Assembly (NCBI GenBank): GCA_029547185.1
Contig: JAKPPU010000004.1
Location: forward strand, 124,001-188,000
Source: Deltaproteobacteria bacterium
GTDB lineage: Bacteria > Desulfobacterota > Desulfomonilia > UBA1062
Length of the DNA: 64,000 nt
Direction: 5' to 3'
The notes beneath the pieces are model-generated. The model was given only the letters and a program-made list of their open reading frames with translations. It was not told the DNA's origin and did not search any database. Below are positions 1 to 64,000 of the stretch, piece after piece (the first letter of the stretch is position 1; each line of letters starts with the position of its first letter). The position numbers were made by a program, and so were the translations under genes.

Positions 1-267
1 TGTTCGACCTGCAGGCATTCCTCGAAATGTACGTACATAAGAGGAGCATCGTCTGCCGTGCACTTCTGCGAAGAATATGAAACAGGCGGTTCTGCGGCGA
101 AGGCGGGCAGAAGGAGACTCCGTCCAGCAGACGACCCCTTGAAGCTGTTTTCAGGGGGAAAGGGAAAACGCAAGGCCCTGGGACTGTGCAGCAATTGCGT
201 CAACCGCGAGGTATGCCGCTTCCCCCGCCCCGAATCGGGCGTGTGGCATTGCGAAGAATACAAGTGA
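1..267 (+). CDS. Cysteine-motif protein, 3' part (5' end outside window)
   Basis: The frame is open from the first base of the window and ends at TGA 265-267, so this is the C-terminal part of a longer gene. The visible 88 residues hold two copies of one cysteine pattern, C-x2-C-x5-C-x(10-12)-H-[FW]-C-E-E-Y. The first starts at the window edge and the second ends the protein (GVWHCEEYK). A basic linker of about 40 residues separates them. The repeated four-cysteine unit suggests two small metal-binding knuckles. It is followed 27 bp later by the NADH-oxidoreductase cluster on the same strand and may be its first gene. I do not recognise a family with confidence. Confidence 0.55.
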   Translation, partial: CSTCRHSSKCTYIRGASSAVHFCEEYETGGSAAKAGRRRLRPADDPLKLFSGGKGKRKALGLCSNCVNREVCRFPRPESGVWHCEEYK

Positions 268-294
268 TGGGCGGGGCACTGGGTACAGGGAAGT

Positions 295-1188
295 ATGTCC
301 GAGGAGAAAGAGAAAGGTATGGATACGAAAGGCATTCTTGAGATCATTCAGCGAAACGGCAAGAACAGGGCAGGGCTCATTGCCATACTCGAAGAGATCC
401 AGGCGGAATATGCATATCTTCCCGAGGCGGCGTTGAGGCTGGTGGCCAAGGAGACGGGGCGATCTCTGGCGGATGTCTACGGCGTCGCCACGTTCTACAA
501 GGCCTTCAGCCTGAAGCCCAAAGGCAGGCACTGCATATCGGTCTGCCTCGGCACGGCGTGCCATGTGCGCGGCGCTCAGAAGATCGTGGAGGAGTTCTCG
601 CAGGAGCTGGGGATAAAGCCTGGCGAGACCACTCCAGACAACGAAGTCACCCTCGAGACGGTCAACTGTCTCGGGGCCTGCGCCCTGGGCCCGACCGTGG
701 TGGCGGACGGGCGCTATTTCCCGCACGTGTGCAAAAACAAGGTGAACGGCATTATCGACGCGGCCGTCAAGGGTCTGGAACATTACGATGAGAAAACCGA
801 CGGCCGGATATTCCCCCTGGAGGTCTCCTGTCCGGTCTGCAGGAAGAGCCTTATGAGCCCCGATCATCATATCGACGGCCGACCGTCCGTCTCTCTCGAG
901 GTTTCTCTCGACGGCAGGAGAGACCGGCTGCATTTTTCTTCTCTCTACGGCAGCCGCACCCCGGCATCGGGAAGCGAGATTCCCCCGAGCAGCGTCTCCC
1001 GGTTCCACTGCCCGCATTGCCGGAATGAAATACCGTGCTTTTCCGACTGCCTGGAATGCGGCTCCCCCATGGCGGCCCTGTATATCCGTGAAGGCGTTGT
1101 CTGGGAGATATGCACGCGCCGGGGATGTCCGGGCCACATGCTCAACCTGAGGCACATCAACCTGCACCGGGCCGATGAAGGGAAATGA
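295..1188 (+). CDS. NuoE-like [2Fe-2S] subunit with C-terminal zinc-ribbon extension
   Basis: The first ~160 residues match the 24-kDa NuoE/HydC thioredoxin-like [2Fe-2S] family: VYGVATFYKAF, then the ligand pairs C-x4-C (CLGTAC) and C-x3-C (CLGAC). This subunit relays electrons between the NADH-oxidising flavoprotein and other Fe-S carriers. Unusually, another ~120 residues follow with several cysteine pairs (CPVC, CPHC, CLEC, and CTRRGC), which look like zinc ribbons or further metal sites. A second ATG at 319 (MDTKGILEII) is an alternative start that fits typical NuoE N termini; neither start has an ideal ribosome site. The NuoF-like gene follows at once, so the two subunits are probably co-translated. 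Confidence 0.85.
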   Translation: MSEEKEKGMDTKGILEIIQRNGKNRAGLIAILEEIQAEYAYLPEAALRLVAKETGRSLADVYGVATFYKAFSLKPKGRHCISVCLGTACHVRGAQKIVEEFSQELGIKPGETTPDNEVTLETVNCLGACALGPTVVADGRYFPHVCKNKVNGIIDAAVKGLEHYDEKTDGRIFPLEVSCPVCRKSLMSPDHHIDGRPSVSLEVSLDGRRDRLHFSSLYGSRTPASGSEIPPSSVSRFHCPHCRNEIPCFSDCLECGSPMAALYIREGVVWEICTRRGCPGHMLNLRHINLHRADEGK

Positions 1189-1189
1189 T

Positions 1190-4100
1190 ATGAATACTTT
1201 TCAGACTGTTGCTGAATTCAATGCATACCGCACCGAGATCATGGACAGTGCGAAAGACACGAGACCCTGCATCGTCATCTGCGGGGGAACCGGCGGTCAG
1301 GCCAGCGGCTCGAACGACCTGATCCGGGTCATCAAACGCCGGATACTGGAACAGGGACTGCACGACAAGCTCTCACTCAGGGTCACGGGCTGCCTGGGTT
1401 TCTGCGAGATGGACCCCTTCATCATCGTCGAGCCGGGATACAACCTCTACCCGAAGCTCAAGATGGAAGACGTGCCGAGAATCATCGACGCGGCCGTGAA
1501 AGGCGAGGTGGTCGAGGAACTCCTGTACCGGGAACCCGGCTCCTCGGTCAAGCGCTTTTCGCAGCGGGAGATCCCCTTTTTCCAGGGCCAGACCAGGATC
1601 GTCCTCGGCCAGAACCAGGATCTCGATCCCATCCGGATATACGATTACCTGAAAATGGGAGGATACGCGGCGCTCGTGAAGGCACTGGAAAAGCCGGACC
1701 GCGAGTGGATCGTCCGGGAAATCCTCAGATCCGGGCTGCGCGGCCGTGGCGGGGCAGGATTCCTGACAGGGAAGAAATGGGAGATGGCGAGGAATGCGGG
1801 CAGCGGATCGGGCATGAAATACATCATCTGCAATGCCGACGAGGGAGATCCGGGCGCGTATATGGACCGGAGCATGCTCGAAGGAAATCCTCATGCCGTC
1901 ATCGAAGGTATGATCATCGCCGCCCTTGCCATCGGGGCGACCCACGGCATCATCTATGTGCGCACCGAGTATCCTCTGGCCATCAAGCATGCGGCGGTTG
2001 CGATGCGGCAGGCCCGCAGCCTGGGCCTCCTGGGCAGGAACATCCTGGGGCAGGGCATCGACTTCGACATAGAGATCTTCCAGGGGGCCGGCGCATTCGT
2101 CTGCGGCGAGGAAACGGCTCTCATCAAGTCCATCGAGGGCAGGATAGGCGAACCTCGCCAGCGGCCCCCCTATCCGATCGCGAAAGGGCTCTTCGGCCAC
2201 CCGACCTGTATAAACAACGTCGAGACCCTGGCGAACGTCACCTACATCATCAATCACGGTGCAGATGCCTATGCCCGAATAGGCGTAGAGAACAACACAG
2301 GCACGAAGATCTTCTCCCTGGTCGGGAAGATCAAGAACACGGGCCTCGTGGAGGTTCCGCTGGGGACCCCCATCAGCAAGGTGGTCTATGAGATCGGCGG
2401 CGGTCCGGTCGGCAATGCGAAGATCAAGGCCATCCAGACCGGGGGGCCCTCGGGAGGGTGCATTCCCGCCTCCATGTTCGACCTGCCCATCGATTACAAC
2501 AGCCTGGCCAAGGCCGGGTCGATCATGGGCTCGGGCGGCATGATCGTCATGGACATGAATACCTGCATGGTGGATGTCGCCAAGTATTTCATGAGCTTCC
2601 TGAAAGAGGAGTCCTGCGGGAAGTGCTTCACCTGCCGCAAGGGAACACAGCGCATGTACGAGCTTCTCGAGGATATCACGCTCGGCAGGGGAACACCCGG
2701 ACATCTGACCCTGCTGGAGGAGCTCGCGCGGACGGTCAAAGACACCACCATGTGCGGCCTGGGCCAGTCCTCGTCCAACCCGGTGCTCAGCACCCTCAGG
2801 TATTTCATCGATGAATACGAACGCCACATCAATGACAAGCGCTGCGATGCATTCGTCTGCAAGCAGCTCACCGGGGCTCCCTGTCAGGCCGCATGTCCGG
2901 TGGACACGGAGCCGTGGAGATATGTCGCCCTGGTGGAAAAGGGCGATTATGAGGGGGCATACCGGGCCATCCGTTCCGCCAATCCGTTCCCGGCCGTGAG
3001 CGCCAGGGTATGCGACCGCAAATGTGAAAACCGCTGCAGTCTCGGAACCGGCGGAGGAGAGGGAGTGGCCATCCGCGCCCTCAAGCGGTTCGTCACCGAC
3101 CGGGTCGATCCTTCGGTCTACAGGCCGGAGCCGGCGCAGGACAAGGGCAGGAAGGTGGCGGTCATAGGGTCCGGCCCGGCGGGCATGACGGCCGCCCACC
3201 ATCTGTCCCTGCTGGGGTACAAGGTCACCGTCTTCGAGGCTGAAGATATCCCCGGCGGCATGCTGGCATGCTCCCTGCCGGCATACCGGCTGCCCAGGGA
3301 CATCGTCGAGAAGGAGATCGAGAGCCTCATGAACGAAAACATCTCGATCGAGTTCGGCCGCGTCCTGGGAAGAGACATGACCGTACAGGATCTCATGACC
3401 GGGGGATTCGGGGCGGTGTTCCTGGCCATGGGCGCGCACGAGAGCTGGCGCCTTGGCCTGGGAAACGAAGACGTGGAGGGGATCTTCCCTTCAATCCGGT
3501 TCCTCAAGGAATTCAACATGAGAGGCCGTGAGCTGGCGCGAGGCCATGTGGGAATAATCGGCGGCGGGAACTCGGCCGTGGATGCCGCGAGGGTCGCCCT
3601 GCGGCAGAAGGATGTAACGGGTGTGACCCTGTTTTACCGGCGCACCCGCGACGAGATGCCCGCGTATGAAGAAGAGATAGAGGCGGCCCTCGAAGAGGGC
3701 GTCAGGATCGAGACGCTCATCTCGCCCGTGAAGATCCACGTGCGCCAGGAGGAGATCGAAGCCGCCGTGCGGGAAGGCGTCGAGCTGGAGACGCTCGTCT
3801 CGCCGGTGAAGATCCATGCCAGAGAAGGCCGTCTGACCGGGATCGAATGCGTGAGAAACCGGCTGGGCGAGGTCGACGCCACCGGAAGGCGCACGCCCGT
3901 CCCGATCCCCGGAAGCGAGTTCTGGGTGGAGCTGGATACGCTCATCGTCGCCATCGGAGAAAGGCCCGGGAGCGCCCCGCTCGCATCGATGGGCCTGGAG
4001 ATCGACAAGAGCGGCAGGGTGAAGGCCGACAGAAAAACCCTCGAGACGAGCCTGAAGGGCGTTTTCGCAGGAGGCGACCTCGTGACCGGGCCTAATACCG

Positions 4101-4450
4101 TCATCGACGCCGTGGCCTCGGGCAAAAAAGCCGCCCTCGTCATCGACCGTTTTCTGAGCGGTCAGGCGCTTGTCGAGCCGGCAGCGCCGAAGCTGCCGAG
4201 CGTTTACATCGAACCCGCGATGTTCGGGGAATCGGAGGAAGCGGTGGAGCGCGCCGTTCCGGCCTCGTTGCCGGCTTCCGAGAGGGTCAAGAACTTCCGC
4301 GAGGTGGAAATGACCCTCACCGAGGAACAGGCCCTTGGGGAGTCCAGACGCTGTCTGCGATGCGATCTCGAATTCACCATGGAGAAGCGGGTGGAAAAGC
4401 CGGTTGAAAAGCCGGCAGTCTCCGCAATGGGAGGAATACGGCATGATTAG
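1190..4450 (+). CDS. NuoF-GltD fusion: NADH dehydrogenase flavoprotein joined to an FAD/NAD(P)H oxidoreductase
   Basis: This is a 1086-residue fusion. The N terminus is a thioredoxin-like [2Fe-2S] domain (CLGFCE near residue 70). Next comes the NuoF core: FMN/NADH site GLRGRGGAGF near 182 and the 4Fe-4S site ESCGKCFTCRKG near 474 with TMCGLG near 520. From ~560 the chain changes to a GltD/NfnB-type module: cysteines in the ACPVDTEPW region, FAD Rossmann motif GSGPAGM near 660, NADPH-type motif GGGNSAVDAAR near 790, and a last CLRC near 1056. It should oxidise NADH at one flavin and exchange electrons with a second nucleotide or partner at the other. The start at 1190 is preferred over 1175 because aaggga lies just upstream. 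A 26-residue segment is tandemly duplicated inside the last domain. Confidence 0.88.
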   Translation: MNTFQTVAEFNAYRTEIMDSAKDTRPCIVICGGTGGQASGSNDLIRVIKRRILEQGLHDKLSLRVTGCLGFCEMDPFIIVEPGYNLYPKLKMEDVPRIIDAAVKGEVVEELLYREPGSSVKRFSQREIPFFQGQTRIVLGQNQDLDPIRIYDYLKMGGYAALVKALEKPDREWIVREILRSGLRGRGGAGFLTGKKWEMARNAGSGSGMKYIICNADEGDPGAYMDRSMLEGNPHAVIEGMIIAALAIGATHGIIYVRTEYPLAIKHAAVAMRQARSLGLLGRNILGQGIDFDIEIFQGAGAFVCGEETALIKSIEGRIGEPRQRPPYPIAKGLFGHPTCINNVETLANVTYIINHGADAYARIGVENNTGTKIFSLVGKIKNTGLVEVPLGTPISKVVYEIGGGPVGNAKIKAIQTGGPSGGCIPASMFDLPIDYNSLAKAGSIMGSGGMIVMDMNTCMVDVAKYFMSFLKEESCGKCFTCRKGTQRMYELLEDITLGRGTPGHLTLLEELARTVKDTTMCGLGQSSSNPVLSTLRYFIDEYERHINDKRCDAFVCKQLTGAPCQAACPVDTEPWRYVALVEKGDYEGAYRAIRSANPFPAVSARVCDRKCENRCSLGTGGGEGVAIRALKRFVTDRVDPSVYRPEPAQDKGRKVAVIGSGPAGMTAAHHLSLLGYKVTVFEAEDIPGGMLACSLPAYRLPRDIVEKEIESLMNENISIEFGRVLGRDMTVQDLMTGGFGAVFLAMGAHESWRLGLGNEDVEGIFPSIRFLKEFNMRGRELARGHVGIIGGGNSAVDAARVALRQKDVTGVTLFYRRTRDEMPAYEEEIEAALEEGVRIETLISPVKIHVRQEEIEAAVREGVELETLVSPVKIHAREGRLTGIECVRNRLGEVDATGRRTPVPIPGSEFWVELDTLIVAIGERPGSAPLASMGLEIDKSGRVKADRKTLETSLKGVFAGGDLVTGPNTVIDAVASGKKAALVIDRFLSGQALVEPAAPKLPSVYIEPAMFGESEEAVERAVPASLPASERVKNFREVEMTLTEEQALGESRRCLRCDLEFTMEKRVEKPVEKPAVSAMGGIRHD
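3671..3826 (+). repeat. In-frame 78-bp tandem duplication inside the GltD-like domain
   Basis: Two adjacent 78-bp units, 3671-3748 and 3749-3826, encode similar 26-residue segments. Both read EEIEAA, then EGV, then ET-L-[IV]-SPVKIH. The copies differ at several codons, so the duplication is not brand new. Related GltD/NfnB proteins normally carry this stretch once, just after the RDEMPAYEEE segment. Confidence 0.85.
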
Positions 4451-5114
4451 TCTCACGATCAACGGGCTGTCCGTGTCTGTGGAAAAAGGATGGACGATCC
4501 TTGAGGCGGCGCAGTTTCTGGGCTTCCCCATCCCTACGCTCTGCCATCACGAGGGGCTCTCCCCCTATGGGGCGTGCAGGCTCTGCGTCGTGGAGATCGG
4601 TGAAGGGCCGGGCGCCAGGCTCGTTTCGTCCTGCACCTATCCCGTCGAGGAGGGGATGAAGGTCCGAACCGCTTCCGAGCGGGTCGTGCGGGCCAGAAGG
4701 ATGATCATCGAGCTGCTGCTGGCCTCGTGCCCGCAGTCCAAGGTCATCCAGGACCTGGCTTCGGCTCACGGGGTACGGACGCAGCGCTTCAGGCAGGAGC
4801 ACGAAGACTGCATCCTCTGCGGCCTGTGCGTGCGGATGTGCTCCGAGCAGATGATGGCCGGGGCCATCGGTTTCCGCGGCCGTGGGACCGGGCGCAGCAT
4901 CGGCACTCCCTTCGACGTGCAGTCCGAGGTGTGCAGGTTCTGCGGCGGCTGCATGCACGTCTGCCCTGCATGCCAGCTCAGGTGCACATACAACCAGCCG
5001 GAGAAGGCCGTCTGCAACTCGTGCGCGAACCTGGCGCCGCCCTGCATCGAAAAGGAGAAGTACGGCGACATGATGTGCTACATGAATCCCTGTGTCGCCT
5101 GTGAAATAAAATAA
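4443..5114 (+). CDS. NuoG N-terminus-like protein: [2Fe-2S] plus 4Fe-4S ferredoxin
   Basis: 223 residues. The ATG at 4443 overlaps the stop of the NuoF-GltD gene (4448-4450), so translation is probably coupled. Residues 1-80 are a plant-type [2Fe-2S] fold (PTLCHHEGLSPYGACRLC, SSCTYPV). A ferredoxin-like part with CILCGLCVRMC and CRFCGGCMHVC follows. The last 50 residues have extra cysteines (CNSC, CMxxC-like). It lacks the long molybdopterin-type region of NuoG, so it resembles the electron-wire head found in soluble hydrogenase and formate dehydrogenase complexes. It most likely carries electrons between the NADH flavoprotein and the downstream GltB-like subunit. That pairing is inferred from gene order. 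Confidence 0.85.
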   Translation: MISLTINGLSVSVEKGWTILEAAQFLGFPIPTLCHHEGLSPYGACRLCVVEIGEGPGARLVSSCTYPVEEGMKVRTASERVVRARRMIIELLLASCPQSKVIQDLASAHGVRTQRFRQEHEDCILCGLCVRMCSEQMMAGAIGFRGRGTGRSIGTPFDVQSEVCRFCGGCMHVCPACQLRCTYNQPEKAVCNSCANLAPPCIEKEKYGDMMCYMNPCVACEIK

Positions 5115-5138
5115 GCCGCGAAAAAGGAGTGCAATGAT

Positions 5139-6722
5139 ATGCTACATTCGAAGGTAAACGCTTCAGCCGCCACATTGACGAAGAACAGAACCGAAGAATC
5201 CATCGTTCCCGCGTCCGGCATGTGCGTGACCTGCGTGGACGGGTGCATCGGGATGTGCGAGATCGGGAAATCCTCCTACCGGGGCCACGAGGTCATCTAT
5301 CCCCAGCCCTTCGGCGTCATCACCACGGCGGCCGAGAAACGCTATCCGGTGGACTACTCGCATTTCAACATCATGGGCACCTGCGTGGGCGCTCACGGGA
5401 TCGAGGCCGACAGCGACAAGGCCATCTTCCCCAACGTGGACCTCACCGTCTCCTTCGGACACGACGGCAAGATCAGGTTCCGCCGCCCCTGGATCATTCC
5501 GGGCATCGGCTCCACCGCCATTGCCAAGAACAACTGGGAAGGCCTGGCCATCGGATCTGCGCTCATGGGCACGGGGCTGACCATCGGCGAAAACGTGGTG
5601 GGCATGGACCCGCAATCAGTGTTCAAAAACGGCCGCGTGATCGATACCGTCGACCTCAAGCGCAGGGTCGAGCTCTATCGCAGGTACCAGCGGGACGGCT
5701 ACGGGGCCATCGTAGTCCAGGCCAACATCGAAGACACCCGCCTGGGTGCACACGAATATGCCGTCGAGAAGCTCGGTGTCGAGTGCGTGGAGCTGAAATG
5801 GGGCCAGGGCGCCAAGGACATCGGCGGCGAGGTCAAGATACCCGACCTCAAAAAGGCCCAGATGCTCGCCGAGCGCGGCTATATCGTCCTGCCCGATCCC
5901 TTTGACGAGGATGTGATCAGGGCCTTCGAAAAGGGCTCGTTCAAGGAGTTCGAGCGCCACTCCCGCGTGGGCATGGTGACCGAGGAGTCGTTTGCGAAGA
6001 GGATCGAGGAGCTCCGGGCTGCGGGCGCGAAGTACATCTTCCTCAAGACCGGCGCCTACCGGCCTGCCGACCTGGCACGGGCCCTCGTCTTCGCCTCGAA
6101 GTACAGGCTCGATCTCCTGACGGTCGACGGTGCGGGCGGCGGGACCGGCATGAGCCCCTGGAGGATGATGAACGAGTGGGGCGTACCCCCGGTTCAGCTG
6201 CACTCGCTCCTATACCGGTGCGCATCCGAGCTCTCGAAGCAAGGGGCGTATCTGCCGGCCCTGGCAGTGGCCGGAGGCTTCTCCTTCGAGGACCACATAT
6301 TCAAAGGCCTCGCCATGGGCGCACCCTTCGTGAAGCTCGTGGGCATGGCCAGGGCGCCCATTGCCGCCGCCATGGTGGGAAAGACCATCGGCCGCACCAT
6401 CGAAACCATGCAGGTGCCCGTGTACATCGAACGGTTCGGCAACAACAAGGATGAGATCTTCGTCACTGCATCAGAGCTCCGCAGGGAACTCGGAAAAGAC
6501 GAGTTCGACAAGCTGCCCACGGGCGCTTTAGGCCTCTACACCTACTACGAGCGCCTCACCCAGGGCCTGCGCCAGATCATGGCCGGAAGCCGGAAATTCT
6601 CCCTCGAGCACATCTGCCGCGACGACATCGCGGCGATGACCCCGGAAGCATCCCAGATAAGCGGCATCACCTACATCATGGATGTGGACAGGGAACAGGT
6701 GTCCTTTCTCCTAAAAGGATAA
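5139..6722 (+). CDS. GltB-like FMN-binding glutamate synthase family protein
   Basis: 527 residues, start ATG 5139 behind aaaaaggag. The central and C-terminal parts match the FMN-binding TIM-barrel of glutamate synthase large subunits (VDGAGGGTGMSPW; AGGFSFEDH; KLVGMARAP). The glutaminase domain of classical GltB is absent. The N terminus carries a four-cysteine cluster, C29, C32, C36 and C40. I see no CHLNTC-type 3Fe-4S motif. It is the last gene of the cluster and would pair with the GltD-like half of the NuoF fusion. Whether the substrate is 2-oxoglutarate plus ammonia or something else cannot be read from sequence; related stand-alone proteins are often over-annotated as glutamate synthase. 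Confidence 0.82.
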   Translation: MLHSKVNASAATLTKNRTEESIVPASGMCVTCVDGCIGMCEIGKSSYRGHEVIYPQPFGVITTAAEKRYPVDYSHFNIMGTCVGAHGIEADSDKAIFPNVDLTVSFGHDGKIRFRRPWIIPGIGSTAIAKNNWEGLAIGSALMGTGLTIGENVVGMDPQSVFKNGRVIDTVDLKRRVELYRRYQRDGYGAIVVQANIEDTRLGAHEYAVEKLGVECVELKWGQGAKDIGGEVKIPDLKKAQMLAERGYIVLPDPFDEDVIRAFEKGSFKEFERHSRVGMVTEESFAKRIEELRAAGAKYIFLKTGAYRPADLARALVFASKYRLDLLTVDGAGGGTGMSPWRMMNEWGVPPVQLHSLLYRCASELSKQGAYLPALAVAGGFSFEDHIFKGLAMGAPFVKLVGMARAPIAAAMVGKTIGRTIETMQVPVYIERFGNNKDEIFVTASELRRELGKDEFDKLPTGALGLYTYYERLTQGLRQIMAGSRKFSLEHICRDDIAAMTPEASQISGITYIMDVDREQVSFLLKG

Positions 6723-6745
6723 AATATATTGACGAGCACCATTTT

Positions 6746-6778
6746 GTCTCCCGGCAACCTGGCAAGTTGCCGGGAGAC
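6746..6778. terminator. Strong hairpin after the oxidoreductase cluster
   Basis: A perfect 13-bp inverted repeat (gtctcccggcaac at 6746-6758 with its complement at 6766-6778) and a 7-nt loop lies 23 bp after the GltB-like stop. There is no clear T-run, so it may end transcription weakly or stabilise the 3' end. Confidence 0.6.
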
Positions 6779-6947
6779 GGCTTTATCGGCATCAGGCCCC
6801 CCTTTAAACGCTTTCACGATACGGCCCCCTGAGATGAGTTCTCATGAAGGGTTCGAAACTCCGGCATAAACCCGGCATTGAGAATGGGAATGGACCGGCT
6901 ACAATCAGGTTTATATGAGGATGGAGACTGCTGAAGGGGACCCGATC

Positions 6948-7364
6948 ATGGCAGAAAGAAAGATATATCTTACCGAGTTCGACAGGGCGCGCCTCGAGGA
7001 GCTCCTCGAAGTGGCCGATGAGTTCGGCGGCCATGGCAGGAAGGACCTGGAGTCTCTGGAAGAGGAGCTGGCGCGGGCAGAGATCGTCTCGCCCGAAGAT
7101 ATACCTCCCGACGTGGTGACCATGAACTCGAAGGTCGTGCTCCGTGACATCGACACTTCCGAGAGAATGACCTATACCCTGGTGTTCCCCAATAAGGCGA
7201 ACATCAAGACCGGAGCCATCTCGGTCCTCGCCCCGATCGGCACGGCGATCCTGGGATATGCCAAAGGTGATATCATTGAATGGCCGGTTCCATCCGGCGT
7301 ACGCCGCATCTGCATCGAGGAGGTCCTTTACCAGCCGGAGGCGGCGGGTGATTACCATCTGTAG
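6948..7364 (+). CDS. rnk: Rnk-like GreA/GreB-family regulator
   Basis: 138 residues from ATG 6948 (an upstream in-frame ATG at 6915 is possible, but aagggg sits before 6948). The N-terminal part is a short helical hairpin (TEFDRARLEELL), followed by the GreA/B C-terminal FKBP-like fold: VVTMNSKVVLRD, YTLVFP, ISVLAPIGTAILGYAKGD and WPVPSG. This matches Rnk, a protein that binds RNA polymerase in the manner of Gre factors and affects nucleoside diphosphate kinase levels in some bacteria. It stands alone between the hairpin at 6746 and the convergent WbqC-like gene. Confidence 0.85.
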   Translation: MAERKIYLTEFDRARLEELLEVADEFGGHGRKDLESLEEELARAEIVSPEDIPPDVVTMNSKVVLRDIDTSERMTYTLVFPNKANIKTGAISVLAPIGTAILGYAKGDIIEWPVPSGVRRICIEEVLYQPEAAGDYHL

Positions 7365-7546
7365 CAGCGGCAAGCCGCACCATTCGACCGGGCAATCCAT
7401 GTGACGTCGATGCCGCCCCTGTTCACGCCCGGCACAGATGGGTTTAAAAAGCGCTGCAAGCCGAACAGATATTTGGTTTTATACCCCTTCTCAATCCTGT
7501 CCCGGATGCTCCTCTGTCCTGAAAGGATGCTTCGCAGGATCAGATC

Positions 7547-8260
7547 TCAGCTCGTAGCTCCTATGCCTTTTGCGGCAGACTTCCCGATGATGTCCCGCGC
7601 CTTTGGTCCGCAGGTGAAGATGAGGTCGAAGACCGAGAGGTTGGGGATGAAATCTCCCCAGAGCTGGGGGTAGACCGGAGCGGGCGCCTTGATGAAGGAA
7701 AGGGTTATCCCCTCCCTGCAGAACAGGCCTTCGTCGAGGTATTTGCGGGCAGACCGATAGGCAAGGTATTCGGAGGCACCCAGGCTTCTGCACAGTGCCG
7801 TGATGAGGCTGCTTCCCTTCTCCTGAATATCGAGGTCCGAGAGGAGAACGATCCTCGTGGAGATGCCGAGATATCGAACGACATGCTCGATGGCCTCGAT
7901 GTCCGCATCCCCGATCCGGTCGCACTCGTGAGAAAACAATCTCTCGAACAGGGGAAGGTGCTCCTCGAGGTAGGGTGCATGGGCATACGCGCTCTTGATG
8001 CTTTCGATGCGCTTCCTGTCCGATCCGGCCTCATGACAGATCCTGACCTCGTTTATCCTCTGCAGGCCCCGTCCCTTCCTCCATACCGGCATGCCGACCC
8101 AGAACACGCCCTGGTCGTTCTTGAAGCGGTTGCGGGTGATCCATGTGCCTCCCCGCGGAAACTGCACCGAATCCAGGATCACGAACACGTCGGAATCCAT
8201 GATCTTCGCAAAGTACCCCGGATAGGGGCAGAAATACGGCTGGTGGGAGCTGAGGATCAT
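7547..8260 (-). CDS. WbqC-like family protein
   Basis: 237 residues beginning MILSSHQPYFCPYPG, with HQPYFLPW-type and FVILDSVQFPRGGTWITRN segments typical of the WbqC family. Members are usually found in surface-polysaccharide clusters and are suspected to help make or transfer sugar precursors; no activity can be assigned here. The start at 8260 is chosen because homologues begin at this motif. No Shine-Dalgarno sequence precedes it, and a TTGTTT/TATCAT pair at 8292-8297 and 8269-8274 would start the transcript almost at the ATG. It lies downstream of the fmdB-like gene on the same strand. Confidence 0.75.
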   Translation of the reverse strand: MILSSHQPYFCPYPGYFAKIMDSDVFVILDSVQFPRGGTWITRNRFKNDQGVFWVGMPVWRKGRGLQRINEVRICHEAGSDRKRIESIKSAYAHAPYLEEHLPLFERLFSHECDRIGDADIEAIEHVVRYLGISTRIVLLSDLDIQEKGSSLITALCRSLGASEYLAYRSARKYLDEGLFCREGITLSFIKAPAPVYPQLWGDFIPNLSVFDLIFTCGPKARDIIGKSAAKGIGATS

Positions 8261-8318
8261 ATGGGTGAATGATACGTCCGGCCGGCCTGAAAAACAAACG
8301 CGGAGCAGCCGGTCGAGC

Positions 8319-8816
8319 TCAGAGGTCGTAGAGGGTGTCGTCCACCTTGGCCTTGGGCCTCTTTGCCGAAGATGATGTTTTCTGCTCCAGGGTGAACGGA
8401 TCTTCACCCTCGAGGAGGTCTCCCATCTCCTGCTCGATTCTGTCCGGGTCCTCCCCCCGCTCCATGCGGACGAGCGCTTCCTCCATACCGGGGCCCATCC
8501 TCAGGCCGGTGGCATCGGAGAGCTTGCGCATGAGCCTTGCCGCCTGCCTCGGATCGTCGTCATTGATTTTCTCCGCCTCGGACGCGAGCATGGCCATGGC
8601 CTTCTCCATCCTGGATTCGTCGATGGGAGGCATCCCGTCCTCGGCGTCGCCGTCACCCTTTTTCTGCCCTGTGATGGCGGCGAACAGCGACACCTTGCGC
8701 TTCAGGGAGACATTCCTGCATTTCGGGCATTTCGGAACCTTCTCGGTATTCACCGACTTCGAAAAGAAATTATAGATCGTATTGCATTTGCGGCAATAGA
8801 ATTCATAGATCGGCAT
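8319..8816 (-). CDS. FmdB-like zinc-ribbon protein
   Basis: 165 residues starting MPIYEFYCRKCN; the start at 8816 follows a gtgaggt ribosome site. Residues 1-40 form an FmdB-type zinc ribbon with two CxxC pairs (CRKC and CPKC). The remainder is acidic and low in complexity, with a methionine-rich helix and a lysine-rich tail. FmdB-type ribbons are often called regulatory proteins, but the role is mostly unknown. The WbqC-like gene follows 58 bp downstream. Confidence 0.8.
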   Translation of the reverse strand: MPIYEFYCRKCNTIYNFFSKSVNTEKVPKCPKCRNVSLKRKVSLFAAITGQKKGDGDAEDGMPPIDESRMEKAMAMLASEAEKINDDDPRQAARLMRKLSDATGLRMGPGMEEALVRMERGEDPDRIEQEMGDLLEGEDPFTLEQKTSSSAKRPKAKVDDTLYDL

Positions 8817-8944
8817 ACTCAACCTCACTTCAATTTTATCAGGGTATATTTAATGACAAAACCAGAGCCGAAGGCAAGAGGGTATTTCTGCCTGCGGGGC
8901 ACCGCCTGCGGTACGGTCCCAGGGACTGATTTTACTGGGGCTGC

Positions 8945-8973
8945 TTGCGACTCCTGCCGGGGATTTCTATAAT
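8945..8973 (+). promoter_or_regulatory. Sigma70-type promoter for a leaderless transcript
   Basis: TTGCGA at 8945-8950 and a perfect TATAAT at 8968-8973 are 17 bp apart. The ATG of the next gene is at 8981, 7 bp after the -10, which is where transcription should begin. The mRNA would have no 5' leader, and no ribosome site is visible. Confidence 0.65.
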
Positions 8974-8980
8974 ATTCATC

Positions 8981-9670
8981 ATGAGCGATACCCGCACGCT
9001 CCCGGAATCTGAGTCGGGAAGAAAGACAGCGGCTCAAGTACGGCTCGCCCGGGCCATGACCCACGAACTGAGGAATTCCCTGATGGTCATCGGCAGCATG
9101 GTGCGCAGGATCGTCCGCACGAATCCCGAGGCAGCAACGGGCGAAACCTACGACGCCCTCATGTCTTCGATCGAGAGGATGGAGCTCGTCCTCAAGGACG
9201 TGGATGCATTCATCAGCACGCCCCTGCCGGTGATGAAGCTGCAGAGGATAGACGATCTCATCGAGGCAGAGCTGGAAGCATCGAACCCGCAATTGCAGGA
9301 GAAATCCATCCGCCCGATCATCTCCGTCAGCAACCCGAACATCATGGCCCCGGTGGATGCCCATCTCCTGAGAAAGGCCGTATCCATGATCATCAGAGAG
9401 ATCATCCCCTCCCTTGCCGGTGGGGCGGTCCTGCATATCACCGTGTACGACAGAGACAGGGACATCGAGATCCTGTTCGGGGAGGCAGCCTCCTGCGGCC
9501 GGCTCTGCGATCTCTACGATCCACGGCTTGAATCGAGGCACTGGAGCACGAGCCTCTGCCTGAGCACCGCGCACAAGATATTCACGGACCATGGCGGGAA
9601 GATGCTCCTCGATCCCGATTCCCGCACCGCCTTTCCTATCCTCGTAAGGATCCCCCGCAGCAGCTTCTGA
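8981..9670 (+). CDS. Degenerate histidine kinase-like protein
   Basis: 229 residues. A HisKA-like H-box is present (RAMTHELRNSLMVIGSMVRR, phospho-acceptor H in the HELRN core). The following ATPase-like part keeps the fold outline (VDAHLLRKAVSMIIREI; a final HGGKMLL segment). The N-box asparagine and the DxGxG loop are not recognisable (FGEAASCGRLCDLYDP). It has no sensor, membrane segment or adjacent response regulator. It may be a phosphotransfer protein or pseudokinase that dimerises with other kinases rather than an active ATP-dependent enzyme. It is transcribed divergently from fmdB-like. Confidence 0.65.
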   Translation: MSDTRTLPESESGRKTAAQVRLARAMTHELRNSLMVIGSMVRRIVRTNPEAATGETYDALMSSIERMELVLKDVDAFISTPLPVMKLQRIDDLIEAELEASNPQLQEKSIRPIISVSNPNIMAPVDAHLLRKAVSMIIREIIPSLAGGAVLHITVYDRDRDIEILFGEAASCGRLCDLYDPRLESRHWSTSLCLSTAHKIFTDHGGKMLLDPDSRTAFPILVRIPRSSF

Positions 9671-9744
9671 AATGGTCCATGCCCGTGAGGCAGGCACGAA
9701 TTGTCAATGGCTTTAATCGCGGGTAACCGGTTCCTGCCTCTGCC

Positions 9745-10161
9745 TTACATGACCGACATGATTTTGGTCAGCCTGGTGAGCTTGACCGGGTGGGCCAGCA
9801 TTCCTTCGACCTTGAGCTCTCCGCTTATGAGCTGCTTGAGCACGGCCATACCGGCCTCGTCAAAGTAATAGGGCAGACCGAACTTGATGGTGATGGAATT
9901 CAAGCCCACGACCTTGTCCGAGTCGGTCCTTATGACCAAGTCAGGCTTTCCGACGATGCCCTGCTCTATTTTGAGCCTTCCGCCCTGGAAGAAGAGCGTG
10001 ACCGCTGCCTCGATATCCTTCAGATCGATGCCGATCGCGCCGCAGAGGTTGTTGAAGGTTTTCATTTTCTCAGGCCTCTGCTTGAGGTTCGACTCGATCA
10101 GCTCGCTCAGGATAAAGGAAAAGGGGACCTCGGATGCGTTGTTTTCAATCAGATTGTCCAT
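9745..10161 (-). CDS. SCP2 sterol-carrier-like protein (copy 1)
   Basis: 138 residues with strong ribosome site aaaggagg. The sequence fits the SCP2/sterol-transfer fold, a small domain with a hydrophobic tunnel: TLFFQGGRLKIEQG, DLVIRTDSDKVVGL and an LISGELKVEGML helix. In anaerobic bacteria such proteins often accompany enzymes acting on hydrophobic aldehydes, alcohols or CoA esters. It is the last gene of the leftward AOR operon and a distant relative of the SCP2-like gene at 11536; the shared pattern is a GxLKxxG-type C-terminal motif. Confidence 0.75.
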   Translation of the reverse strand: MDNLIENNASEVPFSFILSELIESNLKQRPEKMKTFNNLCGAIGIDLKDIEAAVTLFFQGGRLKIEQGIVGKPDLVIRTDSDKVVGLNSITIKFGLPYYFDEAGMAVLKQLISGELKVEGMLAHPVKLTRLTKIMSVM

Positions 10162-10239
10162 ATCCTGTATTCCTCCTTTACATGGCGGGGACGGCAGGGG
10201 AGGCGGGATGGCGATGTCCGGCCTGCCGTCCTCGTCCCA

Positions 10240-11406
10240 TCACAACACCTTCTCGAAGATACCCAAAATCTCCGAAGCGTCCATGACAAGCCTCGGGTTG
10301 TTGACGATCGCTCCGTCCGAGAGGCTCATGTCCGCTGCCTTTTCGATATCGGCCTGTTTTACGCCGAACTCGGAGAGCTTCTGCGGATGAGAGATCTTGT
10401 TGCGCGTGAAGTCTCTCATGGCCTCGATGGCGGCCTTTGCAGCCTCGAGATCGTCCATGCCCTTCTCCCGCACGCCGATGGCCTCCGCCATCATGGCGTA
10501 GCCTTCCTGAGCCTCTTCCACATTGAACTCCATGCAGTCCGCCAGCAGGATGCCGTTCGCGATGCCGTGCGGAACATGGGCCACAGCTCCGATGGAATGG
10601 GCCATGGCATGAACGTTTCCCACCATGGCATTCCCGAAGGCCCAGCCGGCTAAGGTTGCTGCGATCTGCACCTGGCCCCGAGCGTGGAGGTCCGATCCGT
10701 TCTCCACGCAGACAGGCAGGTATTTGAACAGGAGCCTGATTGCGTGGAGCGCAAGCCCGTCCGTTACGGGCTCATGCTGCAGCGAATGGAGGGCCTCGAC
10801 GGCGTGGGTCATGGCGTCCATCCCGGTGCTCGCCGTGAGGAGCTTGGGAAGCTTCTCGGTCATCTTCGGGTCGAGGACGGCAAGCCTGGGGGCATTGTAG
10901 TTTTCCACCAGCAGGCGCTTCTGGCCCATCTCTTTGTCCATGATCACGGCAGCGGTCGTGACCTCGCTGCCGGTCCCGGCCGTCGTGGGGATGACGATGT
11001 GAGGCGTCTGGAGCCTGCTCAGGAGCTGGATGCCGTTGAAGTCGCGCAGGGACCCTCCCTCGGTCAGGAGGATGCACATGCCCTTGGCCGTGTCGATGGC
11101 GCTCCCCCCGCCCACGCTGATGACCGTATCAGCGCCGTTCTTGCGGGCGAACTCGGCGCCGGCATCTACCACCTCGACGCCCGTGTCCTGGGGGATGTCG
11201 CTGAATACGCCCACGCACTTGTTTCCGAGGGCCTTGCAGACAGGATCGACGAGCCCTGCACCGAGGACCCCCTTGTCGGTCACCACCACCGCCTTCGTGC
11301 CGCCGAAGGCCCCCATCTCGATCTCGACATCCTTGGCAACACCGGCGCCGAAGACGATTTTCGTGGGCCCGAAATAATTGAACGATAAATCAGAATCATA
11401 TCCCAT
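10240..11406 (-). CDS. Iron-containing alcohol dehydrogenase
   Basis: 388 residues with ribosome site aaaggagat. Group III (Fe-dependent) alcohol dehydrogenase: the nucleotide site GGGSAIDTAKG is near residue 95, TTAGTGSEVT near 140, and the metal-binding helix has HAMAHSIG and HVPHG. These enzymes interconvert alcohols and aldehydes with NAD(P)H. In this operon it probably works on the same aldehyde pool as the upstream AOR, so alcohol can be oxidised to aldehyde and then to acid with ferredoxin as acceptor. The substrate is not deducible. Confidence 0.9.
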   Translation of the reverse strand: MGYDSDLSFNYFGPTKIVFGAGVAKDVEIEMGAFGGTKAVVVTDKGVLGAGLVDPVCKALGNKCVGVFSDIPQDTGVEVVDAGAEFARKNGADTVISVGGGSAIDTAKGMCILLTEGGSLRDFNGIQLLSRLQTPHIVIPTTAGTGSEVTTAAVIMDKEMGQKRLLVENYNAPRLAVLDPKMTEKLPKLLTASTGMDAMTHAVEALHSLQHEPVTDGLALHAIRLLFKYLPVCVENGSDLHARGQVQIAATLAGWAFGNAMVGNVHAMAHSIGAVAHVPHGIANGILLADCMEFNVEEAQEGYAMMAEAIGVREKGMDDLEAAKAAIEAMRDFTRNKISHPQKLSEFGVKQADIEKAADMSLSDGAIVNNPRLVMDASEILGIFEKVL

Positions 11407-11535
11407 AGATATCTCCTTTTCCCCGGACCGTTACCCCACCATGTCCGTAAGGGTCCGTAAGGCCCGGCAGTGCGGTCCGGGATCATGCCGATGACCGCAC
11501 CGGGGCTAAAAAGTTAATGCAGGAACAAGGGGCCT

Positions 11536-11961
11536 CTAATTCGCGTCATCCGGCCATAGGGTATCGACCTTGCCCAGGAGATCGATGACCTTGTTGACGG
11601 TCTTGATGTTTCTCACCACGTAGGGAAGATCGCCCTTCATCTTGAGCTTGCCCTGAAGGAGGGCTTTCGTTGCATCGAGCTCTTTGAAGGCGACCTGCTT
11701 CCAGCGGGCGTAGTCCCCGGTCATGACGAACTTGGCGCTGTCCGCCTTTGCCTTGTCGCACACGACGAACTCGCCCACGTCTCCATGCCAGTAATCCATG
11801 AACAGATAGATCACCTCGGGAACGTTCTTCGACGGGTCCGGATTCACGACCAGGGAAACGCTTCCTTCCCAGTCCTTGGCGATGGTCTTGTATTCCGGAT
11901 CAGCCTGAATAGCCGCCTTGTATGCATCCATCCATTCCTGAGTCATTGCCTTTACAGCCAT
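11536..11961 (-). CDS. SCP2-like protein (copy 2)
   Basis: 141 residues. The pattern is SCP2-like: an N-terminal helix (MTQEWMDAYKAAIQ), a beta sheet core (GSVSLVVNPDP, EFVVCDKAKADSAKFVMTG), then an amphipathic helix and LLQGKLKMKGD. It sits between AOR and the alcohol dehydrogenase on the same strand with short gaps. A role as carrier of a hydrophobic aldehyde or alcohol between the two enzymes is inferred from position only. Confidence 0.72.
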   Translation of the reverse strand: MAVKAMTQEWMDAYKAAIQADPEYKTIAKDWEGSVSLVVNPDPSKNVPEVIYLFMDYWHGDVGEFVVCDKAKADSAKFVMTGDYARWKQVAFKELDATKALLQGKLKMKGDLPYVVRNIKTVNKVIDLLGKVDTLWPDDAN

Positions 11962-11986
11962 TATTCATACCTCCTGATTTTATTTT

Positions 11987-13846
11987 TTATTGGTAAAGTC
12001 TCGCTTTAAGCTCATCGAGTCCGAGCTCGACGAGCTTTTCCTCTTTCGGAAAGCCCCGCTCGTCAAGACCCCTGAACGCGTAGTATTCTCTCAGGAGCAG
12101 CTCCATATCGGGCACCGACCCTGCCGCCCCTCCCTCTTCGAGCGCGGTCATGATCCGCTTGGGGAGGACGTCGTCCTTTTTCGTGATGCCGAGCAGGTTG
12201 TTGAACCCGCGCTTGAGGGTCCAGTCGCGCATGCCCGACTTCATGAGGTCCGCAAAGGTGAAGCCAAAGCCGGTGACGGCATTGAATACCTCCAGGAGCG
12301 TTTCGGGCCTTACGATATAAGCGACGTAGTGACAGATGGAGAGAGAGTTGGCGAGAATGCCGTAATTCTCGGAGTTGTAGACGAGGGCGGCCTTCCCCTC
12401 GCTCGTGGTGCCCTGGTAGTCGTCCTTCATATCGAAGAGCTGCGGCCAGGACGCCATGCCCTGCTCGGTCGCCATGGCGAAATGCTGGAGGTGGCATGCA
12501 CCCCGGTTCGACATCATGTAGGCAAGACCCATGCCGTGGAAGCCGCGGGGGTCGTGCATGGGGGCCTCGAGCCCCTTGACGTGGACCACCGCATCGATGG
12601 CGTCCCCGCCGATCTTCCTGGCGGCCCTCACCGCTCCCTCGGCAAGGATGTCTCCGAAACCTTCCCGGTAGGCGATGGCCTTCACCAGGGCAAGCACGGC
12701 ATCCATGTTCCCCCAGGTGAGCTCGATCCCCTTGAGGTCGTCCCTGCTGATCGTGCCTTTCTCATAGAGCTCCATGGCCATGGCAATGGCGGAGCCGCAG
12801 CTGATGGTGTCCATTCCGTAGCGGTTGCAGAGCTCGTTCGCCTTGATTACGGCGGTCAGGTCGGGGTTCATCATCATGGTGCCGAACACGGCGCAGGTCT
12901 CGTATTCGGGGCCCGGACCTTCTTCGGATGTGTACTTGCCGTCGTCGACCTTGACCACCCGCTTGCAGGCGACGGGGCAATTGACGCAGGCATGCGCCTT
13001 CGTGAGATATTTCTCCCGCATGGTGGGGCCGCTTAAGCTGCTCGCGAGCTCGTACTCTCCTCCCGAGGTCCAGTTCTTCACTGGAACGTCGCCCGTCACC
13101 ATTCCGAGGTCCATGTTCGCGTCCGATCCCATGAGGTGAAGGCCCTCGGTAAGGGCGGAGTCTTTGATCTCCTGCATTGCCTGCTTCTGGGCTGCCTTGA
13201 ACTTCTCCTCGTCGGCCTTGCCGACCTTGCCCGTGCCTTTGACCGTGACGGCCTTGAGGTTTTTCGATCCCATGACCGCGCCCAGGCCTGCCCTGCCGCT
13301 GAAATGCCCCTTGTCGTTGCCGATGGCGGCGATCCTCACGAGGTGCTCGCCTGCCTGGCCTATGACGAGGGCCTTTACAGACTTCTCCTGCTCCTTGATG
13401 AGGTCGGTCGCCTCGTAGATGTCCTTTCCCCAGAGGTGTGAGGCATCGGTCAGCTCGGCCTTCCCGTCGGTTATGGAGAGGCAGACCGGCGAGTCCGCCC
13501 TGCCCTCGATGACGACGCCGTCATATCCTGCCCTCTTGAGGTCCGGCCCGAAGGTCCCCCCGCAGGCCGACTCTGCCCAGATGCCTGTCTGAGGCGACTT
13601 CGAGCAGATCGTGAACCGCGAGGTCCCTGGAAACCCTGTCCCCACGAGGGGGCCTGTCATGATCATGAGAGGGTTTCCCGGAGAGAGCGGATCGACGGTT
13701 AGGTCGTACCTGTCGAGGAAGAGCTTGGCAGCGAGGCAGCTCCCGCCGATATATTTTCCCAATTCCTGACTATCTATGCTGAAGTCCCGGCATTCCCCAG
13801 ACGACAGATTCACCAAGAGAAACTTCCCGGTATATCCTCCTGCCAT
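11987..13846 (-). CDS. aor: Tungsten-dependent aldehyde:ferredoxin oxidoreductase
   Basis: 619 residues with strong ribosome site (aaaggagg). Full-length AOR: N-terminal GYTGKFLLVNLSSG, the TGFPGTSRF and WAESACGGTFGP segments that line the pterin site, a 4Fe-4S motif CVNCPVACKR, and a later cysteine in LSICHY as the fourth ligand. AOR oxidises aldehydes to acids, or reverses this using low-potential ferredoxin. It opens a four-gene leftward operon with two SCP2-like carriers and an iron alcohol dehydrogenase. No MoaD-like companion is visible. Confidence 0.93.
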   Translation of the reverse strand: MAGGYTGKFLLVNLSSGECRDFSIDSQELGKYIGGSCLAAKLFLDRYDLTVDPLSPGNPLMIMTGPLVGTGFPGTSRFTICSKSPQTGIWAESACGGTFGPDLKRAGYDGVVIEGRADSPVCLSITDGKAELTDASHLWGKDIYEATDLIKEQEKSVKALVIGQAGEHLVRIAAIGNDKGHFSGRAGLGAVMGSKNLKAVTVKGTGKVGKADEEKFKAAQKQAMQEIKDSALTEGLHLMGSDANMDLGMVTGDVPVKNWTSGGEYELASSLSGPTMREKYLTKAHACVNCPVACKRVVKVDDGKYTSEEGPGPEYETCAVFGTMMMNPDLTAVIKANELCNRYGMDTISCGSAIAMAMELYEKGTISRDDLKGIELTWGNMDAVLALVKAIAYREGFGDILAEGAVRAARKIGGDAIDAVVHVKGLEAPMHDPRGFHGMGLAYMMSNRGACHLQHFAMATEQGMASWPQLFDMKDDYQGTTSEGKAALVYNSENYGILANSLSICHYVAYIVRPETLLEVFNAVTGFGFTFADLMKSGMRDWTLKRGFNNLLGITKKDDVLPKRIMTALEEGGAAGSVPDMELLLREYYAFRGLDERGFPKEEKLVELGLDELKARLYQ

Positions 13847-13882
13847 ACGGAACCTCCTTTGGATAGAAAAGTACGAATATAT

Positions 13883-13910
13883 ATAATAATCTCCAAACAG
13901 TTAAGGTCAA
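13883..13910 (-). promoter_or_regulatory. Probable promoter of the AOR operon
   Basis: On the minus strand TTGACC (13905-13910) is followed after 16 bp by TATTAT (13883-13888), in an AT-rich patch. The AOR start is ~37 bp downstream with its own ribosome site at 13848-13860. Confidence 0.6.
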
Positions 13911-14090
13911 TCGAGCACCGTCTGAAACTTCTGTCCAAGCACACTGAAAATCCCTGTAGTGTGACATATTATACATGAAATTACAGAATACCGGATCGAT
14001 GGCCCCGGTGCCCGAATTTCTCGCCGATTCGGACACGACTCATGTGTGCCCAGGCTCGGGAAAGGGAAGCGGCAGCCCTGAGGAAGACCC

Positions 14091-14756
14091 TCAGTGCTCC
14101 TCTGCCCAGCGGACAGCGAAACGGACGAGCTCTGCGGCGTTCTTCAGGTGGAGCTTTTCCTTGATCCTCTCGCGGTAGGTGCTGATCGTCCTCACGCTCA
14201 GGCGCATCCGGTCTGCGATCTCGCCCGTGGAGCAGCCCTCACCGATCATCCTCAGCACGGTAAACTCGCGGTCTGAGAGGGTCTCGATCGGGGACTTCTC
14301 GAGGGAGTCCTGGCCCGTCCGCACCCTGTTGAGGAGGCCGGTCATGATGTTCTGGCTCACATAGATGTTGCCCATAAGGATGTGGCGTATGGCCTTGACG
14401 ATCGACTTCGACGTCTCCTGCTTCATGATGTAGCCCTGGGCGCCTGCCTGGAGAGACCGCTCGGCATAGAGGAGCTCGTCGTGCATCGAGAGCACGAGGA
14501 CCTTCATTCCCCTGCGGGATGCGCCGATCTCCCTGATGAGGTCGAGGCCGTTGCTTTCTTTAAGAGTGATGTCGACGATCGCCATGTCCGGATTCATCTC
14601 CTCCATGAGCGACCGCGCCGTGCTCACGTCGTCGGCCTCGCCGCAGACGTGCAGGTCCGGCTCGTGATTGATGAGCTCCCTGATCCCGAGACGGAACACC
14701 TCGTGATCCTCCACGATCAGTATCTTGACCTTACCGGTATCACCCATAGTCTGCAT
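14091..14756 (-). CDS. NarL/LuxR-family response regulator
   Basis: About 221 residues. The receiver domain has acidic pocket VEDHE and phospho-acceptor Asp in MAIVDITL (about residue 62), with conserved Ser and Lys further on. The C-terminal LuxR helix-turn-helix reads LSDREFTVLRMIGEG, RMRLSVRTISTYRERIKEKL. The ATG at 14756-14754 overlaps the kinase stop (TGATG), giving translational coupling. The partner is the sensor kinase just upstream. Target genes are unknown; the divergent AOR operon is the nearest candidate. Confidence 0.92.
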   Translation of the reverse strand: MQTMGDTGKVKILIVEDHEVFRLGIRELINHEPDLHVCGEADDVSTARSLMEEMNPDMAIVDITLKESNGLDLIREIGASRRGMKVLVLSMHDELLYAERSLQAGAQGYIMKQETSKSIVKAIRHILMGNIYVSQNIMTGLLNRVRTGQDSLEKSPIETLSDREFTVLRMIGEGCSTGEIADRMRLSVRTISTYRERIKEKLHLKNAAELVRFAVRWAEEH

Positions 14757-16624
14757 CACCCCACTGCTGGCTGCTTCCGGGCTTCATGCCTGAACGACAG
14801 GGTAACGGCCGTGCCCTCGTCCGGATTGCTCTCGATGTGCAAGTCCGCTCCGATCATCTGGGCGCGGAACGCCATGATCTTCAGGCCCATGCCCTGCGTG
14901 GCCTCTTTCCTGTCCATGCCCTTCCCGTTGTCCTCGATGGTGATCGTCACGATGCTGCCGTCGTACAAGAGCCCGATGTCGACCCTGTCTGCACGGCCGT
15001 GCCGTATGGCGTTATAGACCGCCTCGTGGACGATGTAGTAGATGTGCGTCGAGACCGAGATGTCGTCCACCAGGATGGACTCGCAGTAGTTGAACGTGCA
15101 GGCGATCCTGTACACCTCGCGGACGTTCGATGCTATCTCCTGCAGCAGTGACTCGAGCCCGTGGTCGGCGAGAAACACCGGGCACAGTCCCCGGGAGAGC
15201 CTCCTCGTCTTCAGGATCGCCTCCTCGATGAGGAGCCTGATCTTCTCGACCTCGTCCGTGGACGGGACGATCTTCTCTTCGAGTTTTTTCTTGAGCAGCT
15301 CGCTCATCACCTCGATCCCGATGAGATGGGGCCCGAGGTCGTCGTGGAGCACCTGGCCGATCTTCTGCCTCTCGCGCTCGCCGATGGTCAGGATCTTCCG
15401 CTCGAGGATCTTTTTCTCGGTCACGTCTTCGATGGTGGCGATCATGCACGGCTCGTGCAGAAGCGTGATGATCTCCGCAGAGATCGTGACCATGCGGATC
15501 TCTCCGCTCCTCTTGCAGAATTCCGTATCAAAGCCTCTGATCTGGCCGTTGCCTGCGAGCGTGCCTATCATCCTCTCGTAGTCGTCCACCGATCTGAACA
15601 GGCCCATGTCCCGGATGCTCCTGCCCGTGGTCTCTTCCCTCGAATACCCCGATATCTTGGTGAAGCTCTCGTTCACGTTGAGAAAGTATCCTCCGTCGAT
15701 CTTCCATATGACGATTCCCACGGGGGACGACCGGAAGGCCTTCGAGAACATCTCTTCCGAGTTGCGCAGGGAATGGGCGAGGACGTTCACGGACTGGCTG
15801 ATGACCCCGATCTCCCCCTTTGTGAGCAGGGGGATGGGTTCGACGTTCAGGTTTCCCTTTTCGAGCTCTTCGAGGCTCTTGACCGTGAGCGCCAGGCCCG
15901 AGCGGATCCCGGCATTGGACTCGTAGACCGTAACGAAGATCGCCGCCAGGGAGAGCGAGAGGATGATGAAGACATGGAAGCTCAAGTCCGTAAACCGTAT
16001 CGCGTCGGCGTTCGAGATGAAGAGAAAATGGCCGAGGGTCACGAGCGGTATGATGAGGATGGAGACCACGATGAGCGTGGTCCGCAAGGATACGCTGAAG
16101 AGCTTGTACATATGCCGCGGGATGTAGACGCCCCTGATCCTCTCGTCCATGAGCACAGGCGACAGGAGATGCTCGGTGGTGCTGTAGGAAATGATGCTGT
16201 TGATGGGAATGCACAGGAGCAGGATGAAGAATGCAGGCAGAGTCTCGGGCCACCCGAGGTCGACGAACGACCTCGTGACGAAATAGCAGCAGATGAGGCC
16301 GAATATCCACCGCAGGATGATGATGGTGCTCTCGCTCCGGGGGTACGACAGGAGCTTGAGCTTGATCTCCGCAAGTTCCGCCCCCTTCGTGTCCAGCGCG
16401 CCCAGGATGTGCGAGAGCTTCCAGATCCTCACGAACATGCCGAAGAGCGTGGCGAGCGATGCCGCGACGACCGCCGAGAGGATGAGATACCTGAGCTTTT
16501 CTCCCGTATATCTGCCGGCAATGGTGCCGTAGTATACAGCGAGGGGAACGACGATGATGTTTATGTAGAGCTCGAGCCGTATGGTGAGCTGTGCTATGAG
16601 TCCCCTCGCCGATATCATACCCAT
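14756..16624 (-). CDS. Membrane sensor histidine kinase with HAMP-like and PAS domains (NarX/DegS class)
   Basis: About 622 residues from the ATG at 16624 (16618 is equally possible). The first ~240 residues contain about six hydrophobic segments (for example LYINIIVVPLAVYYGTIAG; FFILLLCIPINSII). A HAMP-like linker (LEELEKGNLNVEPIPL) and a PAS domain follow (SPVGIVIWKIDGG, SGYSREETTGRS). Then comes the HisKA_3 box GERERQKIGQVLHDDLG and a complete ATPase with N-box HEAVYNAIRHG and DNGKGM. This class phosphorylates NarL-type regulators, here the coupled downstream gene. The signal is not evident. Confidence 0.9.
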   Translation of the reverse strand: MGMISARGLIAQLTIRLELYINIIVVPLAVYYGTIAGRYTGEKLRYLILSAVVAASLATLFGMFVRIWKLSHILGALDTKGAELAEIKLKLLSYPRSESTIIILRWIFGLICCYFVTRSFVDLGWPETLPAFFILLLCIPINSIISYSTTEHLLSPVLMDERIRGVYIPRHMYKLFSVSLRTTLIVVSILIIPLVTLGHFLFISNADAIRFTDLSFHVFIILSLSLAAIFVTVYESNAGIRSGLALTVKSLEELEKGNLNVEPIPLLTKGEIGVISQSVNVLAHSLRNSEEMFSKAFRSSPVGIVIWKIDGGYFLNVNESFTKISGYSREETTGRSIRDMGLFRSVDDYERMIGTLAGNGQIRGFDTEFCKRSGEIRMVTISAEIITLLHEPCMIATIEDVTEKKILERKILTIGERERQKIGQVLHDDLGPHLIGIEVMSELLKKKLEEKIVPSTDEVEKIRLLIEEAILKTRRLSRGLCPVFLADHGLESLLQEIASNVREVYRIACTFNYCESILVDDISVSTHIYYIVHEAVYNAIRHGRADRVDIGLLYDGSIVTITIEDNGKGMDRKEATQGMGLKIMAFRAQMIGADLHIESNPDEGTAVTLSFRHEARKQPAVG

Positions 16625-16794
16625 GCCCCCAAAACGGCCTGCACTCCAAGGCCTCAAATGGAATTTCTCTCCAAGCCTTTATATACCCCAAAACATCCCG
16701 GCAGGGAACTGCCTGAATAGCAGGGTTTCAAGCCTCTTCAAGCGCGGAGGCCGGCATCGGGAAAGCGGCCCGGCCGCACGAAGGATTCACTCCC

Positions 16795-17340
16795 CTACGG
16801 GATGATGACCCCTGAGCATTCTTCCTGCATCCTTTCCGTGTATGCGATTATCTCATGGAGGAACTGGGGATTGTTGGTATAGATGGGCGACGTTATGATG
16901 TTCCCGTCCACGACGACCGGAACCTTGTGCTGGTAGTCTGCACCGGCATTCCGCAGGTCGGCCTCGAGGCTCCAGTAGGCAGTGACCCTCTTTCCCTTGA
17001 CGATGCCCGCGTTGATTAGGACCCAGGGGCCGTGGCACATGGCGGCGACCAGCTTTCTGCTCTCGAACATCTCCCGGATGAAACTTACGACCTCCGGAAT
17101 CGTGCGCAGCCTGTCAGGCGCGGCAACGCCCCCGGGGACCACCGTCAGATCGAAGGCGTCTGCACCGAGATCACGAACGGACATGGTGGCTCGTGCAGGC
17201 ACGCCGTACTCTCCGTGGACGGTCTGCCCGTCGGGGGTGGCCACATCGACGTGGTAACCGGCCTCCTGCAGCCGGTAATACGGATAGATGAACTCCTCAT
17301 CCTGAAAGCGTGGAGCCGTGATAATGACCGCTCTGGTCAT
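16795..17340 (-). CDS. DJ-1/PfpI family protein
   Basis: 181 residues with ribosome site aaggagg. The DJ-1/PfpI fold is clear: AVIITAPRFQDEEF, LTVVPGG and the nucleophile elbow AAMCHGPW, where the Cys is followed by His as in PfpI-type proteins, plus a conserved Glu near the N terminus (QDEEF). Members act as glyoxalase/deglycase-like or stress-protection enzymes; annotated protease activity is doubtful. It appears to be a single-gene unit. Confidence 0.88.
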   Translation of the reverse strand: MTRAVIITAPRFQDEEFIYPYYRLQEAGYHVDVATPDGQTVHGEYGVPARATMSVRDLGADAFDLTVVPGGVAAPDRLRTIPEVVSFIREMFESRKLVAAMCHGPWVLINAGIVKGKRVTAYWSLEADLRNAGADYQHKVPVVVDGNIITSPIYTNNPQFLHEIIAYTERMQEECSGVIIP

Positions 17341-17475
17341 GAGCTATCCTCCTTGTGGGCGAACTTCTTTCACTGCATGATCGGGGCAAGGCTGCCCTTT
17401 GGCTCCCTGTCCACCCGATGCCCATGGACGATGGCATCGAATGCCGAGAGCCTGTCTGCCGCTCAAGGGCGCATA

Positions 17476-17506
17476 GGCACCGGCAGATGAATCCTCTGCC
17501 GGTGCC
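17476..17506. terminator. Hairpin between lipoprotein and DJ-1 genes
   Basis: A perfect 12-bp stem (ggcaccggcaga with its complement) and 7-nt loop lies 42 bp beyond the end of the leftward lipoprotein gene. It is a likely factor-assisted or weak terminator; no long T-run is present on either side. Confidence 0.55.
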
Positions 17507-17547
17507 TTCTATTCACGGACGGGATTGGGGCTCCCGTCTGTCCTGCC

Positions 17548-18759
17548 TCACATGCCGCTCGCTGCGGCCTCGGCAAACAGAATGTCGAACGACCCGTTCA
17601 GGGTGTATACCGCATTCGCATTGAAGGTTATGGTGCCCGGCGTGAACTCGTCTACCTCAACCTGCGTCAGGTCCGTGTAGGTCGCACCTCCCGGGTTCTG
17701 GCCGCCGGTCTGGAAGCCGTAGCCGGTTATGACATCCTGGCCGTTTCTCGACTCTGTCATTCTGATATAGCCCGCATACCCGACCTGCCCGTTCGTCAGA
17801 TCTGCCGACAATGCCCCGGGGCCGTTATCCCAGTCCCAGGTGAACATCCACAGGAAGCTGTCCCCTGCCCCGACCTGCCCGTCAGAGGCAGTATCAGTCC
17901 AGGTGAGCGTTCTGGAGCCCGTCGGAGGGAAGGGACTCGCCTGCCCTGTGGGGACAAACTCCGTGCCGGCTGTCGTCAACCCGCCGCTCATGAGCGCCGT
18001 GTGGTTGGTATCGATGATGTCGGAGGTTCCGCTTGCAAGCCCGACCTGGTCGGAGAGCATCTCGAGGATAATGAATGCGAGACTCGCCTTCTGCTGCCAT
18101 ATGGGGGTATCCGGTGCGTCCAGAAGGCCCTCGAAGGTCTGGGCGTCGAAATCGACGGGCACTGCATCGCTGTGGAGCATCATTCTCACGCCCCCGTCCG
18201 GGGAAGTGTCGGTGAAGGTCACATTGAAGAAATTCCCCTCGTATATTACCGCAAACGAGCCCTGGCTCGGAAACAGCTCATCGGCAGCCGGAACGTTCGT
18301 CAGGAAGGTGATGGGCTGTGTCACGGTGATGATGAGATCTTTCGGTGACGCAACACCCCAGAAGTTGTTGAGCGTCACCTTCAGGCTTGTGCCTGCAGCC
18401 AGGGTAACCATCCCGGTCGTCGGTGCGAAGGTACCGCCCATCTGCGTGCCGATGTTGCTCCGTATCTCGGCAGACCTCTGGCTTTGCCCCTGGCTCTGGG
18501 TCATGGTGAGGATCGGCGTGGTCGATCCGGAGGTGATGGTGAAGCTGTAGAGATCGAGCCGTCCGGGTGCAACGCTCGGCTGATCCGGTGTGGCTGGCTG
18601 GTCATTGGGCTGGTTGCCCGGCTGGTTGTCAGCTGATGTCTGCTCCTGACTGACGGGTGATTCATCGTCGTGACTGCTATTGCTGCAGGCTGCAAGCATG
18701 ATCATGCAGATACAGATGCCCGCAAACATCAAGATCATTCTCGAAAGCTTTCTGTCCAT
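17548..18759 (-). CDS. Lipoprotein of a two-member local family, EF-hand/dockerin-like loop (paralogue A)
   Basis: 403 residues. It has a signal peptide and lipobox (MIMLAAC), then a low-complexity linker rich in Q, N, P and D. The C-terminal half is alignable by eye with the gene at 21638: W-x2-KASL near the middle, a loop like D-x3-DGQVGAGDSF, a WDWDN/CWEND-type segment, and a final LNGSFDILF. The D/G loop resembles the calcium loop of dockerins and EF-hands. It is predicted to be anchored in the membrane and face the periplasm or cell surface. Ribosome site aaaggag. The function is unknown. Confidence 0.75.
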   Translation of the reverse strand: MDRKLSRMILMFAGICICMIMLAACSNSSHDDESPVSQEQTSADNQPGNQPNDQPATPDQPSVAPGRLDLYSFTITSGSTTPILTMTQSQGQSQRSAEIRSNIGTQMGGTFAPTTGMVTLAAGTSLKVTLNNFWGVASPKDLIITVTQPITFLTNVPAADELFPSQGSFAVIYEGNFFNVTFTDTSPDGGVRMMLHSDAVPVDFDAQTFEGLLDAPDTPIWQQKASLAFIILEMLSDQVGLASGTSDIIDTNHTALMSGGLTTAGTEFVPTGQASPFPPTGSRTLTWTDTASDGQVGAGDSFLWMFTWDWDNGPGALSADLTNGQVGYAGYIRMTESRNGQDVITGYGFQTGGQNPGGATYTDLTQVEVDEFTPGTITFNANAVYTLNGSFDILFAEAAASGM

Positions 18760-19236
18760 GTCTTTCTCCTTTTCTACAGGTTCTTATATGGTCCTCTCAT
18801 GGACACTGCACCCCTCTTCATTCTCTTGAATGAACGGGTATCGGCAAGGAAGCAGAGAGAGTGCGAAAGCTCAGGGAATGATTATGAAAAGACTGAACAG
18901 GCAATACCTGCAGAGACGAGAGCCGGACGGATAACCTCCCCATGAACTTCAACCTCCTCCACCATATGCCGTCTCAATGCCTTAAATGGTATTCGCGAGA
19001 GGAAATCGTTCTCTCAAACAATCGGCCCTATGCCCAAGCATTCACGCCACGCGGCAACCTTTCCCTCAAAAGGACGGAAATGCCCTTCCTCTCCTCGACA
19101 ACTCACTTGCTCGGTACAGAACATGGCATAAAAGAAAGTGCAGTCAGGTTCTCGCTTACGATTTTCCAATGAGAGATATAATAAGGGACTCGTCTCCCCG
19201 GCTCAACCTGGAGGGTGCCGCGCCGGCAGGACGATG
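18760..19236. other. 477-bp gene-free stretch
   Basis: Upstream region of the lipoprotein at 17548 and downstream end of the acyltransferase. I see only the lipoprotein's ribosome site and no credible ORF, RNA gene or riboswitch. A c-di-GMP (GEMM) riboswitch was looked for and not found. Confidence 0.5.
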
Positions 19237-19857
19237 TCAACTGCCGGTCTTCCTGAGGCTTGCCGGTCTGACCTCAGGCGGGCTCATCTTTTCGGGGTAC
19301 CTGCCGGTGACGTTCGCATAGTAGGCGGATATCTTCCTCATGTCGGCCTCGATGCTTCCGGTGGGAATCATTGTCGGCCCTATGCCGCACATCTTCCGGC
19401 GATAGTCGATGAACGCCAGGACGATGGGGACACGGGCGCCGAGAGCGATATGATAAAAGCCGGTTTTCCAGTACGGCACCTTTGCGCGCGTGCCCTCGGG
19501 TGCGACGGCAATGACCAGCCTCTCCCGCTCCTGAAAAACCCTGACGATCTGGGATACCATGTTCTGCGACTGTCTCCGGTTGATGGGTATGCCCCCGATC
19601 CAGCGGAAAAGGGAGCCTAAAGGCGCTCGAAAGAGGCTGTCTTTGCCGATCCAGTACGCGTTGGCCTTCAGGACGAATGCCGCGAACACGCCGATGACGA
19701 AATCCCAGTTCGAGGTATGGTATGCCATGATGACGATGTACTTGGGTCTGTCGGGAAGGCTTCCATCGACGCGCCAGCCCGCCAGCTTCAGGCATGCCCA
19801 TGAGACGCCGCGCAGGATGGACCTGATGACCGGAGTTTCGAAAACCGTATACTGCAT
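19237..19857 (-). CDS. PlsC-like glycerolipid acyltransferase
   Basis: 206 residues. It has the acyltransferase box H-x4-D as HTSNWD, the FRWIGGIPINRR block and the EGTR motif (APEGTRAKV). These are the substrate-binding blocks of the 1-acylglycerol-phosphate acyltransferase superfamily. The protein is short and has hydrophobic N-terminal segments, so it is probably membrane-associated. It belongs to the small PlsC-like group also used for lipid A or ornithine-lipid acylation; the exact acceptor is open. It lies next to an ArnT-like glycosyltransferase, which suggests envelope lipid modification. Confidence 0.8.
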   Translation of the reverse strand: MQYTVFETPVIRSILRGVSWACLKLAGWRVDGSLPDRPKYIVIMAYHTSNWDFVIGVFAAFVLKANAYWIGKDSLFRAPLGSLFRWIGGIPINRRQSQNMVSQIVRVFQERERLVIAVAPEGTRAKVPYWKTGFYHIALGARVPIVLAFIDYRRKMCGIGPTMIPTGSIEADMRKISAYYANVTGRYPEKMSPPEVRPASLRKTGS

Positions 19858-19950
19858 ACCGGAGAACTCCTCTTCGTGATGCGTATTCTGTCTGCCACGG
19901 AGTATACGCCGCTCAAGCCTGTTTGTAAAACGGTCATGACGTTTCAGACC

Positions 19951-21618
19951 CTACGGGGGTCCGCTCTTCCCGTCATGATCCGGTACTGCGTGGACGATGA
20001 GAAGAGGATCTTCGCCCTTTCCAAAATCGACGCTGTGCTCGACGACGAGATGTACGCCTGCATTCCGGGCCGCCTTCGCGAGATCAGCCGGGAGGGAGTC
20101 GCTCCCGTCGCTCCACAGGAGGACCACTGCCCTGCCCGCATTTCCGGCAAGCCGTGCCACGAGCACGTCGGGCGATTTGATCTCCTCGGCGGTCCTGTTC
20201 CGATAGAAGCCTGCCGATCCTCTGAGCCCGTCCGAGGGAAGATAGAGCACGATGTCCCTGCCGCCTGCCAGACGAAGGGCCTCCATCATGGGCGTGTAGT
20301 AGCCGCGCTTTGCCACGTCCGCCCGCGCGATGGGGCCGGTGAACCAGAGGCCCCACCCCATGGCGAGCAGAACAGCCATCCAGACGATTGCCCACTGATT
20401 GCTCTCACGGCGCAGGGACAGCACGCATCCTGAGCCTGCAAGAACGAGCACCATGACCGCTGCTGCAAGAGACAGGCTCATGCCTCCGAGGATGCCGGTC
20501 GCCGCCGCCATTCCCGCTGCCGCAAGGATGATCAGTCCCGACATTCCCCGGAAATACAGCTTCAAGAAGCAGTCCGCCTGAGGACGTGCCCTCGTTATGC
20601 ACCAGGCGACGAGCATTGCCAGCGCAGGATGTGCCGGAAGGAGATAGATGAAATCCTTTGCCTTCGAGGCCGTGAGCAGGATGAGAGGGCCTATGAAGAG
20701 TGAGAGGAAAAAGATCCCTGCCTGATCATCCCTGTCGCTTCTCGTCCTCCACGCCATCCAGATCGCCGGAGGGAGGACGAATGCACCGGGAGCGAACTCC
20801 GGCAGGAGATGCTCCAGGTAGAACAATACATTCCGGTGGGGGCTTATGTACCCCGATACGAAGCGGCCGAGGTGATTGGCGATGAAGAACTCCCGCAGGA
20901 GATCGGCCGGTGCGTGAAGGAGAAACGGAACGACCCAGATCATGGCGGGAATGATGAACGAAAGAACCGGGAGGGGATGGAAAACGTACCTGAGCTCGCC
21001 CAGCCGCCTGCTCAGAATGAGGTAGACGAGGAATCCCGACCCGAAGATTGCAGGCCCCACAAAGCCCTTTACGAGGAATGCCAGCCCCATGAATGCGCCT
21101 GCCGCCGCATAGGCGAGCCGTTTTCTCCGAGGCTCATCCGTATCGAGGGCGATCCAGACGAAGAGCATCGAGAAGGAGACGGCAGACACGAGGGCATTGT
21201 CGAGGATGACGAGGTGCGCGGTCCTCAGGAAGCGCTGAGACAGGCCGAGGAGGGCAGCAGCGAGAGCACCGCCTTCTATCCCCAGGACATACCAGCCGAG
21301 GAGGAAGACAGCCGTGAGAGACAGCATCGCGAACGCGGCCGAAATGAAGCGTGCTGCAGCGGCGCTCGGATGCCCGACGATCCGGTATGCCGTCGCAACC
21401 ACGGCCTGAAAGCCCGGGGGCTTCTCGACGAACGGCAGCCCGGCGAGATGAGGAACGACATAGTCGCCGCCCTCGTACATCTCCCGCGCGACCTCCACCT
21501 CTCGAAGGTCGTCGGGAGGCAGCAGCTCGCGGTCCTTCTGCCCTATGAGAATGGCAAAAACACACGAGAGAAGGATGACCGTTATTCTCAGCTTCACGCT
21601 CTTTTCACCCTCGACCAT
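19951..21618 (-). CDS. ArnT-like membrane glycosyltransferase (GT83/PMT superfamily)
   Basis: About 555 residues. Near the N terminus is the signature PPDDLREVEVAREM, with the acidic pair of the catalytic loop, then VVPHLAGLPFVEKPPG, which is diagnostic for ArnT and related dolichyl/undecaprenyl-phosphate-sugar transferases. About ten transmembrane segments and a soluble C-terminal domain of ~130 residues follow. Such enzymes move a sugar from undecaprenyl phosphate to lipid A or another acceptor at the outer face of the inner membrane. A GTG at 21597 (VKLRITV) preceded by gaggg is a plausible alternative start. Confidence 0.85.
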   Translation of the reverse strand: MVEGEKSVKLRITVILLSCVFAILIGQKDRELLPPDDLREVEVAREMYEGGDYVVPHLAGLPFVEKPPGFQAVVATAYRIVGHPSAAAARFISAAFAMLSLTAVFLLGWYVLGIEGGALAAALLGLSQRFLRTAHLVILDNALVSAVSFSMLFVWIALDTDEPRRKRLAYAAAGAFMGLAFLVKGFVGPAIFGSGFLVYLILSRRLGELRYVFHPLPVLSFIIPAMIWVVPFLLHAPADLLREFFIANHLGRFVSGYISPHRNVLFYLEHLLPEFAPGAFVLPPAIWMAWRTRSDRDDQAGIFFLSLFIGPLILLTASKAKDFIYLLPAHPALAMLVAWCITRARPQADCFLKLYFRGMSGLIILAAAGMAAATGILGGMSLSLAAAVMVLVLAGSGCVLSLRRESNQWAIVWMAVLLAMGWGLWFTGPIARADVAKRGYYTPMMEALRLAGGRDIVLYLPSDGLRGSAGFYRNRTAEEIKSPDVLVARLAGNAGRAVVLLWSDGSDSLPADLAKAARNAGVHLVVEHSVDFGKGEDPLLIVHAVPDHDGKSGPP

Positions 21619-21637
21619 GGAGATCGGACTTGTACCG

Positions 21638-22780
21638 TCAGGGTTGCGATCCTGCCATGCCTGTCCTGGAGAACAGGATGTCGAGCCCGCCGTTCATGGT
21701 GAAGCTGCTGTTCGGATTGGTGAAGAAGCTGCCTACCGATTCCTCCCTGATATTGACAAAGTGGAAATCAGCATACCTCACGCCGGCAGCCCCTTCCCGA
21801 CCGGGCTCGAAACCGAAGCGGTCGACGCGGACCTGGCCGCCGCTCTGCTCCTTTTCCATGACATACCCGGCAAGGCTCACTGCCCCGTCCAGCAGGTCGT
21901 TGAGCTCTCTGCGGGCATCATTCTCCCAGCAGGTGAATATGAGCCAGTTGAAGCCGTCTCCCGAGTCGACATTGCCGTTTCCGTTTACGTCGATCCAGGA
22001 AAGCGTGCTCGTCGCATCCGGCTGGGCCGGGTTCGGTGCTGCCTGAGGTGAGATCGATCCGCAGGTGAAGGTCATGGCCCCGTTGTCTGTGAGATATCCC
22101 TTGTAAGCCTCGACGAGAGAGGCGGTATCGTATACGAAGAAGACCTGCTCGACGAGGAGGTAGAGGACGTTGAAAGAGAGGCTCGCCTTCTCTTCCCATG
22201 CAGGTGCAGGCGAGCCGATCTCGTCCTCGAAATCGAAGAGCTCCCGCGTGATCTCCGGTGCGCCGTTCAGGCTCAGGGTCACGGTGGGGACAGAGGTGGA
22301 ATCGAAAAAGGCTACCGCTACGCTCTCTCCCCCGCCTGTGACGGAGAACCTTCCGCTGACAGGGATATATTCCCCGAGCAGGGGGAACTGTTCCTGAAAT
22401 ACGATCGCCTCTTCGACAGTGACGGTGAAGTCCTCGGGAATGCCGTCAATCGGATTGGTCGTCGATATGTTCATACCGGAGCCTTCGTTCACGCTCATCG
22501 CGGCCGAATCCCCCGAGAACGTCCCGGTAATCAGTCCGCCATCCGTGTTGCTGACGACGACGGTCCTCTCCGTGTCCATTCCGATAATCGGATGGATAAG
22601 GGTAAGCCTCTGCTCCTGCCCGACTGCCCTGAGATCGAGGTCGAAGGGCCCTGCAAACTCGGCATTGGCGGCAATCTCTTTGTCCAGATCGAGGAAGTTA
22701 TCGTCTCCCTCGCAAGACGCGAGGGCCACGAGAGAGCACAGGAAAAACCCGGCCAAGGCATGAAACGACCTCCCCTCCAT
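21638..22780 (-). CDS. Lipoprotein paralogue B with dockerin-like calcium loop
   Basis: 380 residues. Signal peptide ends in a lipobox-like ALASC. The C-terminal half shares its layout with the lipoprotein at 17548: W-x2-KASLSF, the loop D-x-N-x-N-x-V-D-x-G-D (IDVNGNGNVDSGDGF), a CWEND segment, an alternating AGYVM strand and a final NGGLDILF. The D/N-rich loop is a good match to a dockerin or EF-hand Ca-binding loop. It lies 20 bp upstream of the ArnT-like gene on the same strand, so they are probably co-transcribed. I recognise no named family. Confidence 0.75.
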   Translation of the reverse strand: MEGRSFHALAGFFLCSLVALASCEGDDNFLDLDKEIAANAEFAGPFDLDLRAVGQEQRLTLIHPIIGMDTERTVVVSNTDGGLITGTFSGDSAAMSVNEGSGMNISTTNPIDGIPEDFTVTVEEAIVFQEQFPLLGEYIPVSGRFSVTGGGESVAVAFFDSTSVPTVTLSLNGAPEITRELFDFEDEIGSPAPAWEEKASLSFNVLYLLVEQVFFVYDTASLVEAYKGYLTDNGAMTFTCGSISPQAAPNPAQPDATSTLSWIDVNGNGNVDSGDGFNWLIFTCWENDARRELNDLLDGAVSLAGYVMEKEQSGGQVRVDRFGFEPGREGAAGVRYADFHFVNIREESVGSFFTNPNSSFTMNGGLDILFSRTGMAGSQP

Positions 22781-22960
22781 AGGATTCTCCTTTCCCCGTG
22801 CTCCTGCACATCACAGACATGAAGGCATGATGAACAATATAATACAGGGGCGCTCGGCAGGGCTCAAATCTTTGGGCTTCGAGATATTCAGTGTTTCACT
22901 GGCCCTGCTTTTACGATAAAAGGGCCATCGTATCATTTTATGTGAGGGAAGGCATTCGAG

Positions 22961-23803
22961 ATGACTCCACAGGTTCTCGGCATCATTTTCGCGCTCGCCT
23001 CGGCAGCGACGTGGGGCACGGGCGATTTCAGCGGCGGCGTCGCCTCGAAATCGCGGAGCCAGTACCAGGTCGTGTTTCTCATGACGATCCCGGGGGTGAT
23101 CATGCTCGTCCTCCTTGCCTTCCTGCTCGGCGAACCCATGCCGTCCGTACCGGACATGATCTGGGCATCGGCCGCAGGCTCGTGCGGCGCCGTGGGCATT
23201 GCATCCCTCTACCGGGGCCTCGCCCTGCACAATGCCGCCGTTGTCGCACCCACGGCCGCTGCCGTGGGCGCGGGGCTCCCCGTCGCCTTCAGCTCCCTCG
23301 CCATCGGGCTCCCCGAAACCCCGAAGATGCTCGGGTTCCTCCTGGCGCTCACCGGCATCTGGTTCGTCTCCAGGCCCGTCGACGGAAGCCGGCGGAGGTG
23401 GTCGGACGGGCTCGCCCACGCAGTCATTGCCGGAGCCGGCTTCGGGGGATACTTCATCCTGCTTGCCCAGGTCGAACAGGGAATGGTGTTCGGCCCGCTC
23501 ACCTTCGCGAAATCCGCCTCCCTGCTCCTCGCACTCGCCGTGCTCCTGCTCAGGCGCGAGCGAATCCCCGCCCTCACCGGCATTCCGCTCGCCCTTCTGG
23601 CCGGCGTCTTCGATGCCGGAGGCAATGCCTTCTACATGCTCGCCAGGCAATACACCCGGCTCGATATAGCGGCCGTGCTCGCCTCGATGTACCCTGCGGT
23701 CACGGTCATGCTCGCGAGCGTGATCCTCAAGGAGAAGGTGGGCACGCACCAGGCGGTCGGCGTGATCCTCTGCCTCATCGCCATCGCCCTGATCAGCTTG
23801 TAA
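22961..23803 (+). CDS. EamA/DMT-family transporter
   Basis: 280 residues with about ten hydrophobic helices arranged as two repeats of five, the EamA drug/metabolite transporter layout. Typical features are ATWGTGDF near residue 17, the YRGLALHNA loop, and the last helix pair with YPAVTVMLASVILKEK. Substrates of this superfamily are diverse and cannot be inferred. A remnant of arsS lies immediately downstream, but no functional link is claimed. Confidence 0.88.
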   Translation: MTPQVLGIIFALASAATWGTGDFSGGVASKSRSQYQVVFLMTIPGVIMLVLLAFLLGEPMPSVPDMIWASAAGSCGAVGIASLYRGLALHNAAVVAPTAAAVGAGLPVAFSSLAIGLPETPKMLGFLLALTGIWFVSRPVDGSRRRWSDGLAHAVIAGAGFGGYFILLAQVEQGMVFGPLTFAKSASLLLALAVLLLRRERIPALTGIPLALLAGVFDAGGNAFYMLARQYTRLDIAAVLASMYPAVTVMLASVILKEKVGTHQAVGVILCLIAIALISL

Positions 23804-23920
23804 GAGGGTATTTTGATGAAATTATGTCCAGGGGAGGGAGAAGGTCCACTTAAAGAGCCCCCACCCATCTACCTCCGGTGCGCACTCTCTTTGCTCCGAG
23901 ACATCAATAAAGAATTTTAG

Positions 23921-24220
23921 CTCAATTATCTCATCAGATCCGACAACCTGATCGACTATGTGAGCAGCCTTCGCCAGTCTTTCAATCCCTCGACAATCGA
24001 CTGCCTCATGTGCAGGAACACCCTTTCCGTGGGATGGGACGGGCGGCTCTATGACTGCGACTTCAACCAGATGCTCGAATTGCCGGTATCATGTACCTCG
24101 TCGTGCACGGTCGGCGAGTTCGATTACGGGGAGCTCAAAACGCGCAAGATCGTCACTGCGGACCACTGCTTCTCCTGTACTGCCGGGTCAGGGTCGTCCT
24201 GCCAGGGCGCGCTTCGATAA
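23921..24220 (+). pseudogene. arsS: 3' remnant of arsS (arsenosugar radical SAM protein)
   Basis: After an in-frame stop at 23918-23920, about 100 codons translate to the C-terminal domain of ArsS: SFNPSTIDCLMCRN, SVGWDGRLYDCDFNQMLELP, then HCFSCTAGSGSSCQGAL. This matches the family's Fe-S-binding tail very closely. The whole radical SAM domain with its CxxxCxxC motif is missing; the sequence upstream belongs to a transporter. It has no ribosome site and the best start is a GTG at 23960. It is read as a truncated, non-functional leftover. Confidence 0.75.
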
Positions 24221-24389
24221 CGGCCGCATGGCTGCCGGTGCATCGCTCCACAGGGATACGGCAGGCATGCAGCCGGGCAGCAGGGGTGTAACACGATACA
24301 AGAGCGGACAATGACAGGGGGGGCACAAGGCGGCACAGTGTCCGGTCAACTGCCCGCCGCCGCCCTGCCCACCCTGGCTGTCTCCCTCG

Positions 24390-25148
24390 TTATTTCACGA
24401 CCTCCATCCCCGCTTCTTTCCAGTCGGCCAGAAGGGTCTGGTAAATATCGAGGTAAGCGAGCTGGTTGAGTTTTCGATACGCCAGATAACTCCGGCTCCC
24501 CGTGTTGCAATAGACGATGATCTTCTTTTCCTTGGGGAGGATGCCCGACTGAGAGGCAAACGTCTCGGCCGGGATGTTTATGGCCGTGGGGATGTGTCCT
24601 TCGCCGTATTCCTTGGGGTCACGGACGTCAACCAGGACGAAGTCCTGTTTTTTCTCGTCGATCATCTTTTTCAGGTCTGCGGGCTTTACCTTCCGGGTCT
24701 CGATCTTTTTGCTGTACTCGGGTCCGGCGACTATGGGGAGCGCTCTTTCCTCCCACACGGGTATGCCTTCGCTGTAGATCATGATGTTCGTGTATCCCAG
24801 CGGTTCGAACTGCACTGCGAGCCGTTTGCTCTTTCCGCACTTCACCCCATTGCAGTAGATGACGAGCAGGGCAGCCCTGTCCTCCGGGAGGAGGGCTTTG
24901 TTTTCTGTAAGCATCTTTTCCGGGATACTGATGGCCCCTTTGATGTGCGCTTCCTGATATTCCTGCGGTGTTCTCGAGTCGATGAGGACAAGGGCCTGTT
25001 TCTGGTCGAGCATTTCTTTCAGTTGATCGGTCGTGACGATCCTGAACTCGGTACCGGCGAGGACGGCTGCCGGGAGCCCTGCAAGGAACAACAACACGAC
25101 AAAGGAAAAAAGGCCGGGTTTGATTTTCGTGCCACTCTGCTGCTTCAT
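24390..25148 (-). CDS. Exported double-rhodanese protein
   Basis: 252 residues from ATG 25148 (ribosome site aaggag). A signal peptide ends near AVLAGTEF. The first rhodanese domain has LIDSRTPQEYQEAHIKGA and catalytic loop YCNGVKCGKS. The second has VLVDVRDPKEYGEGHIP and active loop YCNTGSRS. Both keep the active-site Cys (CNGVKC and CNTGSR), so both could carry persulfide sulfur. It is probably periplasmic. Sulfur handling or thiosulfate:cyanide-type transfer is the general family role; its partner is unknown. Confidence 0.88.
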   Translation of the reverse strand: MKQQSGTKIKPGLFSFVVLLFLAGLPAAVLAGTEFRIVTTDQLKEMLDQKQALVLIDSRTPQEYQEAHIKGAISIPEKMLTENKALLPEDRAALLVIYCNGVKCGKSKRLAVQFEPLGYTNIMIYSEGIPVWEERALPIVAGPEYSKKIETRKVKPADLKKMIDEKKQDFVLVDVRDPKEYGEGHIPTAINIPAETFASQSGILPKEKKIIVYCNTGSRSYLAYRKLNQLAYLDIYQTLLADWKEAGMEVVK

Positions 25149-25365
25149 GACAATCTCCTTGTTATGTATCTGTGTATGTAGATCTGCTTTGGATGGCATG
25201 GAATATACTGTTTTCTTTGGTCGCAAGTCCAATAATAATAAAGAATACATAAGCCTGGATCATTCAACCATGTTATGCGGAATCAACAGGGGTACCTCCA
25301 GGGATCATGAGGTGCGCATGGCCCTCTTCCCTCAGCGGGAGAAAATGGAGAGAAAAGGAGAAAAT

Positions 25366-25618
25366 GGGGACAGATTTATTTTTTACTTTATTTTTTATCT
25401 ATTCTCCTCCGTATGGCGCAGCGACTTCGGCAAAGAACGACAAAGGTGTACGCCATTCCGGCGCGTCGTACCCTAATGCTTCAGCATGGCTTCGTAGAGT
25501 GCGCGCAGCGCCGCATCCTCATGTTTATGCTGGATGCCGAAATTGGAAGCTCAGATGGGCCGGTCCCTGGTTCACGATATCGATGTTGATACCGTGAAGG
25601 GAAAATAAATCTGTCCCC
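25366..25618. mobile_element. 253-bp element with 17-bp inverted ends, third copy at 26472
   Basis: The 17-mer ggggacagatttatttt occurs at 25366-25382, inverted at 25602-25618, and again in direct orientation at 26472-26488. Sequences of this kind are frequent near IS200/REP-associated transposases in related genomes (from general knowledge, not checked). No transposase is encoded here, so these would be non-autonomous or dead copies. Confidence 0.45.
25473..25596 (-). pseudogene. Probable remnant of an aspartokinase C-terminal ACT domain
   Basis: On the minus strand, HGINIDIVNQGPAHLSFQF is followed, after a one-base shift, by GIQHKHEDAALRALYEAML and a stop (TAG at 25475-25473). The GIN-x3-[IV]-x-QG pattern and the RALYEA helix are like the final ACT repeat of aspartate kinases. 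The 5' side runs straight into the inverted repeat at 25602-25618, which suggests breakage at the repeat. The assignment is by eye and uncertain. Confidence 0.4.
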
Positions 25619-25744
25619 TTTTCTTTAATGATAATCAAATCTTATTCCGATATGACAAAGGTCCAGGTTGTGGGAATGGGGTTGCTCTTCATCAAGTGAA
25701 CACTTTCTGGATGCCGGATATAATCTTTTTTACGAGGAGCTTTT

Positions 25745-26328
25745 ATGACTATCAGACGAGTCGCAAACATCTTTCGGTTGTTCCTCCTCCTTTCCATCCT
25801 TGCCCTCATGGTAAGTTGCGGGGGCGGCAGCAGCGACGATGGTTCCAGTGGAGGGTCGCCTTCGAGCAATGCCGATCTGGCATCACTGACCAGTCCAGCG
25901 GTACGTTGAATCCTTCTTTCGACGCATCAACTCTGAGCTATACCACCATGATTGTCGGTGAGTCTTCGATCACGCTCACTCCGACCGCAGAAGATAGCGG
26001 GGCAACGATTCAGGTCAACGGGGAGGACGTGGTGTCAGGGCAGGCGTCATCTCCCGTTACGCTCGATCTGGGAGAGAACACCATAACCATAGTTGTTACA
26101 GCAGAAGGCTTCACAACAAAGACTTATACCGTTATTGCTGGTTACGTACCCCAGGAGGCCTTCCTCAAGGCCTCCAATGCCGAAGCGGATGATCGGTTTG
26201 GCGTGAGTGTGGCACCTTCGGGCGACACGCTCGCCGTGGGGGCCTGTTTTGAAGACAGCAGCGCCGTGGGCGGAGAGAACGATAACAGTGCTTCCAATAG
26301 CGGGGCAGTGTATATTCTGCGGTGGTAA
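25745..26328 (+). pseudogene. Frameshifted lipoprotein with cadherin-like and one FG-GAP-like repeat
   Basis: ATG 25745 follows a gaggagc ribosome site. The first frame gives a signal peptide and lipobox (LMVSCGGGSS), then ADLASLT and a stop at 25907-25909. The next frame continues in perfect sense: SSGTLNPSFDASTLSYTTMI (cadherin-like beta-sandwich repeat), then LKASNAEADDRFGVSVA (FG-GAP/beta-propeller-like repeat). One missing T near 25894 would restore a single 194-codon frame. It ends after one FG-GAP unit, whereas such proteins normally carry several, so the 3' end also seems truncated. A sequencing error could explain the shift but not the truncation. Confidence 0.65.
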
Positions 26329-26374
26329 TAAGCAAGGGCAATGACCGTGAATATTTAGGCATGGACCGGTGAAA

Positions 26375-26425
26375 GAAGCATCTGCTGCGGGGCATCCTCT
26401 TTTCCGGGATACCCCGCAGTTGCTT
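26375..26425. terminator. Long imperfect hairpin after the broken lipoprotein
   Basis: Arms 26375-26380 plus 26385-26397 pair with 26407-26419 plus 26420-26425 (core ctgcgggg/ccccgcag), with one mismatch and a small bulge. It lies 47 bp after the stop and looks like a transcription end. Confidence 0.5.
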
Positions 26426-26585
26426 CATGGCCGGAATCGTTTAAATCAAGGCGAAAAGGGGACTACGAAAAGGGGACAGATTTATTTTCCCTCCTTATTC
26501 ACAGGAGTGATCTTGGAGCACAAGATCCCCTGGATTCCCGCTTTCTAAGGGAATGACAGTGTATGATATTCCCGAGGGCGTGCCA

Positions 26586-26782
26586 GGGAGGCAGGGGTGG
26601 CCCTGGATGAACCGTTGATCGTCTTTTGCTCATGCAGCCCGACCTTAAGGCGGAGGCCGCTTAGCCCCGTACTGTTTGAGCCTTCCATAGGAAGGCGAGT
26701 TTACAGGGCCGGCCTTAGGGCTTATGATTGTGGCTGCATCAAAAGGCGGTCCCCGGTGAAGGAAGGGCCACCCCTGCCTCCC
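26586..26782. repeat. REP-like palindrome framed by 19-bp perfect inverted repeats
   Basis: gggaggcaggggtggccct (26586-26604) is repeated inverted at 26764-26782. Between them, 26664-26710 forms an imperfect hairpin with a GCCTTCC-atagg-ariant stem centre (ccttcc at 26691-26696 against ggaagg) and flanks of the type ctgtttgag/gcgagtttac, the layout of REP elements. No adjacent REP transposase is present. Confidence 0.5.
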
Positions 26783-26826
26783 CACCACCGAGCGATTTTA
26801 CACCTGCATCCCATCCCTCAAACATA

Positions 26827-28044
26827 TCACCTAGTGAAAATCATGGATGCATAGGTAACGGCGCTCTGCGTCGCCTTCTCGTCATATACCTTGCAGTGGA
26901 GGAGCTTCGGGGTGCACGGGCCCATGAGCCATGAGAACAGGAGCATCGAAGGGAGCCCGCAGACATTGTAGTAGTCTCCGGTTCTCGCGGCTTGCTCAAA
27001 GATCAATTCCGGGTTTGCCTCCATGAGACCTCTGATGATGGCCTCATCATACGCAGCCGCCTTGGGCAGAAGGACCTCGGCAGGATGGTCGTGGCCGAAC
27101 TTCGGCCCGATGTGGGAGAAATCGACCCCGGAGACGAACAGGGTCTTGAGGCCCCTTTCGGCAATGAGGTCATGTATCCCCTGCTTCATGGCCAGGAAGC
27201 GTCCGTCCTTCAGAGGGTCCTTGCCGCTCCGGATGAACTCGTGGATGCTGCCGCACAGGATGGGCACGATCTTCGGCACGCCTCCGAGGAAGTGCCTGAG
27301 GAATACCGTCTGGAACTCGATGGAGTGCTCGGCTTTGTGGTCGAAGTCATTCTCTGCAAGAGAGCCTTCGGGCAGCCCGGCCTTCAGTCCGGCCACGAAC
27401 TCCCTGTCCGCCTCCATCCTGCCCAGGGGGGTCAGATAATCCTTGCCGGAGATGCTCCAGAGGCCTCCCGAGCCGTTGTGGTTGATTCCGAGGATGATCA
27501 CGAGGTCGTAGCGCCTGCCTGCGAGGTAGCGGTACGTATCGACGTACACGTCCCACGCCACGTTCGTATCGATGTGGGGAGCGAGAATGCCGGAAATCTC
27601 CCGGGGCCGGATATCCTCATCGAGAGGAGGAAGGCTGTTTTGCGTCTCCACGATGCTCTGTGCGAGCCTTTCCGGGTCCTTTTCATAGCTCTTGCCGGCC
27701 AGGCACGCTGCGCGGTCGGAGCACGCGCAGAAATCGTCCACTGTCTTGCACTTGAGGGCGGCGAACCGATCGCTCTCCAAAAGGAGCGAATCGTCCAGGG
27801 CACGGATGAAGGCCTCGATTTCGTCCATGGGGATTATATGGCCGGCGTTTCTGCGCATCAGCTCGATCTGGATGTCGCGCAGGTCGTGAGAGCCGTCGAG
27901 CATCCGGAGAAGGGGGACCGTGCCCTGGTCGAGCGCAATGCCTTCCCGGGCGATGCGCAGGGGATCGTGAAACGAGAGCATGCGCCTCTGCCCCACCGTG
28001 ACAGGAATGGGCTGGACGTCTCTCCTCAGCCGGGGATTCTTCAT
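26827..28044 (-). CDS. AmmeMemoRadiSam system protein B (MEMO1 family)
   Basis: 405 residues with ribosome site ggaggag. The C-terminal ~270 residues are a MEMO-like domain: APHIDTNVAWDVY, ILGINHNGSG, HKAEHSIEFQTVFL, SGVDFSHIGPKFGHD. The metal-ligand-like His residues resemble extradiol dioxygenases. The N-terminal ~130 residues form a separate helical, PqqD-like domain (QGTVPLLRMLDG) and a short Cys segment (CKTVDDFCACSDRAACL). In other genomes this protein occurs with an AMMECR1 protein and a radical SAM enzyme; neither is present nearby. The biochemical role is unresolved. Confidence 0.85.
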   Translation of the reverse strand: MKNPRLRRDVQPIPVTVGQRRMLSFHDPLRIAREGIALDQGTVPLLRMLDGSHDLRDIQIELMRRNAGHIIPMDEIEAFIRALDDSLLLESDRFAALKCKTVDDFCACSDRAACLAGKSYEKDPERLAQSIVETQNSLPPLDEDIRPREISGILAPHIDTNVAWDVYVDTYRYLAGRRYDLVIILGINHNGSGGLWSISGKDYLTPLGRMEADREFVAGLKAGLPEGSLAENDFDHKAEHSIEFQTVFLRHFLGGVPKIVPILCGSIHEFIRSGKDPLKDGRFLAMKQGIHDLIAERGLKTLFVSGVDFSHIGPKFGHDHPAEVLLPKAAAYDEAIIRGLMEANPELIFEQAARTGDYYNVCGLPSMLLFSWLMGPCTPKLLHCKVYDEKATQSAVTYASMIFTR

Positions 28045-28231
28045 TTCTTCTCCTCCGCTATGAGAAGGAAGGGCGCATGGGAAGCCGCGTCCGGCACGCT
28101 TCTCCGGTGAAAAGCTCCGGTTTGCCGTGCAGGTATGCCGCTGGTATGTGCAGAGTGATCCGCCGGGGTGGCAGAACCGGCCTCGGCCAAGGTCCGGCAG
28201 GGCTTAAAGACGAATGCGGTGTACGAGCAGG

Positions 28232-28342
28232 TCAGTCGGATTCGTTCTTGGTTTCCTTCTTCTTTTTGCCCTTCGGCCTGGTCTTGCCGTTGGAGCCTCT
28301 CCAGATCTTGCCGCGCTTCGACCGTGCATCACCCTTTCCCAT
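28232..28342 (-). CDS. thx: 30S ribosomal protein bTHX
   Basis: A 36-residue, very basic protein starting MGKGDARSKRGKIWRGSNG and ending in a KKKKETKNESD tail. The GKGD-x2-(S/T)KRGKI-x3-S-x-G pattern matches small-subunit protein THX. ATG 28342 has a strong ribosome site (gaggagg). THX binds at the top of the 30S head and is lineage-restricted. It stands between the Memo-like and Hsp33 genes on the same strand. Confidence 0.88.
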   Translation of the reverse strand: MGKGDARSKRGKIWRGSNGKTRPKGKKKKETKNESD

Positions 28343-28483
28343 GATGCTTCCTCCTCATATTCTCTCTGTCAGTATGTTTTCCTTGTTCTGACAGGGGTCT
28401 GCTCCGAATGTTTCCGTTTCCTGTGAATCCCCAATCTTTTTTCGTATATGACGAGATTTGTCAAGCCTTTTGGAGCAGCGCTT

Positions 28484-29359
28484 CTAATGCATCTCCTCGA
28501 GCAGCCGCTCAAGCTCCCTCTTCGTAAAGACAAAGCTCTTTCCGCAGAACTGGCAGTCGATGTCCACCGTATCCTGACCGGCAATGATATTTCTGATCTC
28601 TTCCGGTCCCAGGGTGATGATGGCCTGCTCGATGCGCTCCCTGCTGCACGAGCAGGCAAAGGCGAGGCCTCTCTTCTCGATGGCGTAATAGGGAACGGCA
28701 TCGAAGATGGTCTTCAGGATATCTTCGGGCAGCCTTCCCTCCCTGATCTGCGAGGTGACGCTCTCCATGCCCGCTATGCGCTCGATGATCGTATTGATGC
28801 GCTTTTCATCCGCGGCAGGCATGGACTGGATAAGGAAGCCCCCTGCTGCCGATACGTTCCCTTCCTGCTCTACGAAGACGCCCAGGCCCACCGCAGAAGG
28901 GATCTGCTCGGACTCGGTATAGTAGTAGGCGATATCCGATGCGATCTCGCCGGAATAGAGGCGTACGATCCCCCTGTAGGGCTCCCTGATCCTCAGGTCC
29001 TTCGAGACGGTGAGGAAGCCGTTCTTTCCCAGGGCTCCCGATACGTCGAGCTTCCCGGCCTTTGGCGGCAGGTTCACCTCGGGCACTGCCACGTATCCCT
29101 TCACCGCTCCTGTCCCGTCCGCCTCGGCAATGATCTTCTTCAAGGGGCCGTCTCCCTCGAACTTGATCGCGACGCGCTGCTCCGGGTCCAGCAAAGCCGC
29201 CATGAGCTCGCAGCCGGTGAGCGCCCTGCCCAGGGCTGCCGTGGCAGTGGGATAGGTGCCGTGCATCCTGTGCGCCTCGTTCACGAGGTTCGTTGTTACG
29301 CACGCAGCCCCGATGATGTCTTTCTCGTTGCTCATGACCTTGATCAGATAATCTTCCAT
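28484..29359 (-). CDS. hslO: Redox-regulated chaperone Hsp33
   Basis: 291 residues, the normal length. N-terminal chaperone core includes TATAALGRALTGCELMAALL and FEGDGPLKKIIAEADG. The C-terminal zinc switch has CSC (FACSCSRERI) and CQFC (DIDCQFCGKSF), the CxC-x(n)-CxxC set that releases zinc and activates the chaperone on oxidation. It is cytoplasmic. Its presence fits an anaerobe that meets oxidative stress. Confidence 0.95.
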   Translation of the reverse strand: MEDYLIKVMSNEKDIIGAACVTTNLVNEAHRMHGTYPTATAALGRALTGCELMAALLDPEQRVAIKFEGDGPLKKIIAEADGTGAVKGYVAVPEVNLPPKAGKLDVSGALGKNGFLTVSKDLRIREPYRGIVRLYSGEIASDIAYYYTESEQIPSAVGLGVFVEQEGNVSAAGGFLIQSMPAADEKRINTIIERIAGMESVTSQIREGRLPEDILKTIFDAVPYYAIEKRGLAFACSCSRERIEQAIITLGPEEIRNIIAGQDTVDIDCQFCGKSFVFTKRELERLLEEMH

Positions 29360-29462
29360 CAGCAGGATTCCTCTTTCATGATCGTGATATGCGCCTGCCG
29401 TTTACCACGGATGACGAAAATCATCCAGCCGGCAAAAATGTCTGCTCGGGAATTTTTGTGGT

Positions 29463-29492
29463 TTGTCACTTCATGATCTTATGCCATATAGA
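29463..29492 (+). promoter_or_regulatory. Candidate promoter abutting the archaemetzincin start
   Basis: TTGTCA (29463-29468) and TATAGA (29487-29492) are 18 bp apart; the ATG at 29498 is 5 bp further. If used, the mRNA is leaderless. No Shine-Dalgarno precedes 29498; a later in-frame ATG at 29531 has aaggag close by and is the alternative. Confidence 0.45.
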
Positions 29493-29502
29493 ACTATATG
29501 GC
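29483..29502. promoter_or_regulatory. Perfect palindrome over -10 and start codon
   Basis: gccatatag-aa-ctatatggc: 9-bp arms with a 2-bp centre. It covers the putative -10 and the ATG at 29498, as an operator for a repressor would. Confidence 0.5.
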
Positions 29503-30391
29503 TTTTCACGCACCGGATCACAAGGAGATCATGAGGGCCATCGGGAGCACCTCGGGGCTCTCGGTGACGATGCAGCGGACGCTCACGCCGAACGACGATT
29601 TCGACCCCATCCCTGTCCCCCACCCCGGGGACTGGCTCAGCGTCCAGCATGAGCCGGGCCAGGGATTCGACGACTATGTGAACTCCCGCCCCAGGCTCCC
29701 GGACAACCGCCGCCGGGTGATCTATCTCACGCCGCTGGGCGAGTTCCCTCCGGAGGCAGGCCCGCCGCTCGGCCTGCTCAGGGAATGCGCAGAGGCGTAC
29801 TTCATGATGGAGGTGCGCGTCACGAAGCCGGTCAAGGCAGAGCATCCCGGCCTCACCACCCGGACCAATCCGGTTACCGGAAACTTCCAGATCCTCACCT
29901 CAGACGTCCTCTCTTTCCTGAAAAGGCGTTTCCCCGCAGACGCATTCTGCGTGCTCGGCATCACCATGGAAGACCTCTATCCCGGCGAGGACTGGAACTT
30001 CGTGTTCGGCCAGGCATCCCTGGATGCAGGCGTCGGGGTCTTCAGCTTTGCGAGGTACGATCCTGCCTTCTTCGGCCATGCACGGAGCGAAGACTTCAGC
30101 CGGCTCATCTGTGCGAGGAGCTGCAAGGTCCTCGTGCACGAAACCTCCCATATGTTCTCGTTACACCACTGCATCTACTTTCACTGTCTCATGAACGGCT
30201 CCAACCATCTTGCCGAAAGCGATGCCCGGCCCATGCACCTCTGCCCGGTATGCCTCCGCAAGCTCCAGTACGCAGCCGGGTTCGACGTCGTGCAGCACTA
30301 CCAGAAGCTCTTCTACTTCTTCAGGAACTCGGGATTCGACCGGGAGGCCAACTGGGTATCCCGAAGGCTCGATCATATCCTCGGGAGCTGA
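29498..30391 (+). CDS. Archaemetzincin-like metalloprotease
   Basis: 297 residues (286 if the ATG at 29531 is used). The zinc site is HETSHMFSLHHC: HExxH plus a third His as in metzincins, followed by C-x4-C-L-M and CPVC with RKL. This cysteine pattern is specific for archaemetzincins, which bind a second structural zinc. Normal family members have Gly at the position here occupied by Ser (MFS). The N-terminal ~130 residues resemble the AMZ lead domain, including VYLTPLGEFPP-type segment. Such proteins are probably aminopeptidases or peptidases of unknown physiological target. It is longer than typical archaeal ones (~180 aa) and closer in length to animal AMZ. Confidence 0.85.
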   Translation: MAFHAPDHKEIMRAIGSTSGLSVTMQRTLTPNDDFDPIPVPHPGDWLSVQHEPGQGFDDYVNSRPRLPDNRRRVIYLTPLGEFPPEAGPPLGLLRECAEAYFMMEVRVTKPVKAEHPGLTTRTNPVTGNFQILTSDVLSFLKRRFPADAFCVLGITMEDLYPGEDWNFVFGQASLDAGVGVFSFARYDPAFFGHARSEDFSRLICARSCKVLVHETSHMFSLHHCIYFHCLMNGSNHLAESDARPMHLCPVCLRKLQYAAGFDVVQHYQKLFYFFRNSGFDREANWVSRRLDHILGS

Positions 30392-30541
30392 ATTGTCAGG
30401 GGATACTGCTCCCCGTCTCGCTACAGCCGTCTCTCTTCCTCGAGCAGGATCGTGGAGCGGTTCATGATCTCTTCGAGGTCACCGCTCGTTCCCATGACCG
30501 GGTGGATGAGGAAGGATGCGATGCTGGAGAGTGCCGAACTT

Positions 30542-32497
30542 TCAGTACATGCCTTCGATTATATCTGCATACTCTTTGATGATGGCTTTTTTCTTGGTCT
30601 TCTGGGTCGGGGTGAGCTGGCCGTTTTCTTCCGTGAAGCGCCTTCGGACGATCGTGTATCTCTTTATCTGCTCGAAGTCTTCCAGCCGCGCATTGACTGA
30701 GGCCACATCCTTCTCGATGAGCTCTCTGAGCCTGGGATGGCTCACGAAGTCATGTCCCGCCTCCGTGCAGATGCGTATGCCGCCCGTCTCGGAGTAGCGC
30801 AGCGCACCCTTGTCGTAGGGGATGTTCTCCCTCTCGAAGAGATCGATGAAGTACTCGAAGTTCGGCACGATGAGCGCCGAGATGTAGTTGCGCTCGTCGC
30901 CGATGAGGAAGACCTGCTCGACGATGTGGGAGAGGGCGAAGAGTCCTTCGAGCTTTGCCGGGGCGATGTTCTTGCCGATGGAGGTGCAGATGATGGCCTT
31001 TTTCCTGTCCACGATCCGGTAATAGCCGTAGCCGTCCTCCTCTACGATATCGCCGGTCTTGAACCATCCGTCTTCGGTGAACGATTCCAACGTGTCCTCC
31101 GGAAGATTGAGGTATTCGCTGAAGATCCCGGCGCCGTTTATCTCGAGCTCACCGTCCTCGGCCACGCGGGCATACGATGAGTTCGCCTCGATTCCCACGT
31201 AGCCCGGCTTGCATGCACGAAGCGGATTCAGGAGGCAGGCGCTCGCGCTCTCGGTCGATCCGTAGCCCTCCACCACAGCGATCCCCAACGTATAGAAGAA
31301 CCTCAGCAGGTCGGGTGCAATGCCTGCGCTCGCCGAGAAGGCGAACCGGAAGCGCTTGCCGAAGAGGGCGCGCACCTGCGAGAAGAGCCTGTCAGCAAGC
31401 TTGTACTGGACCTTGAGGAAAAACGGGAGCCTTGCCTCGAGGTCGTAGTCAGGGGACATGTTGTAGGTCCCCCGGTGATCCCTGCGGTAGTCGAGGGCCT
31501 TCCGGCCGACGTGGAACGCGAGGTCGAAGAGCCTTTTCTTCACCGGGTCTGCGGACATCTTTTCCTGGAAGGTGAGGTAGATCTTTTCGTACAGGCGGGG
31601 AACGCAGTTCATCCAGGTGGGATTGTATCTCTGCATGTCCTTGAGCAGCGTGGCCGGCTTGTCCGCATAGGCGATGCACGCCCCCTGGCAGATGGCGAGG
31701 AGCTCGCAGGAGCCCCGCTCGAAGATGTGCGACAGCGGCAGGTAGCACAAGGCCACGTCATCGTGCGTAATCGCCATCCCGTGGCGGGAGAAGAAATCTC
31801 TGACCCCCTCGATACGTGAGGACACGCACCAGTTCGTAAGGACCACGCCCTTGCTCCTGCCTGTCGTGCCCGAGGTATAGAGGATCGTGAACCAGTCTTC
31901 GAGGGTCACGCCCGACCTTCGCTCATCATAGAGGGCGGCGTGATCCTTTTTCCATTTCCTTCCGGCCTCGATGAGCTCCCCCAGGCCGATCGTCCGCTCG
32001 TCGCTGCTGCGGAATTCCAGGTCCATGACGATGATCTTCCCGAGGTCCGGCAGATCGTCGATCCGGGAAAGGATTTTATCGATGTTCTCCCCGGTATCCA
32101 CGAACACCATCCGGCTCCCCGAGTCGCCCAGGATATGAGCGACCTCGTCGGCCGAGAGCGTTGGATAAACGGTCACGCTCACCCCTGCGCAGCAGGCAAC
32201 GGCCATGTCTGCGTGCGTCCAGTACGGACCGGGCCGGGACATGATTCCCACCCTGTCCTGCCGGCTTAAACCCAGGCTCAGGATCCCGCAGGCGATGTCT
32301 TCGACGCGCTCGCGCATCTCTGCATAGGTGAAGCGGCCATTGTTGTCCCCGTGGTAGAGGTCTGCATTGAACCGTTGGGCAGGCCTCGACGGGAATTTCT
32401 CGCACGTCCGGTAAAAGTACGTGCATACCGGCTGAAGGTCGAACTGGTTTTCGTTCCTTGATGATGCCCTGGCAAGCTGCAATGTCTCTCTACTCAT
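30542..32497 (-). CDS. Long-chain acyl-CoA synthetase (AMP-forming)
   Basis: 651 residues from ATG 32497. Adenylate-forming motifs are complete: P-loop YTSGTTGRSKGVVLT, GYGSTESAS, KTGDIVEEDGYGYYRIVDRKK. The architecture matches FadD15-type long-chain synthetases of ~600-650 residues. It would activate fatty acids to acyl-CoA, a first step in beta-oxidation or lipid recycling. The start is supported by a TTGATA-17-TATACA promoter that ends 9 bp before the ATG, and no ribosome site is visible. Confidence 0.9.
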   Translation of the reverse strand: MSRETLQLARASSRNENQFDLQPVCTYFYRTCEKFPSRPAQRFNADLYHGDNNGRFTYAEMRERVEDIACGILSLGLSRQDRVGIMSRPGPYWTHADMAVACCAGVSVTVYPTLSADEVAHILGDSGSRMVFVDTGENIDKILSRIDDLPDLGKIIVMDLEFRSSDERTIGLGELIEAGRKWKKDHAALYDERRSGVTLEDWFTILYTSGTTGRSKGVVLTNWCVSSRIEGVRDFFSRHGMAITHDDVALCYLPLSHIFERGSCELLAICQGACIAYADKPATLLKDMQRYNPTWMNCVPRLYEKIYLTFQEKMSADPVKKRLFDLAFHVGRKALDYRRDHRGTYNMSPDYDLEARLPFFLKVQYKLADRLFSQVRALFGKRFRFAFSASAGIAPDLLRFFYTLGIAVVEGYGSTESASACLLNPLRACKPGYVGIEANSSYARVAEDGELEINGAGIFSEYLNLPEDTLESFTEDGWFKTGDIVEEDGYGYYRIVDRKKAIICTSIGKNIAPAKLEGLFALSHIVEQVFLIGDERNYISALIVPNFEYFIDLFERENIPYDKGALRYSETGGIRICTEAGHDFVSHPRLRELIEKDVASVNARLEDFEQIKRYTIVRRRFTEENGQLTPTQKTKKKAIIKEYADIIEGMY

Positions 32498-32506
32498 GAG
32501 TAAGGT

Positions 32507-32535
32507 TGTATACCAAAGGACTGCCAGCTTATCAA
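32507..32535 (-). promoter_or_regulatory. Sigma70-type promoter, near-leaderless, for the acyl-CoA synthetase
   Basis: On the minus strand TTGATA (32530-32535) and TATACA (32507-32512) are exactly 17 bp apart. The ATG (32497) starts 9 bp past the -10, so the leader would be 0-3 nt. Confidence 0.6.
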
Positions 32536-32605
32536 TGCCAATCGCTCGGAGAGCCTCTTTGAAGCCTGTCTGCGGGTGTATGACGAGGGAATCCAAGAGG
32601 AACCG

Positions 32606-33820
32606 TCACGTACACACGCGGTTCCTGCCCTGCTTCTTGGCCCGGTAGAGTGCCTTGTCCGCTGCCTTGAGCACGGCCTGAGGGGTGAGATTCCTTTCGC
32701 TGCAGGAAGCGAGGCCGATACTGATGGTCACGGATACGCTCTTCAAGGGGCTCGTGACCGGCTTTATGCTCTCTGGCTTGCGCCTCGGCCTCAGGCGCCT
32801 CCGGATGACGAAGCCGGTGTGCTCGATCTCTCTCCTGAGCTCCTCGAGGTGGTGCTTCGCGTGGTCGGCATACCTTCCCGGGAAGATGACGGTGAACTCC
32901 TCGCCCCCGTAGCGGAACGATTTCCCTCCCCCCGATATGCCGGCAAGCTTCGCAGCGACCATGCGCAGGACCTGGTCTCCCACATCGTGGCCGTAGGTGT
33001 CATTGAACTTCTTGAAGTGATCGATGTCCACCATGGCAAGGGCGTAGTGGCGGCCGAGCTTCAGCAGGTCCTCCTTCAGGGCCCTGCGGGCAGGAAGGCC
33101 GGTTAGTTCGTCGCGGAAGGCCATGGCATGGGAGGCCTCGATGAGCGACACCAGGAGGATGACTCCTGCGAAACAAAAGTAGAGCACGCTTGCATATCCG
33201 GGCCTTGCAGTGGCGAATGCGGCAAAGACCGTGAGGAGGGCCCAGAAGAAGCCGCTCTCCTTGGCACCCTGATCGATCGTGAACCGTACCCCCAGAACGA
33301 TGAAGGCAATGAGGAAGGAGGCTATCGCGGGCTGGGCGAGTGTAAGATGGTCAGCCGGACCGAGCGGAAGGACTTCAAGCGTCAGATAATGGAGCACACG
33401 CAGGGAGTCGTGCCTGATGAGGCCTGCTATGAGAACGGGCTGGACAGCGAACAGGGCCATCCTCACCATGCCGTGGACCGTGAAGATCCCCCTTTCCTTT
33501 GCCAGGCTCAGCAGGAGGAAGTTGAGCGGCACGAGGAATGCCGCGGCATGGAAGACAGCCTGTCCCCTCGTGTCCATCAGAGAGAATTCCTTTGCCCACA
33601 GGAGGAGAGCCCGGTCCGTAACCGCGAGGATGAGCACGGCGAACACGAGCGAGCTCCGGTTGAACCTCCACCCGATGAGCACGGCGGACAGGTAGACGAC
33701 GTAAGGCGCGATGCCTGTGATCGCCTGGATCGTGGGCTTGAAGGCGTTGAGGCTGATCAGGAGAACGGCAGCGAAAAACAGGACACCTCCTGGTATGAAA
33801 AACGAAACCCACCTTTTCAT
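32606..33820 (-). CDS. Membrane diguanylate cyclase (GGDEF)
   Basis: 404 residues from ATG 33820. The first ~230 residues have about seven hydrophobic segments, a membrane sensor resembling 7TM-type domains. The GGDEF domain follows: DELTGLPARRAL, MVDIDHFKKFNDTYGHDVGD, signature RYGGEEF, and a C-terminal AADKALYRAKKQGRNRV. The GGEEF signature is intact, so it should make cyclic di-GMP from GTP. I see no RxxD inhibitory site at the usual place before GGEEF. An insertion of ~25 basic residues (RRRLRPRRKPE) interrupts the domain after GGEEF. Confidence 0.9.
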   Translation of the reverse strand: MKRWVSFFIPGGVLFFAAVLLISLNAFKPTIQAITGIAPYVVYLSAVLIGWRFNRSSLVFAVLILAVTDRALLLWAKEFSLMDTRGQAVFHAAAFLVPLNFLLLSLAKERGIFTVHGMVRMALFAVQPVLIAGLIRHDSLRVLHYLTLEVLPLGPADHLTLAQPAIASFLIAFIVLGVRFTIDQGAKESGFFWALLTVFAAFATARPGYASVLYFCFAGVILLVSLIEASHAMAFRDELTGLPARRALKEDLLKLGRHYALAMVDIDHFKKFNDTYGHDVGDQVLRMVAAKLAGISGGGKSFRYGGEEFTVIFPGRYADHAKHHLEELRREIEHTGFVIRRRLRPRRKPESIKPVTSPLKSVSVTISIGLASCSERNLTPQAVLKAADKALYRAKKQGRNRVCT

Positions 33821-34105
33821 ACCGCCCAAGCGAACCTCCCTGGCCTGCCTTTGCCCGACACGCATGTGTCCCTGGTTATCTTATGAATAATTACGACCAT
33901 ACGGCTTCAGAACTTGAAGGTAAATGCGGCAGCCGCCCGCCGGGCTCGTAGGGAGATTGTTCCGGGCTGATACGGGGATGGATTACTCAAGGAGAGAGCG
34001 GTCAGGAGGGGATGGGGCGAAAGATCATTTCCCTGCGATGCCTCGCAATGCAGAAACATCCACCTCCTTCTCTGAAGAGATAGACGACCATTGCCCGGTT
34101 TGCCC

Positions 34106-34133
34106 TTGACAAGCTCATCTTTAGTTGTACAAT
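34106..34133 (+). promoter_or_regulatory. Sigma70-type promoter of the marR-hgcAB operon
   Basis: TTGACA at 34106-34111 is a perfect -35; TACAAT at 34128-34133 follows after 16 bp. The marR ATG (34140) is 6 bp past the -10, so the message should start at or next to the A of ATG. Confidence 0.7.
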
Positions 34134-34139
34134 ACAACT
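34123..34139. promoter_or_regulatory. Palindromic operator overlapping the -10 of marR-hgcAB
   Basis: agttgta-caa-tacaact: perfect 7-bp arms with a 3-bp centre, ending one base before the ATG. MarR proteins bind palindromes of this size as dimers, so this is probably the autoregulatory site. Confidence 0.65.
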
Positions 34140-34631
34140 ATGAAGATCGAAATACAGGAGAGGGACCGCGAAATACTCACCATCATCATGGAGCTTTCGA
34201 AGGCAGTCCGCTGCTGCCGCCAGGATGATGTGTTCTGTGAGGACGTGACCTTCGCCCAGTTCGCCGTCCTCGATGCCGTTGCAGGGAGCAGGTCCCTGAA
34301 CATGGCAAACCTGCACGATGTGCTCTCCGTCAACAAAAGCACGACGACCCGTCTCGTTGCACCGCTCATCAAAAAGAACCTCCTCATCCGGGAGAAGGCG
34401 GAGCACGATTCCCGAGCCGCGACGCTGAGATTGACGAAGCAGGGGAAAGAGGTCCACGAGAAGGTCTGGAAATGTCTCCTGTCCTTTGTCCGGGCCGTTC
34501 AGGAGGAAATCCCGGAAGGGAAGCGGGATTCTGCTCTGGCAGGAGCCGCCACGTTTCTCGCCGCACTGCGGAATGTTTCCAGCATGCGATGCGTCGGGGA
34601 ATCGGACGCTTGCAGCTGCAGGTGTGCGTAA
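34140..34631 (+). CDS. MarR-family regulator, cysteine-rich
   Basis: 163 residues. The winged helix-turn-helix is MarR-like: FAQFAVLDAVAGSRSLNMANL, a recognition-helix region VNKSTTTRLVAPLIKKNLLIR and the wing EHDSRAATLRLTKQGK. Cysteines are unusually many: C25-C26, C33, one in the long helix, and a tail MRCVGESDACSCRCA. The tail could bind thiophilic metals (Hg, As) and switch DNA binding; that is inference. The start at ATG 34140 has no ribosome site and lies right against the promoter. hgcA follows after 39 bp. Confidence 0.85.
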   Translation: MKIEIQERDREILTIIMELSKAVRCCRQDDVFCEDVTFAQFAVLDAVAGSRSLNMANLHDVLSVNKSTTTRLVAPLIKKNLLIREKAEHDSRAATLRLTKQGKEVHEKVWKCLLSFVRAVQEEIPEGKRDSALAGAATFLAALRNVSSMRCVGESDACSCRCA

Positions 34632-34670
34632 TCGCCCGGGAAGCTCATACGAATCGAAGAGAGGAATACC

Positions 34671-35828
34671 ATGACGGAAGACTGTTGCTGCGGAAGCAGG
34701 CCTCAGACAAAGACGTTCTTGCCCATGGCATCTGCCTCGGCCTGCTGCTCACAAGAGGCGGATAACCCACGGCCTCCCCGCCTCGACCAGCCGTTCGTGG
34801 AGGGCGCGTGGGAAGGCCCATGGGGAAAAGCCCCTCAGGTGTCTTCGATATTGAGGAGAGAAGACCATTGGGGAACTGTCAAGGCCCGCTGGGGATTTCG
34901 AAGGATGAGCTATACCGTGGATCCGGGCCTGTATGCCCTCGGCAAGCCCGACGACAGCTCGCCGGTGCTCGTCACCGCCAACTACAAGATGAGCTTCGAC
35001 AGGCTCAGGGAGGCCCTTCCCGAAAGGGATGCATGGATCCTCGTCCTCGATACGAAGGGAGTCAATGTCTGGTGCGCTGCCGGGAAGGGGACGTTCGGCA
35101 CCGGGGAGCTTCTCCGCCGCATGGAGGCGAGCCGTCTGAAGGAGGTCGTGAAGCACCGCAGCCTCATCCTGCCCCAGCTCGGGGCCCCCGGCGTGGAGGC
35201 ACATTTCGTGAAGGCAATCTCAGGATTCAGGGTCCTCTACGGGCCGGTCAGTGCACGGGATCTGCCGGCCTACCTCGACGCCGGAATGAAGGCCACGCCG
35301 GAGATGAGACGAAAGAATTTCCCGGTGGGCGAACGGGCCGCGCTCATCCCCATAGAGCTTGTCGCCGCCCTCAAGGCTGCATTCATCGCCATTCCCGTCC
35401 TGTTTTTCATAAGCGCATTCACGGGCAGGGAGGGGCTGCTCGGGAATATGAGCACCGATGGCGTGTTCTCCATCGCCTCGATCCTCGGGGCAGTGATCGC
35501 CGGGACAGTGCTTTTCCCTCTCCTTCTCCCGTATCTTCCCGGCCGGGCCTTTTCCACGAAAGGGTTCATCATCGGCATCCTCACGGCCGGGGTTCTGCTC
35601 TTTCTGTGGGGGTACGATCTGCATTCACCGGGCGGCCTGATCGGCGCAATCGCATGGCTTCTCATGATCTCCTCCGTGAGTGCATGCCTTGCCATGAACT
35701 TCACCGGCTCTTCGACGTATACATCGCTCTCCGGGGTGAAACGGGAGATGCGGTGGGCCCTGCCCTTCGAGATCGGAACGGCCCTTTCCGGGTTCGGTCT
35801 CTGGATTGTATCGAGATTCATGGTATAG
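34671..35828 (+). CDS. hgcA: Mercury methylation corrinoid protein HgcA
   Basis: 385 residues with ribosome site gagagg. The defining cap-helix motif NVWCAAGKG is present at residues 132-140; C135 would coordinate the cobalt of the corrinoid. The corrinoid-binding domain (about 80-220) is followed by five transmembrane helices (for example IPVLFFISAFTG, IIGILTAGVLLFLWG, AWLLMISSVSACLAM). This is the two-part layout unique to HgcA, which transfers a methyl group to Hg(II) together with HgcB. The N-terminal ~80 residues are longer than in the well-studied orthologue (338 aa) and start with CCC (5-7) and CC (25-26). Upstream is the Cys-rich MarR, downstream hgcB. Confidence 0.93.
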   Translation: MTEDCCCGSRPQTKTFLPMASASACCSQEADNPRPPRLDQPFVEGAWEGPWGKAPQVSSILRREDHWGTVKARWGFRRMSYTVDPGLYALGKPDDSSPVLVTANYKMSFDRLREALPERDAWILVLDTKGVNVWCAAGKGTFGTGELLRRMEASRLKEVVKHRSLILPQLGAPGVEAHFVKAISGFRVLYGPVSARDLPAYLDAGMKATPEMRRKNFPVGERAALIPIELVAALKAAFIAIPVLFFISAFTGREGLLGNMSTDGVFSIASILGAVIAGTVLFPLLLPYLPGRAFSTKGFIIGILTAGVLLFLWGYDLHSPGGLIGAIAWLLMISSVSACLAMNFTGSSTYTSLSGVKREMRWALPFEIGTALSGFGLWIVSRFMV

Positions 35829-35837
35829 GAGCCGGCC

Positions 35838-36164
35838 ATGCGCAAGCTCGTTTATCTGAAAAATGTCGTTACACTGAAGATCGATGAAGCAAAGTGCACG
35901 GGCTGCGGGATGTGTCTCGACGTCTGCCCCCGCGAGGTTCTCAAGATGAACGGCAGGCACGTGCAGATAGCAGACAGGGATTCCTGCATGGAGTGCGGGG
36001 CATGCAGCCGCAACTGCCCCGCCGGCGCAATCTTCGTGGAGGCGGGCGTCGGATGCGCTGCCGCGGTGATCAACGGCATGCTGGGCCGCAAGGATTCAGC
36101 GTGCTGCTGCTCGGTTGATCCGAAAACGTCCTCTCCAAACAAATCCCCTGGATCGTGCTGCTGA
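35838..36164 (+). CDS. hgcB: Mercury methylation ferredoxin HgcB
   Basis: 108 residues starting 9 bp after hgcA. Two 4Fe-4S motifs, CTGCGMCLDVCP (from C20) and CMECGACSRNCP (from C50), are followed by the conserved lone cysteine in GVGCAAA (C73). The C-terminal end is SCC, the vicinal cysteine pair known for HgcB. An added ACCC stretch lies at 88-91. HgcB reduces the HgcA corrinoid and its cysteines are thought to deliver Hg(II). All residues known to matter are present, so the pair looks functional. Confidence 0.93.
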   Translation: MRKLVYLKNVVTLKIDEAKCTGCGMCLDVCPREVLKMNGRHVQIADRDSCMECGACSRNCPAGAIFVEAGVGCAAAVINGMLGRKDSACCCSVDPKTSSPNKSPGSCC

Positions 36165-36177
36165 AAGACAGGGGCGA

Positions 36178-37143
36178 ATGACTTTGGACGTATTCTTTTA
36201 CGAGGCTTTCCTGGAAGAGGTCGAGGCGCTCAAGCGGCATCTCCCTTCAAGCATCCATGCCGGATTCACGCCTTCAACGATTCAGGAGTCTTCCCATGGA
36301 GAGCCCCCCTGCCCTTTCATCAGCATCCGGACCCAGTCCGTCATCCCGGATGCATGGACTGGCCGGCTCACCGGGATCCTCACGCGCAGCACCGGATTCG
36401 ATCACATAAAGCGGTTCCGCGAAAAGACCGGCAGTGATGTCCCTGCCGGATACCTCCCCCTGTACTGCAGCCGCTCGGTGGCGGAGCAGGCCCTCATGAT
36501 GTGGATTGCCCTCCTCCGGAAGCTGCCGAGGCAGACGGAGCAGTTCGCACGCTTCGACCGGGACGGGCTCACAGGCTCCGAGTGCCGTGAAAAGACCCTG
36601 CTCGTAGCGGGCGTCGGCAACATCGGATCAGATATCTATCGCATAGGCCTTGGCCTCGGCATGATACCTCTCGGGGTCGACATCGCCCGCAAGCACCCGG
36701 ACGTCCGGTACGTATCGATCGACGAGGGAATCCGGCATGCCGATGTCATTGTCTGCGCCATGAACCTCACACCCGACAACCGGGGGTACTTCAATCGCGG
36801 CCTCCTGAAAAAGGCAAAGCCGGGGGCCATTTTCGTGAACATTGCCAGGGGTGAGCTCTCACCCGTGAGGGATCTCCTCCACCTCCTCGACACGAACCAT
36901 CTCGGCGGCGTGGGCCTCGACGTCTACGAAAACGAGAGCGATCTCGGCGTGAGTCTGCGCCAGGGCATCCCGCACGATGATGAAGACGTGCAGGCATGCA
37001 TCGAGCTCTCGAAGCGCAGCAACGCGATCCTCACCCCCCACAACGCCTTCAACACCCACGAGGCCCTCGAAAGAAAGGCAGGCCAGTCCATCGACCAGGT
37101 CGTCCACTTCCTCACGAAGAAGACCTTCATCTGGAAGGTGTAG
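36178..37143 (+). CDS. D-isomer-specific 2-hydroxyacid dehydrogenase
   Basis: 321 residues from ATG 36178 with ribosome site aggggcg, 13 bp after hgcB and on the same strand, so it is probably in the operon. The NAD site is VAGVGNIGSDIYRIG; the catalytic set is R (NIARGELS), E (VYENE) and H (TPHNAFNT). The family includes D-lactate and phosphoglycerate dehydrogenases. The DE of the YENE segment and the two-domain order are like D-lactate dehydrogenase. The link to mercury methylation is positional only; it may supply or use NADH or a hydroxyacid. Confidence 0.85.
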   Translation: MTLDVFFYEAFLEEVEALKRHLPSSIHAGFTPSTIQESSHGEPPCPFISIRTQSVIPDAWTGRLTGILTRSTGFDHIKRFREKTGSDVPAGYLPLYCSRSVAEQALMMWIALLRKLPRQTEQFARFDRDGLTGSECREKTLLVAGVGNIGSDIYRIGLGLGMIPLGVDIARKHPDVRYVSIDEGIRHADVIVCAMNLTPDNRGYFNRGLLKKAKPGAIFVNIARGELSPVRDLLHLLDTNHLGGVGLDVYENESDLGVSLRQGIPHDDEDVQACIELSKRSNAILTPHNAFNTHEALERKAGQSIDQVVHFLTKKTFIWKV

Positions 37144-37194
37144 TGCTCGGTCAACAACGTACGTGAGGGCAAGAGCCCGCACCTCTTTATACGT

Positions 37195-38205
37195 TTATCT
37201 CTCCGCATACCCCGATGATATCTGGTAGATGATCTTGTCGTAGAGAAAGATGATGCGGTTGTTGAGCTCAAGGGTGATGTAGATTTCGAGGGGTGAAGAG
37301 AGGATCTTCTTTCTGATGAGATAGACCCAGATGCTCTTGCGGCTGAGCGCCATGGCATTGAAGACCTCCGGGAAACCTATGTTCAAGTGCTTCAACTCCC
37401 TGCCTGCATCCCTGAACTTGAGAAAGTCCCCGGCGTTTCCCTTGCCCTGGAGGCTGCTCCGGATGCTTTGGAGCACCTGCCTGTTCACCCCGCTTAAGGT
37501 GTCCATGTGGGGTGACAGCACCGGAATCCTCGATTTCACCTCCCGGGACCACTCGCCCATGATCTCGTCCGCGCTCACCTCGATGATCTTCACGAGGATG
37601 TTCGATAGGAAGGTCTTCTGTTCCTCGAGGTCAGTCGAGACCTCCTCTACGGCCTGCCCTTCGGGGAAGAGCTTTCGGTAGGAGTCGATCATGGCCCAGG
37701 TGTCCCGGTAGAAATCGGTATAGATCTTCACTGCCTTGTCGTTGGAAGACCAGGCGAGCGGCGGCAGGCTGTCGATGGGGAAAAACCTCGCGGCGATGGC
37801 GTCGTCTCCGGGGGCAGGCGATCCTCCTGTGTGCCTGACCTCGTAGGTGACGATGGCGAGGCTTCCGTAGTAGTAGTTGTCCACGGTGTCGACATCCACG
37901 AGACGCACGACCTCGCCCTCGATCCCTGCCTCCTCCTTGAGCTCCCGGAGCGCAGCGTCCTTCACCTCTTCGTCCGCCTCGGCAAACCCGATGGGAAGGC
38001 ACCACATGCCCTTGTAGGGGTCCTTGCCCCGCTGGACGAGCAGGAGCTGCCTGTCCTCGTTGACCACGATGCAGCTCGCGACCGGAAGGGGGTTTTCATA
38101 GAAGACATGGCTGCATTCCATGCAGAAATCCCGTATCTTTCTCTCCATGTGCCTCTGAATGACGGGATTGCCGCAATACGGGCAATAGATCCTCTGCTTC
38201 CTCAT
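37195..38205 (-). CDS. Nudix hydrolase with zinc ribbon and RsbR-N-like C-terminal domain
   Basis: 336 residues. It starts with a zinc ribbon (CPYCG, FCMEC), then a Nudix domain with a complete box GFAEADEEVKDAALRELKEEAG (shown here in outline: G-x5-E-x7-REL-x2-EE). This half resembles NADH pyrophosphatase NudC-like proteins. From ~165 on there is a different all-helical domain (LSNILVKIIEVSADEIMGEW, near the end FLYDKIIYQISSGY), similar to the N-terminal helical domain of RsbR/RsbRD regulators. Nudix plus this helical domain is unusual. The methyltransferase gene lies 12 bp upstream on the same strand. Confidence 0.8.
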   Translation of the reverse strand: MRKQRIYCPYCGNPVIQRHMERKIRDFCMECSHVFYENPLPVASCIVVNEDRQLLLVQRGKDPYKGMWCLPIGFAEADEEVKDAALRELKEEAGIEGEVVRLVDVDTVDNYYYGSLAIVTYEVRHTGGSPAPGDDAIAARFFPIDSLPPLAWSSNDKAVKIYTDFYRDTWAMIDSYRKLFPEGQAVEEVSTDLEEQKTFLSNILVKIIEVSADEIMGEWSREVKSRIPVLSPHMDTLSGVNRQVLQSIRSSLQGKGNAGDFLKFRDAGRELKHLNIGFPEVFNAMALSRKSIWVYLIRKKILSSPLEIYITLELNNRIIFLYDKIIYQISSGYAER

Positions 38206-38217
38206 TTCATCTCATCC

Positions 38218-39084
38218 TCACTTTTTAAGAGGGAGACGGCACCGGAAGACTGCATCATCCTTCGTGATGGCGATCTCCCCGTGTATGCGCGCATGGTCGT
38301 AAATCATCGTGTGAAAGTATGATAGCATGTCTTCCACCTTTTGGGGATGATTTTCCGAGACATCCTTGAAGATGAGAAATTTCTTCTTCTCGAGGTAATC
38401 GATGCATGCATCCGCCTGATCCAGGGGGAAGAGCAGGTTGTTGGGATAGACGATCCTCTCGACGTGACCGAAATGGGGGTCGAGCATCTCATGGCCGTTC
38501 TCCAGGCTGAATGCGCCAAGCAGCCTGTTGATGGCAAATTCCGAAGGTGGCGTAAGTCCGATCATCTCCATGCACTTGGGAACGAAGCTCGTCACTTCCT
38601 TGAGGGAGTGTCTGCTGTGGGTAATCGCGATGAAGATGCCGCCTTCGCGAAGGACCCTGGCGATCTCTCCGATGATGTGAGGGAAGAAGTACAGGGAATA
38701 GCTCGCGATCACCAGATCGAAACAGGAATCGCTCATCTCATAGATGCTGTCCGCCCGGGCGTGGATGAACTCGCCCCGATAACCTTGAGCCTCCACTGTT
38801 TCCAGGAATGCGGCACGGTTTTCCCTATCCACAGCGTCGAGGCCCAGGATCATCGCATCCTTATGGAGCCTGCCTCCGAGCTTTTCGACGAAAAATCCGT
38901 ACCCGCATCCGAGATCGAGCACGGTCTTCACCCTGGAGAGATCGAGGGCGCGAAGCGCCACCTCTCTGATGTCGAGGCTGTTTACGGCATACCTCTGAAT
39001 GATGCTCCTCGTGAGTTTATGTTCCCGGATGATCTCATAGGTTTTGCGGATGTCCTCGTGAGAGTACAGCTCCTTCATGGCCAT
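38218..39084 (-). CDS. Class I SAM-dependent methyltransferase
   Basis: 288 residues. Motif I is VLDLGCGYGFF near residue 55; motif II and III regions are CFDLVIASYSLYFFPH and VLREGGIFIAITHS. The protein is of UbiE/Coq5-like small-molecule methyltransferase type, cytoplasmic. The substrate cannot be predicted. The start could be 39084 or the second ATG at 39078, which has the better spacing to gagg. It precedes the Nudix gene on the same strand with a 12-bp gap. Confidence 0.85.
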   Translation of the reverse strand: MAMKELYSHEDIRKTYEIIREHKLTRSIIQRYAVNSLDIREVALRALDLSRVKTVLDLGCGYGFFVEKLGGRLHKDAMILGLDAVDRENRAAFLETVEAQGYRGEFIHARADSIYEMSDSCFDLVIASYSLYFFPHIIGEIARVLREGGIFIAITHSRHSLKEVTSFVPKCMEMIGLTPPSEFAINRLLGAFSLENGHEMLDPHFGHVERIVYPNNLLFPLDQADACIDYLEKKKFLIFKDVSENHPQKVEDMLSYFHTMIYDHARIHGEIAITKDDAVFRCRLPLKK

Positions 39085-39178
39085 GTCCTCTTTCGGGCGG
39101 ATACCTCTCCGTCGTTACCTATGCACTTGCCGTTTCTGAAAATTCATGGTTATCTACCCCTTATATAAGGAGGTTCTT

Positions 39179-40174
39179 ATGGTCCAGCAAGATGTGTATC
39201 GTGAGCTCTCGAAAAAGCTCATGATGGAGAACTCGACCGTACTGCCCAGGATCTGGAAGATCGTGTGCACGGACAAAGAGGCAGAGATCGTCAACGCCCT
39301 TCCCGGAACCGCCGAAGAGCTGGCACGGAAATTCGAGATGACGCAGGAAGACATGCTCTCGATCCTGCAGGAGCTCTATCACCGAGGCGCGGTCTTCGAA
39401 GCTGTCCGCGACGGCGTGACCACCTATCGGATGCCGCGGCACATGCTCCAGTTCCATGATGCGACGACCCTCTGGAAAGAAGCGCCGGAGGAGCTCTTCG
39501 GCCTCTGGGTTGAGTTCGACAATACGGAATACCCTGCTCTGCTCGAGCTTGTCACCCAGGTCAAGATGCCTTCGTTCATGCGGGTCGTCCCCATCGGAGA
39601 GACCATTGTCCAGAAGAACCAGGTGCTCGCCCGCGAGGACGCCCTGAAGATGCTGGAATCCGCCTCGGCCATTGCGGTCACCACCTGTGTGTGCCGCAAG
39701 CTTCATAAAAAATGCGACAAGTCCCTCGAGGTGTGCCTCCAGATAAACCGCGGCGCCGAGTACACGATCAAGCGCGGGACAGGAAGAAAGATCGACCTCG
39801 CCGAGGCAATAGAGATCCTGAAGCGCTCCCAGGAGGAAGGGCTCGTTCCCCTCACGGAAAACATGCCCGGGAAATCGAACGTGATCTGCAACTGCTGTAC
39901 CTGCTGCTGCGATATGCTCAGGTTCGCGAAGGACTCGAAGACCAAGGGTGTGCTCGCACCGAGCCGCTACCGGGTCAGCGTCAACAGCGGAGCCTGTACG
40001 GGGTGCGGCCTCTGCGAGGACATCTGCCCGATGGGAGCCGTCACGGTGGGATCCGATGACATCGCGGCCCTCGACGCCGAGGCGTGCATCGGCTGCGGCC
40101 TCTGCGCAACGGTATGCCCGATCGAGGCATTGAGCCTCTTCGAGGTCAGGCCGGCGGACTTCATTCCCTCATAG
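39179..40174 (+). CDS. 4Fe-4S protein with winged-helix-like N terminus and Cys cluster
   Basis: 331 residues from ATG 39179 (ribosome site aaggagg). The N-terminal ~100 residues look like a winged helix (TAEELARKFEMTQEDMLSIL). A central cysteine cluster holds TTCVCRKLHKKC and CNCCTCCCDML. Two ferredoxin motifs end the protein, CTGCGLCEDICP and CIGCGLCATVCP. The central CNCC-x-CCC element recurs in ferredoxin-like proteins of syntrophs and sulfate reducers that accompany redox operons. It is probably a cytoplasmic electron carrier or redox-linked regulator. It is divergent from the methyltransferase. Confidence 0.8.
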   Translation: MVQQDVYRELSKKLMMENSTVLPRIWKIVCTDKEAEIVNALPGTAEELARKFEMTQEDMLSILQELYHRGAVFEAVRDGVTTYRMPRHMLQFHDATTLWKEAPEELFGLWVEFDNTEYPALLELVTQVKMPSFMRVVPIGETIVQKNQVLAREDALKMLESASAIAVTTCVCRKLHKKCDKSLEVCLQINRGAEYTIKRGTGRKIDLAEAIEILKRSQEEGLVPLTENMPGKSNVICNCCTCCCDMLRFAKDSKTKGVLAPSRYRVSVNSGACTGCGLCEDICPMGAVTVGSDDIAALDAEACIGCGLCATVCPIEALSLFEVRPADFIPS

Positions 40175-40261
40175 CGGGAAACAGCACCAATTCGGAGTTT
40201 GCCGCTAAAAAACCGCCTTGCCGGGGTAGGAGGAGGCGAAGCACTGCTTTCCGACCGGCTC

Positions 40262-40801
40262 TTATTTGCCTGGTCCTCCGTAGGAGAGGACGATCTCATG
40301 GAAGTCTTCTATGGATTCTTCCATGGTCTTGGTATTGAGAACATATGCATCGGCAAGGGCTATGGGCACGCTCGCACCGTAGGCGATCTCCCTCATATCC
40401 CTCTCGTCGAACGCAGCCGGCGAGTCGTCCGGCCTTCCCCGGGAAATGATGCGCTGTCTCCTCAATCCTCGCGGCGCCACGAATGCCACGACGATTGCCT
40501 CGACCTGCTTTCTGATGAGCTCTATCTCGGGCCAGGATCTCATCCCCTCGAGGAATACAACGGAGGCCTTCTGTTCGAGCGCCTTCGCGAGGGCAAGCCT
40601 CGTTACCCCCATGCCGTCGGGTCCCCGGAGCTCGTCGGAAACCTTTGCCGTTACCTCAGGACCCGGGGTCAGCCCTCTCGATTTCACCTCGGACCGTACG
40701 ATATCCCCCGTGGAGTAGTAGGGGTAACCTTCCGTGCGCGCGTACTCCTGGGCGATGCCCTTGCCCGAGGCGGGCATTCCCACGATGATGAAGATCTTCA
40801 T
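40262..40801 (-). CDS. UPF0200-type P-loop kinase-like protein
   Basis: 179 residues. Walker A GMPASGKG at residues 8-15 and an adenylate-kinase-like layout (YYSTGDIVRSEVKSRG, FLEGMRSW, DDSPAAFDERD). This matches the UPF0200/dephospho-CoA-kinase-like family that is mostly archaeal. The substrate is likely a nucleotide or CoA precursor; not determined. rdgC-like lies 14 bp upstream on the same strand, so both are probably co-transcribed. Confidence 0.78.
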   Translation of the reverse strand: MKIFIIVGMPASGKGIAQEYARTEGYPYYSTGDIVRSEVKSRGLTPGPEVTAKVSDELRGPDGMGVTRLALAKALEQKASVVFLEGMRSWPEIELIRKQVEAIVVAFVAPRGLRRQRIISRGRPDDSPAAFDERDMREIAYGASVPIALADAYVLNTKTMEESIEDFHEIVLSYGGPGK

Positions 40802-40815
40802 CGGGACCTCCTGTA

Positions 40816-41982
40816 TCAGGATTTATAGAGCCATTCGTTGATGGTCTTCAGGATCTTGGGCCACGGGCCCAGGACGCGTTCGGTGAGAAAGGCGGCAAAA
40901 AGGCTGTCGAAGAGCTGAAGGCCCGTTTCCATGAGGTGCATCCGCTCGAAGAATACCGCGTCCCTTTCCATCTGAGGATCGGTCATCCCGTCCTTCTCTA
41001 TCTTCACCGGGGGGCAGGTAAAGGAGCCCAGGGCAAAGATATCCCCTTTGAGGCTCAGCTTCCACTTGAACATGTCCTTCTCGAAATACAGCAGGGCTTC
41101 CGTGATGTTCTTCCCGCTCTGGATCGACTTGCGCGCCTCGGAGAAGTCCTTCTGGGGACCGCTGATGGCATTTTTCCTCTTCCCGTCCTCATGCTCCTCG
41201 GTAAGGACGAACTTATCGTAGAGATAGGCGATGAAACGTTCACCGGGCTCCGCAGGGCCTTCCTGATTCACCGTATACTCCGAGTTCCCCTCGGCGCTTT
41301 GGTACATGAGCCACAGGAAGAACTCCCATCCGATCCACCTGTTCTTCTTGATCTGGAGGAGTACGTCTCTCGATGAGGCCTGGTTGAGCCTGTCAATTGC
41401 CTGCCTGTGCTCTTCCGGAAGAACTCTCTCGGCGCGCCGTATGGGATGGATGGGGACGAGGGAGAGCACCTCGAAAGTCTTGCAGAACTCGTCTTCGATG
41501 AAATCGAGGAGCTTGGTGCTTATGCTCGCTATGGTCACGATATTCGTCCTGGTGTTCCAGAGAACGTCGCACACACTCGGATTCGGCAGAGATTTTGCCA
41601 GGAGGGCGGCCTGGATATTCTCCCTGATCTCTCTCTTTCTCTGGAAAGGAACCTTGCTGAGCTTCGGCCTCTCCTTGAGCCATTCGCCGCACTCCTTCTC
41701 CACGAGGTTCTTGAGAAGCGCCGCAGGCACCTTCCGCACGTCCTTCCTCAGGGTGAAGATACAGTAGTCCTCGAAGGAAAACGCTCCCGGCGTGCTGAAA
41801 TCGGAGTTCGTGTGCTCATCGAAGCGCACCCACCCGACGGATTCGGGGTCGGGGGTGGCGTCTATGGGCTCGAACCGGTTATCCTCGAGGCATTTCCCGA
41901 TCCACTGGGTTCTGTCTTTCTTCGGGACATCGCCCGCAACCTCATACTGGTAGATGCTCACGGTGTTCGACATGATTCCCAT
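40816..41982 (-). CDS. rdgC: RdgC-like recombination-associated protein
   Basis: 388 residues from ATG 41982, which has ribosome site aaggagg at the right distance; an ATG three codons later is less likely. Characteristic RdgC-like segments are LWNTRTNIVTIASISTKLLD, LSLVPIHPIRRAE and GWEFFLWLMYQSAEGNSEY. RdgC forms a ring-shaped dimer that binds DNA and limits RecA filament formation. The protein is longer than the ~300-residue enterobacterial form and diverged, so the label is a family-level call. Confidence 0.7.
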   Translation of the reverse strand: MGIMSNTVSIYQYEVAGDVPKKDRTQWIGKCLEDNRFEPIDATPDPESVGWVRFDEHTNSDFSTPGAFSFEDYCIFTLRKDVRKVPAALLKNLVEKECGEWLKERPKLSKVPFQRKREIRENIQAALLAKSLPNPSVCDVLWNTRTNIVTIASISTKLLDFIEDEFCKTFEVLSLVPIHPIRRAERVLPEEHRQAIDRLNQASSRDVLLQIKKNRWIGWEFFLWLMYQSAEGNSEYTVNQEGPAEPGERFIAYLYDKFVLTEEHEDGKRKNAISGPQKDFSEARKSIQSGKNITEALLYFEKDMFKWKLSLKGDIFALGSFTCPPVKIEKDGMTDPQMERDAVFFERMHLMETGLQLFDSLFAAFLTERVLGPWPKILKTINEWLYKS

Positions 41983-42178
41983 GGACGCCTCCTTAAGCAC
42001 GGTTTGAAAAACCTGGGAGGAAATACACCATTACCGGGCTTAAGGGCAACGGGAAAATCCTCAAGGATAAAGAGACCCGAGTTGTCCGGGCAGTGTTGAG
42101 CCCGTTGCATTGCATCGTTTCAGGAATGGCGCAAGACCGAAGACAGGGCCGGCAAGGCAGAGAATGCGTTTTCCGACC

Positions 42179-43027
42179 CTAAGGGCCTGACTTTGGATTG
42201 CTGGTATCCCTGATCCAGGGGGCTTCGTTCCTGATATGTCTCGGGAGCGGCGGAGCCTGGTTCTTCTTGGTGCTGTAATCGATCACGATGCTTATACGCC
42301 GGTTCTTCGGATTCGAAGGATTTTTCGCATCGAGAGGCCGGGTATCGGCATACCCTGCAACCATCTCGACCTGGTTGGATTTGACGCCGTTCTTCTCGAG
42401 CTCGATGCGGGCGGAAGATGCCCTCTGCGTCGAGAGCTCCCAGTTGGTATAGACGTTGCCCTTGTACCCGAGGGAATCGGAATGCCCCTCGATGATGATC
42501 TTGTTGTCGAGCCCGATGAAAAGCGGTGCGATTTCCTTCAAGAGCGCCTTCCCGCTTTCATTGAGCTCAGTGCCGCCCACGTTAAAGAATGAGGAGCTGC
42601 CGGTGTCGGTGATCTCGATCCTCAAGTTTCCGTTGTCATTGATGATGAATACCCTGTCGCTGAAATTCTTGGTTTTCTCCTCGAACTTTTCCTTGAGCCT
42701 GCTGGCGATATCCCTTGCCGTGATGGTCCTCGGAGAGAGAGGCGTCGGAATGCTGTTCGCATCGAGAACGCCCTGTCCCGGCACGTCGATGTGCTGGCCC
42801 ACGGCGCTGCCTCCTCCCTTTTCGAAAATCGAGTGGTTTTGGAAATACTGGGAGAGTGCGATCTTCTTCTGCTGGGAGGTCATCGTGAGGAGCCACAGGA
42901 GGAGGAAGACGGCCATCATCGAGGTGATGAAGTCGGCATAGGCCACTTTCCACGACCCGCCATGCCCTTCTTCACCCTTCTTCTTGTATTTCTTGATAAC
43001 GACGGATTGTTCCATCTGATCGGGCAT
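42179..43027 (-). CDS. motB: Flagellar motor protein MotB
   Basis: 282 residues (an internal ATG at 43015, MEQSVVIKK, is an alternative start). One transmembrane helix follows GSWKVAYADFITSMMAVFLL, including the proton-binding Asp of the ADF motif. The C-terminal OmpA-type peptidoglycan-binding domain has IIIEGHSDSLGYKGN and NPKNRRISIVIDY. It anchors the stator to the wall. motA ends just 3 bp upstream. Confidence 0.93.
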   Translation of the reverse strand: MPDQMEQSVVIKKYKKKGEEGHGGSWKVAYADFITSMMAVFLLLWLLTMTSQQKKIALSQYFQNHSIFEKGGGSAVGQHIDVPGQGVLDANSIPTPLSPRTITARDIASRLKEKFEEKTKNFSDRVFIINDNGNLRIEITDTGSSSFFNVGGTELNESGKALLKEIAPLFIGLDNKIIIEGHSDSLGYKGNVYTNWELSTQRASSARIELEKNGVKSNQVEMVAGYADTRPLDAKNPSNPKNRRISIVIDYSTKKNQAPPLPRHIRNEAPWIRDTSNPKSGP

Positions 43028-43030
43028 GGC

Positions 43031-43885
43031 TTACTTCTTTCCCTTTATGATCTTCTCGAGCTCGCTGAAGCTCGGCCGCTCGCTCTCGGGGATCGCGCGC
43101 CTGGCGAACTCCACCGCGATCTGCGGAACCGACCGCGCCACGAAGGATACGAGCGCGATGCGGATCACGTGGTAGTATGCCTCTTCTTCCTTGATATGGT
43201 GCTCGAGCAGCGTCGCGAGCGGCCCCACGAAGCCATAGCACAAGAGCACGCCCAGGAAGGTACCCACGAGGGCAGCGCCGATGCTGTGTCCGAGCACTTC
43301 GGGCGGCTCATTGATCTTTCCCATGGTGAGCACCACCCCGAGGACCGCAGCAACGATTCCAAGACCGGGCAGGGCATCCGCCGTCTTTGCGAGCCTGTGG
43401 TAGGGATGGCTCTGCTCTTCGGTGTTTGCCGCAATGTCCACTTCGAGCAGGTTGTCGAACTCATAGGGCGTTATCTCGATGGAAAGCAGCGTCTTGATGC
43501 TGTCGCAGATGAAGTCGAGCGTGCGCTTGTTCTTCAGAATCTCTGGATAGCGTTTGAAGATATCGCTCTTCATCGGCTCTTCTACGTGGGCTTCAACCGC
43601 AATGATGCCTTCCTTGCGCATCTTGTTGAAGATCTCGTAGAGGAGCGTGAGCACCTCGATATACTTCTTCGAATCGAAATGCTTCGGCGAGATGACGTTC
43701 TTCAGGCTTTTGCCAAGGGCCTTGATAAGCTTCACCGGTGAAGAGATGATGAGCGCCCCGATGGCGGCCCCGCCGATGATCAGAAATTCGACAGGCTGGA
43801 TGAGCAGGGAGAGATTCCCGCGCTCTATCATGAACCCGCCGAATACGCATACAAATACTATGGCCACACCGATAATCGCATTCAT
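43031..43885 (-). CDS. motA: Flagellar motor protein MotA
   Basis: 284 residues, four transmembrane helices: MNAIIGVAIVFVCVFGGFM, LIIGGAAIGALI, ALPGLGIVAAVLGVVLTMGK and an ALVGTFLGVLLCYGFVGPLA segment. The cytoplasmic loop carries conserved Arg and Glu that contact the rotor. With MotB it forms the proton-driven stator. No other flagellar genes lie in this window. Confidence 0.93.
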   Translation of the reverse strand: MNAIIGVAIVFVCVFGGFMIERGNLSLLIQPVEFLIIGGAAIGALIISSPVKLIKALGKSLKNVISPKHFDSKKYIEVLTLLYEIFNKMRKEGIIAVEAHVEEPMKSDIFKRYPEILKNKRTLDFICDSIKTLLSIEITPYEFDNLLEVDIAANTEEQSHPYHRLAKTADALPGLGIVAAVLGVVLTMGKINEPPEVLGHSIGAALVGTFLGVLLCYGFVGPLATLLEHHIKEEEAYYHVIRIALVSFVARSVPQIAVEFARRAIPESERPSFSELEKIIKGKK

Positions 43886-44101
43886 TCTCCAAGAGCTATC
43901 GGCTATTTGCAGAAAAAAATATAGCTGTGCTTAATCGAATATACAGCCCGGACGACCGGGCCTGAATCTCTGGGAGGATTTTTTTAAGGACGAAGCCTTC
44001 GCTGATAACGGCGATGAGGTACTGCCTGTTCGCAATGAAGAAACCTGCTTGAAGAGAGCCGGTCTGCACCGAGGGCTCGGTGCAGGCCGGCTGCATTCCT
44101 G

Positions 44102-44761
44102 CTACTGGGTCAAGGGGGCGAGCTCGAGCTCAACCCTCCGGTTCTGCTGCCGGCCCTCGGGGGTTGCATTGCTGGCAATGGGCCTGGTCTTGCCGAACCC
44201 CATGGTCATGATCCTGTTGGGATCGACCTTGTGGGATGATAGATACTGGCCCACGCTGGCAGCCCTGCGCTCGGACAGGCCCTGGTTGTACGAATCGCTA
44301 CCCGTGCTGTCCGTGTGGCCGTAGACGTTGATGAGCGTCTTGTTGAATTCGTTGAGGACGAGCACCACGGAATTGAGGACATCATAGAAATTCGCGGCGA
44401 TCTCTGCGCTGTCGGTCTTGAAGGTGATGTTGCCGGGCATATTGAGGATGATGCGGTCGCCGTCTCTGGTCACGCTGACGCCGGTCCCCTGGAGCTGCTG
44501 GCGGAGCTTTTTCTCCTGGTTATCCATGTAGAGCCCGACGCCGGCACCAGAAAGGGCCCCCACACCTGCTCCAATAAGGGCCCCTTTGCGGTGATCCTTG
44601 GTTACAGCGGCACCGACGGCGGCACCTCCGACACCGCCGATGATACTGCCCCATCCGGTCTTGCTCATTTTCTTTTCCCCGGTAAACGGGTCGGTCGTAC
44701 AGCCGCCCACGAGGAAGGTGATCAAGAGCACTACGAATATGCCATAGGAAATTTTTCGCAT
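44102..44761 (-). CDS. YiaD-like OmpA-family lipoprotein
   Basis: 219 residues from ATG 44761 (ribosome site aaaggag). The lipobox is LVGGC, followed by glycine-zipper repeats (GSIIGGVGGAAVGAAV, GALIGAGVGALSGAGVG). The C-terminal OmpA domain has VYGHTDSTGSDSYNQGLSERRA and NRRVELEL. It is an outer-membrane lipoprotein that binds peptidoglycan. It follows the PiT gene on the same strand after 170 bp. Confidence 0.88.
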   Translation of the reverse strand: MRKISYGIFVVLLITFLVGGCTTDPFTGEKKMSKTGWGSIIGGVGGAAVGAAVTKDHRKGALIGAGVGALSGAGVGLYMDNQEKKLRQQLQGTGVSVTRDGDRIILNMPGNITFKTDSAEIAANFYDVLNSVVLVLNEFNKTLINVYGHTDSTGSDSYNQGLSERRAASVGQYLSSHKVDPNRIMTMGFGKTRPIASNATPEGRQQNRRVELELAPLTQ

Positions 44762-44931
44762 TTTGCTGTCTCCTTTCTTCACAATGCATCAAGATTATTG
44801 GCTACCGCCGGATACGCTAAAAGCCCGTCCGCCCCTTTAAGCCAGCATCATATGCGAGTTGCCGGCCTGGTTTCAACCCTTTTTTCACGCCGTCGAGAAC
44901 CGTATGGAGATTTCGGCCTTTCTTCGGCGTG

Positions 44932-45912
44932 CTACCTGAAGACGAGATACGTTGCTGCAGAGACTACGGCTGAGCAGGGAATGGTCAGAATCCACGCCCA
45001 GACGATGCGGCCTGCGACTCCCCACCGTACGGCGCTCAGGCGCCTCAATGAGCCCACGCCCATAATAGACCCGGTGATGGTGTGCGTCGTGCTCACAGGT
45101 ATGCCCATGCCCGTGGAGACGAAAAGGGTCACTGCCGCGGCGAGATTGGCGCAGAAACCGTCCACTGACTTGAGCTTGGTGATCTTTTGCCCCATGGTCT
45201 TCACGATGCGCCATCCGCCGAACATGGTACCCAGGGCGATTGCCGCCTGGCAGGATATGACGACCCAGAAAGGAATGTAGAACGTTTCACCCAGAAGGCC
45301 TGCACTGAAGAGGAGACCTGCAATGATCCCCATGGTCTTCTGGGCATCGTTTCCCCCGTGGCCAAGGCTGAAAAGGGCAGCCGAGATGAGCTGCCCTTTT
45401 TTAAAAATGTGGTCCACGTGGAGCGGGGTCGATTTTCTGAATGAACGGTAGACGATCATCCCGATGAGCAGACCGAGAGCTAGTCCCGCCATGGGGGAGA
45501 TGAAGATGAAGGAGATGGTCTTGAATATGCCCGAGAAGACCAGCGCTCCAGGACCCGCCTTCACGAGGGCCGAACCCACGAGGCCGCCGATGAGTGCATG
45601 GGATGAACTCGTGGGCAGGCCCAGATACCATGCAATGATATTCCAGAGGCATGCGCCCACCAGGGTGGCCAGGATGATATAGGGATCGATCACACCCACA
45701 GCAACGATCCCCTTGCCCATGGTGTTTGCCACGTGCAGGCCGAGGAAAAGAAAGGCGATGAAGTTGAAGAAGGCCGCCCAGATGACTGCCCATCTCGGTG
45801 TCAGGGCGCGGGTGGAGACGATGGTGGCAATTGAATTGGCCGAGTCATTGAATCCGTTTAAGAAATCAAAGACCAGTGCCAGGATGATGAGGAAGATGAT
45901 GAATGGTGTCAT
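44932..45912 (-). CDS. pit: PiT-family inorganic phosphate transporter
   Basis: 326 residues, about ten transmembrane helices. The PiT signature repeats occur twice: GFNDSANSIATIVSTRAL near the N terminus and GGNDAQKTMG in the middle, plus GLPTSSSHALIGG and PVSTTHTITGSIMG. It is a low-affinity, ion-coupled (metal-)phosphate carrier. Its start is 3 bp after the DUF47 partner gene, so both are co-translated. Confidence 0.93.
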   Translation of the reverse strand: MTPFIIFLIILALVFDFLNGFNDSANSIATIVSTRALTPRWAVIWAAFFNFIAFLFLGLHVANTMGKGIVAVGVIDPYIILATLVGACLWNIIAWYLGLPTSSSHALIGGLVGSALVKAGPGALVFSGIFKTISFIFISPMAGLALGLLIGMIVYRSFRKSTPLHVDHIFKKGQLISAALFSLGHGGNDAQKTMGIIAGLLFSAGLLGETFYIPFWVVISCQAAIALGTMFGGWRIVKTMGQKITKLKSVDGFCANLAAAVTLFVSTGMGIPVSTTHTITGSIMGVGSLRRLSAVRWGVAGRIVWAWILTIPCSAVVSAATYLVFR

Positions 45913-45915
45913 CGT

Positions 45916-46542
45916 CTACGCTTGCTTGACAATGATGGATTCCACGACGTGCGCCACATCCTCACAGATGTCCAGAACGGTTTCGGCGAACTGGTAGATC
46001 TCCTTCCACTTGATCAGATAGACAGGGTCTTGCGCCGTTTCGAACAGCTTTGCCAGGATGGCATCCCTCATGTTGTCGCCGATGTTTTCCAGCCGGTTCA
46101 CCTCGATGCAGGAGTCGAGGGCGATCTTGGGATGCTTTGTGTCCTTGAGCCCCTCGATGGCAGTAGTAAGAGCTTGGACCGACTTCTCGATGACAGTGGA
46201 GAACTCGATGAGATCGTGGTTGGCCTCGTTGATATTGTAAACCTTCATGCGGTTCGTAATGGTGTAGAGCATGTCTATCACGCTGTCGAGCTCTTTCGTG
46301 AGCGTGTAGATATCTTCACGGTCGAACGGGGTGATGAATGTTTTGTTGAGGCGGTCAATAATTTCGTGGGTAACCTCGTCTGCCTGGTGCTCGAGATTGC
46401 GCATCTTCCGGACGGCTTCATCGTCATAGACCCCCTTCGATGTGATCTCTACGAAGAGAGTTGCGGCGCTGACCGCAAAACCGGCCTGTTTGCTGAACAG
46501 ATCAAAGAAGTTTTGATCCTTGGGTAAAAAGCTGAATCCCAT
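45916..46542 (-). CDS. DUF47/PhoU-like partner of the phosphate transporter
   Basis: 208 residues from ATG 46542 (ribosome site aaggagg). It is all-helical like PhoU: KMRNLEHQADEVTHEI, NKTFITPFDREDIYTLTKELDSVID. DUF47 proteins are encoded next to pit genes and are thought to control transport, with metal bound by the E/D-rich helices. It directly precedes pit. Confidence 0.9.
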   Translation of the reverse strand: MGFSFLPKDQNFFDLFSKQAGFAVSAATLFVEITSKGVYDDEAVRKMRNLEHQADEVTHEIIDRLNKTFITPFDREDIYTLTKELDSVIDMLYTITNRMKVYNINEANHDLIEFSTVIEKSVQALTTAIEGLKDTKHPKIALDSCIEVNRLENIGDNMRDAILAKLFETAQDPVYLIKWKEIYQFAETVLDICEDVAHVVESIIVKQA

Positions 46543-47062
46543 CCGATCCTCCTTAGGCTCGATTTTCGCTATGGAGATGTCGTGCATTTCATAATCGTAT
46601 TCCTTTCATCAGTCAAGGACGTTTGCTTGGTGATTTCTTGAGGATAAGCGAGATAAAAAAAGAAAGATAGTGGGCTTTTCATTGAAGTATCGCAAATAGG
46701 CTCACCAGTTGCGGCATTCCCGGAGTGACCTGCTTCCGGCTTCTTTGAAAGCAAAATATGTATCGGGGAGCACAGGCATGACCAGGGCCTACAACTTGAA
46801 TTTTATGCATATTTGCCCAACGCCGATCATCGGTGCGTATTTCCGCCGTCATCACGATTCGGTATATGCGGCAATGGCTCCTTCCCCTCCGGAAATATGA
46901 TTGCATCTGCCCTGATGCCAATTATTATAAGAAGACAGGAGAAATCCTTTCCCATATCGAAGACCGGCAAATACGTTTATCCATTTTCCTGCTTTCCTCT
47001 TAAAAAAGAGATGAGGGGCATCGAGGCAACATATCGATTCCATTGAATATGAGGTAAATACT
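46543..47062. other. 520-bp divergent intergenic region
   Basis: Lies between the DUF47-pit operon (left) and the SDR gene (right). I see no ORF with coding character, no RNA gene and no strong hairpin. It must hold both promoters. Confidence 0.45.
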
Positions 47063-47929
47063 ATGGCGGAAAAAAAGAAAGAGCGATCATTTCCCGAGCA
47101 GCACCAGAAAAAACAGCCGGGGAGACGATCCAAAATGGTTCCCAAACCCAAGACTGAGAGTGACCAATATCGGCCGGCCGGCAAGCTGAAAGGCAAGGTC
47201 GCTTTGATTACAGGCGGTGACAGCGGAATCGGGCGTGCCGTCGCAATCATGTTTGCAAAAGAAGGCGCAGACATCGTCATCGTCTATCTGAACGAGCATG
47301 AAGATGCACAGGAAACGCTGGATGAGGTCGAAAGACAGGGGCGCCTCTGCTATAAGATGGCCGGAGATGTCGGCGATGAATCCTTCTGCCGCCAAGCCGT
47401 CAAGGAGACCGGAGAGAGGTTCGGCAGGCTCGACGTTCTCGTGAACAACGCAGGCGAGCAGCACATACACGAGAGCCTTGAAGACATCAGCGCAACCGAG
47501 TGGGAGCGCACCTTCAAGACGGATATCTTCGGCACGTTCTACATGACGAAAGCAGCCCTCCCATACATGAGCACCGGAGGGTCGATTATCAATACGACAT
47601 CGGTAGTTGCCTACCAGGGACATCCCCTATTGATCGATTATGCCTCTGCAAAGGGGGCAATCGTTGCATTCACCCGGTCGCTGGCCCTCAGCCTCGCGGG
47701 AAAGGGGATCCGGGTGAACGGTGTGGCGCCCGGACCGATATGGACGCCGCTCATTCCCTCATCCTTCAGCAAGGAAAAGGTGGCCAGGTTCGGGCTCAAC
47801 ACCCCTATGGAACGGGCGGGCGAACCCGTAGAGGTAGCCCCCTGCTATGTATTTCTCGCATCGGACGACTCATCTTACATGACCGGCCAGGTGCTCCATC
47901 CCAACGGCGGGAGAATCGTGAACGGGTAG
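47063..47929 (+). CDS. SDR-family oxidoreductase, YdaD/YhdF-like stress type
   Basis: 288 residues. A basic, lysine-rich N-terminal tail of ~40 residues is followed by an SDR domain: cofactor motif TGGDSGIGRAVA, NNAGEQ, catalytic Ser in NTTSVVAYQG and YASAKGA (YxxxK). The long tail and the GDSGIGRA and GEQH motifs are those of general-stress SDRs related to glucose dehydrogenases. Substrate is unknown. It pairs with a DUF2267 gene downstream, and both are common in stress clusters. Confidence 0.88.
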   Translation: MAEKKKERSFPEQHQKKQPGRRSKMVPKPKTESDQYRPAGKLKGKVALITGGDSGIGRAVAIMFAKEGADIVIVYLNEHEDAQETLDEVERQGRLCYKMAGDVGDESFCRQAVKETGERFGRLDVLVNNAGEQHIHESLEDISATEWERTFKTDIFGTFYMTKAALPYMSTGGSIINTTSVVAYQGHPLLIDYASAKGAIVAFTRSLALSLAGKGIRVNGVAPGPIWTPLIPSSFSKEKVARFGLNTPMERAGEPVEVAPCYVFLASDDSSYMTGQVLHPNGGRIVNG

Positions 47930-47983
47930 GCCGATAACGTCATACGGGGGCGTCGATACCAGAAATAATAAAGGAGTTTTACC

Positions 47984-48409
47984 ATGACCGACTTAAACAT
48001 AAGTGGATTGGACCAGACGATCCATAAGACGAATGAATGGATCGATGACGTGAAGAATGAGATCGGCTGCATGAGCCGTGACGAGGCATATCGCGCACTG
48101 AGCTCCACGCTGCATGCCTTGAGAGACCGTCTTATCCCGGAGGAGGCTATCCAGTTGGCAGCCCAGCTCCCCCTCCTCATTCGGGGAATGTATTATGACG
48201 GGTATACCCTTTCGGGAAAGCCGATACCGGTTCGAAGGAAAGATGAGTTCCTCGATCTCATTGGGAGCGAGCTGACAATGGCCCCTGAAATTGACCCTGA
48301 AGATGCTGCCAAGGGCGTCTTTTCCGTACTCGAGAGAAGAGTTTCCAAGGGAGAGATCGATGATATCAAGAGTCAGCTCCCCGAGGAAATAAAAGAGCTC
48401 TGGCAATAA
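47984..48409 (+). CDS. DUF2267 family protein
   Basis: 141 residues with ribosome site aaaggag. Two helical repeats of about 60 residues each fit DUF2267: AYRALSSTLHALRDRLIPEEAIQLAAQLPLLIRGMYYDGY and a C-terminal VLERRVSKGEIDDIKSQLPEEIKELW (given here in outline). These proteins occur with stress genes and resemble the PRC/low-oxygen families; function unknown. Follows the SDR gene by 54 bp. Confidence 0.85.
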   Translation: MTDLNISGLDQTIHKTNEWIDDVKNEIGCMSRDEAYRALSSTLHALRDRLIPEEAIQLAAQLPLLIRGMYYDGYTLSGKPIPVRRKDEFLDLIGSELTMAPEIDPEDAAKGVFSVLERRVSKGEIDDIKSQLPEEIKELWQ

Positions 48410-49143
48410 GACTCCTCTGGAATAGAGGTAAGCAGTAAAACTCATTGGAAACAGGTAACGATCGCCGGTGCGCTCCGGTGGCCTGAAAGCGGCTGGGCTC
48501 TTCCCGGCCGACATAAGGGCTCGTTTGCTGAACTGCCCGGTTGCGATGTCTCTGCAGCTATACCCTGCACGTTTTCCTCCTTGCCTGATGCCTTTCTCGC
48601 GATGCCCCTCAGACGATCCCGGCAGGCGGGTCTGGACAGCCAGCAGTCGCAAGGCATCACATCTCATCCATATCCTTCGGACTCCGCTGGGTTATGGCCT
48701 GGAAGTAAAGCATCCCGATCTTTTGTGAGCGGGAGATCTTTTTATTATATATATGTAGGAATCCAGCGAAACTGGCTATCGTCATAGGATGGATATCTGG
48801 GATGCCGGAAATTCTTAAAAGGAGAGGCAAAGCGACGGGTATTTCTTATCTGAAGAGGCACCTCTTTCCGGGAGCCCTGAGTTTTTGCGCTTTTCCCAGA
48901 GGCTTATTTGCCGGAGAAGAGGTCTGGGATTTTACGCGGAAAGTCAATTTTCGCAGAAATGTCAAATTTTGGTAATAAAAGTAAAGAAACGTTATGAGCC
49001 GGATTATTATTTGGAACAACCTGCCTTTTCTATGCACTAGCTATCCTGTACGGCCTAAACTTATCCTTGTTTTTTTCCACGGAAAGAGTATGAAGGCAGC
49101 AAATAACATAAAATTATTGGGAATTGGAGGAGAGGGGAATTAT
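48410..49143. other. 734-bp gene-free stretch
   Basis: I see no ORF with coding character on either strand. The right half is AT-rich (from ~48725) and probably holds the promoter of pal. A ggaggagagggg ribosome site precedes 49144. Confidence 0.45.
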
Positions 49144-49674
49144 ATGAAGAATTGGGGAATCGCATCTGGGCTGATTATAGTATTTGTCCTTTCCCTTTCC
49201 GTAACCGGATGTGCTCCCAAAAAAGCCGCTGAACAGTCAGGCGAAGTATCTCAGCCTCAAGGTGCTGCCGCAGCACCAGCCGAAACCCCGGGCACGTCAA
49301 CCGGTGAAGCCCCTGCCTCCGGCGCTGCAGCGGCCCAGGCCGGATTCGATAAAAAGATCTACTTTGATTACGACCAGTTCGAGCTCAGACCCGAATCGAC
49401 CCAAACGCTCACAGAGCTTGTCGCCTACATGAAGGCAAACCCCGACCTCAAGGTGCAGATCTGCGGCAACTGCGATGAGAGAGGGACGAACGAATACAAC
49501 ATAGCCCTCGGCGACAAGAGGGCAAAGGCTGCACAGGAGTATTGCATCACCCAGGGAATCGATCCTCAAAGGATTTCCACGATCAGTTATGGCGAAGAGA
49601 AACCTGCAGATCCGGGCCACAGCGAGGAGGCATGGGCCAAGAACCGCAGGGATGATTTCGTGTTCAGCAAATAA
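49144..49674 (+). CDS. pal: Peptidoglycan-associated lipoprotein Pal-like
   Basis: 176 residues from ATG 49144. A signal peptide with lipobox SVTGC is followed by a Q/A/P-rich linker and an OmpA-like domain: IYFDYDQFELRPES, GNCDERGTNEYNIALGDKRA and ISTISYGEEKPAD. These are hallmarks of Pal, which joins outer membrane and peptidoglycan with the Tol system. No tol genes are in the window. Confidence 0.9.
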   Translation: MKNWGIASGLIIVFVLSLSVTGCAPKKAAEQSGEVSQPQGAAAAPAETPGTSTGEAPASGAAAAQAGFDKKIYFDYDQFELRPESTQTLTELVAYMKANPDLKVQICGNCDERGTNEYNIALGDKRAKAAQEYCITQGIDPQRISTISYGEEKPADPGHSEEAWAKNRRDDFVFSK

Positions 49675-49754
49675 TTTGAGTATAAAAATATTATGATTCA
49701 CATGGTATTATCTGCTAATTAAAATGGGCAGAAATAAATAAAATATAGGAGATA

Positions 49755-50033
49755 ATGAAAATGAAAAAGAGCTTTTTAACGGTTTGTTTTGTGGTCCTGG
49801 TAATTGGGTTGATGTTCTCCCTTTCCAGCTGCCAGAAGAAGTCGGAAACAGACACTGGCGCACAGCCCGGCGTAAGCGAGACAGCAACTACACCTCCGGC
49901 TGATACAGCAGCTCCGGCACCAGAGGCACCGGCACCAGAAGCTCCTTCAACCGAGGCCCCTGCAGAGCCCGCACCAGCTGCTCCTGGTTCAGAGGTTCCT
50001 GCACCGCCTGCTGCCGGTGGAACGGCACAGTAG
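49755..50033 (+). CDS. Small Ala/Pro/Glu-rich lipoprotein
   Basis: 92 residues, start ATG 49755 or 49761. A short signal peptide with lipobox SLSSC is followed by a tail built from AP, EAP and PAP units (for example PAPEAPAPEAPSTEAP), a flexible extended segment. No catalytic feature is visible. The similarity of its linker to that of the Pal-like gene upstream suggests a surface-spacer role; it may be co-transcribed with pal. Confidence 0.7.
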   Translation: MKMKKSFLTVCFVVLVIGLMFSLSSCQKKSETDTGAQPGVSETATTPPADTAAPAPEAPAPEAPSTEAPAEPAPAAPGSEVPAPPAAGGTAQ

Positions 50034-50399
50034 TAAGTTGTAACTTATTCGGGAAAGGAGAGGGTGCCAGACAGCGAGAAACCTGTTCTGCTCATTACGC
50101 TGCCTGTGACACCCTCTCCCCTGATAAAATCAGCACCAGGTTCCAGAATCACCACCCGAACGGATACCTCTTACCTGATACGATAACTGCTTTCATCACT
50201 AGAGAAACCTTAAGAGAACATCACCTCAGTACAAGGATTATTCTCATTGGCAATTGGCAGTCTGACTGCCGGTGTGCCTGTGTATCTTGAGTGCACAACG
50301 AGGCAAAAGGCCGTACTCTCTTGAGTTTCCGGATTTTTGTGATCGAATCACCCAACTTCAAGCCTGCCTGCAGTTACGGGCCGAGGTCGATATCGAAGA
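50034..50399. other. 366-bp intergenic stretch
   Basis: Contains the hairpin at 50057-50119. Beyond it I see nothing coding; the aldehyde dehydrogenase gene ends at its right edge. Confidence 0.5.
50057..50119 (+). terminator. Hairpin after the small lipoprotein
   Basis: ggagagggtg (50057-50066) pairs perfectly with 50110-50119; inner arms around cagcg/cgctg extend the stem. It lies 24 bp after the lipoprotein stop. No T-run follows. Confidence 0.5.
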
Positions 50400-51773
50400 T
50401 CAGAACAGCCATTTGACCAGGCCCAGCTTGAACCGATAGGGAACATAACGCAGCGGGATATCGTAATGCAGGGTGTTTCTCACGATGCTCTTCATGTGAC
50501 TGAATGTGTCGAAGCCTGCCTTGCCGTGATAGAGTCCCATGCCGCTCTCCCCTACCCCGCCGAAAGGCAGGTATGGAGAGACAAGCTGAACCAATGCATC
50601 GTTGATGCAGTATCCTCCCGAGGATGTGCCCTCTCTCACCCGATCCTGCTTCTTATTATCCGAGGTGAACAGGTACAGCGCCAGGGGCTTGGGCCTCGAG
50701 TTCACAAAATCAAGGGCATCGGGAAATTCACGATAGGTGATCACCGGCAGTATCGGCCCGAAGATTTCTTCCTGCATGACAGGCGAGGTAACAGCCATAT
50801 TGTCCATGAGCGTCGGTGCAATATAGAGGTCCTGCGCAAGCGCCTGTCCGCCGATGATGATATTCCCCTGATCCATGTACGAGAGGAGCCTGTCGAAATG
50901 TGACCTGTTGATAATCCTTGCATAGTACGGGCTTTCTTTGGGATCGGTGCCATAGAACCTGATGATCGTCTTCTTGAGTGCATCGACAAACTTATCCCTG
51001 ATGTGTTCGTCCACCAGGAGATAGTCCGGTGCAACGCAGGTCTGCCCGGCATTGAAAAATTTCGCCCAGGTAATCCTCCGGGCTGCATATTCGATCTTGA
51101 CATCCCTGTCCACAATGCACGGGCTCTTGCCTCCGAGCTCCAGCGTCACGGGCGTGAGGTAGCGCGATGCCGCCTGCATGATAATTCTCGCAACACGGGC
51201 GCTTCCCGTGAAAAAAATATGATCGAAACGCTGGGCCAGGAGCTCTTTCGACACATCGGGGCCTCCGTTGACCACTGAGACATATCCCGGATCGAGATAG
51301 CGTGCTACGAGCTCTTCAATGGCCATACCGGTATAGGGGGCAAGCTCTGAAGGCTTGATAAGGGCGCAGTTCCCGGCAGCCATTGCCGCTGCTAGAGGCA
51401 CCATGGTGAGCTGGAAGGGATAGTTCCACGGGGCAACGATCAGGACTACACCGAGGGGTTCGGGCACGGTAAAGCTCCCCGAAGGCAGGAGCGGAAGGGT
51501 TGTCATGACCCTCCTGACCCTTGACCATGAGGCCAGATTCTTAAACGCATATTTGATTTCATTCAGGGTGACGGCGATCTCACTTGCATAGGCCTCAAGA
51601 GTGGGTTTGGCCATATCCTTTTTCAGTGCATCGATAATGAACCCTTCCTCCCTGCGGATAATTCCATGGAGTTTTTTGAGCTGCTCCTGGCGGAAGCGTA
51701 TGTCTTTTGTCGCACCTGATTGGAAAAATCGCTTCTGGTTTTCGATGATATCAGGAATTGTCACAGGCTCCAT
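50400..51773 (-). CDS. Aldehyde dehydrogenase (class 3-like)
   Basis: 457 residues from ATG 51773 (ribosome site gagggag). The fold motifs are complete: APWNYPFQLTMVPLAAAMAAGN, FFTGSARVARII, catalytic Glu in TLELGGKSPC and the nucleophile Cys in FFNAGQTCVAPDYLL, and the PFGGVGESGMG segment near the end. The length and C-terminal hydrophobic tail (YRFKLGLVKWLF) resemble fatty-aldehyde dehydrogenases of ALDH3 type, which sit on membranes. It oxidises aldehydes with NAD(P)+; fatty aldehydes are plausible. Confidence 0.92.
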   Translation of the reverse strand: MEPVTIPDIIENQKRFFQSGATKDIRFRQEQLKKLHGIIRREEGFIIDALKKDMAKPTLEAYASEIAVTLNEIKYAFKNLASWSRVRRVMTTLPLLPSGSFTVPEPLGVVLIVAPWNYPFQLTMVPLAAAMAAGNCALIKPSELAPYTGMAIEELVARYLDPGYVSVVNGGPDVSKELLAQRFDHIFFTGSARVARIIMQAASRYLTPVTLELGGKSPCIVDRDVKIEYAARRITWAKFFNAGQTCVAPDYLLVDEHIRDKFVDALKKTIIRFYGTDPKESPYYARIINRSHFDRLLSYMDQGNIIIGGQALAQDLYIAPTLMDNMAVTSPVMQEEIFGPILPVITYREFPDALDFVNSRPKPLALYLFTSDNKKQDRVREGTSSGGYCINDALVQLVSPYLPFGGVGESGMGLYHGKAGFDTFSHMKSIVRNTLHYDIPLRYVPYRFKLGLVKWLF

Positions 51774-51949
51774 TGCTCCCTCCTCTAAGTATGCTATAGT
51801 TAATAATAAAAGCCGGGCTCCTCCCGCCAAGTGGAGAGCATTCCCATCGTGGGCATCCGGCCAAGATGGACTATCCTTGAGACACGGTCACCCGTAAGAA
51901 CGGACAACCGCTTTCAAGGACACGGTGGATACGCTTTAAGCAGGTAAAG

Positions 51950-52672
51950 ATGCATACGTACATAGGGACATCCGGATGGAATTACGATCACTGGAGGGAA
52001 ACATTCTATCCCGATGCCCTTCCCAAATCCAGGTGGCTCGAGTTCTATTCCCGGATCTTCACCACCATTGAGGTGAATGCCACGTTCTACCGCCAGATCA
52101 GCGAGACCACCTTCGAAAGGTGGAGGGAGAGCACTCCTCAGGGCTTCATCTGGGCGGTCAAGGCCAACCGCTTCATCACTCACATCAAGAAGCTCAAGGG
52201 CGTGGAGGGTCCCCTGGAGAAATTCTTCTCTCAGGCTGGCATGCTGGGTGAAAAGCTCGGTCCGATCCTGTTTCAGCTTCCCCCTTCTCTCCGTTTCGAC
52301 AGGGGCACGCTGGAAGCCTTCCTTTCGCTCCTGCCCGGGGGAAACAGATATTCGATCGAGGCCAGGCATGAGAGCTGGGCTTCGGATGACGCGCTCTCCA
52401 TTCTCAGGGACAACAATATCGCCTGGTGCATCTCCGACACTGCTGGCCGCTTTCCCTATCTCGAAGCGATAACCGCAGACTTCACCTATATGCGGCTCCA
52501 TGGATCGAAAAAGCTCTACGCCTCACTCTATACGGAAGAGGAGCTCACCATATGGGCAGAGAAGATCGAGTCCTGGGGTATCGATGGATACGTATATTTC
52601 GACAACGATTTCATGGGGTATGCGCCCAGGAATGCACTTCGCTTAAGAGAGATCCTGGGCGGAAGGGGCTGA
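51950..52672 (+). CDS. DUF72 (YecE-like) protein
   Basis: 240 residues. The N-terminal YIGTSGWNYDHWRETFYP and FTTIEVNATFYR, the middle KANRFITHIKKLKG and the YMRLHGSKKLYASLY motif identify DUF72, a TIM-barrel-like family with conserved acidic and aromatic residues in the pocket. The function is unknown; a nuclease or sugar-related enzyme has been suggested in general. It stands alone. Confidence 0.9.
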   Translation: MHTYIGTSGWNYDHWRETFYPDALPKSRWLEFYSRIFTTIEVNATFYRQISETTFERWRESTPQGFIWAVKANRFITHIKKLKGVEGPLEKFFSQAGMLGEKLGPILFQLPPSLRFDRGTLEAFLSLLPGGNRYSIEARHESWASDDALSILRDNNIAWCISDTAGRFPYLEAITADFTYMRLHGSKKLYASLYTEEELTIWAEKIESWGIDGYVYFDNDFMGYAPRNALRLREILGGRG

Positions 52673-52840
52673 CGCCGTGCCTGCTCATGAAAGAAAAGAT
52701 CGGAAGCACCTCGATCCTCAAGTGTCTGCTTCAAGTCCGTTTGGCCAAGATAAAGGAGTGCTGATTTGTTTTTCACGGAAGGGCGATTATCATGTAAAAA
52801 GAACGGAGCACGTTATGATGCAATCGGAGGTGTGCATTCC

Positions 52841-53389
52841 ATGACAAAGACCCTTTTCATATCGACCGTCGCTGGATTGTTTCTCGTCTGTTGGGCAAGC
52901 TCTCAGGCCTATGCGGCCGCAAAAGGAGGGAGACCAATGGAAGTCGAGAGTTCGGCATTCGGACAGGGAGGAATGATCCCCTCCAGGTATACCTGTGAAG
53001 GGAATAACGTCTCGCCGCCCCTTGCCTGGAAAGGAGCGCCTCAAGGAACGAAAAGCATCGCGCTGGTCGCCGATGACCCCGATTCACCCAAGGGGAGCTG
53101 GGTGCACTGGGTCTACTATGATATCCCGATGCAGGTTTCGCACCTGCCTGAGAACATTTCAAAGAGAAGCAAACCGGATACAGGAGGCGCCCAAGGAGTG
53201 AACGATTTCCGGAACGTCGGCTATGACGGACCCTGCCCCCCTTCCGGGACCCACCGATACTACTTCAAGGTTTATGCCCTCGATACCGTGCTGGGCCTCA
53301 AACCCGGAGCGAGCAAAAAGGAGCTCCTGAAGGCGATGGAAGGTCACGTCTTGAGCGAAGGCACGCTCATGGGCAGATTTGCAAGATAG
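52841..53389 (+). CDS. YbhB/YbcL-type PEBP-like protein, exported
   Basis: 182 residues from ATG 52841 (ribosome site cggagg). A signal peptide (SSQAYAAAKG) is followed by the PEBP-like domain: IPSRYTCEGNNVSPPLAW, ALVADDPDSPKGSWVHWV, GVNDFRNVGYDGPCPPSGTHRY. These are the anion-pocket motifs of the bacterial Raf-kinase-inhibitor-like family. The ligand is unknown. Confidence 0.9.
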   Translation: MTKTLFISTVAGLFLVCWASSQAYAAAKGGRPMEVESSAFGQGGMIPSRYTCEGNNVSPPLAWKGAPQGTKSIALVADDPDSPKGSWVHWVYYDIPMQVSHLPENISKRSKPDTGGAQGVNDFRNVGYDGPCPPSGTHRYYFKVYALDTVLGLKPGASKKELLKAMEGHVLSEGTLMGRFAR

Positions 53390-53737
53390 CCCTTTCACGG
53401 TGATTTTGCCCGCACTTCCGAACCTCATTTTGAAATCTGCCCCAGAGATGTATGCGATTGGAAAACAACCATGGGCATGAGGGCGTCGGATGAACGAGCC
53501 GTCTTACAGAAGGCTCCATGAGACAGGCGAGCTCAAAGCCGAGGTCTCAGAATATTGTGACGTCCTCCGGTCGGCGGAATCGGCAGGTCTTAAAGGACCG
53601 GATGCGAGAAGAAGCATGCTTCTCCTCTGATTCGGGAGGTGACGTCCCCGGCCGCTGATGGGTGAGACTGCCTGTTTTCCTGATGGTTCAGCTGCCTGGT
53701 ATGCCCTTGCTTCTATCCTCGCGGAGCGTAGCCATCT
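53390..53737. other. 348-bp stretch with a possible radical-SAM gene remnant
   Basis: No intact gene. A 46-codon ORF at 53490-53630 begins MNEPSYRRLHETGELKAEV, which resembles the first residues of PflA-like radical SAM proteins but stops before any CxxxCxxC motif. agaagcatgcttct near 53608 is a small palindrome. Confidence 0.35.
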
Positions 53738-54652
53738 TCACCACTTCTTGAATCTCCAGATGAGCATCACCCCGAGCGCCGAGATGAAGGCCATGGCCAT
53801 GATGATCCAGAAGGCAAGCGGATTGCCCTGCAGGGGAATGCCCACGTTCATGGAGAACGCGCTCACCACGAAGGTCGGTATCATGATGCAGATCGTGATG
53901 ATGTTGAGGATCTTGATGAGAATGTTCAGGTTATTGCTCACGATCGATACCCGCGCATCCATGAGGCTTGCCAGAATGTTCGAGTAGATTTCGGCCTGGC
54001 GGTAGCACTGGTTGTTCTCTATGAGGATGTCGTCGAGGAATTCCGACTCCTCGGTGAGGAAGCCGATCCTCGGTGAATAGTTCTTGAGCTTTTCGATGAC
54101 CACGGTGTTGGAGTTGATGGCGTTCAGGTAGTACACGAGGCTCTTCTCGAGGGTGAAGAGATTGGTGAGGTAGCGGTTTTCCATGGATTTGTTGATCTTC
54201 GCCTCGAGCTCGTCAGTGAGGAAGTTGATGACCTTGAGGTGCTCCATGAAATGATATGCGGAACGGTTGACGAGCTTGAGGAAAAGGCTCCGCAAAGAGT
54301 AGACCCGGTTGAACTGTTTGCCTTCGAAGACCGGCACGTCTTCGCACAGGACTATGACGAGCCGGTCCTTGAACAGGAAGGCGCCGGTTGAAACGACGCG
54401 GAAGGCGAGCTCTTCCTCGCCCGAGTAGCTCTTGGGCATCTTGAATATGAGTGCTATGTGATCGGGTTCGAACTCGACACGCGAGATTTCATCCGGGTCA
54501 AGGGCAGAGTTCAGGGTATGTTCGTCGATCTTGAGCTCTTCGACGAGGAAGCGCTTTTCTTCGATTTCAGGATTGATATATACCTGGATATCGCCCTCAC
54601 CGTTTTCAGCGGAGACAATCCTGTTGTCGTTGAGTTTGTATGTCCTAAGCAT
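53738..54652 (-). CDS. corA: CorA-like divalent metal transporter
   Basis: 304 residues from ATG 54652 (gaagg ribosome site). A long cytosolic N-terminal domain ends in two transmembrane helices. The signature region reads FSMNVGIPLQGNP, so the usual Gly of GMN is Ser; the second helix follows (FWIIMAMAFISALGVMLIW) and then a basic tail (RFKKW). The family transports Mg, Co or Zn. The GMN variation and the absence of the YGMN tyrosine leave ion choice open. Confidence 0.85.
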   Translation of the reverse strand: MLRTYKLNDNRIVSAENGEGDIQVYINPEIEEKRFLVEELKIDEHTLNSALDPDEISRVEFEPDHIALIFKMPKSYSGEEELAFRVVSTGAFLFKDRLVIVLCEDVPVFEGKQFNRVYSLRSLFLKLVNRSAYHFMEHLKVINFLTDELEAKINKSMENRYLTNLFTLEKSLVYYLNAINSNTVVIEKLKNYSPRIGFLTEESEFLDDILIENNQCYRQAEIYSNILASLMDARVSIVSNNLNILIKILNIITICIMIPTFVVSAFSMNVGIPLQGNPLAFWIIMAMAFISALGVMLIWRFKKW

Positions 54653-54843
54653 CCTTCGTCCACCGTTCTTTCTCCAAGAGCGATTCACGCCTTCTCCCGA
54701 ATATGCCCGATTCCCTTGCCAGTCAAGCGCAAACCGTATCAGAGGGCACATAATCACAATAAAATTTCTCCCTTTGCGGCCCTCGCAGCAACATGCATGC
54801 AGTGCTCTGGACATTGCCCGCGGTATGGTTATTTTTACCCCTT

Positions 54844-56358
54844 ATGATTGCGAGTGTTCATTCGGCATTCATCTGGGGCACGGATGCCTTGAGCGTGATG
54901 GTGGAGGCAGATATTCAGACAGGGCTTCCCGGGTTTTCCATCGTGGGGCTGCCTGACAATGCAGTGAAGGAAAGCAAAGAGCGCATCCGCTCTGCGATCC
55001 TGAACTCCGGGCTGGAGTTTCCTCCAAGGCGCATTACCGTCAACCTCGCACCTGCGGACCGGAAGAAAGAAGGGGGCATCTTCGATCTCCCTATCTGCAT
55101 TGCCATTCTTGCGGCGCTCGGGATCATTCCTCAGGATCGTATCCACGATATCCTGTTCGTGGGAGAGCTCGGGCTGAACGGCTCGCTGAGACCCGTGCGA
55201 GGCGCCATTTCATCGGCTTTTCTGGCGAAACAGAAGGGGCTCAAAGGCCTCGTATGTCCGGCCTCGAACGCACGGGAGGCATGCTTGTCCGGCGCCTGCA
55301 TATGGCCTGTCCGGGAGCTCAAGGAAGTCGTGTCGTTTCTGAGGGGCCCTTTGCCCGAACCGGCCGCCTTCAAGGAAGACAGGCCGGAAGAAGACGAAAA
55401 GAGCCTCCTCGATCTCTCGGACATCGTCGGGCAGGCTCTTCCCAAAAGGGCTCTCGAAATCGCTGCCGGCGGATCCCACAATCTCCTCTTCATCGGGCCT
55501 CCAGGGGCCGGGAAATCCATGCTTGCAAAGCGCCTGCCGTCGATGCTTCCTCCCCTTTCCCGGGACGAGATGCTCGAGTGTACACGCATCTATTCGGCTG
55601 CCGGAAGGCTCAAGCGCAATACGATCATGTCGAGAAGGCCGTTCCGCTCACCGCACCACACCATATCGGATGCCGGGCTCATCGGCGGCGGAACGATCCC
55701 TACACCCGGTGAAGTCACCCTCTCCCATAACGGCGTCCTGTTCCTTGACGAGCTTCCCGAATTCAGGCGAAGCGCCCTGGAATCGCTGAGGCAGCCCATC
55801 GAAGACAGCAGCGTCACCGTATCCCGGGCAAATGCAGCCTTCACCTTCCCCGCCCGCTTCCAGCTCATTGCAGCCATGAATCCCTGTCCCTGCGGATTCC
55901 TGGGGCATCCGGCAAGAGAGTGCAGGTGCACCCCGATTCAGACAGCCAAGTACCGGAGCCGCATCTCGGGGCCGCTCCTCGACAGGATCGACCTTCATGT
56001 GTGGGTCGATCCCGTGGAGGCTTCGAGCATTCTCTCTCCAGGCACTCCGGGAACGTCCGGGCAAGTCAGGGAACGCATTGCCTCCGCACGGTCGGTCCAG
56101 CAGGACAGGGGGTTTCTCAATGCCTTCATCCCGGAGGCAGAGATCGATAAGGTCTGCAGGCTGGATGCACAGGGTAAAGGCCTCCTCGTCCATGCCATGA
56201 AGACCTGCCATCTCAGCATGCGCGGCTTCAAGCGGGTGATCAAGGTAGCGCGCTCCATTGCGGATCTCGAAGGGTCAGCCGCCATACGGCAGGATCACCT
56301 GGCAGAGGCTCTGCAGTACCGCCCGGAACTGGGAGATGCCGGATCACGCATCATCTGA
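54844..56358 (+). CDS. comM: ComM/YifB-like AAA+ ATPase (Mg-chelatase family)
   Basis: 504 residues from ATG 54844, where homologues begin (MIASVHSAFIWGTDALSV...ADI-x-GLPGFSIVGLPD). A Lon-like lead domain is followed by a AAA+ module: Walker A GPPGAGKSMLAKRLP, SPHHTISDAGLIGGG, Walker B VLFLDELPEF. The C-terminal Mg_chelatase_C domain contains CNPCG-like AAMNPCPCGFLGHP. ComM drives branch migration in natural transformation. No ribosome site is seen; TGGACA and TATTTT lie upstream so the message may be leaderless. Confidence 0.88.
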   Translation: MIASVHSAFIWGTDALSVMVEADIQTGLPGFSIVGLPDNAVKESKERIRSAILNSGLEFPPRRITVNLAPADRKKEGGIFDLPICIAILAALGIIPQDRIHDILFVGELGLNGSLRPVRGAISSAFLAKQKGLKGLVCPASNAREACLSGACIWPVRELKEVVSFLRGPLPEPAAFKEDRPEEDEKSLLDLSDIVGQALPKRALEIAAGGSHNLLFIGPPGAGKSMLAKRLPSMLPPLSRDEMLECTRIYSAAGRLKRNTIMSRRPFRSPHHTISDAGLIGGGTIPTPGEVTLSHNGVLFLDELPEFRRSALESLRQPIEDSSVTVSRANAAFTFPARFQLIAAMNPCPCGFLGHPARECRCTPIQTAKYRSRISGPLLDRIDLHVWVDPVEASSILSPGTPGTSGQVRERIASARSVQQDRGFLNAFIPEAEIDKVCRLDAQGKGLLVHAMKTCHLSMRGFKRVIKVARSIADLEGSAAIRQDHLAEALQYRPELGDAGSRII

Positions 56359-56408
56359 TATCCGCGCCCTGTCAGCGGAAGGGCTGGAGCCCAGGCAGAT
56401 CCTTTCTC

Positions 56409-57377
56409 TCAGGATTTGTGCCCTACGGGATCGTTCCAGAGGAACAGTTCGCTCACGGATTCATCGCTGTAGATGCGTTTGATTGCCTCTGCAAAGAGCG
56501 GCGCCACACTTAAGACTTTTATCTTGTTGCAGGTAAGGGCCTCACCTTTTAAGGGAATCGTATCCGTTACCACCAGCTGCTCTAAGGGAGATGCGCTGAT
56601 CCGCGAGATGGCCGGTCCCGAGAGAACGGCGTGCGTACAGCACGCAAGGACCTTCGCCGCACCGGCTTCTTTGAGGGCCGAGGCACCGTTGGTAAGGGTC
56701 CCGGCAGTGTCCACGATGTCATCGATCATCAGGCAGACCTTGTCCTTCACCTCGCCGATGATGTGCATGACCTCTGACTCGTTCGCCCTTTCCCTTTTTT
56801 TGTCGATGATCGCCAGCTCGGCCTTCAGCGGCTTCGCATACGCACGGGCCCGCTCAACGCCTCCAGCATCCGGAGAGACGATGCAGAGGTGGTTCATGAA
56901 CTTGTCTTTTATGTAGCTCAGCATGACGGGCTTTGCGTAAAGGTTGTCAACGGGGATATTAAAGAAGCCCTGAATCTGGCTTGCATGGAGGTCCATGGTG
57001 AGCACCCTGTCGGTGCCGGCGGTCGTGAGGAGATCGGCGACGAGCTTCGCCGTTATCGGCGTACGGGGAGAGGCCTTCCGGTCCTGTCTGGCGTACCCGA
57101 AATACGGGATGACCGTCGTGATCGTCCTGGCAGATGCGCGCTTCGCTGCATCGAGCATGATCAGGAGTTCCATAAGATGCTCATTGGCGGGGGAGCATGT
57201 GGATTGAACAAGATAGATGTCCTTGCCACGGATGCTCTGATGGATATCAACCGATGTCTCGCCGTCGGAAAATCTTTTTACCTCGGCGCTTCCCAGGTCT
57301 ATACCCAAGATGCCGCAAATGCTTTCTGCCAGTTGCCTGTTGGAATTACCGGTAAAGACACAGATGCTCGTCTCCAT
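56409..57377 (-). CDS. prs: Ribose-phosphate pyrophosphokinase
   Basis: 322 residues. Key PRPP synthase motifs: FTGNSNRQLAESI, FSDGETSVDI, ATP loop PYFGYARQDRK, DLHASQIQGFF, and the PRPP-binding loop DDIVDTAGTL. It makes PRPP for nucleotides, histidine and tryptophan. It lies directly behind tRNA-Gln in the leftward ispE run, an arrangement common in deltaproteobacteria. Confidence 0.96.
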   Translation of the reverse strand: METSICVFTGNSNRQLAESICGILGIDLGSAEVKRFSDGETSVDIHQSIRGKDIYLVQSTCSPANEHLMELLIMLDAAKRASARTITTVIPYFGYARQDRKASPRTPITAKLVADLLTTAGTDRVLTMDLHASQIQGFFNIPVDNLYAKPVMLSYIKDKFMNHLCIVSPDAGGVERARAYAKPLKAELAIIDKKRERANESEVMHIIGEVKDKVCLMIDDIVDTAGTLTNGASALKEAGAAKVLACCTHAVLSGPAISRISASPLEQLVVTDTIPLKGEALTCNKIKVLSVAPLFAEAIKRIYSDESVSELFLWNDPVGHKS

Positions 57378-57405
57378 CTCGCCACGTTCTCCTTGCCCAC
57401 CAATA

Positions 57406-57479
57406 TGGCTGGGACGGGTGGACTCGAACCACCATAACGAGATCCAAAATCTCGTGTCCTGCCGTTAGACGACATCCCA
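57406..57479 (-). tRNA. tRNA-Gln (TTG)
   Basis: 74 nt on the minus strand including the encoded CCA (57406-57408). Acceptor arm TGGGATG pairs with CGTCCCA. The anticodon stem is CGAGA/TCTCG around the loop TTTTGGA, giving anticodon TTG. The T arm has GGTTCGAGTCC. It lies between spoVG and prs. Confidence 0.95.
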
Positions 57480-57531
57480 TCATTATGAAACTACTAAACG
57501 TATGATGCTCTGGGAGTATCCTATAGTAAAA

Positions 57532-57798
57532 TTACATCTCGCTGGCAATCTTTTGTTGATAGGTATCCAAAATGGATTTCTCTATCTTGTCTCTCGTCTC
57601 CATGTTCAGAGGATGAGCAGTATCCCTGAAGGTTCCATCCTTGCGTTTGCGGGATGGCATAGCTACAAACAATCCCGATGTCCCATGAATGACCCGTAAA
57701 TCACGAATAACGAAACAGTCATCGAATACTACCGAGGCATAAGCCTTCAACTTGTCGTTATCCTTGACCGGATACACCTTTACCTCTGTAATTTCCAT
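57532..57798 (-). CDS. spoVG: SpoVG family protein
   Basis: 88 residues: MEITEVKVYPVKDN, YASVVFDDCFVIRDLRVI, FVAMPSRKRKDGTFRD are classic SpoVG motifs. SpoVG is an RNA/DNA-binding regulator, also kept in non-sporulating deltaproteobacteria. The start lies 41 bp inside the 3' end of ispE in another frame, with a strong internal ribosome site (ggggggaag). The overlap suggests coupled translation with ispE. Confidence 0.93.
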   Translation of the reverse strand: MEITEVKVYPVKDNDKLKAYASVVFDDCFVIRDLRVIHGTSGLFVAMPSRKRKDGTFRDTAHPLNMETRDKIEKSILDTYQQKIASEM

Positions 57799-58645
57799 AG
57801 CTTCCCCCCGTCAAACTTGTTGTGGGTATGTACCGATACCCCTCATGACGCCTCATTCGGCTCATTCCAATGCAAATGTGTTCTTCATTCTTAAAAACAC
57901 CAAAGACTGACGAACCACTTCCTGACATGAGAACCCCTAAGGCCCCTGCATCAAGCAATTCTTCCTTAATTGACATGACCTCGGGGCAAATGCCGAAAAC
58001 AGGGCTTTCGAGATCATTGACCAGCAACTGCTCCGGCTCATTTTCTTTTTCCAAACTAATGTCACTTATTGTAAACGGTTTATGCCCTTGAGTCAATGGG
58101 CACTTGAGATGAGAATACACAAGTGCAGTGGAAATCTCAAGTGGTGGCACGACGATAAGATAAAATCTCTCCTCGAGGACTGCCTTCCGGATGGGGATCT
58201 CTCCTCTCCCACCCATGAGATAGGGCTCTCCCAGAATGAAGAACGGGCAATCCGAGCCGATCCTTCCCGCAATGACCATGAGATCGTCCGTCGAGAGCCC
58301 TGCATGAAAAAGCCTGTTCATGCCCACGAGGACCGACGCCGCATCGCTGCTCCCACCGCCCAGGCCTGCACCTATCGGGATCTGCTTGAGTATCTCGATG
58401 GAAACCCCCCCTCTGCAGCCTGTTTTCTCAAGAAAAAGGGCGGCAGCTTTGTATGCGAGGTTCTGCTTATCCCTGCAGCCGGAACCGGGCGCCTTGAGGG
58501 ATATCCCCTGCTCTCTGCGTTCAAGCTGTATCTCGTCAAAGAGGGTAACGGGAGCCATAAGGGTGAGGAGCTCGTGGTAACCGTCCTCCCTCTTCCCGAG
58601 GACCTTGAGGAAAAGATTGATCTTTGCGGGAGCCAGGATCTTCAT
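57758..58645 (-). CDS. ispE: 4-diphosphocytidyl-2-C-methyl-D-erythritol kinase
   Basis: 295 residues. GHMP-kinase motifs: AKINLFLKVLGKREDGYHEL at the start, ATP loop PIGAGLGGGSSDAASVL and the third motif LMSGSGSSVFGVF. It phosphorylates CDP-methylerythritol in the MEP isoprenoid pathway. It starts 1 bp after the htrA stop (TGA A ATG), so it is translationally coupled. Its end overlaps spoVG by 41 bp. Confidence 0.95.
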   Translation of the reverse strand: MKILAPAKINLFLKVLGKREDGYHELLTLMAPVTLFDEIQLERREQGISLKAPGSGCRDKQNLAYKAAALFLEKTGCRGGVSIEILKQIPIGAGLGGGSSDAASVLVGMNRLFHAGLSTDDLMVIAGRIGSDCPFFILGEPYLMGGRGEIPIRKAVLEERFYLIVVPPLEISTALVYSHLKCPLTQGHKPFTISDISLEKENEPEQLLVNDLESPVFGICPEVMSIKEELLDAGALGVLMSGSGSSVFGVFKNEEHICIGMSRMRRHEGYRYIPTTSLTGGSYGNYRGKGVSGQG

Positions 58646-58646
58646 T

Positions 58647-60137
58647 TCATTGTGTATCGACCGCTATGTACAGTGGCTTCGAGTTGCGGATAACGAGCAT
58701 GAGAACGGTCTGACCCTTTCCTACCTGGCTTATGGCTGAAAGGTATTCCCTTACGTTTTTCACATTTAATCCTCTTACTTCCTTGATGACATCCATTCTC
58801 TGAATCTTGCTGTTCGCAGCGCTGCCGCTCGGGTCAATATCCATGACTATCGCCCCGTAAGCGTCTTCGAGGTTGAGCTGCCTCTGGGCATCGGGGGTGA
58901 TGTCCTGGAGGATAAGGCCGAGCCTGTCCTTGATCTTGCCCTGTATGTCATAGGGGGATTTCTCGATAGAAGCGACGCGCTCGTCGCTTCTCTTTCCGAG
59001 CGTTGCGCGTATGGGGATCATCTTCGATTCTCTCCAGATAACCATGCTCACCTTGTCTTCTGGCTTCAGGCTGCCCACCAGCCGGGTCAAGGCCCGAGGG
59101 TCTTCGATATCCTTGTCGTTGATCTTGAGAATGACGTCGCCCTTCCTGAGGCCTGCCCTGTATGCGGGGTCGCCCGGGTAAACGCTGGTCACCATGGCCC
59201 CGCCCGGTTTATCCAGCCCTATGGCCCTGGCTATCTCAGGGGAGACATCCTGGATGCCCACACCCAGCCAGCCCCGGGATACGCTTCCGGTTTCCTTCAT
59301 CTCCTGAAGGATCTGCTTTGCCATATTGATGGGGATGGCAAAGCCTATTCCCTGCCCCGATGCAACTATCGCGGTGTTTATGCCGACGACCTCGCCGTCC
59401 ATGTTGATCAGCGGCCCTCCGGAATTTCCCGGATTGATTGCCGCATCCGTCTGGATGAAATTGTCGTACGGGCCTGCACCGATCACGCGTGCCTTGGCCG
59501 AGACGATCCCCTGGGTAAGCGTATGGCCGAACCCGAAGGGATTGCCGATCGCTATGACCCAATCCCCGGTTTCAAGGGAGTCCGAATTCCCTAAAACGGC
59601 TATCGGGAAGTTGTTCCGCTTCGTTTCTATCTTGATGAGGGCAATGTCCGTATTCTTATCCATACCCACAATCTTTGCCTTGTACTCTTCCTCATCCGAG
59701 AGGGACACGAATATCTCGTCGGCTCCGGAAATGACGTGGTTATTCGTGAGGATGTACCCGTCACGGGAGATAATGAACCCGGACCCCAGGCTTTTCTGCC
59801 TCGGGTCCTGATCAGGGAGCTGCTCGAAATACTTTCTGAAAAAATCATCGAACCAGTCGTTCTGGCCTCCGGGAGCTTCGAATCTCCTGGGCATATCGCC
59901 GGAGTTCATCTTCTTCGTAGTCCTGATATTGACCACGGTGGGGCTTGCCGTCTTGGACAGCATCTTCAATGAGGGCATGAGAACATGGTAATTGCCGCCC
60001 TGTCTCCCTTCACGCCAGAAAGGGAGGGCCTCCCCCTCGGAAGGCAGATGGAACGATGTTGCTACCAGCATTCCCACGAGCGCCGAACACACAGCGACCA
60101 AAACCAGGATGCCGATCGATGGTGCATGTTTCTGCAT
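58647..60137 (-). CDS. degP: DegP/HtrA-type periplasmic serine protease
   Basis: 496 residues. An N-terminal membrane/signal segment, trypsin-like domain with triad His in LTNNHVISGADE, Asp in NTDIALIKIE and Ser in NPGNSGGPLIN, then two PDZ domains (GWLGVGIQDVS; the second near 410-490 with AYGAIVMDIDPSGSAAN). It is a periplasmic quality-control protease. The DUF1844 gene ends 3 bp upstream and ispE begins 1 bp downstream. Confidence 0.94.
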   Translation of the reverse strand: MQKHAPSIGILVLVAVCSALVGMLVATSFHLPSEGEALPFWREGRQGGNYHVLMPSLKMLSKTASPTVVNIRTTKKMNSGDMPRRFEAPGGQNDWFDDFFRKYFEQLPDQDPRQKSLGSGFIISRDGYILTNNHVISGADEIFVSLSDEEEYKAKIVGMDKNTDIALIKIETKRNNFPIAVLGNSDSLETGDWVIAIGNPFGFGHTLTQGIVSAKARVIGAGPYDNFIQTDAAINPGNSGGPLINMDGEVVGINTAIVASGQGIGFAIPINMAKQILQEMKETGSVSRGWLGVGIQDVSPEIARAIGLDKPGGAMVTSVYPGDPAYRAGLRKGDVILKINDKDIEDPRALTRLVGSLKPEDKVSMVIWRESKMIPIRATLGKRSDERVASIEKSPYDIQGKIKDRLGLILQDITPDAQRQLNLEDAYGAIVMDIDPSGSAANSKIQRMDVIKEVRGLNVKNVREYLSAISQVGKGQTVLMLVIRNSKPLYIAVDTQ

Positions 60138-60140
60138 GGA

Positions 60141-60524
60141 TTATCCCTTCTTTGCCTCGATGTAACTTAAACGCAGCTCATAGAGGATGTTGTCTATCAG
60201 GGATTCCTCTTCCTGCGAGAGGTTCCCCTTTGTCTTTTCCCTGAGCAGCGAGATGATCGCGATGTTCTGCTGAGCCAGGGGCAGATTCTTGCTGATCTGC
60301 CCGGTTACCGGGTCGGGAACATTGCCGATGCTTATCATTGCCGCGCTTGCAAAACTCATGATGAGGGTCGAGAAATCGATCTCCGGGTATCCTTCCCGCC
60401 CGTAAGGCCGGGCATCTACCGTGTCATGGGTTTTCGATGATTCGGTCTTCAGGTCCTGCCTCGTTTCTTCCGGCCGGCTCCTCTTGTCCGTGAAGGTATA
60501 ACGCTTCTTCTGGTCTTCTTCCAT
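60141..60524 (-). CDS. DUF1844 family protein
   Basis: 127 residues. A polar N-terminal half is followed by the DUF1844 core: IDFSTLIMSFASAAMISIGNVPDP, NLPLAQQNIAIISLLREKTKGNLSQEEESLI (in outline). Function unknown; members often precede htrA or housekeeping genes as here. First gene of the leftward run to prs. Confidence 0.85.
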   Translation of the reverse strand: MEEDQKKRYTFTDKRSRPEETRQDLKTESSKTHDTVDARPYGREGYPEIDFSTLIMSFASAAMISIGNVPDPVTGQISKNLPLAQQNIAIISLLREKTKGNLSQEEESLIDNILYELRLSYIEAKKG

Positions 60525-60601
60525 AACGCCTCCTTAACAACCCCTCCGGGTCATCGAATCCTGCTCCGGAGGAGAGAGTACACATTCAATTATCATAATC
60601 C

Positions 60602-61735
60602 CTACCGTATGCCATGAAGAGGAAATATGTTTTCCCTGATAAAGGCTGTCTTCTCGTTGAGGTAAAGATCGAGATCGTGCCGTATCTGTTCAGAGAGACG
60701 GTATGGCGGATCGTAGAGCTCTTTGAAGCCCTGTCCCTGGGGCAGCATGTTTCCGCTGACGATACCTTCATACGGGTCATGGGGCTTGAGCTTATTGAGC
60801 ATCGCCCATGCCAGGGTCCAGCCTCTCACGACATCGGGCACGCTGTAGCCTCCGCCTCCCAGGGCGAGCACCCTGGAGCAGCTCTCCCGTATCTCTTCAA
60901 TCACCCTGCAGTACCCGTTGTTCGTCAATCTCAGATTCGTGAGAGGATCCCGTTTGAGCGTATCGAGCCCGATCTGGGCAACGACGCAGTCCGGCCTGAA
61001 AGAGCGAGCGAGAGGGGTGTATATGTCCTTGAACGTGCTGACGTAGGCCTCGTCATCCGTGTATTCGGGCAAAGGCATGTTGACCGTATAGCCGATTCCT
61101 TTGCCGATGCCCATCTCGTTCTCGAATCCCGACCAGGGGTATAACGTTTCCCCGCTCTGGTGAAAGGAGATGAACAGCACATCATCTCTGTCATAGAATG
61201 CGTCCTGCACGCCGTTTCCATGGTGGGCATCGATATCGATGTAGAGGATCTTCCTGAATCCCTGCTTCAGCAGCCTCTGGATCGCGATAACGATATCGTT
61301 GACGTAGCAGAACCCTTCCGCATGATCGTACCCCGCATGATGCAGACCGCCCACAGGGCTGAACACGGTGTCAGCATGACCCTCGGCTATACGCTCGGCT
61401 CCAAGCAGGGTTGCCCCCAGCACGAGGAGCGAGAAGTCATATACCCCCTTGAAGACGGGATTATCGCCCGTCCCGAGTCCGTACTCGAGCATGGTAAAAT
61501 CAAAGGAGCCCGAATTTGCGTCCTTGAGTGCCTCCACATACTCTTTCGAGTGGTACTCGAGCATGGCCTCTTCACCGGCCGGCTCGGGCTCGAGCACCTT
61601 GATCCAGGGCTCATCGAAAAGGCCGTACCGGTAGCAGAGCTCATGAACCATGGTCGCCTTGTACGGCTTGAACGGATGGTTCTCGCCAAGGCTGTACGTA
61701 TCAAATTCTGATGAATAGACGAAAACGGAATTCAC
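60602..61735 (-). CDS. acuC: AcuC-type class I histone-deacetylase-like protein
   Basis: 377 residues from GTG 61735 (VNSVFVYSSEFDTYSLGENHPFKP is where AcuC homologues start; no ATG fits). Metal and catalytic residues are intact: SPVGGLHHAGYDHAEGFCYVND, DIDAHHGNGVQDAFY, SFHQSGETLYPW, and LGGGGYS. AcuC deacetylates acetyl-CoA synthetase lysines in other bacteria, which would release its activity. The true substrate here is not proved. Confidence 0.88.
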   Translation of the reverse strand: MNSVFVYSSEFDTYSLGENHPFKPYKATMVHELCYRYGLFDEPWIKVLEPEPAGEEAMLEYHSKEYVEALKDANSGSFDFTMLEYGLGTGDNPVFKGVYDFSLLVLGATLLGAERIAEGHADTVFSPVGGLHHAGYDHAEGFCYVNDIVIAIQRLLKQGFRKILYIDIDAHHGNGVQDAFYDRDDVLFISFHQSGETLYPWSGFENEMGIGKGIGYTVNMPLPEYTDDEAYVSTFKDIYTPLARSFRPDCVVAQIGLDTLKRDPLTNLRLTNNGYCRVIEEIRESCSRVLALGGGGYSVPDVVRGWTLAWAMLNKLKPHDPYEGIVSGNMLPQGQGFKELYDPPYRLSEQIRHDLDLYLNEKTAFIRENIFPLHGIR

Positions 61736-62071
61736 GCTCCAAGCTCCCCGACCGTACCTGCTCTCTGCCGACTCTCCGGTATCCCAGGATACACAGCGCA
61801 TCCCTCCAGCTTATAATGCATGGGAGGTGGTGGGTATCTACCTGACCGGCACACCTTTCAATAGCATAGAATCACGAATGTGGAAACACCTCCCTTTGCC
61901 GGAATTTCACCCATGCCCGCATCCTGAGAAAATAACGCCGGTTTAAAGGCATCCCCCATAGAACCGTGCCTCCGGCAGCAACCGATATCCTTTATGGACG
62001 AATACCTGGTCGTATGGTAGAATATTCGTGTCGAGGAAAGTGCACTGCACACCTGAGAAAGGAGATCATTC
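61736..62071. other. 336-bp intergenic stretch
   Basis: Separates acuC (left) from the small gene at 62072. A possible promoter is TGGACG (61995-62000) and TAGAAT (62018-62023) with 17-bp spacing; no other feature is clear. Confidence 0.45.
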
Positions 62072-62326
62072 ATGGCCGATGGTTTCGATATCCTGCGCAA
62101 GCTCATCACTCAGGAGAACGGACAGGTAAAGGAATTGCGAACGATCAAGGATATCGAAGATCTGCTCGAGAAGCTCACGAAGATCCAGGACTCGTTCAGA
62201 AAACAGAAGACCCCCCACGAGGTGAAGGTAAAAAACGAGCTCGACTACCTTATCCGCCGTATCGTGTCCATGGCAACGATGGTCTACGAGAGGGAGCTTC
62301 AGCTGACGCAGGAAGAACATCCCTGA
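62072..62326 (+). CDS. Small helical protein of unknown function
   Basis: 84 residues with ribosome site aaaggag. It is almost entirely helical and rich in K and E (LRKLITQENGQVKELRTIK, EDLLEKLTKIQDSFRK), compatible with a short coiled coil. No Cys, no membrane segment, no family recognised. RidA follows after 115 bp on the same strand. Confidence 0.7.
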   Translation: MADGFDILRKLITQENGQVKELRTIKDIEDLLEKLTKIQDSFRKQKTPHEVKVKNELDYLIRRIVSMATMVYERELQLTQEEHP

Positions 62327-62441
62327 AAAGATGCCGGGACAGTGCATTGGAATGGATGCCCTCTTCCGGCTGATCAAGGTACGGATCTGCGCACTTTCCT
62401 CAATATGAACTGTCAAACGATATGATGAGGAGGAATCCGTA

Positions 62442-62843
62442 ATGTCTGCTCGAGATATTTCCGAGGTATCCACTCCGAAGGCCCCCCAGGCCATCGGCCC
62501 CTATTCACAGGCTGTCCGGGCAGGTGATTTCGTCTTCCTCTCCGGCCAGATCCCCATCGATCCGGAAACGGCTGCGATCGTCAGCGGAGGGATCGGCGAG
62601 CAGACCGGGCAGGTCATGAAAAACATCGGGGCGATCTTGGCGAGCATCGGCCTTAGCTTCGACGATATCGTCAGGACAGAGGTTTACCTGAAGAATATGA
62701 GCGACTTTCCCCTCATGAACGAGACGTATGCCGCTTTTTTTCCCGGCAGCACAAAGCCCGCACGGGCGACCATCGAGGTTTCGAGGCTTCCCAGAGATGT
62801 CCTGGTGGAGATATCCTGCATCGCCTATCTCGCAAAGGATTAA
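62442..62843 (+). CDS. ridA: RidA-family enamine/imine deaminase
   Basis: 133 residues, ribosome site gaggagg. RidA motifs: [30 protein letters not shown], and the active-site Arg in [13 protein letters not shown] with CIAYLAKD at the end. RidA hydrolyses reactive enamine intermediates from PLP enzymes such as threonine dehydratase. Length and key residues are normal. Confidence 0.93.
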
Positions 62844-62879
62844 CCCGAGGTGCCGCACCGGAATACGACGGCTGTCCGA

Positions 62880-64000
62880 TCACGCGTAGAGCTTCTTCTC
62901 ATTTTCCACCACACTGATGATGTCGTTGATGATCGTGGGGATCTTGCGCATCACCCTCTCCCAGGATACGGTTTTCGGCGTCTCATAGATCTCGGTCTGC
63001 AGATTACGGGTGGTCTTCTCGATCACCGGAAGCAGGCCCATCTCGATGAAGGGCTTGAACTCCTCATACTCGTTCACGTACGTGCTGAACCGCCTGGCCA
63101 CGAATGCCGGATAGAGGAGGAGGTCGCCTGCGAAGAGGATGACGTTCTTGAAGACGTTGTCCACCATGGCCTCCTCCTGGTTCGTATCGTAGAGCAGGCC
63201 GTTGTATGCGGCGTTGTCCGCATACATCTTGATGAGGTCGTCGGCTACGCTCAGGTAGGTCGTGGTAAGGTCCCGGATGAAGTGCTCGGTTATGGCAAGC
63301 CCCTCCTCGACCACGAGTGCCGTGAGGAGGGTGGTCACGATATCGATCCCCATCTTGTAGAGCCCTTTGGTCCTGTCGTTTTCAGATACCGGCTGATGCT
63401 TGTGCTCGAAGGGTCCGCTCGATATCTCCACTTGGGCACAGGTGGTGGCCTTGCGATAGACCTCGATCAGGGTGAAAATCTCGACCCCCCAGTTCGTGGC
63501 GAACTGCATGCGCTTCAAGAGCTGGTTTTCGAACGCGACCTCTCCTGAGAGCTGATAGTTGAAATTCAGGAGATAATCCACGAGGCGAAGCACCCTCTCC
63601 TCCCGGGTATCGGTAAATTTCCGTTTCAGGGCGATGAGCAGCGGATCGAGCAGGAGCCTCTTGACGCGTCCGTAGAAGCGGCGGTCCTGTACCCTTGCAT
63701 AAAACGCCTTGCTGAACTGGTAATTGAGCACATGGACCGGATAGAAGAGCCGGTCCATCTGCTCCCGGCGGAATGTCCTGATGTCCGCATCCATGATGCC
63801 GACGCTGTGGGCACCCATGGCAAGAGCAACGCCGAAAGACATGAACATGTTCCTTCCCTTGCCGGGCTCTTCTATATGAAACCCTGCATCGGAGAGCTTC
63901 TGGTATATGGAGGAAAACCCCGGCCCGTCATTGTGCTGGACCAGATAGTTTCTGACCCCGAACTTGTTCAGGATACCGGCAAGCTCGTACGCCTCGTCCG
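62880..64000 (-). CDS. Glycosyltransferase, glucosyl/mannosyl-phosphoglycerate synthase-like, 5' end outside window
   Basis: The frame stays open to the window edge, so the first part is missing; about 373 codons are visible. Near the top is a GT-A sugar-nucleotide motif: LVQHNDGPGFSSIYQKL, GKGRNMFMSFGVALAMGA and IMDADIRTF (the DxD metal site is DAD). The rest is helical. This order is like MpgS/GpgS or glucosylglycerate-type synthases that make compatible solutes from NDP-sugars. Exact product uncertain. Convergent with ridA. Confidence 0.65.
   Translation of the reverse strand, partial: DEAYELAGILNKFGVRNYLVQHNDGPGFSSIYQKLSDAGFHIEEPGKGRNMFMSFGVALAMGAHSVGIMDADIRTFRREQMDRLFYPVHVLNYQFSKAFYARVQDRRFYGRVKRLLLDPLLIALKRKFTDTREERVLRLVDYLLNFNYQLSGEVAFENQLLKRMQFATNWGVEIFTLIEVYRKATTCAQVEISSGPFEHKHQPVSENDRTKGLYKMGIDIVTTLLTALVVEEGLAITEHFIRDLTTTYLSVADDLIKMYADNAAYNGLLYDTNQEEAMVDNVFKNVILFAGDLLLYPAFVARRFSTYVNEYEEFKPFIEMGLLPVIEKTTRNLQTEIYETPKTVSWERVMRKIPTIINDIISVVENEKKLYA

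Follow-up and report, generated by a model that had tools for sequence, protein, structure and literature searches.

Organization of the hgcAB locus

The window, meaning the whole 64,000-nt stretch of DNA that was analysed and whose positions are used throughout, contains a complete hgcAB pair together with a MarR-type regulator gene and a dehydrogenase gene. The features of the locus are as follows.

32606..33865, minus strand: GGDEF-domain gene, flanking the insertion site on the left (Pfam PF00990, synteny)
33930..36170, plus strand: inserted promoter-marR-hgcA-hgcB block, approximate, ends judged by eye (intergenic sequences of relatives)
34106..34139, plus strand: promoter and predicted MarR operator (layout repeated in most marR-hgcA loci)
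34140..34631, plus strand: marR, Cys-rich MarR-type winged-helix regulator, 163 aa (Pfam, AlphaFold2 model, Cys conservation)
34671..35828, plus strand: hgcA, corrinoid methyltransferase with membrane domain, 385 aa (NF040863, HgcA tree)
35064..35090, plus strand: HgcA cap-helix motif NVWCAAGKG, residues 132–140, with Cys135 (sequence inspection)
35838..36164, plus strand: hgcB, 2x[4Fe-4S] ferredoxin, 108 aa, with C73 and C107-C108 (NF040864, Cys positions)
36178..37143, plus strand: D-2-hydroxyacid dehydrogenase family gene (PF02826, orthologues, synteny)
37195..38205, minus strand: NUDIX gene, right of the dehydrogenase in the conserved locus (Pfam PF00293, synteny)

marR, hgcA, hgcB and the dehydrogenase gene share the plus strand and are separated by gaps of 39, 9 and 13 nt, in line with the single strand and short gaps of the preliminary description. 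The position given there as the start of the locus, 34106, is that of the −35 hexamer TTGACA and not the start of marR. Its description of hgcAB as complete and accompanied by a regulator gene stands, whereas the reading of marR, hgcAB and the dehydrogenase as one functional operon is not supported by synteny in relatives. We consider it likely that marR, hgcA and hgcB form a three-gene cassette lying between the GGDEF and hydroxyacid dehydrogenase genes and predicted to be autorepressed in a metal-responsive manner, with the dehydrogenase as a bystander.

HgcA and HgcB

In this protein family, the corrinoid of HgcA carries a methyl group, which HgcA passes to Hg(II), and HgcB then reduces that corrinoid again. 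HgcA scored 452 bits against the HgcA equivalog model NF040863 (NCBIfam; cut-off 275) and 199 bits against the fused HgcAB-like model NF043039, whose cut-off of 285 was not reached. The cap-helix motif noticed earlier is present from residue 132 and matches the pattern N(V/I)WC(A/G)AGK with its strictly conserved Cys; C135 is invariant in a 19-row alignment. Four membrane segments have Kyte-Doolittle peaks above 1.5 (approximately residues 230–257, 268–286, 299–317 and 323–341) and a fifth, C-terminal segment stays below this threshold; five membrane helices are plausible. HgcB scored 118.5 bits against NF040864 (cut-off 99), and its two 4Fe-4S motifs (both CX2CX2CX3CP; C20/23/26/30 and C50/53/56/60), C73 and terminal C107-C108 were confirmed, with additional cysteines at C89-C91. 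The pair thus shares with canonical hgcAB the curated models (NF040863, NF040864), the cap-helix Cys, both 4Fe-4S motifs, C73 and the terminal CC.

A tree was built in which HgcA was compared with fused paralogues and a CFeSP outgroup, with no experimentally tested methylator singled out. HgcA falls outside the paralogue clade, four fused paralogues forming a branch of their own (SH-aLRT 100), and groups with the HgcA of the three other hgcA-carrying members of its family (SH-aLRT 96). A fifth paralogue, L219, falls among the HgcA sequences, which is surely a misplacement (25% filled, branch length 10). Because hgcAB is complete and HgcA lies outside the paralogue clade, this strain qualifies as a candidate for Hg methylation. 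Sequence by itself cannot demonstrate methylation, and lack of methylation is reported for some organisms with hgcAB; nevertheless, a non-methylating or decayed pair is very improbable here, as the key residues of both proteins are intact, the equivalog scores exceed their cut-offs and HgcA stands apart from the branch of four paralogues.

The dehydrogenase and the insertion site

The dehydrogenase scored 117.9 bits against PF02826 (cut-off 25.1) and contains the motif contexts NIARGE, DVYENE and TPHNAF, which we take to hold the catalytic R, E and H of the family. Its orthologues, 56–69% identical, occur in 10 other genomes of the bacterial family, including genomes with no hgcA over the cut-off. 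In eight relatives, namely five genomes of the same genus (one of them, G003, carrying hgcA) and three genomes from two other genera, the orthologue is flanked by the same two genes, GGDEF and NUDIX, with no hgcAB there. The cassette of G003 is located elsewhere than at the GGDEF-dehydrogenase site, and in both G003 and G015 the dehydrogenase orthologue and hgcA are on separate contigs. Around hgcA in the four hgcA-carrying family members, marR-hgcA-hgcB is the sole shared block. Neighbour genes at hgcA loci were scanned with Pfam as ORF sets (97 of 130 picked upstream ORFs plus that of the window, 98 in total; 77 of 80 downstream plus that of the window, 78 in total). PF02826 was present at E 1e-5 in one of the 78 downstream neighbours, that of the window itself, as deduced from its absence from the 11 families having at least two members among the downstream neighbours.

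Judged from sequence, the dehydrogenase gene is an older resident that was present before the cassette, and since eight relatives have it next to the same GGDEF gene but no hgcAB there, it is probably a bystander outside the Hg system. The reading of all four genes as one functional operon, with the dehydrogenase serving methylation by providing, for example, methyl groups or reducing power, draws on the common strand, the gap of only 13 nt after hgcB, the catalytic motif contexts and the likelihood of co-transcription. We give it hardly any credence, given that the orthologue occurs in genomes without hgcA and on other contigs in G003 and G015, that the same locus exists without hgcAB in eight relatives, and that only the window has PF02826 (by the deduction above) directly downstream; as a methylation gene, the dehydrogenase was ruled out by synteny. 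Co-transcription with hgcB is possible given the 13-nt gap and would be a side effect of where the cassette was inserted. It is likewise improbable, though somewhat less so, that hgcAB was ancestral at this site and lost from the relatives, the block then not being an insertion. The HgcA sequences of the four hgcA-carrying family members are monophyletic, and that of the window is 66% identical to that of G003, inside the range of the neighbour genes to G003 (44–84%), both of which suit an ancestral pair; against it, the GGDEF and dehydrogenase genes are adjacent in five same-genus genomes and three from other genera, and the other three hgcA-carrying family members have the cassette in different surroundings.

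We return to the insertion of a cassette beside a resident dehydrogenase. The stretches 33861–34110 and 36081–36260 share no direct repeat of more than 8 nt, and with nothing beyond this 8-nt match an insertion sequence or a duplicated target at the cassette ends was rejected. A misbinned contig is unlikely: on both flanks of the cassette, gene order and strand agree with same-genus genomes. An AMP-binding gene lies next to the GGDEF gene in the window and about 3–6 kb away from it in relatives having both, and this difference in position points to a second rearrangement on the left side. A neighbour of hgcAB can thus be accidental, which calls for caution with guilt-by-association readings.

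Linkage of marR to hgcA

A MarR homologue is found upstream of hgcA at 30 of the 99 loci that were gathered by similarity to HgcA, or 31 with L050, which was counted as having none because an over-long HgcA frame put its MarR beyond the distance limit; 69 loci (68 excluding L050) have no counted MarR. A count of 40 of 109 adds ten loci fetched through their MarR (L221–L230) and is inflated, since these were chosen for a MarR beside hgcA, so that 30 of 99 is the fairer figure (L116 and L124 were removed as duplicates, and the paralogues and CFeSP outgroup, L215–L220, are outside the 109). Across 99 genomes, among them the one from which the window comes, six MarR matches exceeded 140 bits and all six are beside hgcA; the next match reached 96 bits and ordinary MarRs at most 69. 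The search model was derived from hgcA-linked rows and favours such matches; with it, 21 of 395 genomes of the phylum had a match of at least 90 bits, 18 of them directly upstream of hgcA. Among the 117 of these 395 genomes in which hgcA is present, 99 had no adjacent MarR match of at least 90 bits.

In this HgcA group, hgcA is commonly preceded by a MarR gene, and because of the upstream homologues at 30 of 99 loci and the restriction of forms above 140 bits to the vicinity of hgcA, marR belongs with hgcAB. Comparison of synteny retained marR as a partner of hgcAB and removed the dehydrogenase, found in eight relatives at the same locus without hgcAB, from the arrangement first proposed. MarR and HgcA distances are correlated (Mantel r 0.93), which is also expected under plain vertical descent and does not separate co-transfer from it.

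The MarR protein and its cysteines

The regulator matches PF12802 (MarR_2; 36.1 bits, cut-off 27) and PF01047 (MarR; 31.4 bits, cut-off 24.6), and no ArsR match (PF01022, HTH_5) was among the seven families listed at E 0.01. Its AlphaFold2 model (mean pLDDT 87) has the order of elements of a winged-helix protein, with a disordered Cys-rich tail. Cysteines are found at C33 and C112 and, in the tail, at C158, C160 and C162. Among hgcA-linked MarRs, Cys33 is present in 40 of 40, Cys112 in 33 and a CC or CxC tail in 35; for the 30 HgcA-collected MarRs alone the numbers are 30, 28 and 27. The corresponding numbers for MarRs away from hgcA are 1, 0 and 0 of 22 (22 of 23 control loci yielded a MarR frame). 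From this sequence signature, the cysteine-rich MarR is probably a sensor of a metal.

Two other matches lie lower on the scale: a MarR of 122 bits (G116, L203) has the first Cys, lacks the CC tail and is away from hgcA, and one of 94 bits (G343, L211) has no cysteines and a long upstream frame with oxidoreductase-like letters. At L171, in a genome with no hgcA match at E 1e-3, a related CC-tailed MarR adjoins an arsenite methyltransferase gene, whose frame, scanned in part, scored 248 bits against PRK11873 (cut-off 263). An arsM-like frame was present nearby at one, L171 itself, of the eight loci with that MarR (395 genomes); an arsM-linked MarR as a general class was therefore rejected and the link is a hint only.

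It is rather unlikely, yet deserves weight, that this MarR senses redox state or an organic ligand and links hgcAB to oxidative or sulfide stress instead of metals. OhrR/SarZ-like thiol switches are MarR family members with sensing cysteines, Cys33 is invariant in all 40 rows, and nearby Cys pairs also suit disulfides. On the other hand, several cysteines with a CC or CxC tail fit soft-metal binding, one related MarR adjoins arsM, and arsenic regulation of hgcAB through an ArsR-type protein is reported for ND132 (as cited in PMC10349881).

Promoter and predicted operator

Directly 5' of the marR ATG lies a promoter with the −35 hexamer at 34106–34111, a 16-nt spacer and a −10 element TACAAT at 34128–34133. 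The −10 is spanned by a 17-bp palindrome, AGTTGTACAATACAACT, at 34123–34139 (AGTTGTA-N3-TACAACT), whose core RGTTGTANNNTACAAC occurs at one place in its own genome (being palindromic, it is reported on both strands). The operator pattern is found at 32 of 40 marR-hgcA loci versus 2 of 69 other loci; of these two, L050 does have a MarR, and L053 has the pattern without it. The eight marR-hgcA loci lacking the loose pattern comprise five with distant MarRs, one contig end and two with a one-base variant (L034, L036). With Y in the pattern, it occurs in 48 of 395 genomes, in nine of which it adjoins the cassette, and a backwards control pattern occurs in about 34 (counted by eye), so that the pattern alone is weak.

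A longer, TTG-started ORF (34125) begins inside the palindromic promoter element, so the start of marR is probably the ATG at 34140. Going by the spacing from −10 to ATG, the transcript probably begins at or next to this codon and would be leaderless.

Predicted regulation of the cassette and comparison with known systems

The abundance of hgcA alone is often a poor predictor of methylmercury, and the trigger of hgcAB expression is a standing question in research on how methylmercury forms. We tentatively propose that the cassette is self-contained and relocating, and that its dedicated Cys-sensor MarR keeps the methylation genes off until a soft metal or metalloid is present; expression, DNA binding and methylation in this model are predictions. 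MarR would most likely bind the palindrome that spans the −10 element of the marR promoter and, once bound, block transcription of marR-hgcA-hgcB. Thiol-binding ions, such as As(III) or Hg(II), may then bind Cys33, Cys112 and the Cys-rich tail, upon which MarR would leave the operator and free the promoter. The dehydrogenase gene, 13 nt behind hgcB and with its old leader replaced, would probably be read from the cassette promoter and be dispensable for methylation. If this holds, methylation would be inducible through a sequence-readable switch in a large Syntrophales/Desulfomonilia-type HgcA group, distinct from the ArsR-based switch in ND132. The combination of dedicated MarR, predicted operator and invariant Cys is directly testable, and the gene-plus-operator signature could predict which environmental methylators fall under MarR control.

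Regulation of hgcAB by arsenic through an ArsR-type protein in ND132 is cited in PMC10349881, PMC13362967 and PMC12953829. As described in those citing passages, a small regulator gene lies directly upstream of hgcAB, as it does here, and is co-transcribed in ND132; a metalloid response is reported for that ArsR and suspected for the present MarR, which differs in its family, its own cysteine pattern and its palindromic operator. The passages of PMC12953829 concerned report that arsR genes were not close to hgcAB in the hgcA-carrying genomes of that study and suggest alternative regulation. A MarR gene upstream of hgcA in two genomes is mentioned in PMC10349881; those MarRs adjoin hgcA as here and are likened to ours by position alone, being named in the relevant passages without the cysteine signature or operator described here. 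The putative regulator described in PMC7438021, which is conserved ahead of hgcAB across 112 genomes, is comparable by position and wide spread alone, its family not being stated in the passages concerned.

HgcA in the window differs from canonical hgcAB by an N-terminal extension with CCC (residues 5–7) and CC (residues 25–26) clusters. Across 104 of 109 rows, an N-terminal CC or CxC cluster is present in 26 of 38 MarR-linked HgcA versus 17 of 66 other HgcA, counts that are approximate because start codons were guessed.

The hgcAB locus and its proteins

The locus comprises four genes on one strand, separated by gaps of 39, 9 and 13 nt, the first three of which we refer to as the cassette:

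34140–34631, + strand: marR
34671–35828, + strand: hgcA (NCBIfam equivalog model, 452 bits; cut-off 275)
35838–36164, + strand: hgcB (NCBIfam equivalog model, 118.5 bits; cut-off 99)
36178–37143, + strand: D-2-hydroxyacid dehydrogenase gene

The preliminary description of a complete hgcAB pair is borne out: both equivalog cut-offs are passed, HgcA falls below the cut-off of the fused HgcAB-like model, and the key cysteines are in place: Cys135 in the cap helix of HgcA and, in HgcB, the eight of the clusters together with C73 and C107-C108. Of the five membrane helices ascribed to HgcA, four segments are clear and the fifth is weak. The N-terminal extension of HgcA (window 34671–34750) is cysteine-rich, with CCC at 5–7 and CC at 25–26, and carries an LPMA motif also found at the loci of family members L041 and L115 (FPMA in L114). 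The strain is a candidate Hg methylator.

Distribution of hgcA and phylogenetic analysis of HgcA

The genome of the window (4.19 Mb, 215 contigs, 96% complete, 5.3% contaminated) is one of three out of eight in its genus, and four out of 24 in its family, with hgcA over the cut-off. Its class is taken to be Desulfomonilia, since G033, which falls into that class as well, shares its hgcA with L064 from Desulfomonilaceae. Across the phylum, hgcA was detected in 117 of 395 sampled genomes at E 1e-60, 114 of them over the cut-off. A quick tree of 115 rows, built without bootstrap and with weak support for 52 of its 112 inner branches, clustered the HgcA of the window with the three other hgcA-positive family members (SH-aLRT 96). 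Four fused paralogues formed a separate branch (SH-aLRT 100), and the HgcA of the window lies outside it in this tree, which singles out no experimentally tested methylator. The enclosing group (29 rows, SH-aLRT 90) includes Syntrophaceae, Smithellaceae and unplaced deltaproteobacterial genomes. A MarR was counted in 26 of these rows, three of which (L221, L227, L228) are loci fetched for their MarR; the remaining rows are L050, with a MarR by separate analysis, L056, without a counted MarR, and L219, a paralogue misplaced here through its very long branch. By eye, the HgcA-like paralogues of L215 (886–2646) and L219 (1182–2828) are fusions in which a methyltransferase-like part precedes, and a ferredoxin-like part follows, the HgcA-like portion; G008, the source of one of them, belongs to the window's own family.

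A MarR type linked to hgcA

When loci were gathered by HgcA likeness, 30 of 99, the window among them, had the MarR gene upstream of hgcA (31 with L050). Pfam analysis of 98 upstream ORFs gave MarR_2 in 35, ArsR HTH_5 in 15 and MazE in 4. These counts can overlap, and they do not reflect natural frequencies, since resemblance to the window's HgcA decided which loci were included. In 99 genomes, its own included, the six best MarR matches (at least 146 bits) all adjoin hgcA; the next scores 96 bits and ordinary MarRs at most 69. Among the 395 phylum genomes, a search model built from hgcA-linked MarRs, and thus favouring such matches, found the MarR in 23 at E 1e-20 or better, 20 of them with hgcA. 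At 90 bits or more it was found in 21, of which 17 lie by coordinates within ~310 nt upstream of an hgcA match and one more (G189) directly precedes a cut hgcA, leaving G075, G116 and G343.

For cysteines and operator, the 30 loci were joined by ten fetched because of their MarR, giving 40 of 109. Of these 40 MarRs, all have Cys33, 33 have Cys112 and 35 end in a CC or CxC tail; for the 30 loci gathered by HgcA likeness, the numbers are 30, 28 and 27. The corresponding numbers for 22 homologues on contigs other than that of hgcA, or in hgcA-less genomes, are 1, 0 and 0. AlphaFold2 models the window's MarR with confidence (mean pLDDT 87) as a winged-helix monomer whose tail is disordered; the closest sequences of solved structure belong to other MarR proteins, e.g. 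2a61. At L171 (3–1260; contig C167 of G075, a genome without an hgcA match), the gene for a CC-tailed MarR immediately precedes one that resembles arsenite methyltransferase genes; MarRs of this type may have a wider role with metalloids.

Promoter, predicted operator and proposed regulation

The palindrome AGTTGTACAATACAACT (34123–34139) spans the −10 element of a TTGACA-16-TACAAT promoter and is immediately followed by the marR ATG; the distance from −10 to ATG suggests a leaderless mRNA. The window's genome has a single copy of RGTTGTANNNTACAAC, and GTTGYANNNTACAAC is found in 29 of the 40 marR-hgcA loci. The looser pattern TTGYANNNTACAA occurs in 32 of these 40 versus two of 69 other loci, namely L050, which does have a MarR, and L053. 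The eight marR-hgcA loci lacking it comprise two with a one-base variant (L034, L036), one that is cut (L035) and five with distant MarRs. At L053, where no MarR was counted, the MarR-type operator pattern lies upstream of hgcA, near its start. RGTTGYANNNTACAAC was found in 48 of 395 genomes, nine of which have a place beside the cassette, and a backwards control pattern in ~34 (counted by eye); on its own, the pattern is thus not diagnostic. The hgcA-positive genome G318 has five operator-like places in a 57-kb stretch (contig C1, ~1339500–1396800) away from its hgcA, which may mark genes controlled by a related regulator or be coincidental.

We propose that MarR would repress its own promoter and be released by a soft metal or metalloid, and that transcription would start with a leaderless mRNA and might read through into the dehydrogenase gene. 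Gene content, conservation, the predicted operator and synteny are what the sequences themselves show. Metalloid sensing is hinted at by the cysteine pattern, by the single CC-tailed MarR whose gene neighbours one for an arsenite methyltransferase, and by the arsenic-responsive ArsR reported for ND132 (cited in PMC10349881). Literature listings and passages on hgcAB/MarR regulation, arsM-MarR and hgcAB transfer or synteny (including PMC7438021, PMC10349881, PMC10504345, PMC13362967, PMC12953829, PMC12997803, PMC9948709 and PMC11653729) yielded no description of the cysteine signature or the operator, which could exist in subscription papers.

Probable insertion site of the cassette

The preliminary description placed the dehydrogenase in one operon arrangement with hgcAB, but synteny does not support it as a functional member. 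Ten other family genomes (G001–G006, G013, G015, G019, G023) carry an orthologue (56–69% identity), and only G003 and G015 among them have hgcA over the cut-off, on a different contig. In eight (G001, G003, G004, G005, G006, G013, G019, G023) a GGDEF gene directly adjoins the dehydrogenase gene with no hgcAB between, and NUDIX, methyltransferase and Fe-S genes come next, as in the window. The locus is cut by a contig end in G002, the orthologue of G015 has other surroundings, and G018 holds a fragment only. What the four hgcA-positive family members have in common around hgcA is marR-hgcA-hgcB. The sole other match in the stretches read, of 39%, pairs a gene of L114 with one of L041 that lies on the opposite side of hgcA; for L115 the comparison was limited to ~1.5 kb on a single side.

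On the simplest interpretation, the cassette would have relocated in one piece, landing in the window between the GGDEF and dehydrogenase genes and taking the place of a leader of some 50–60 nt (estimated visually from L154 and L155). The cassette ends showed no mobile-element hallmark. An archaemetzincin-like peptidase M54 protein is encoded at window 29498–30391 and also near the same locus in relatives (L155, L157, L158). Genes for an aldehyde ferredoxin oxidoreductase and an iron-containing alcohol dehydrogenase lie close together at window 10240–13846 on the − strand.
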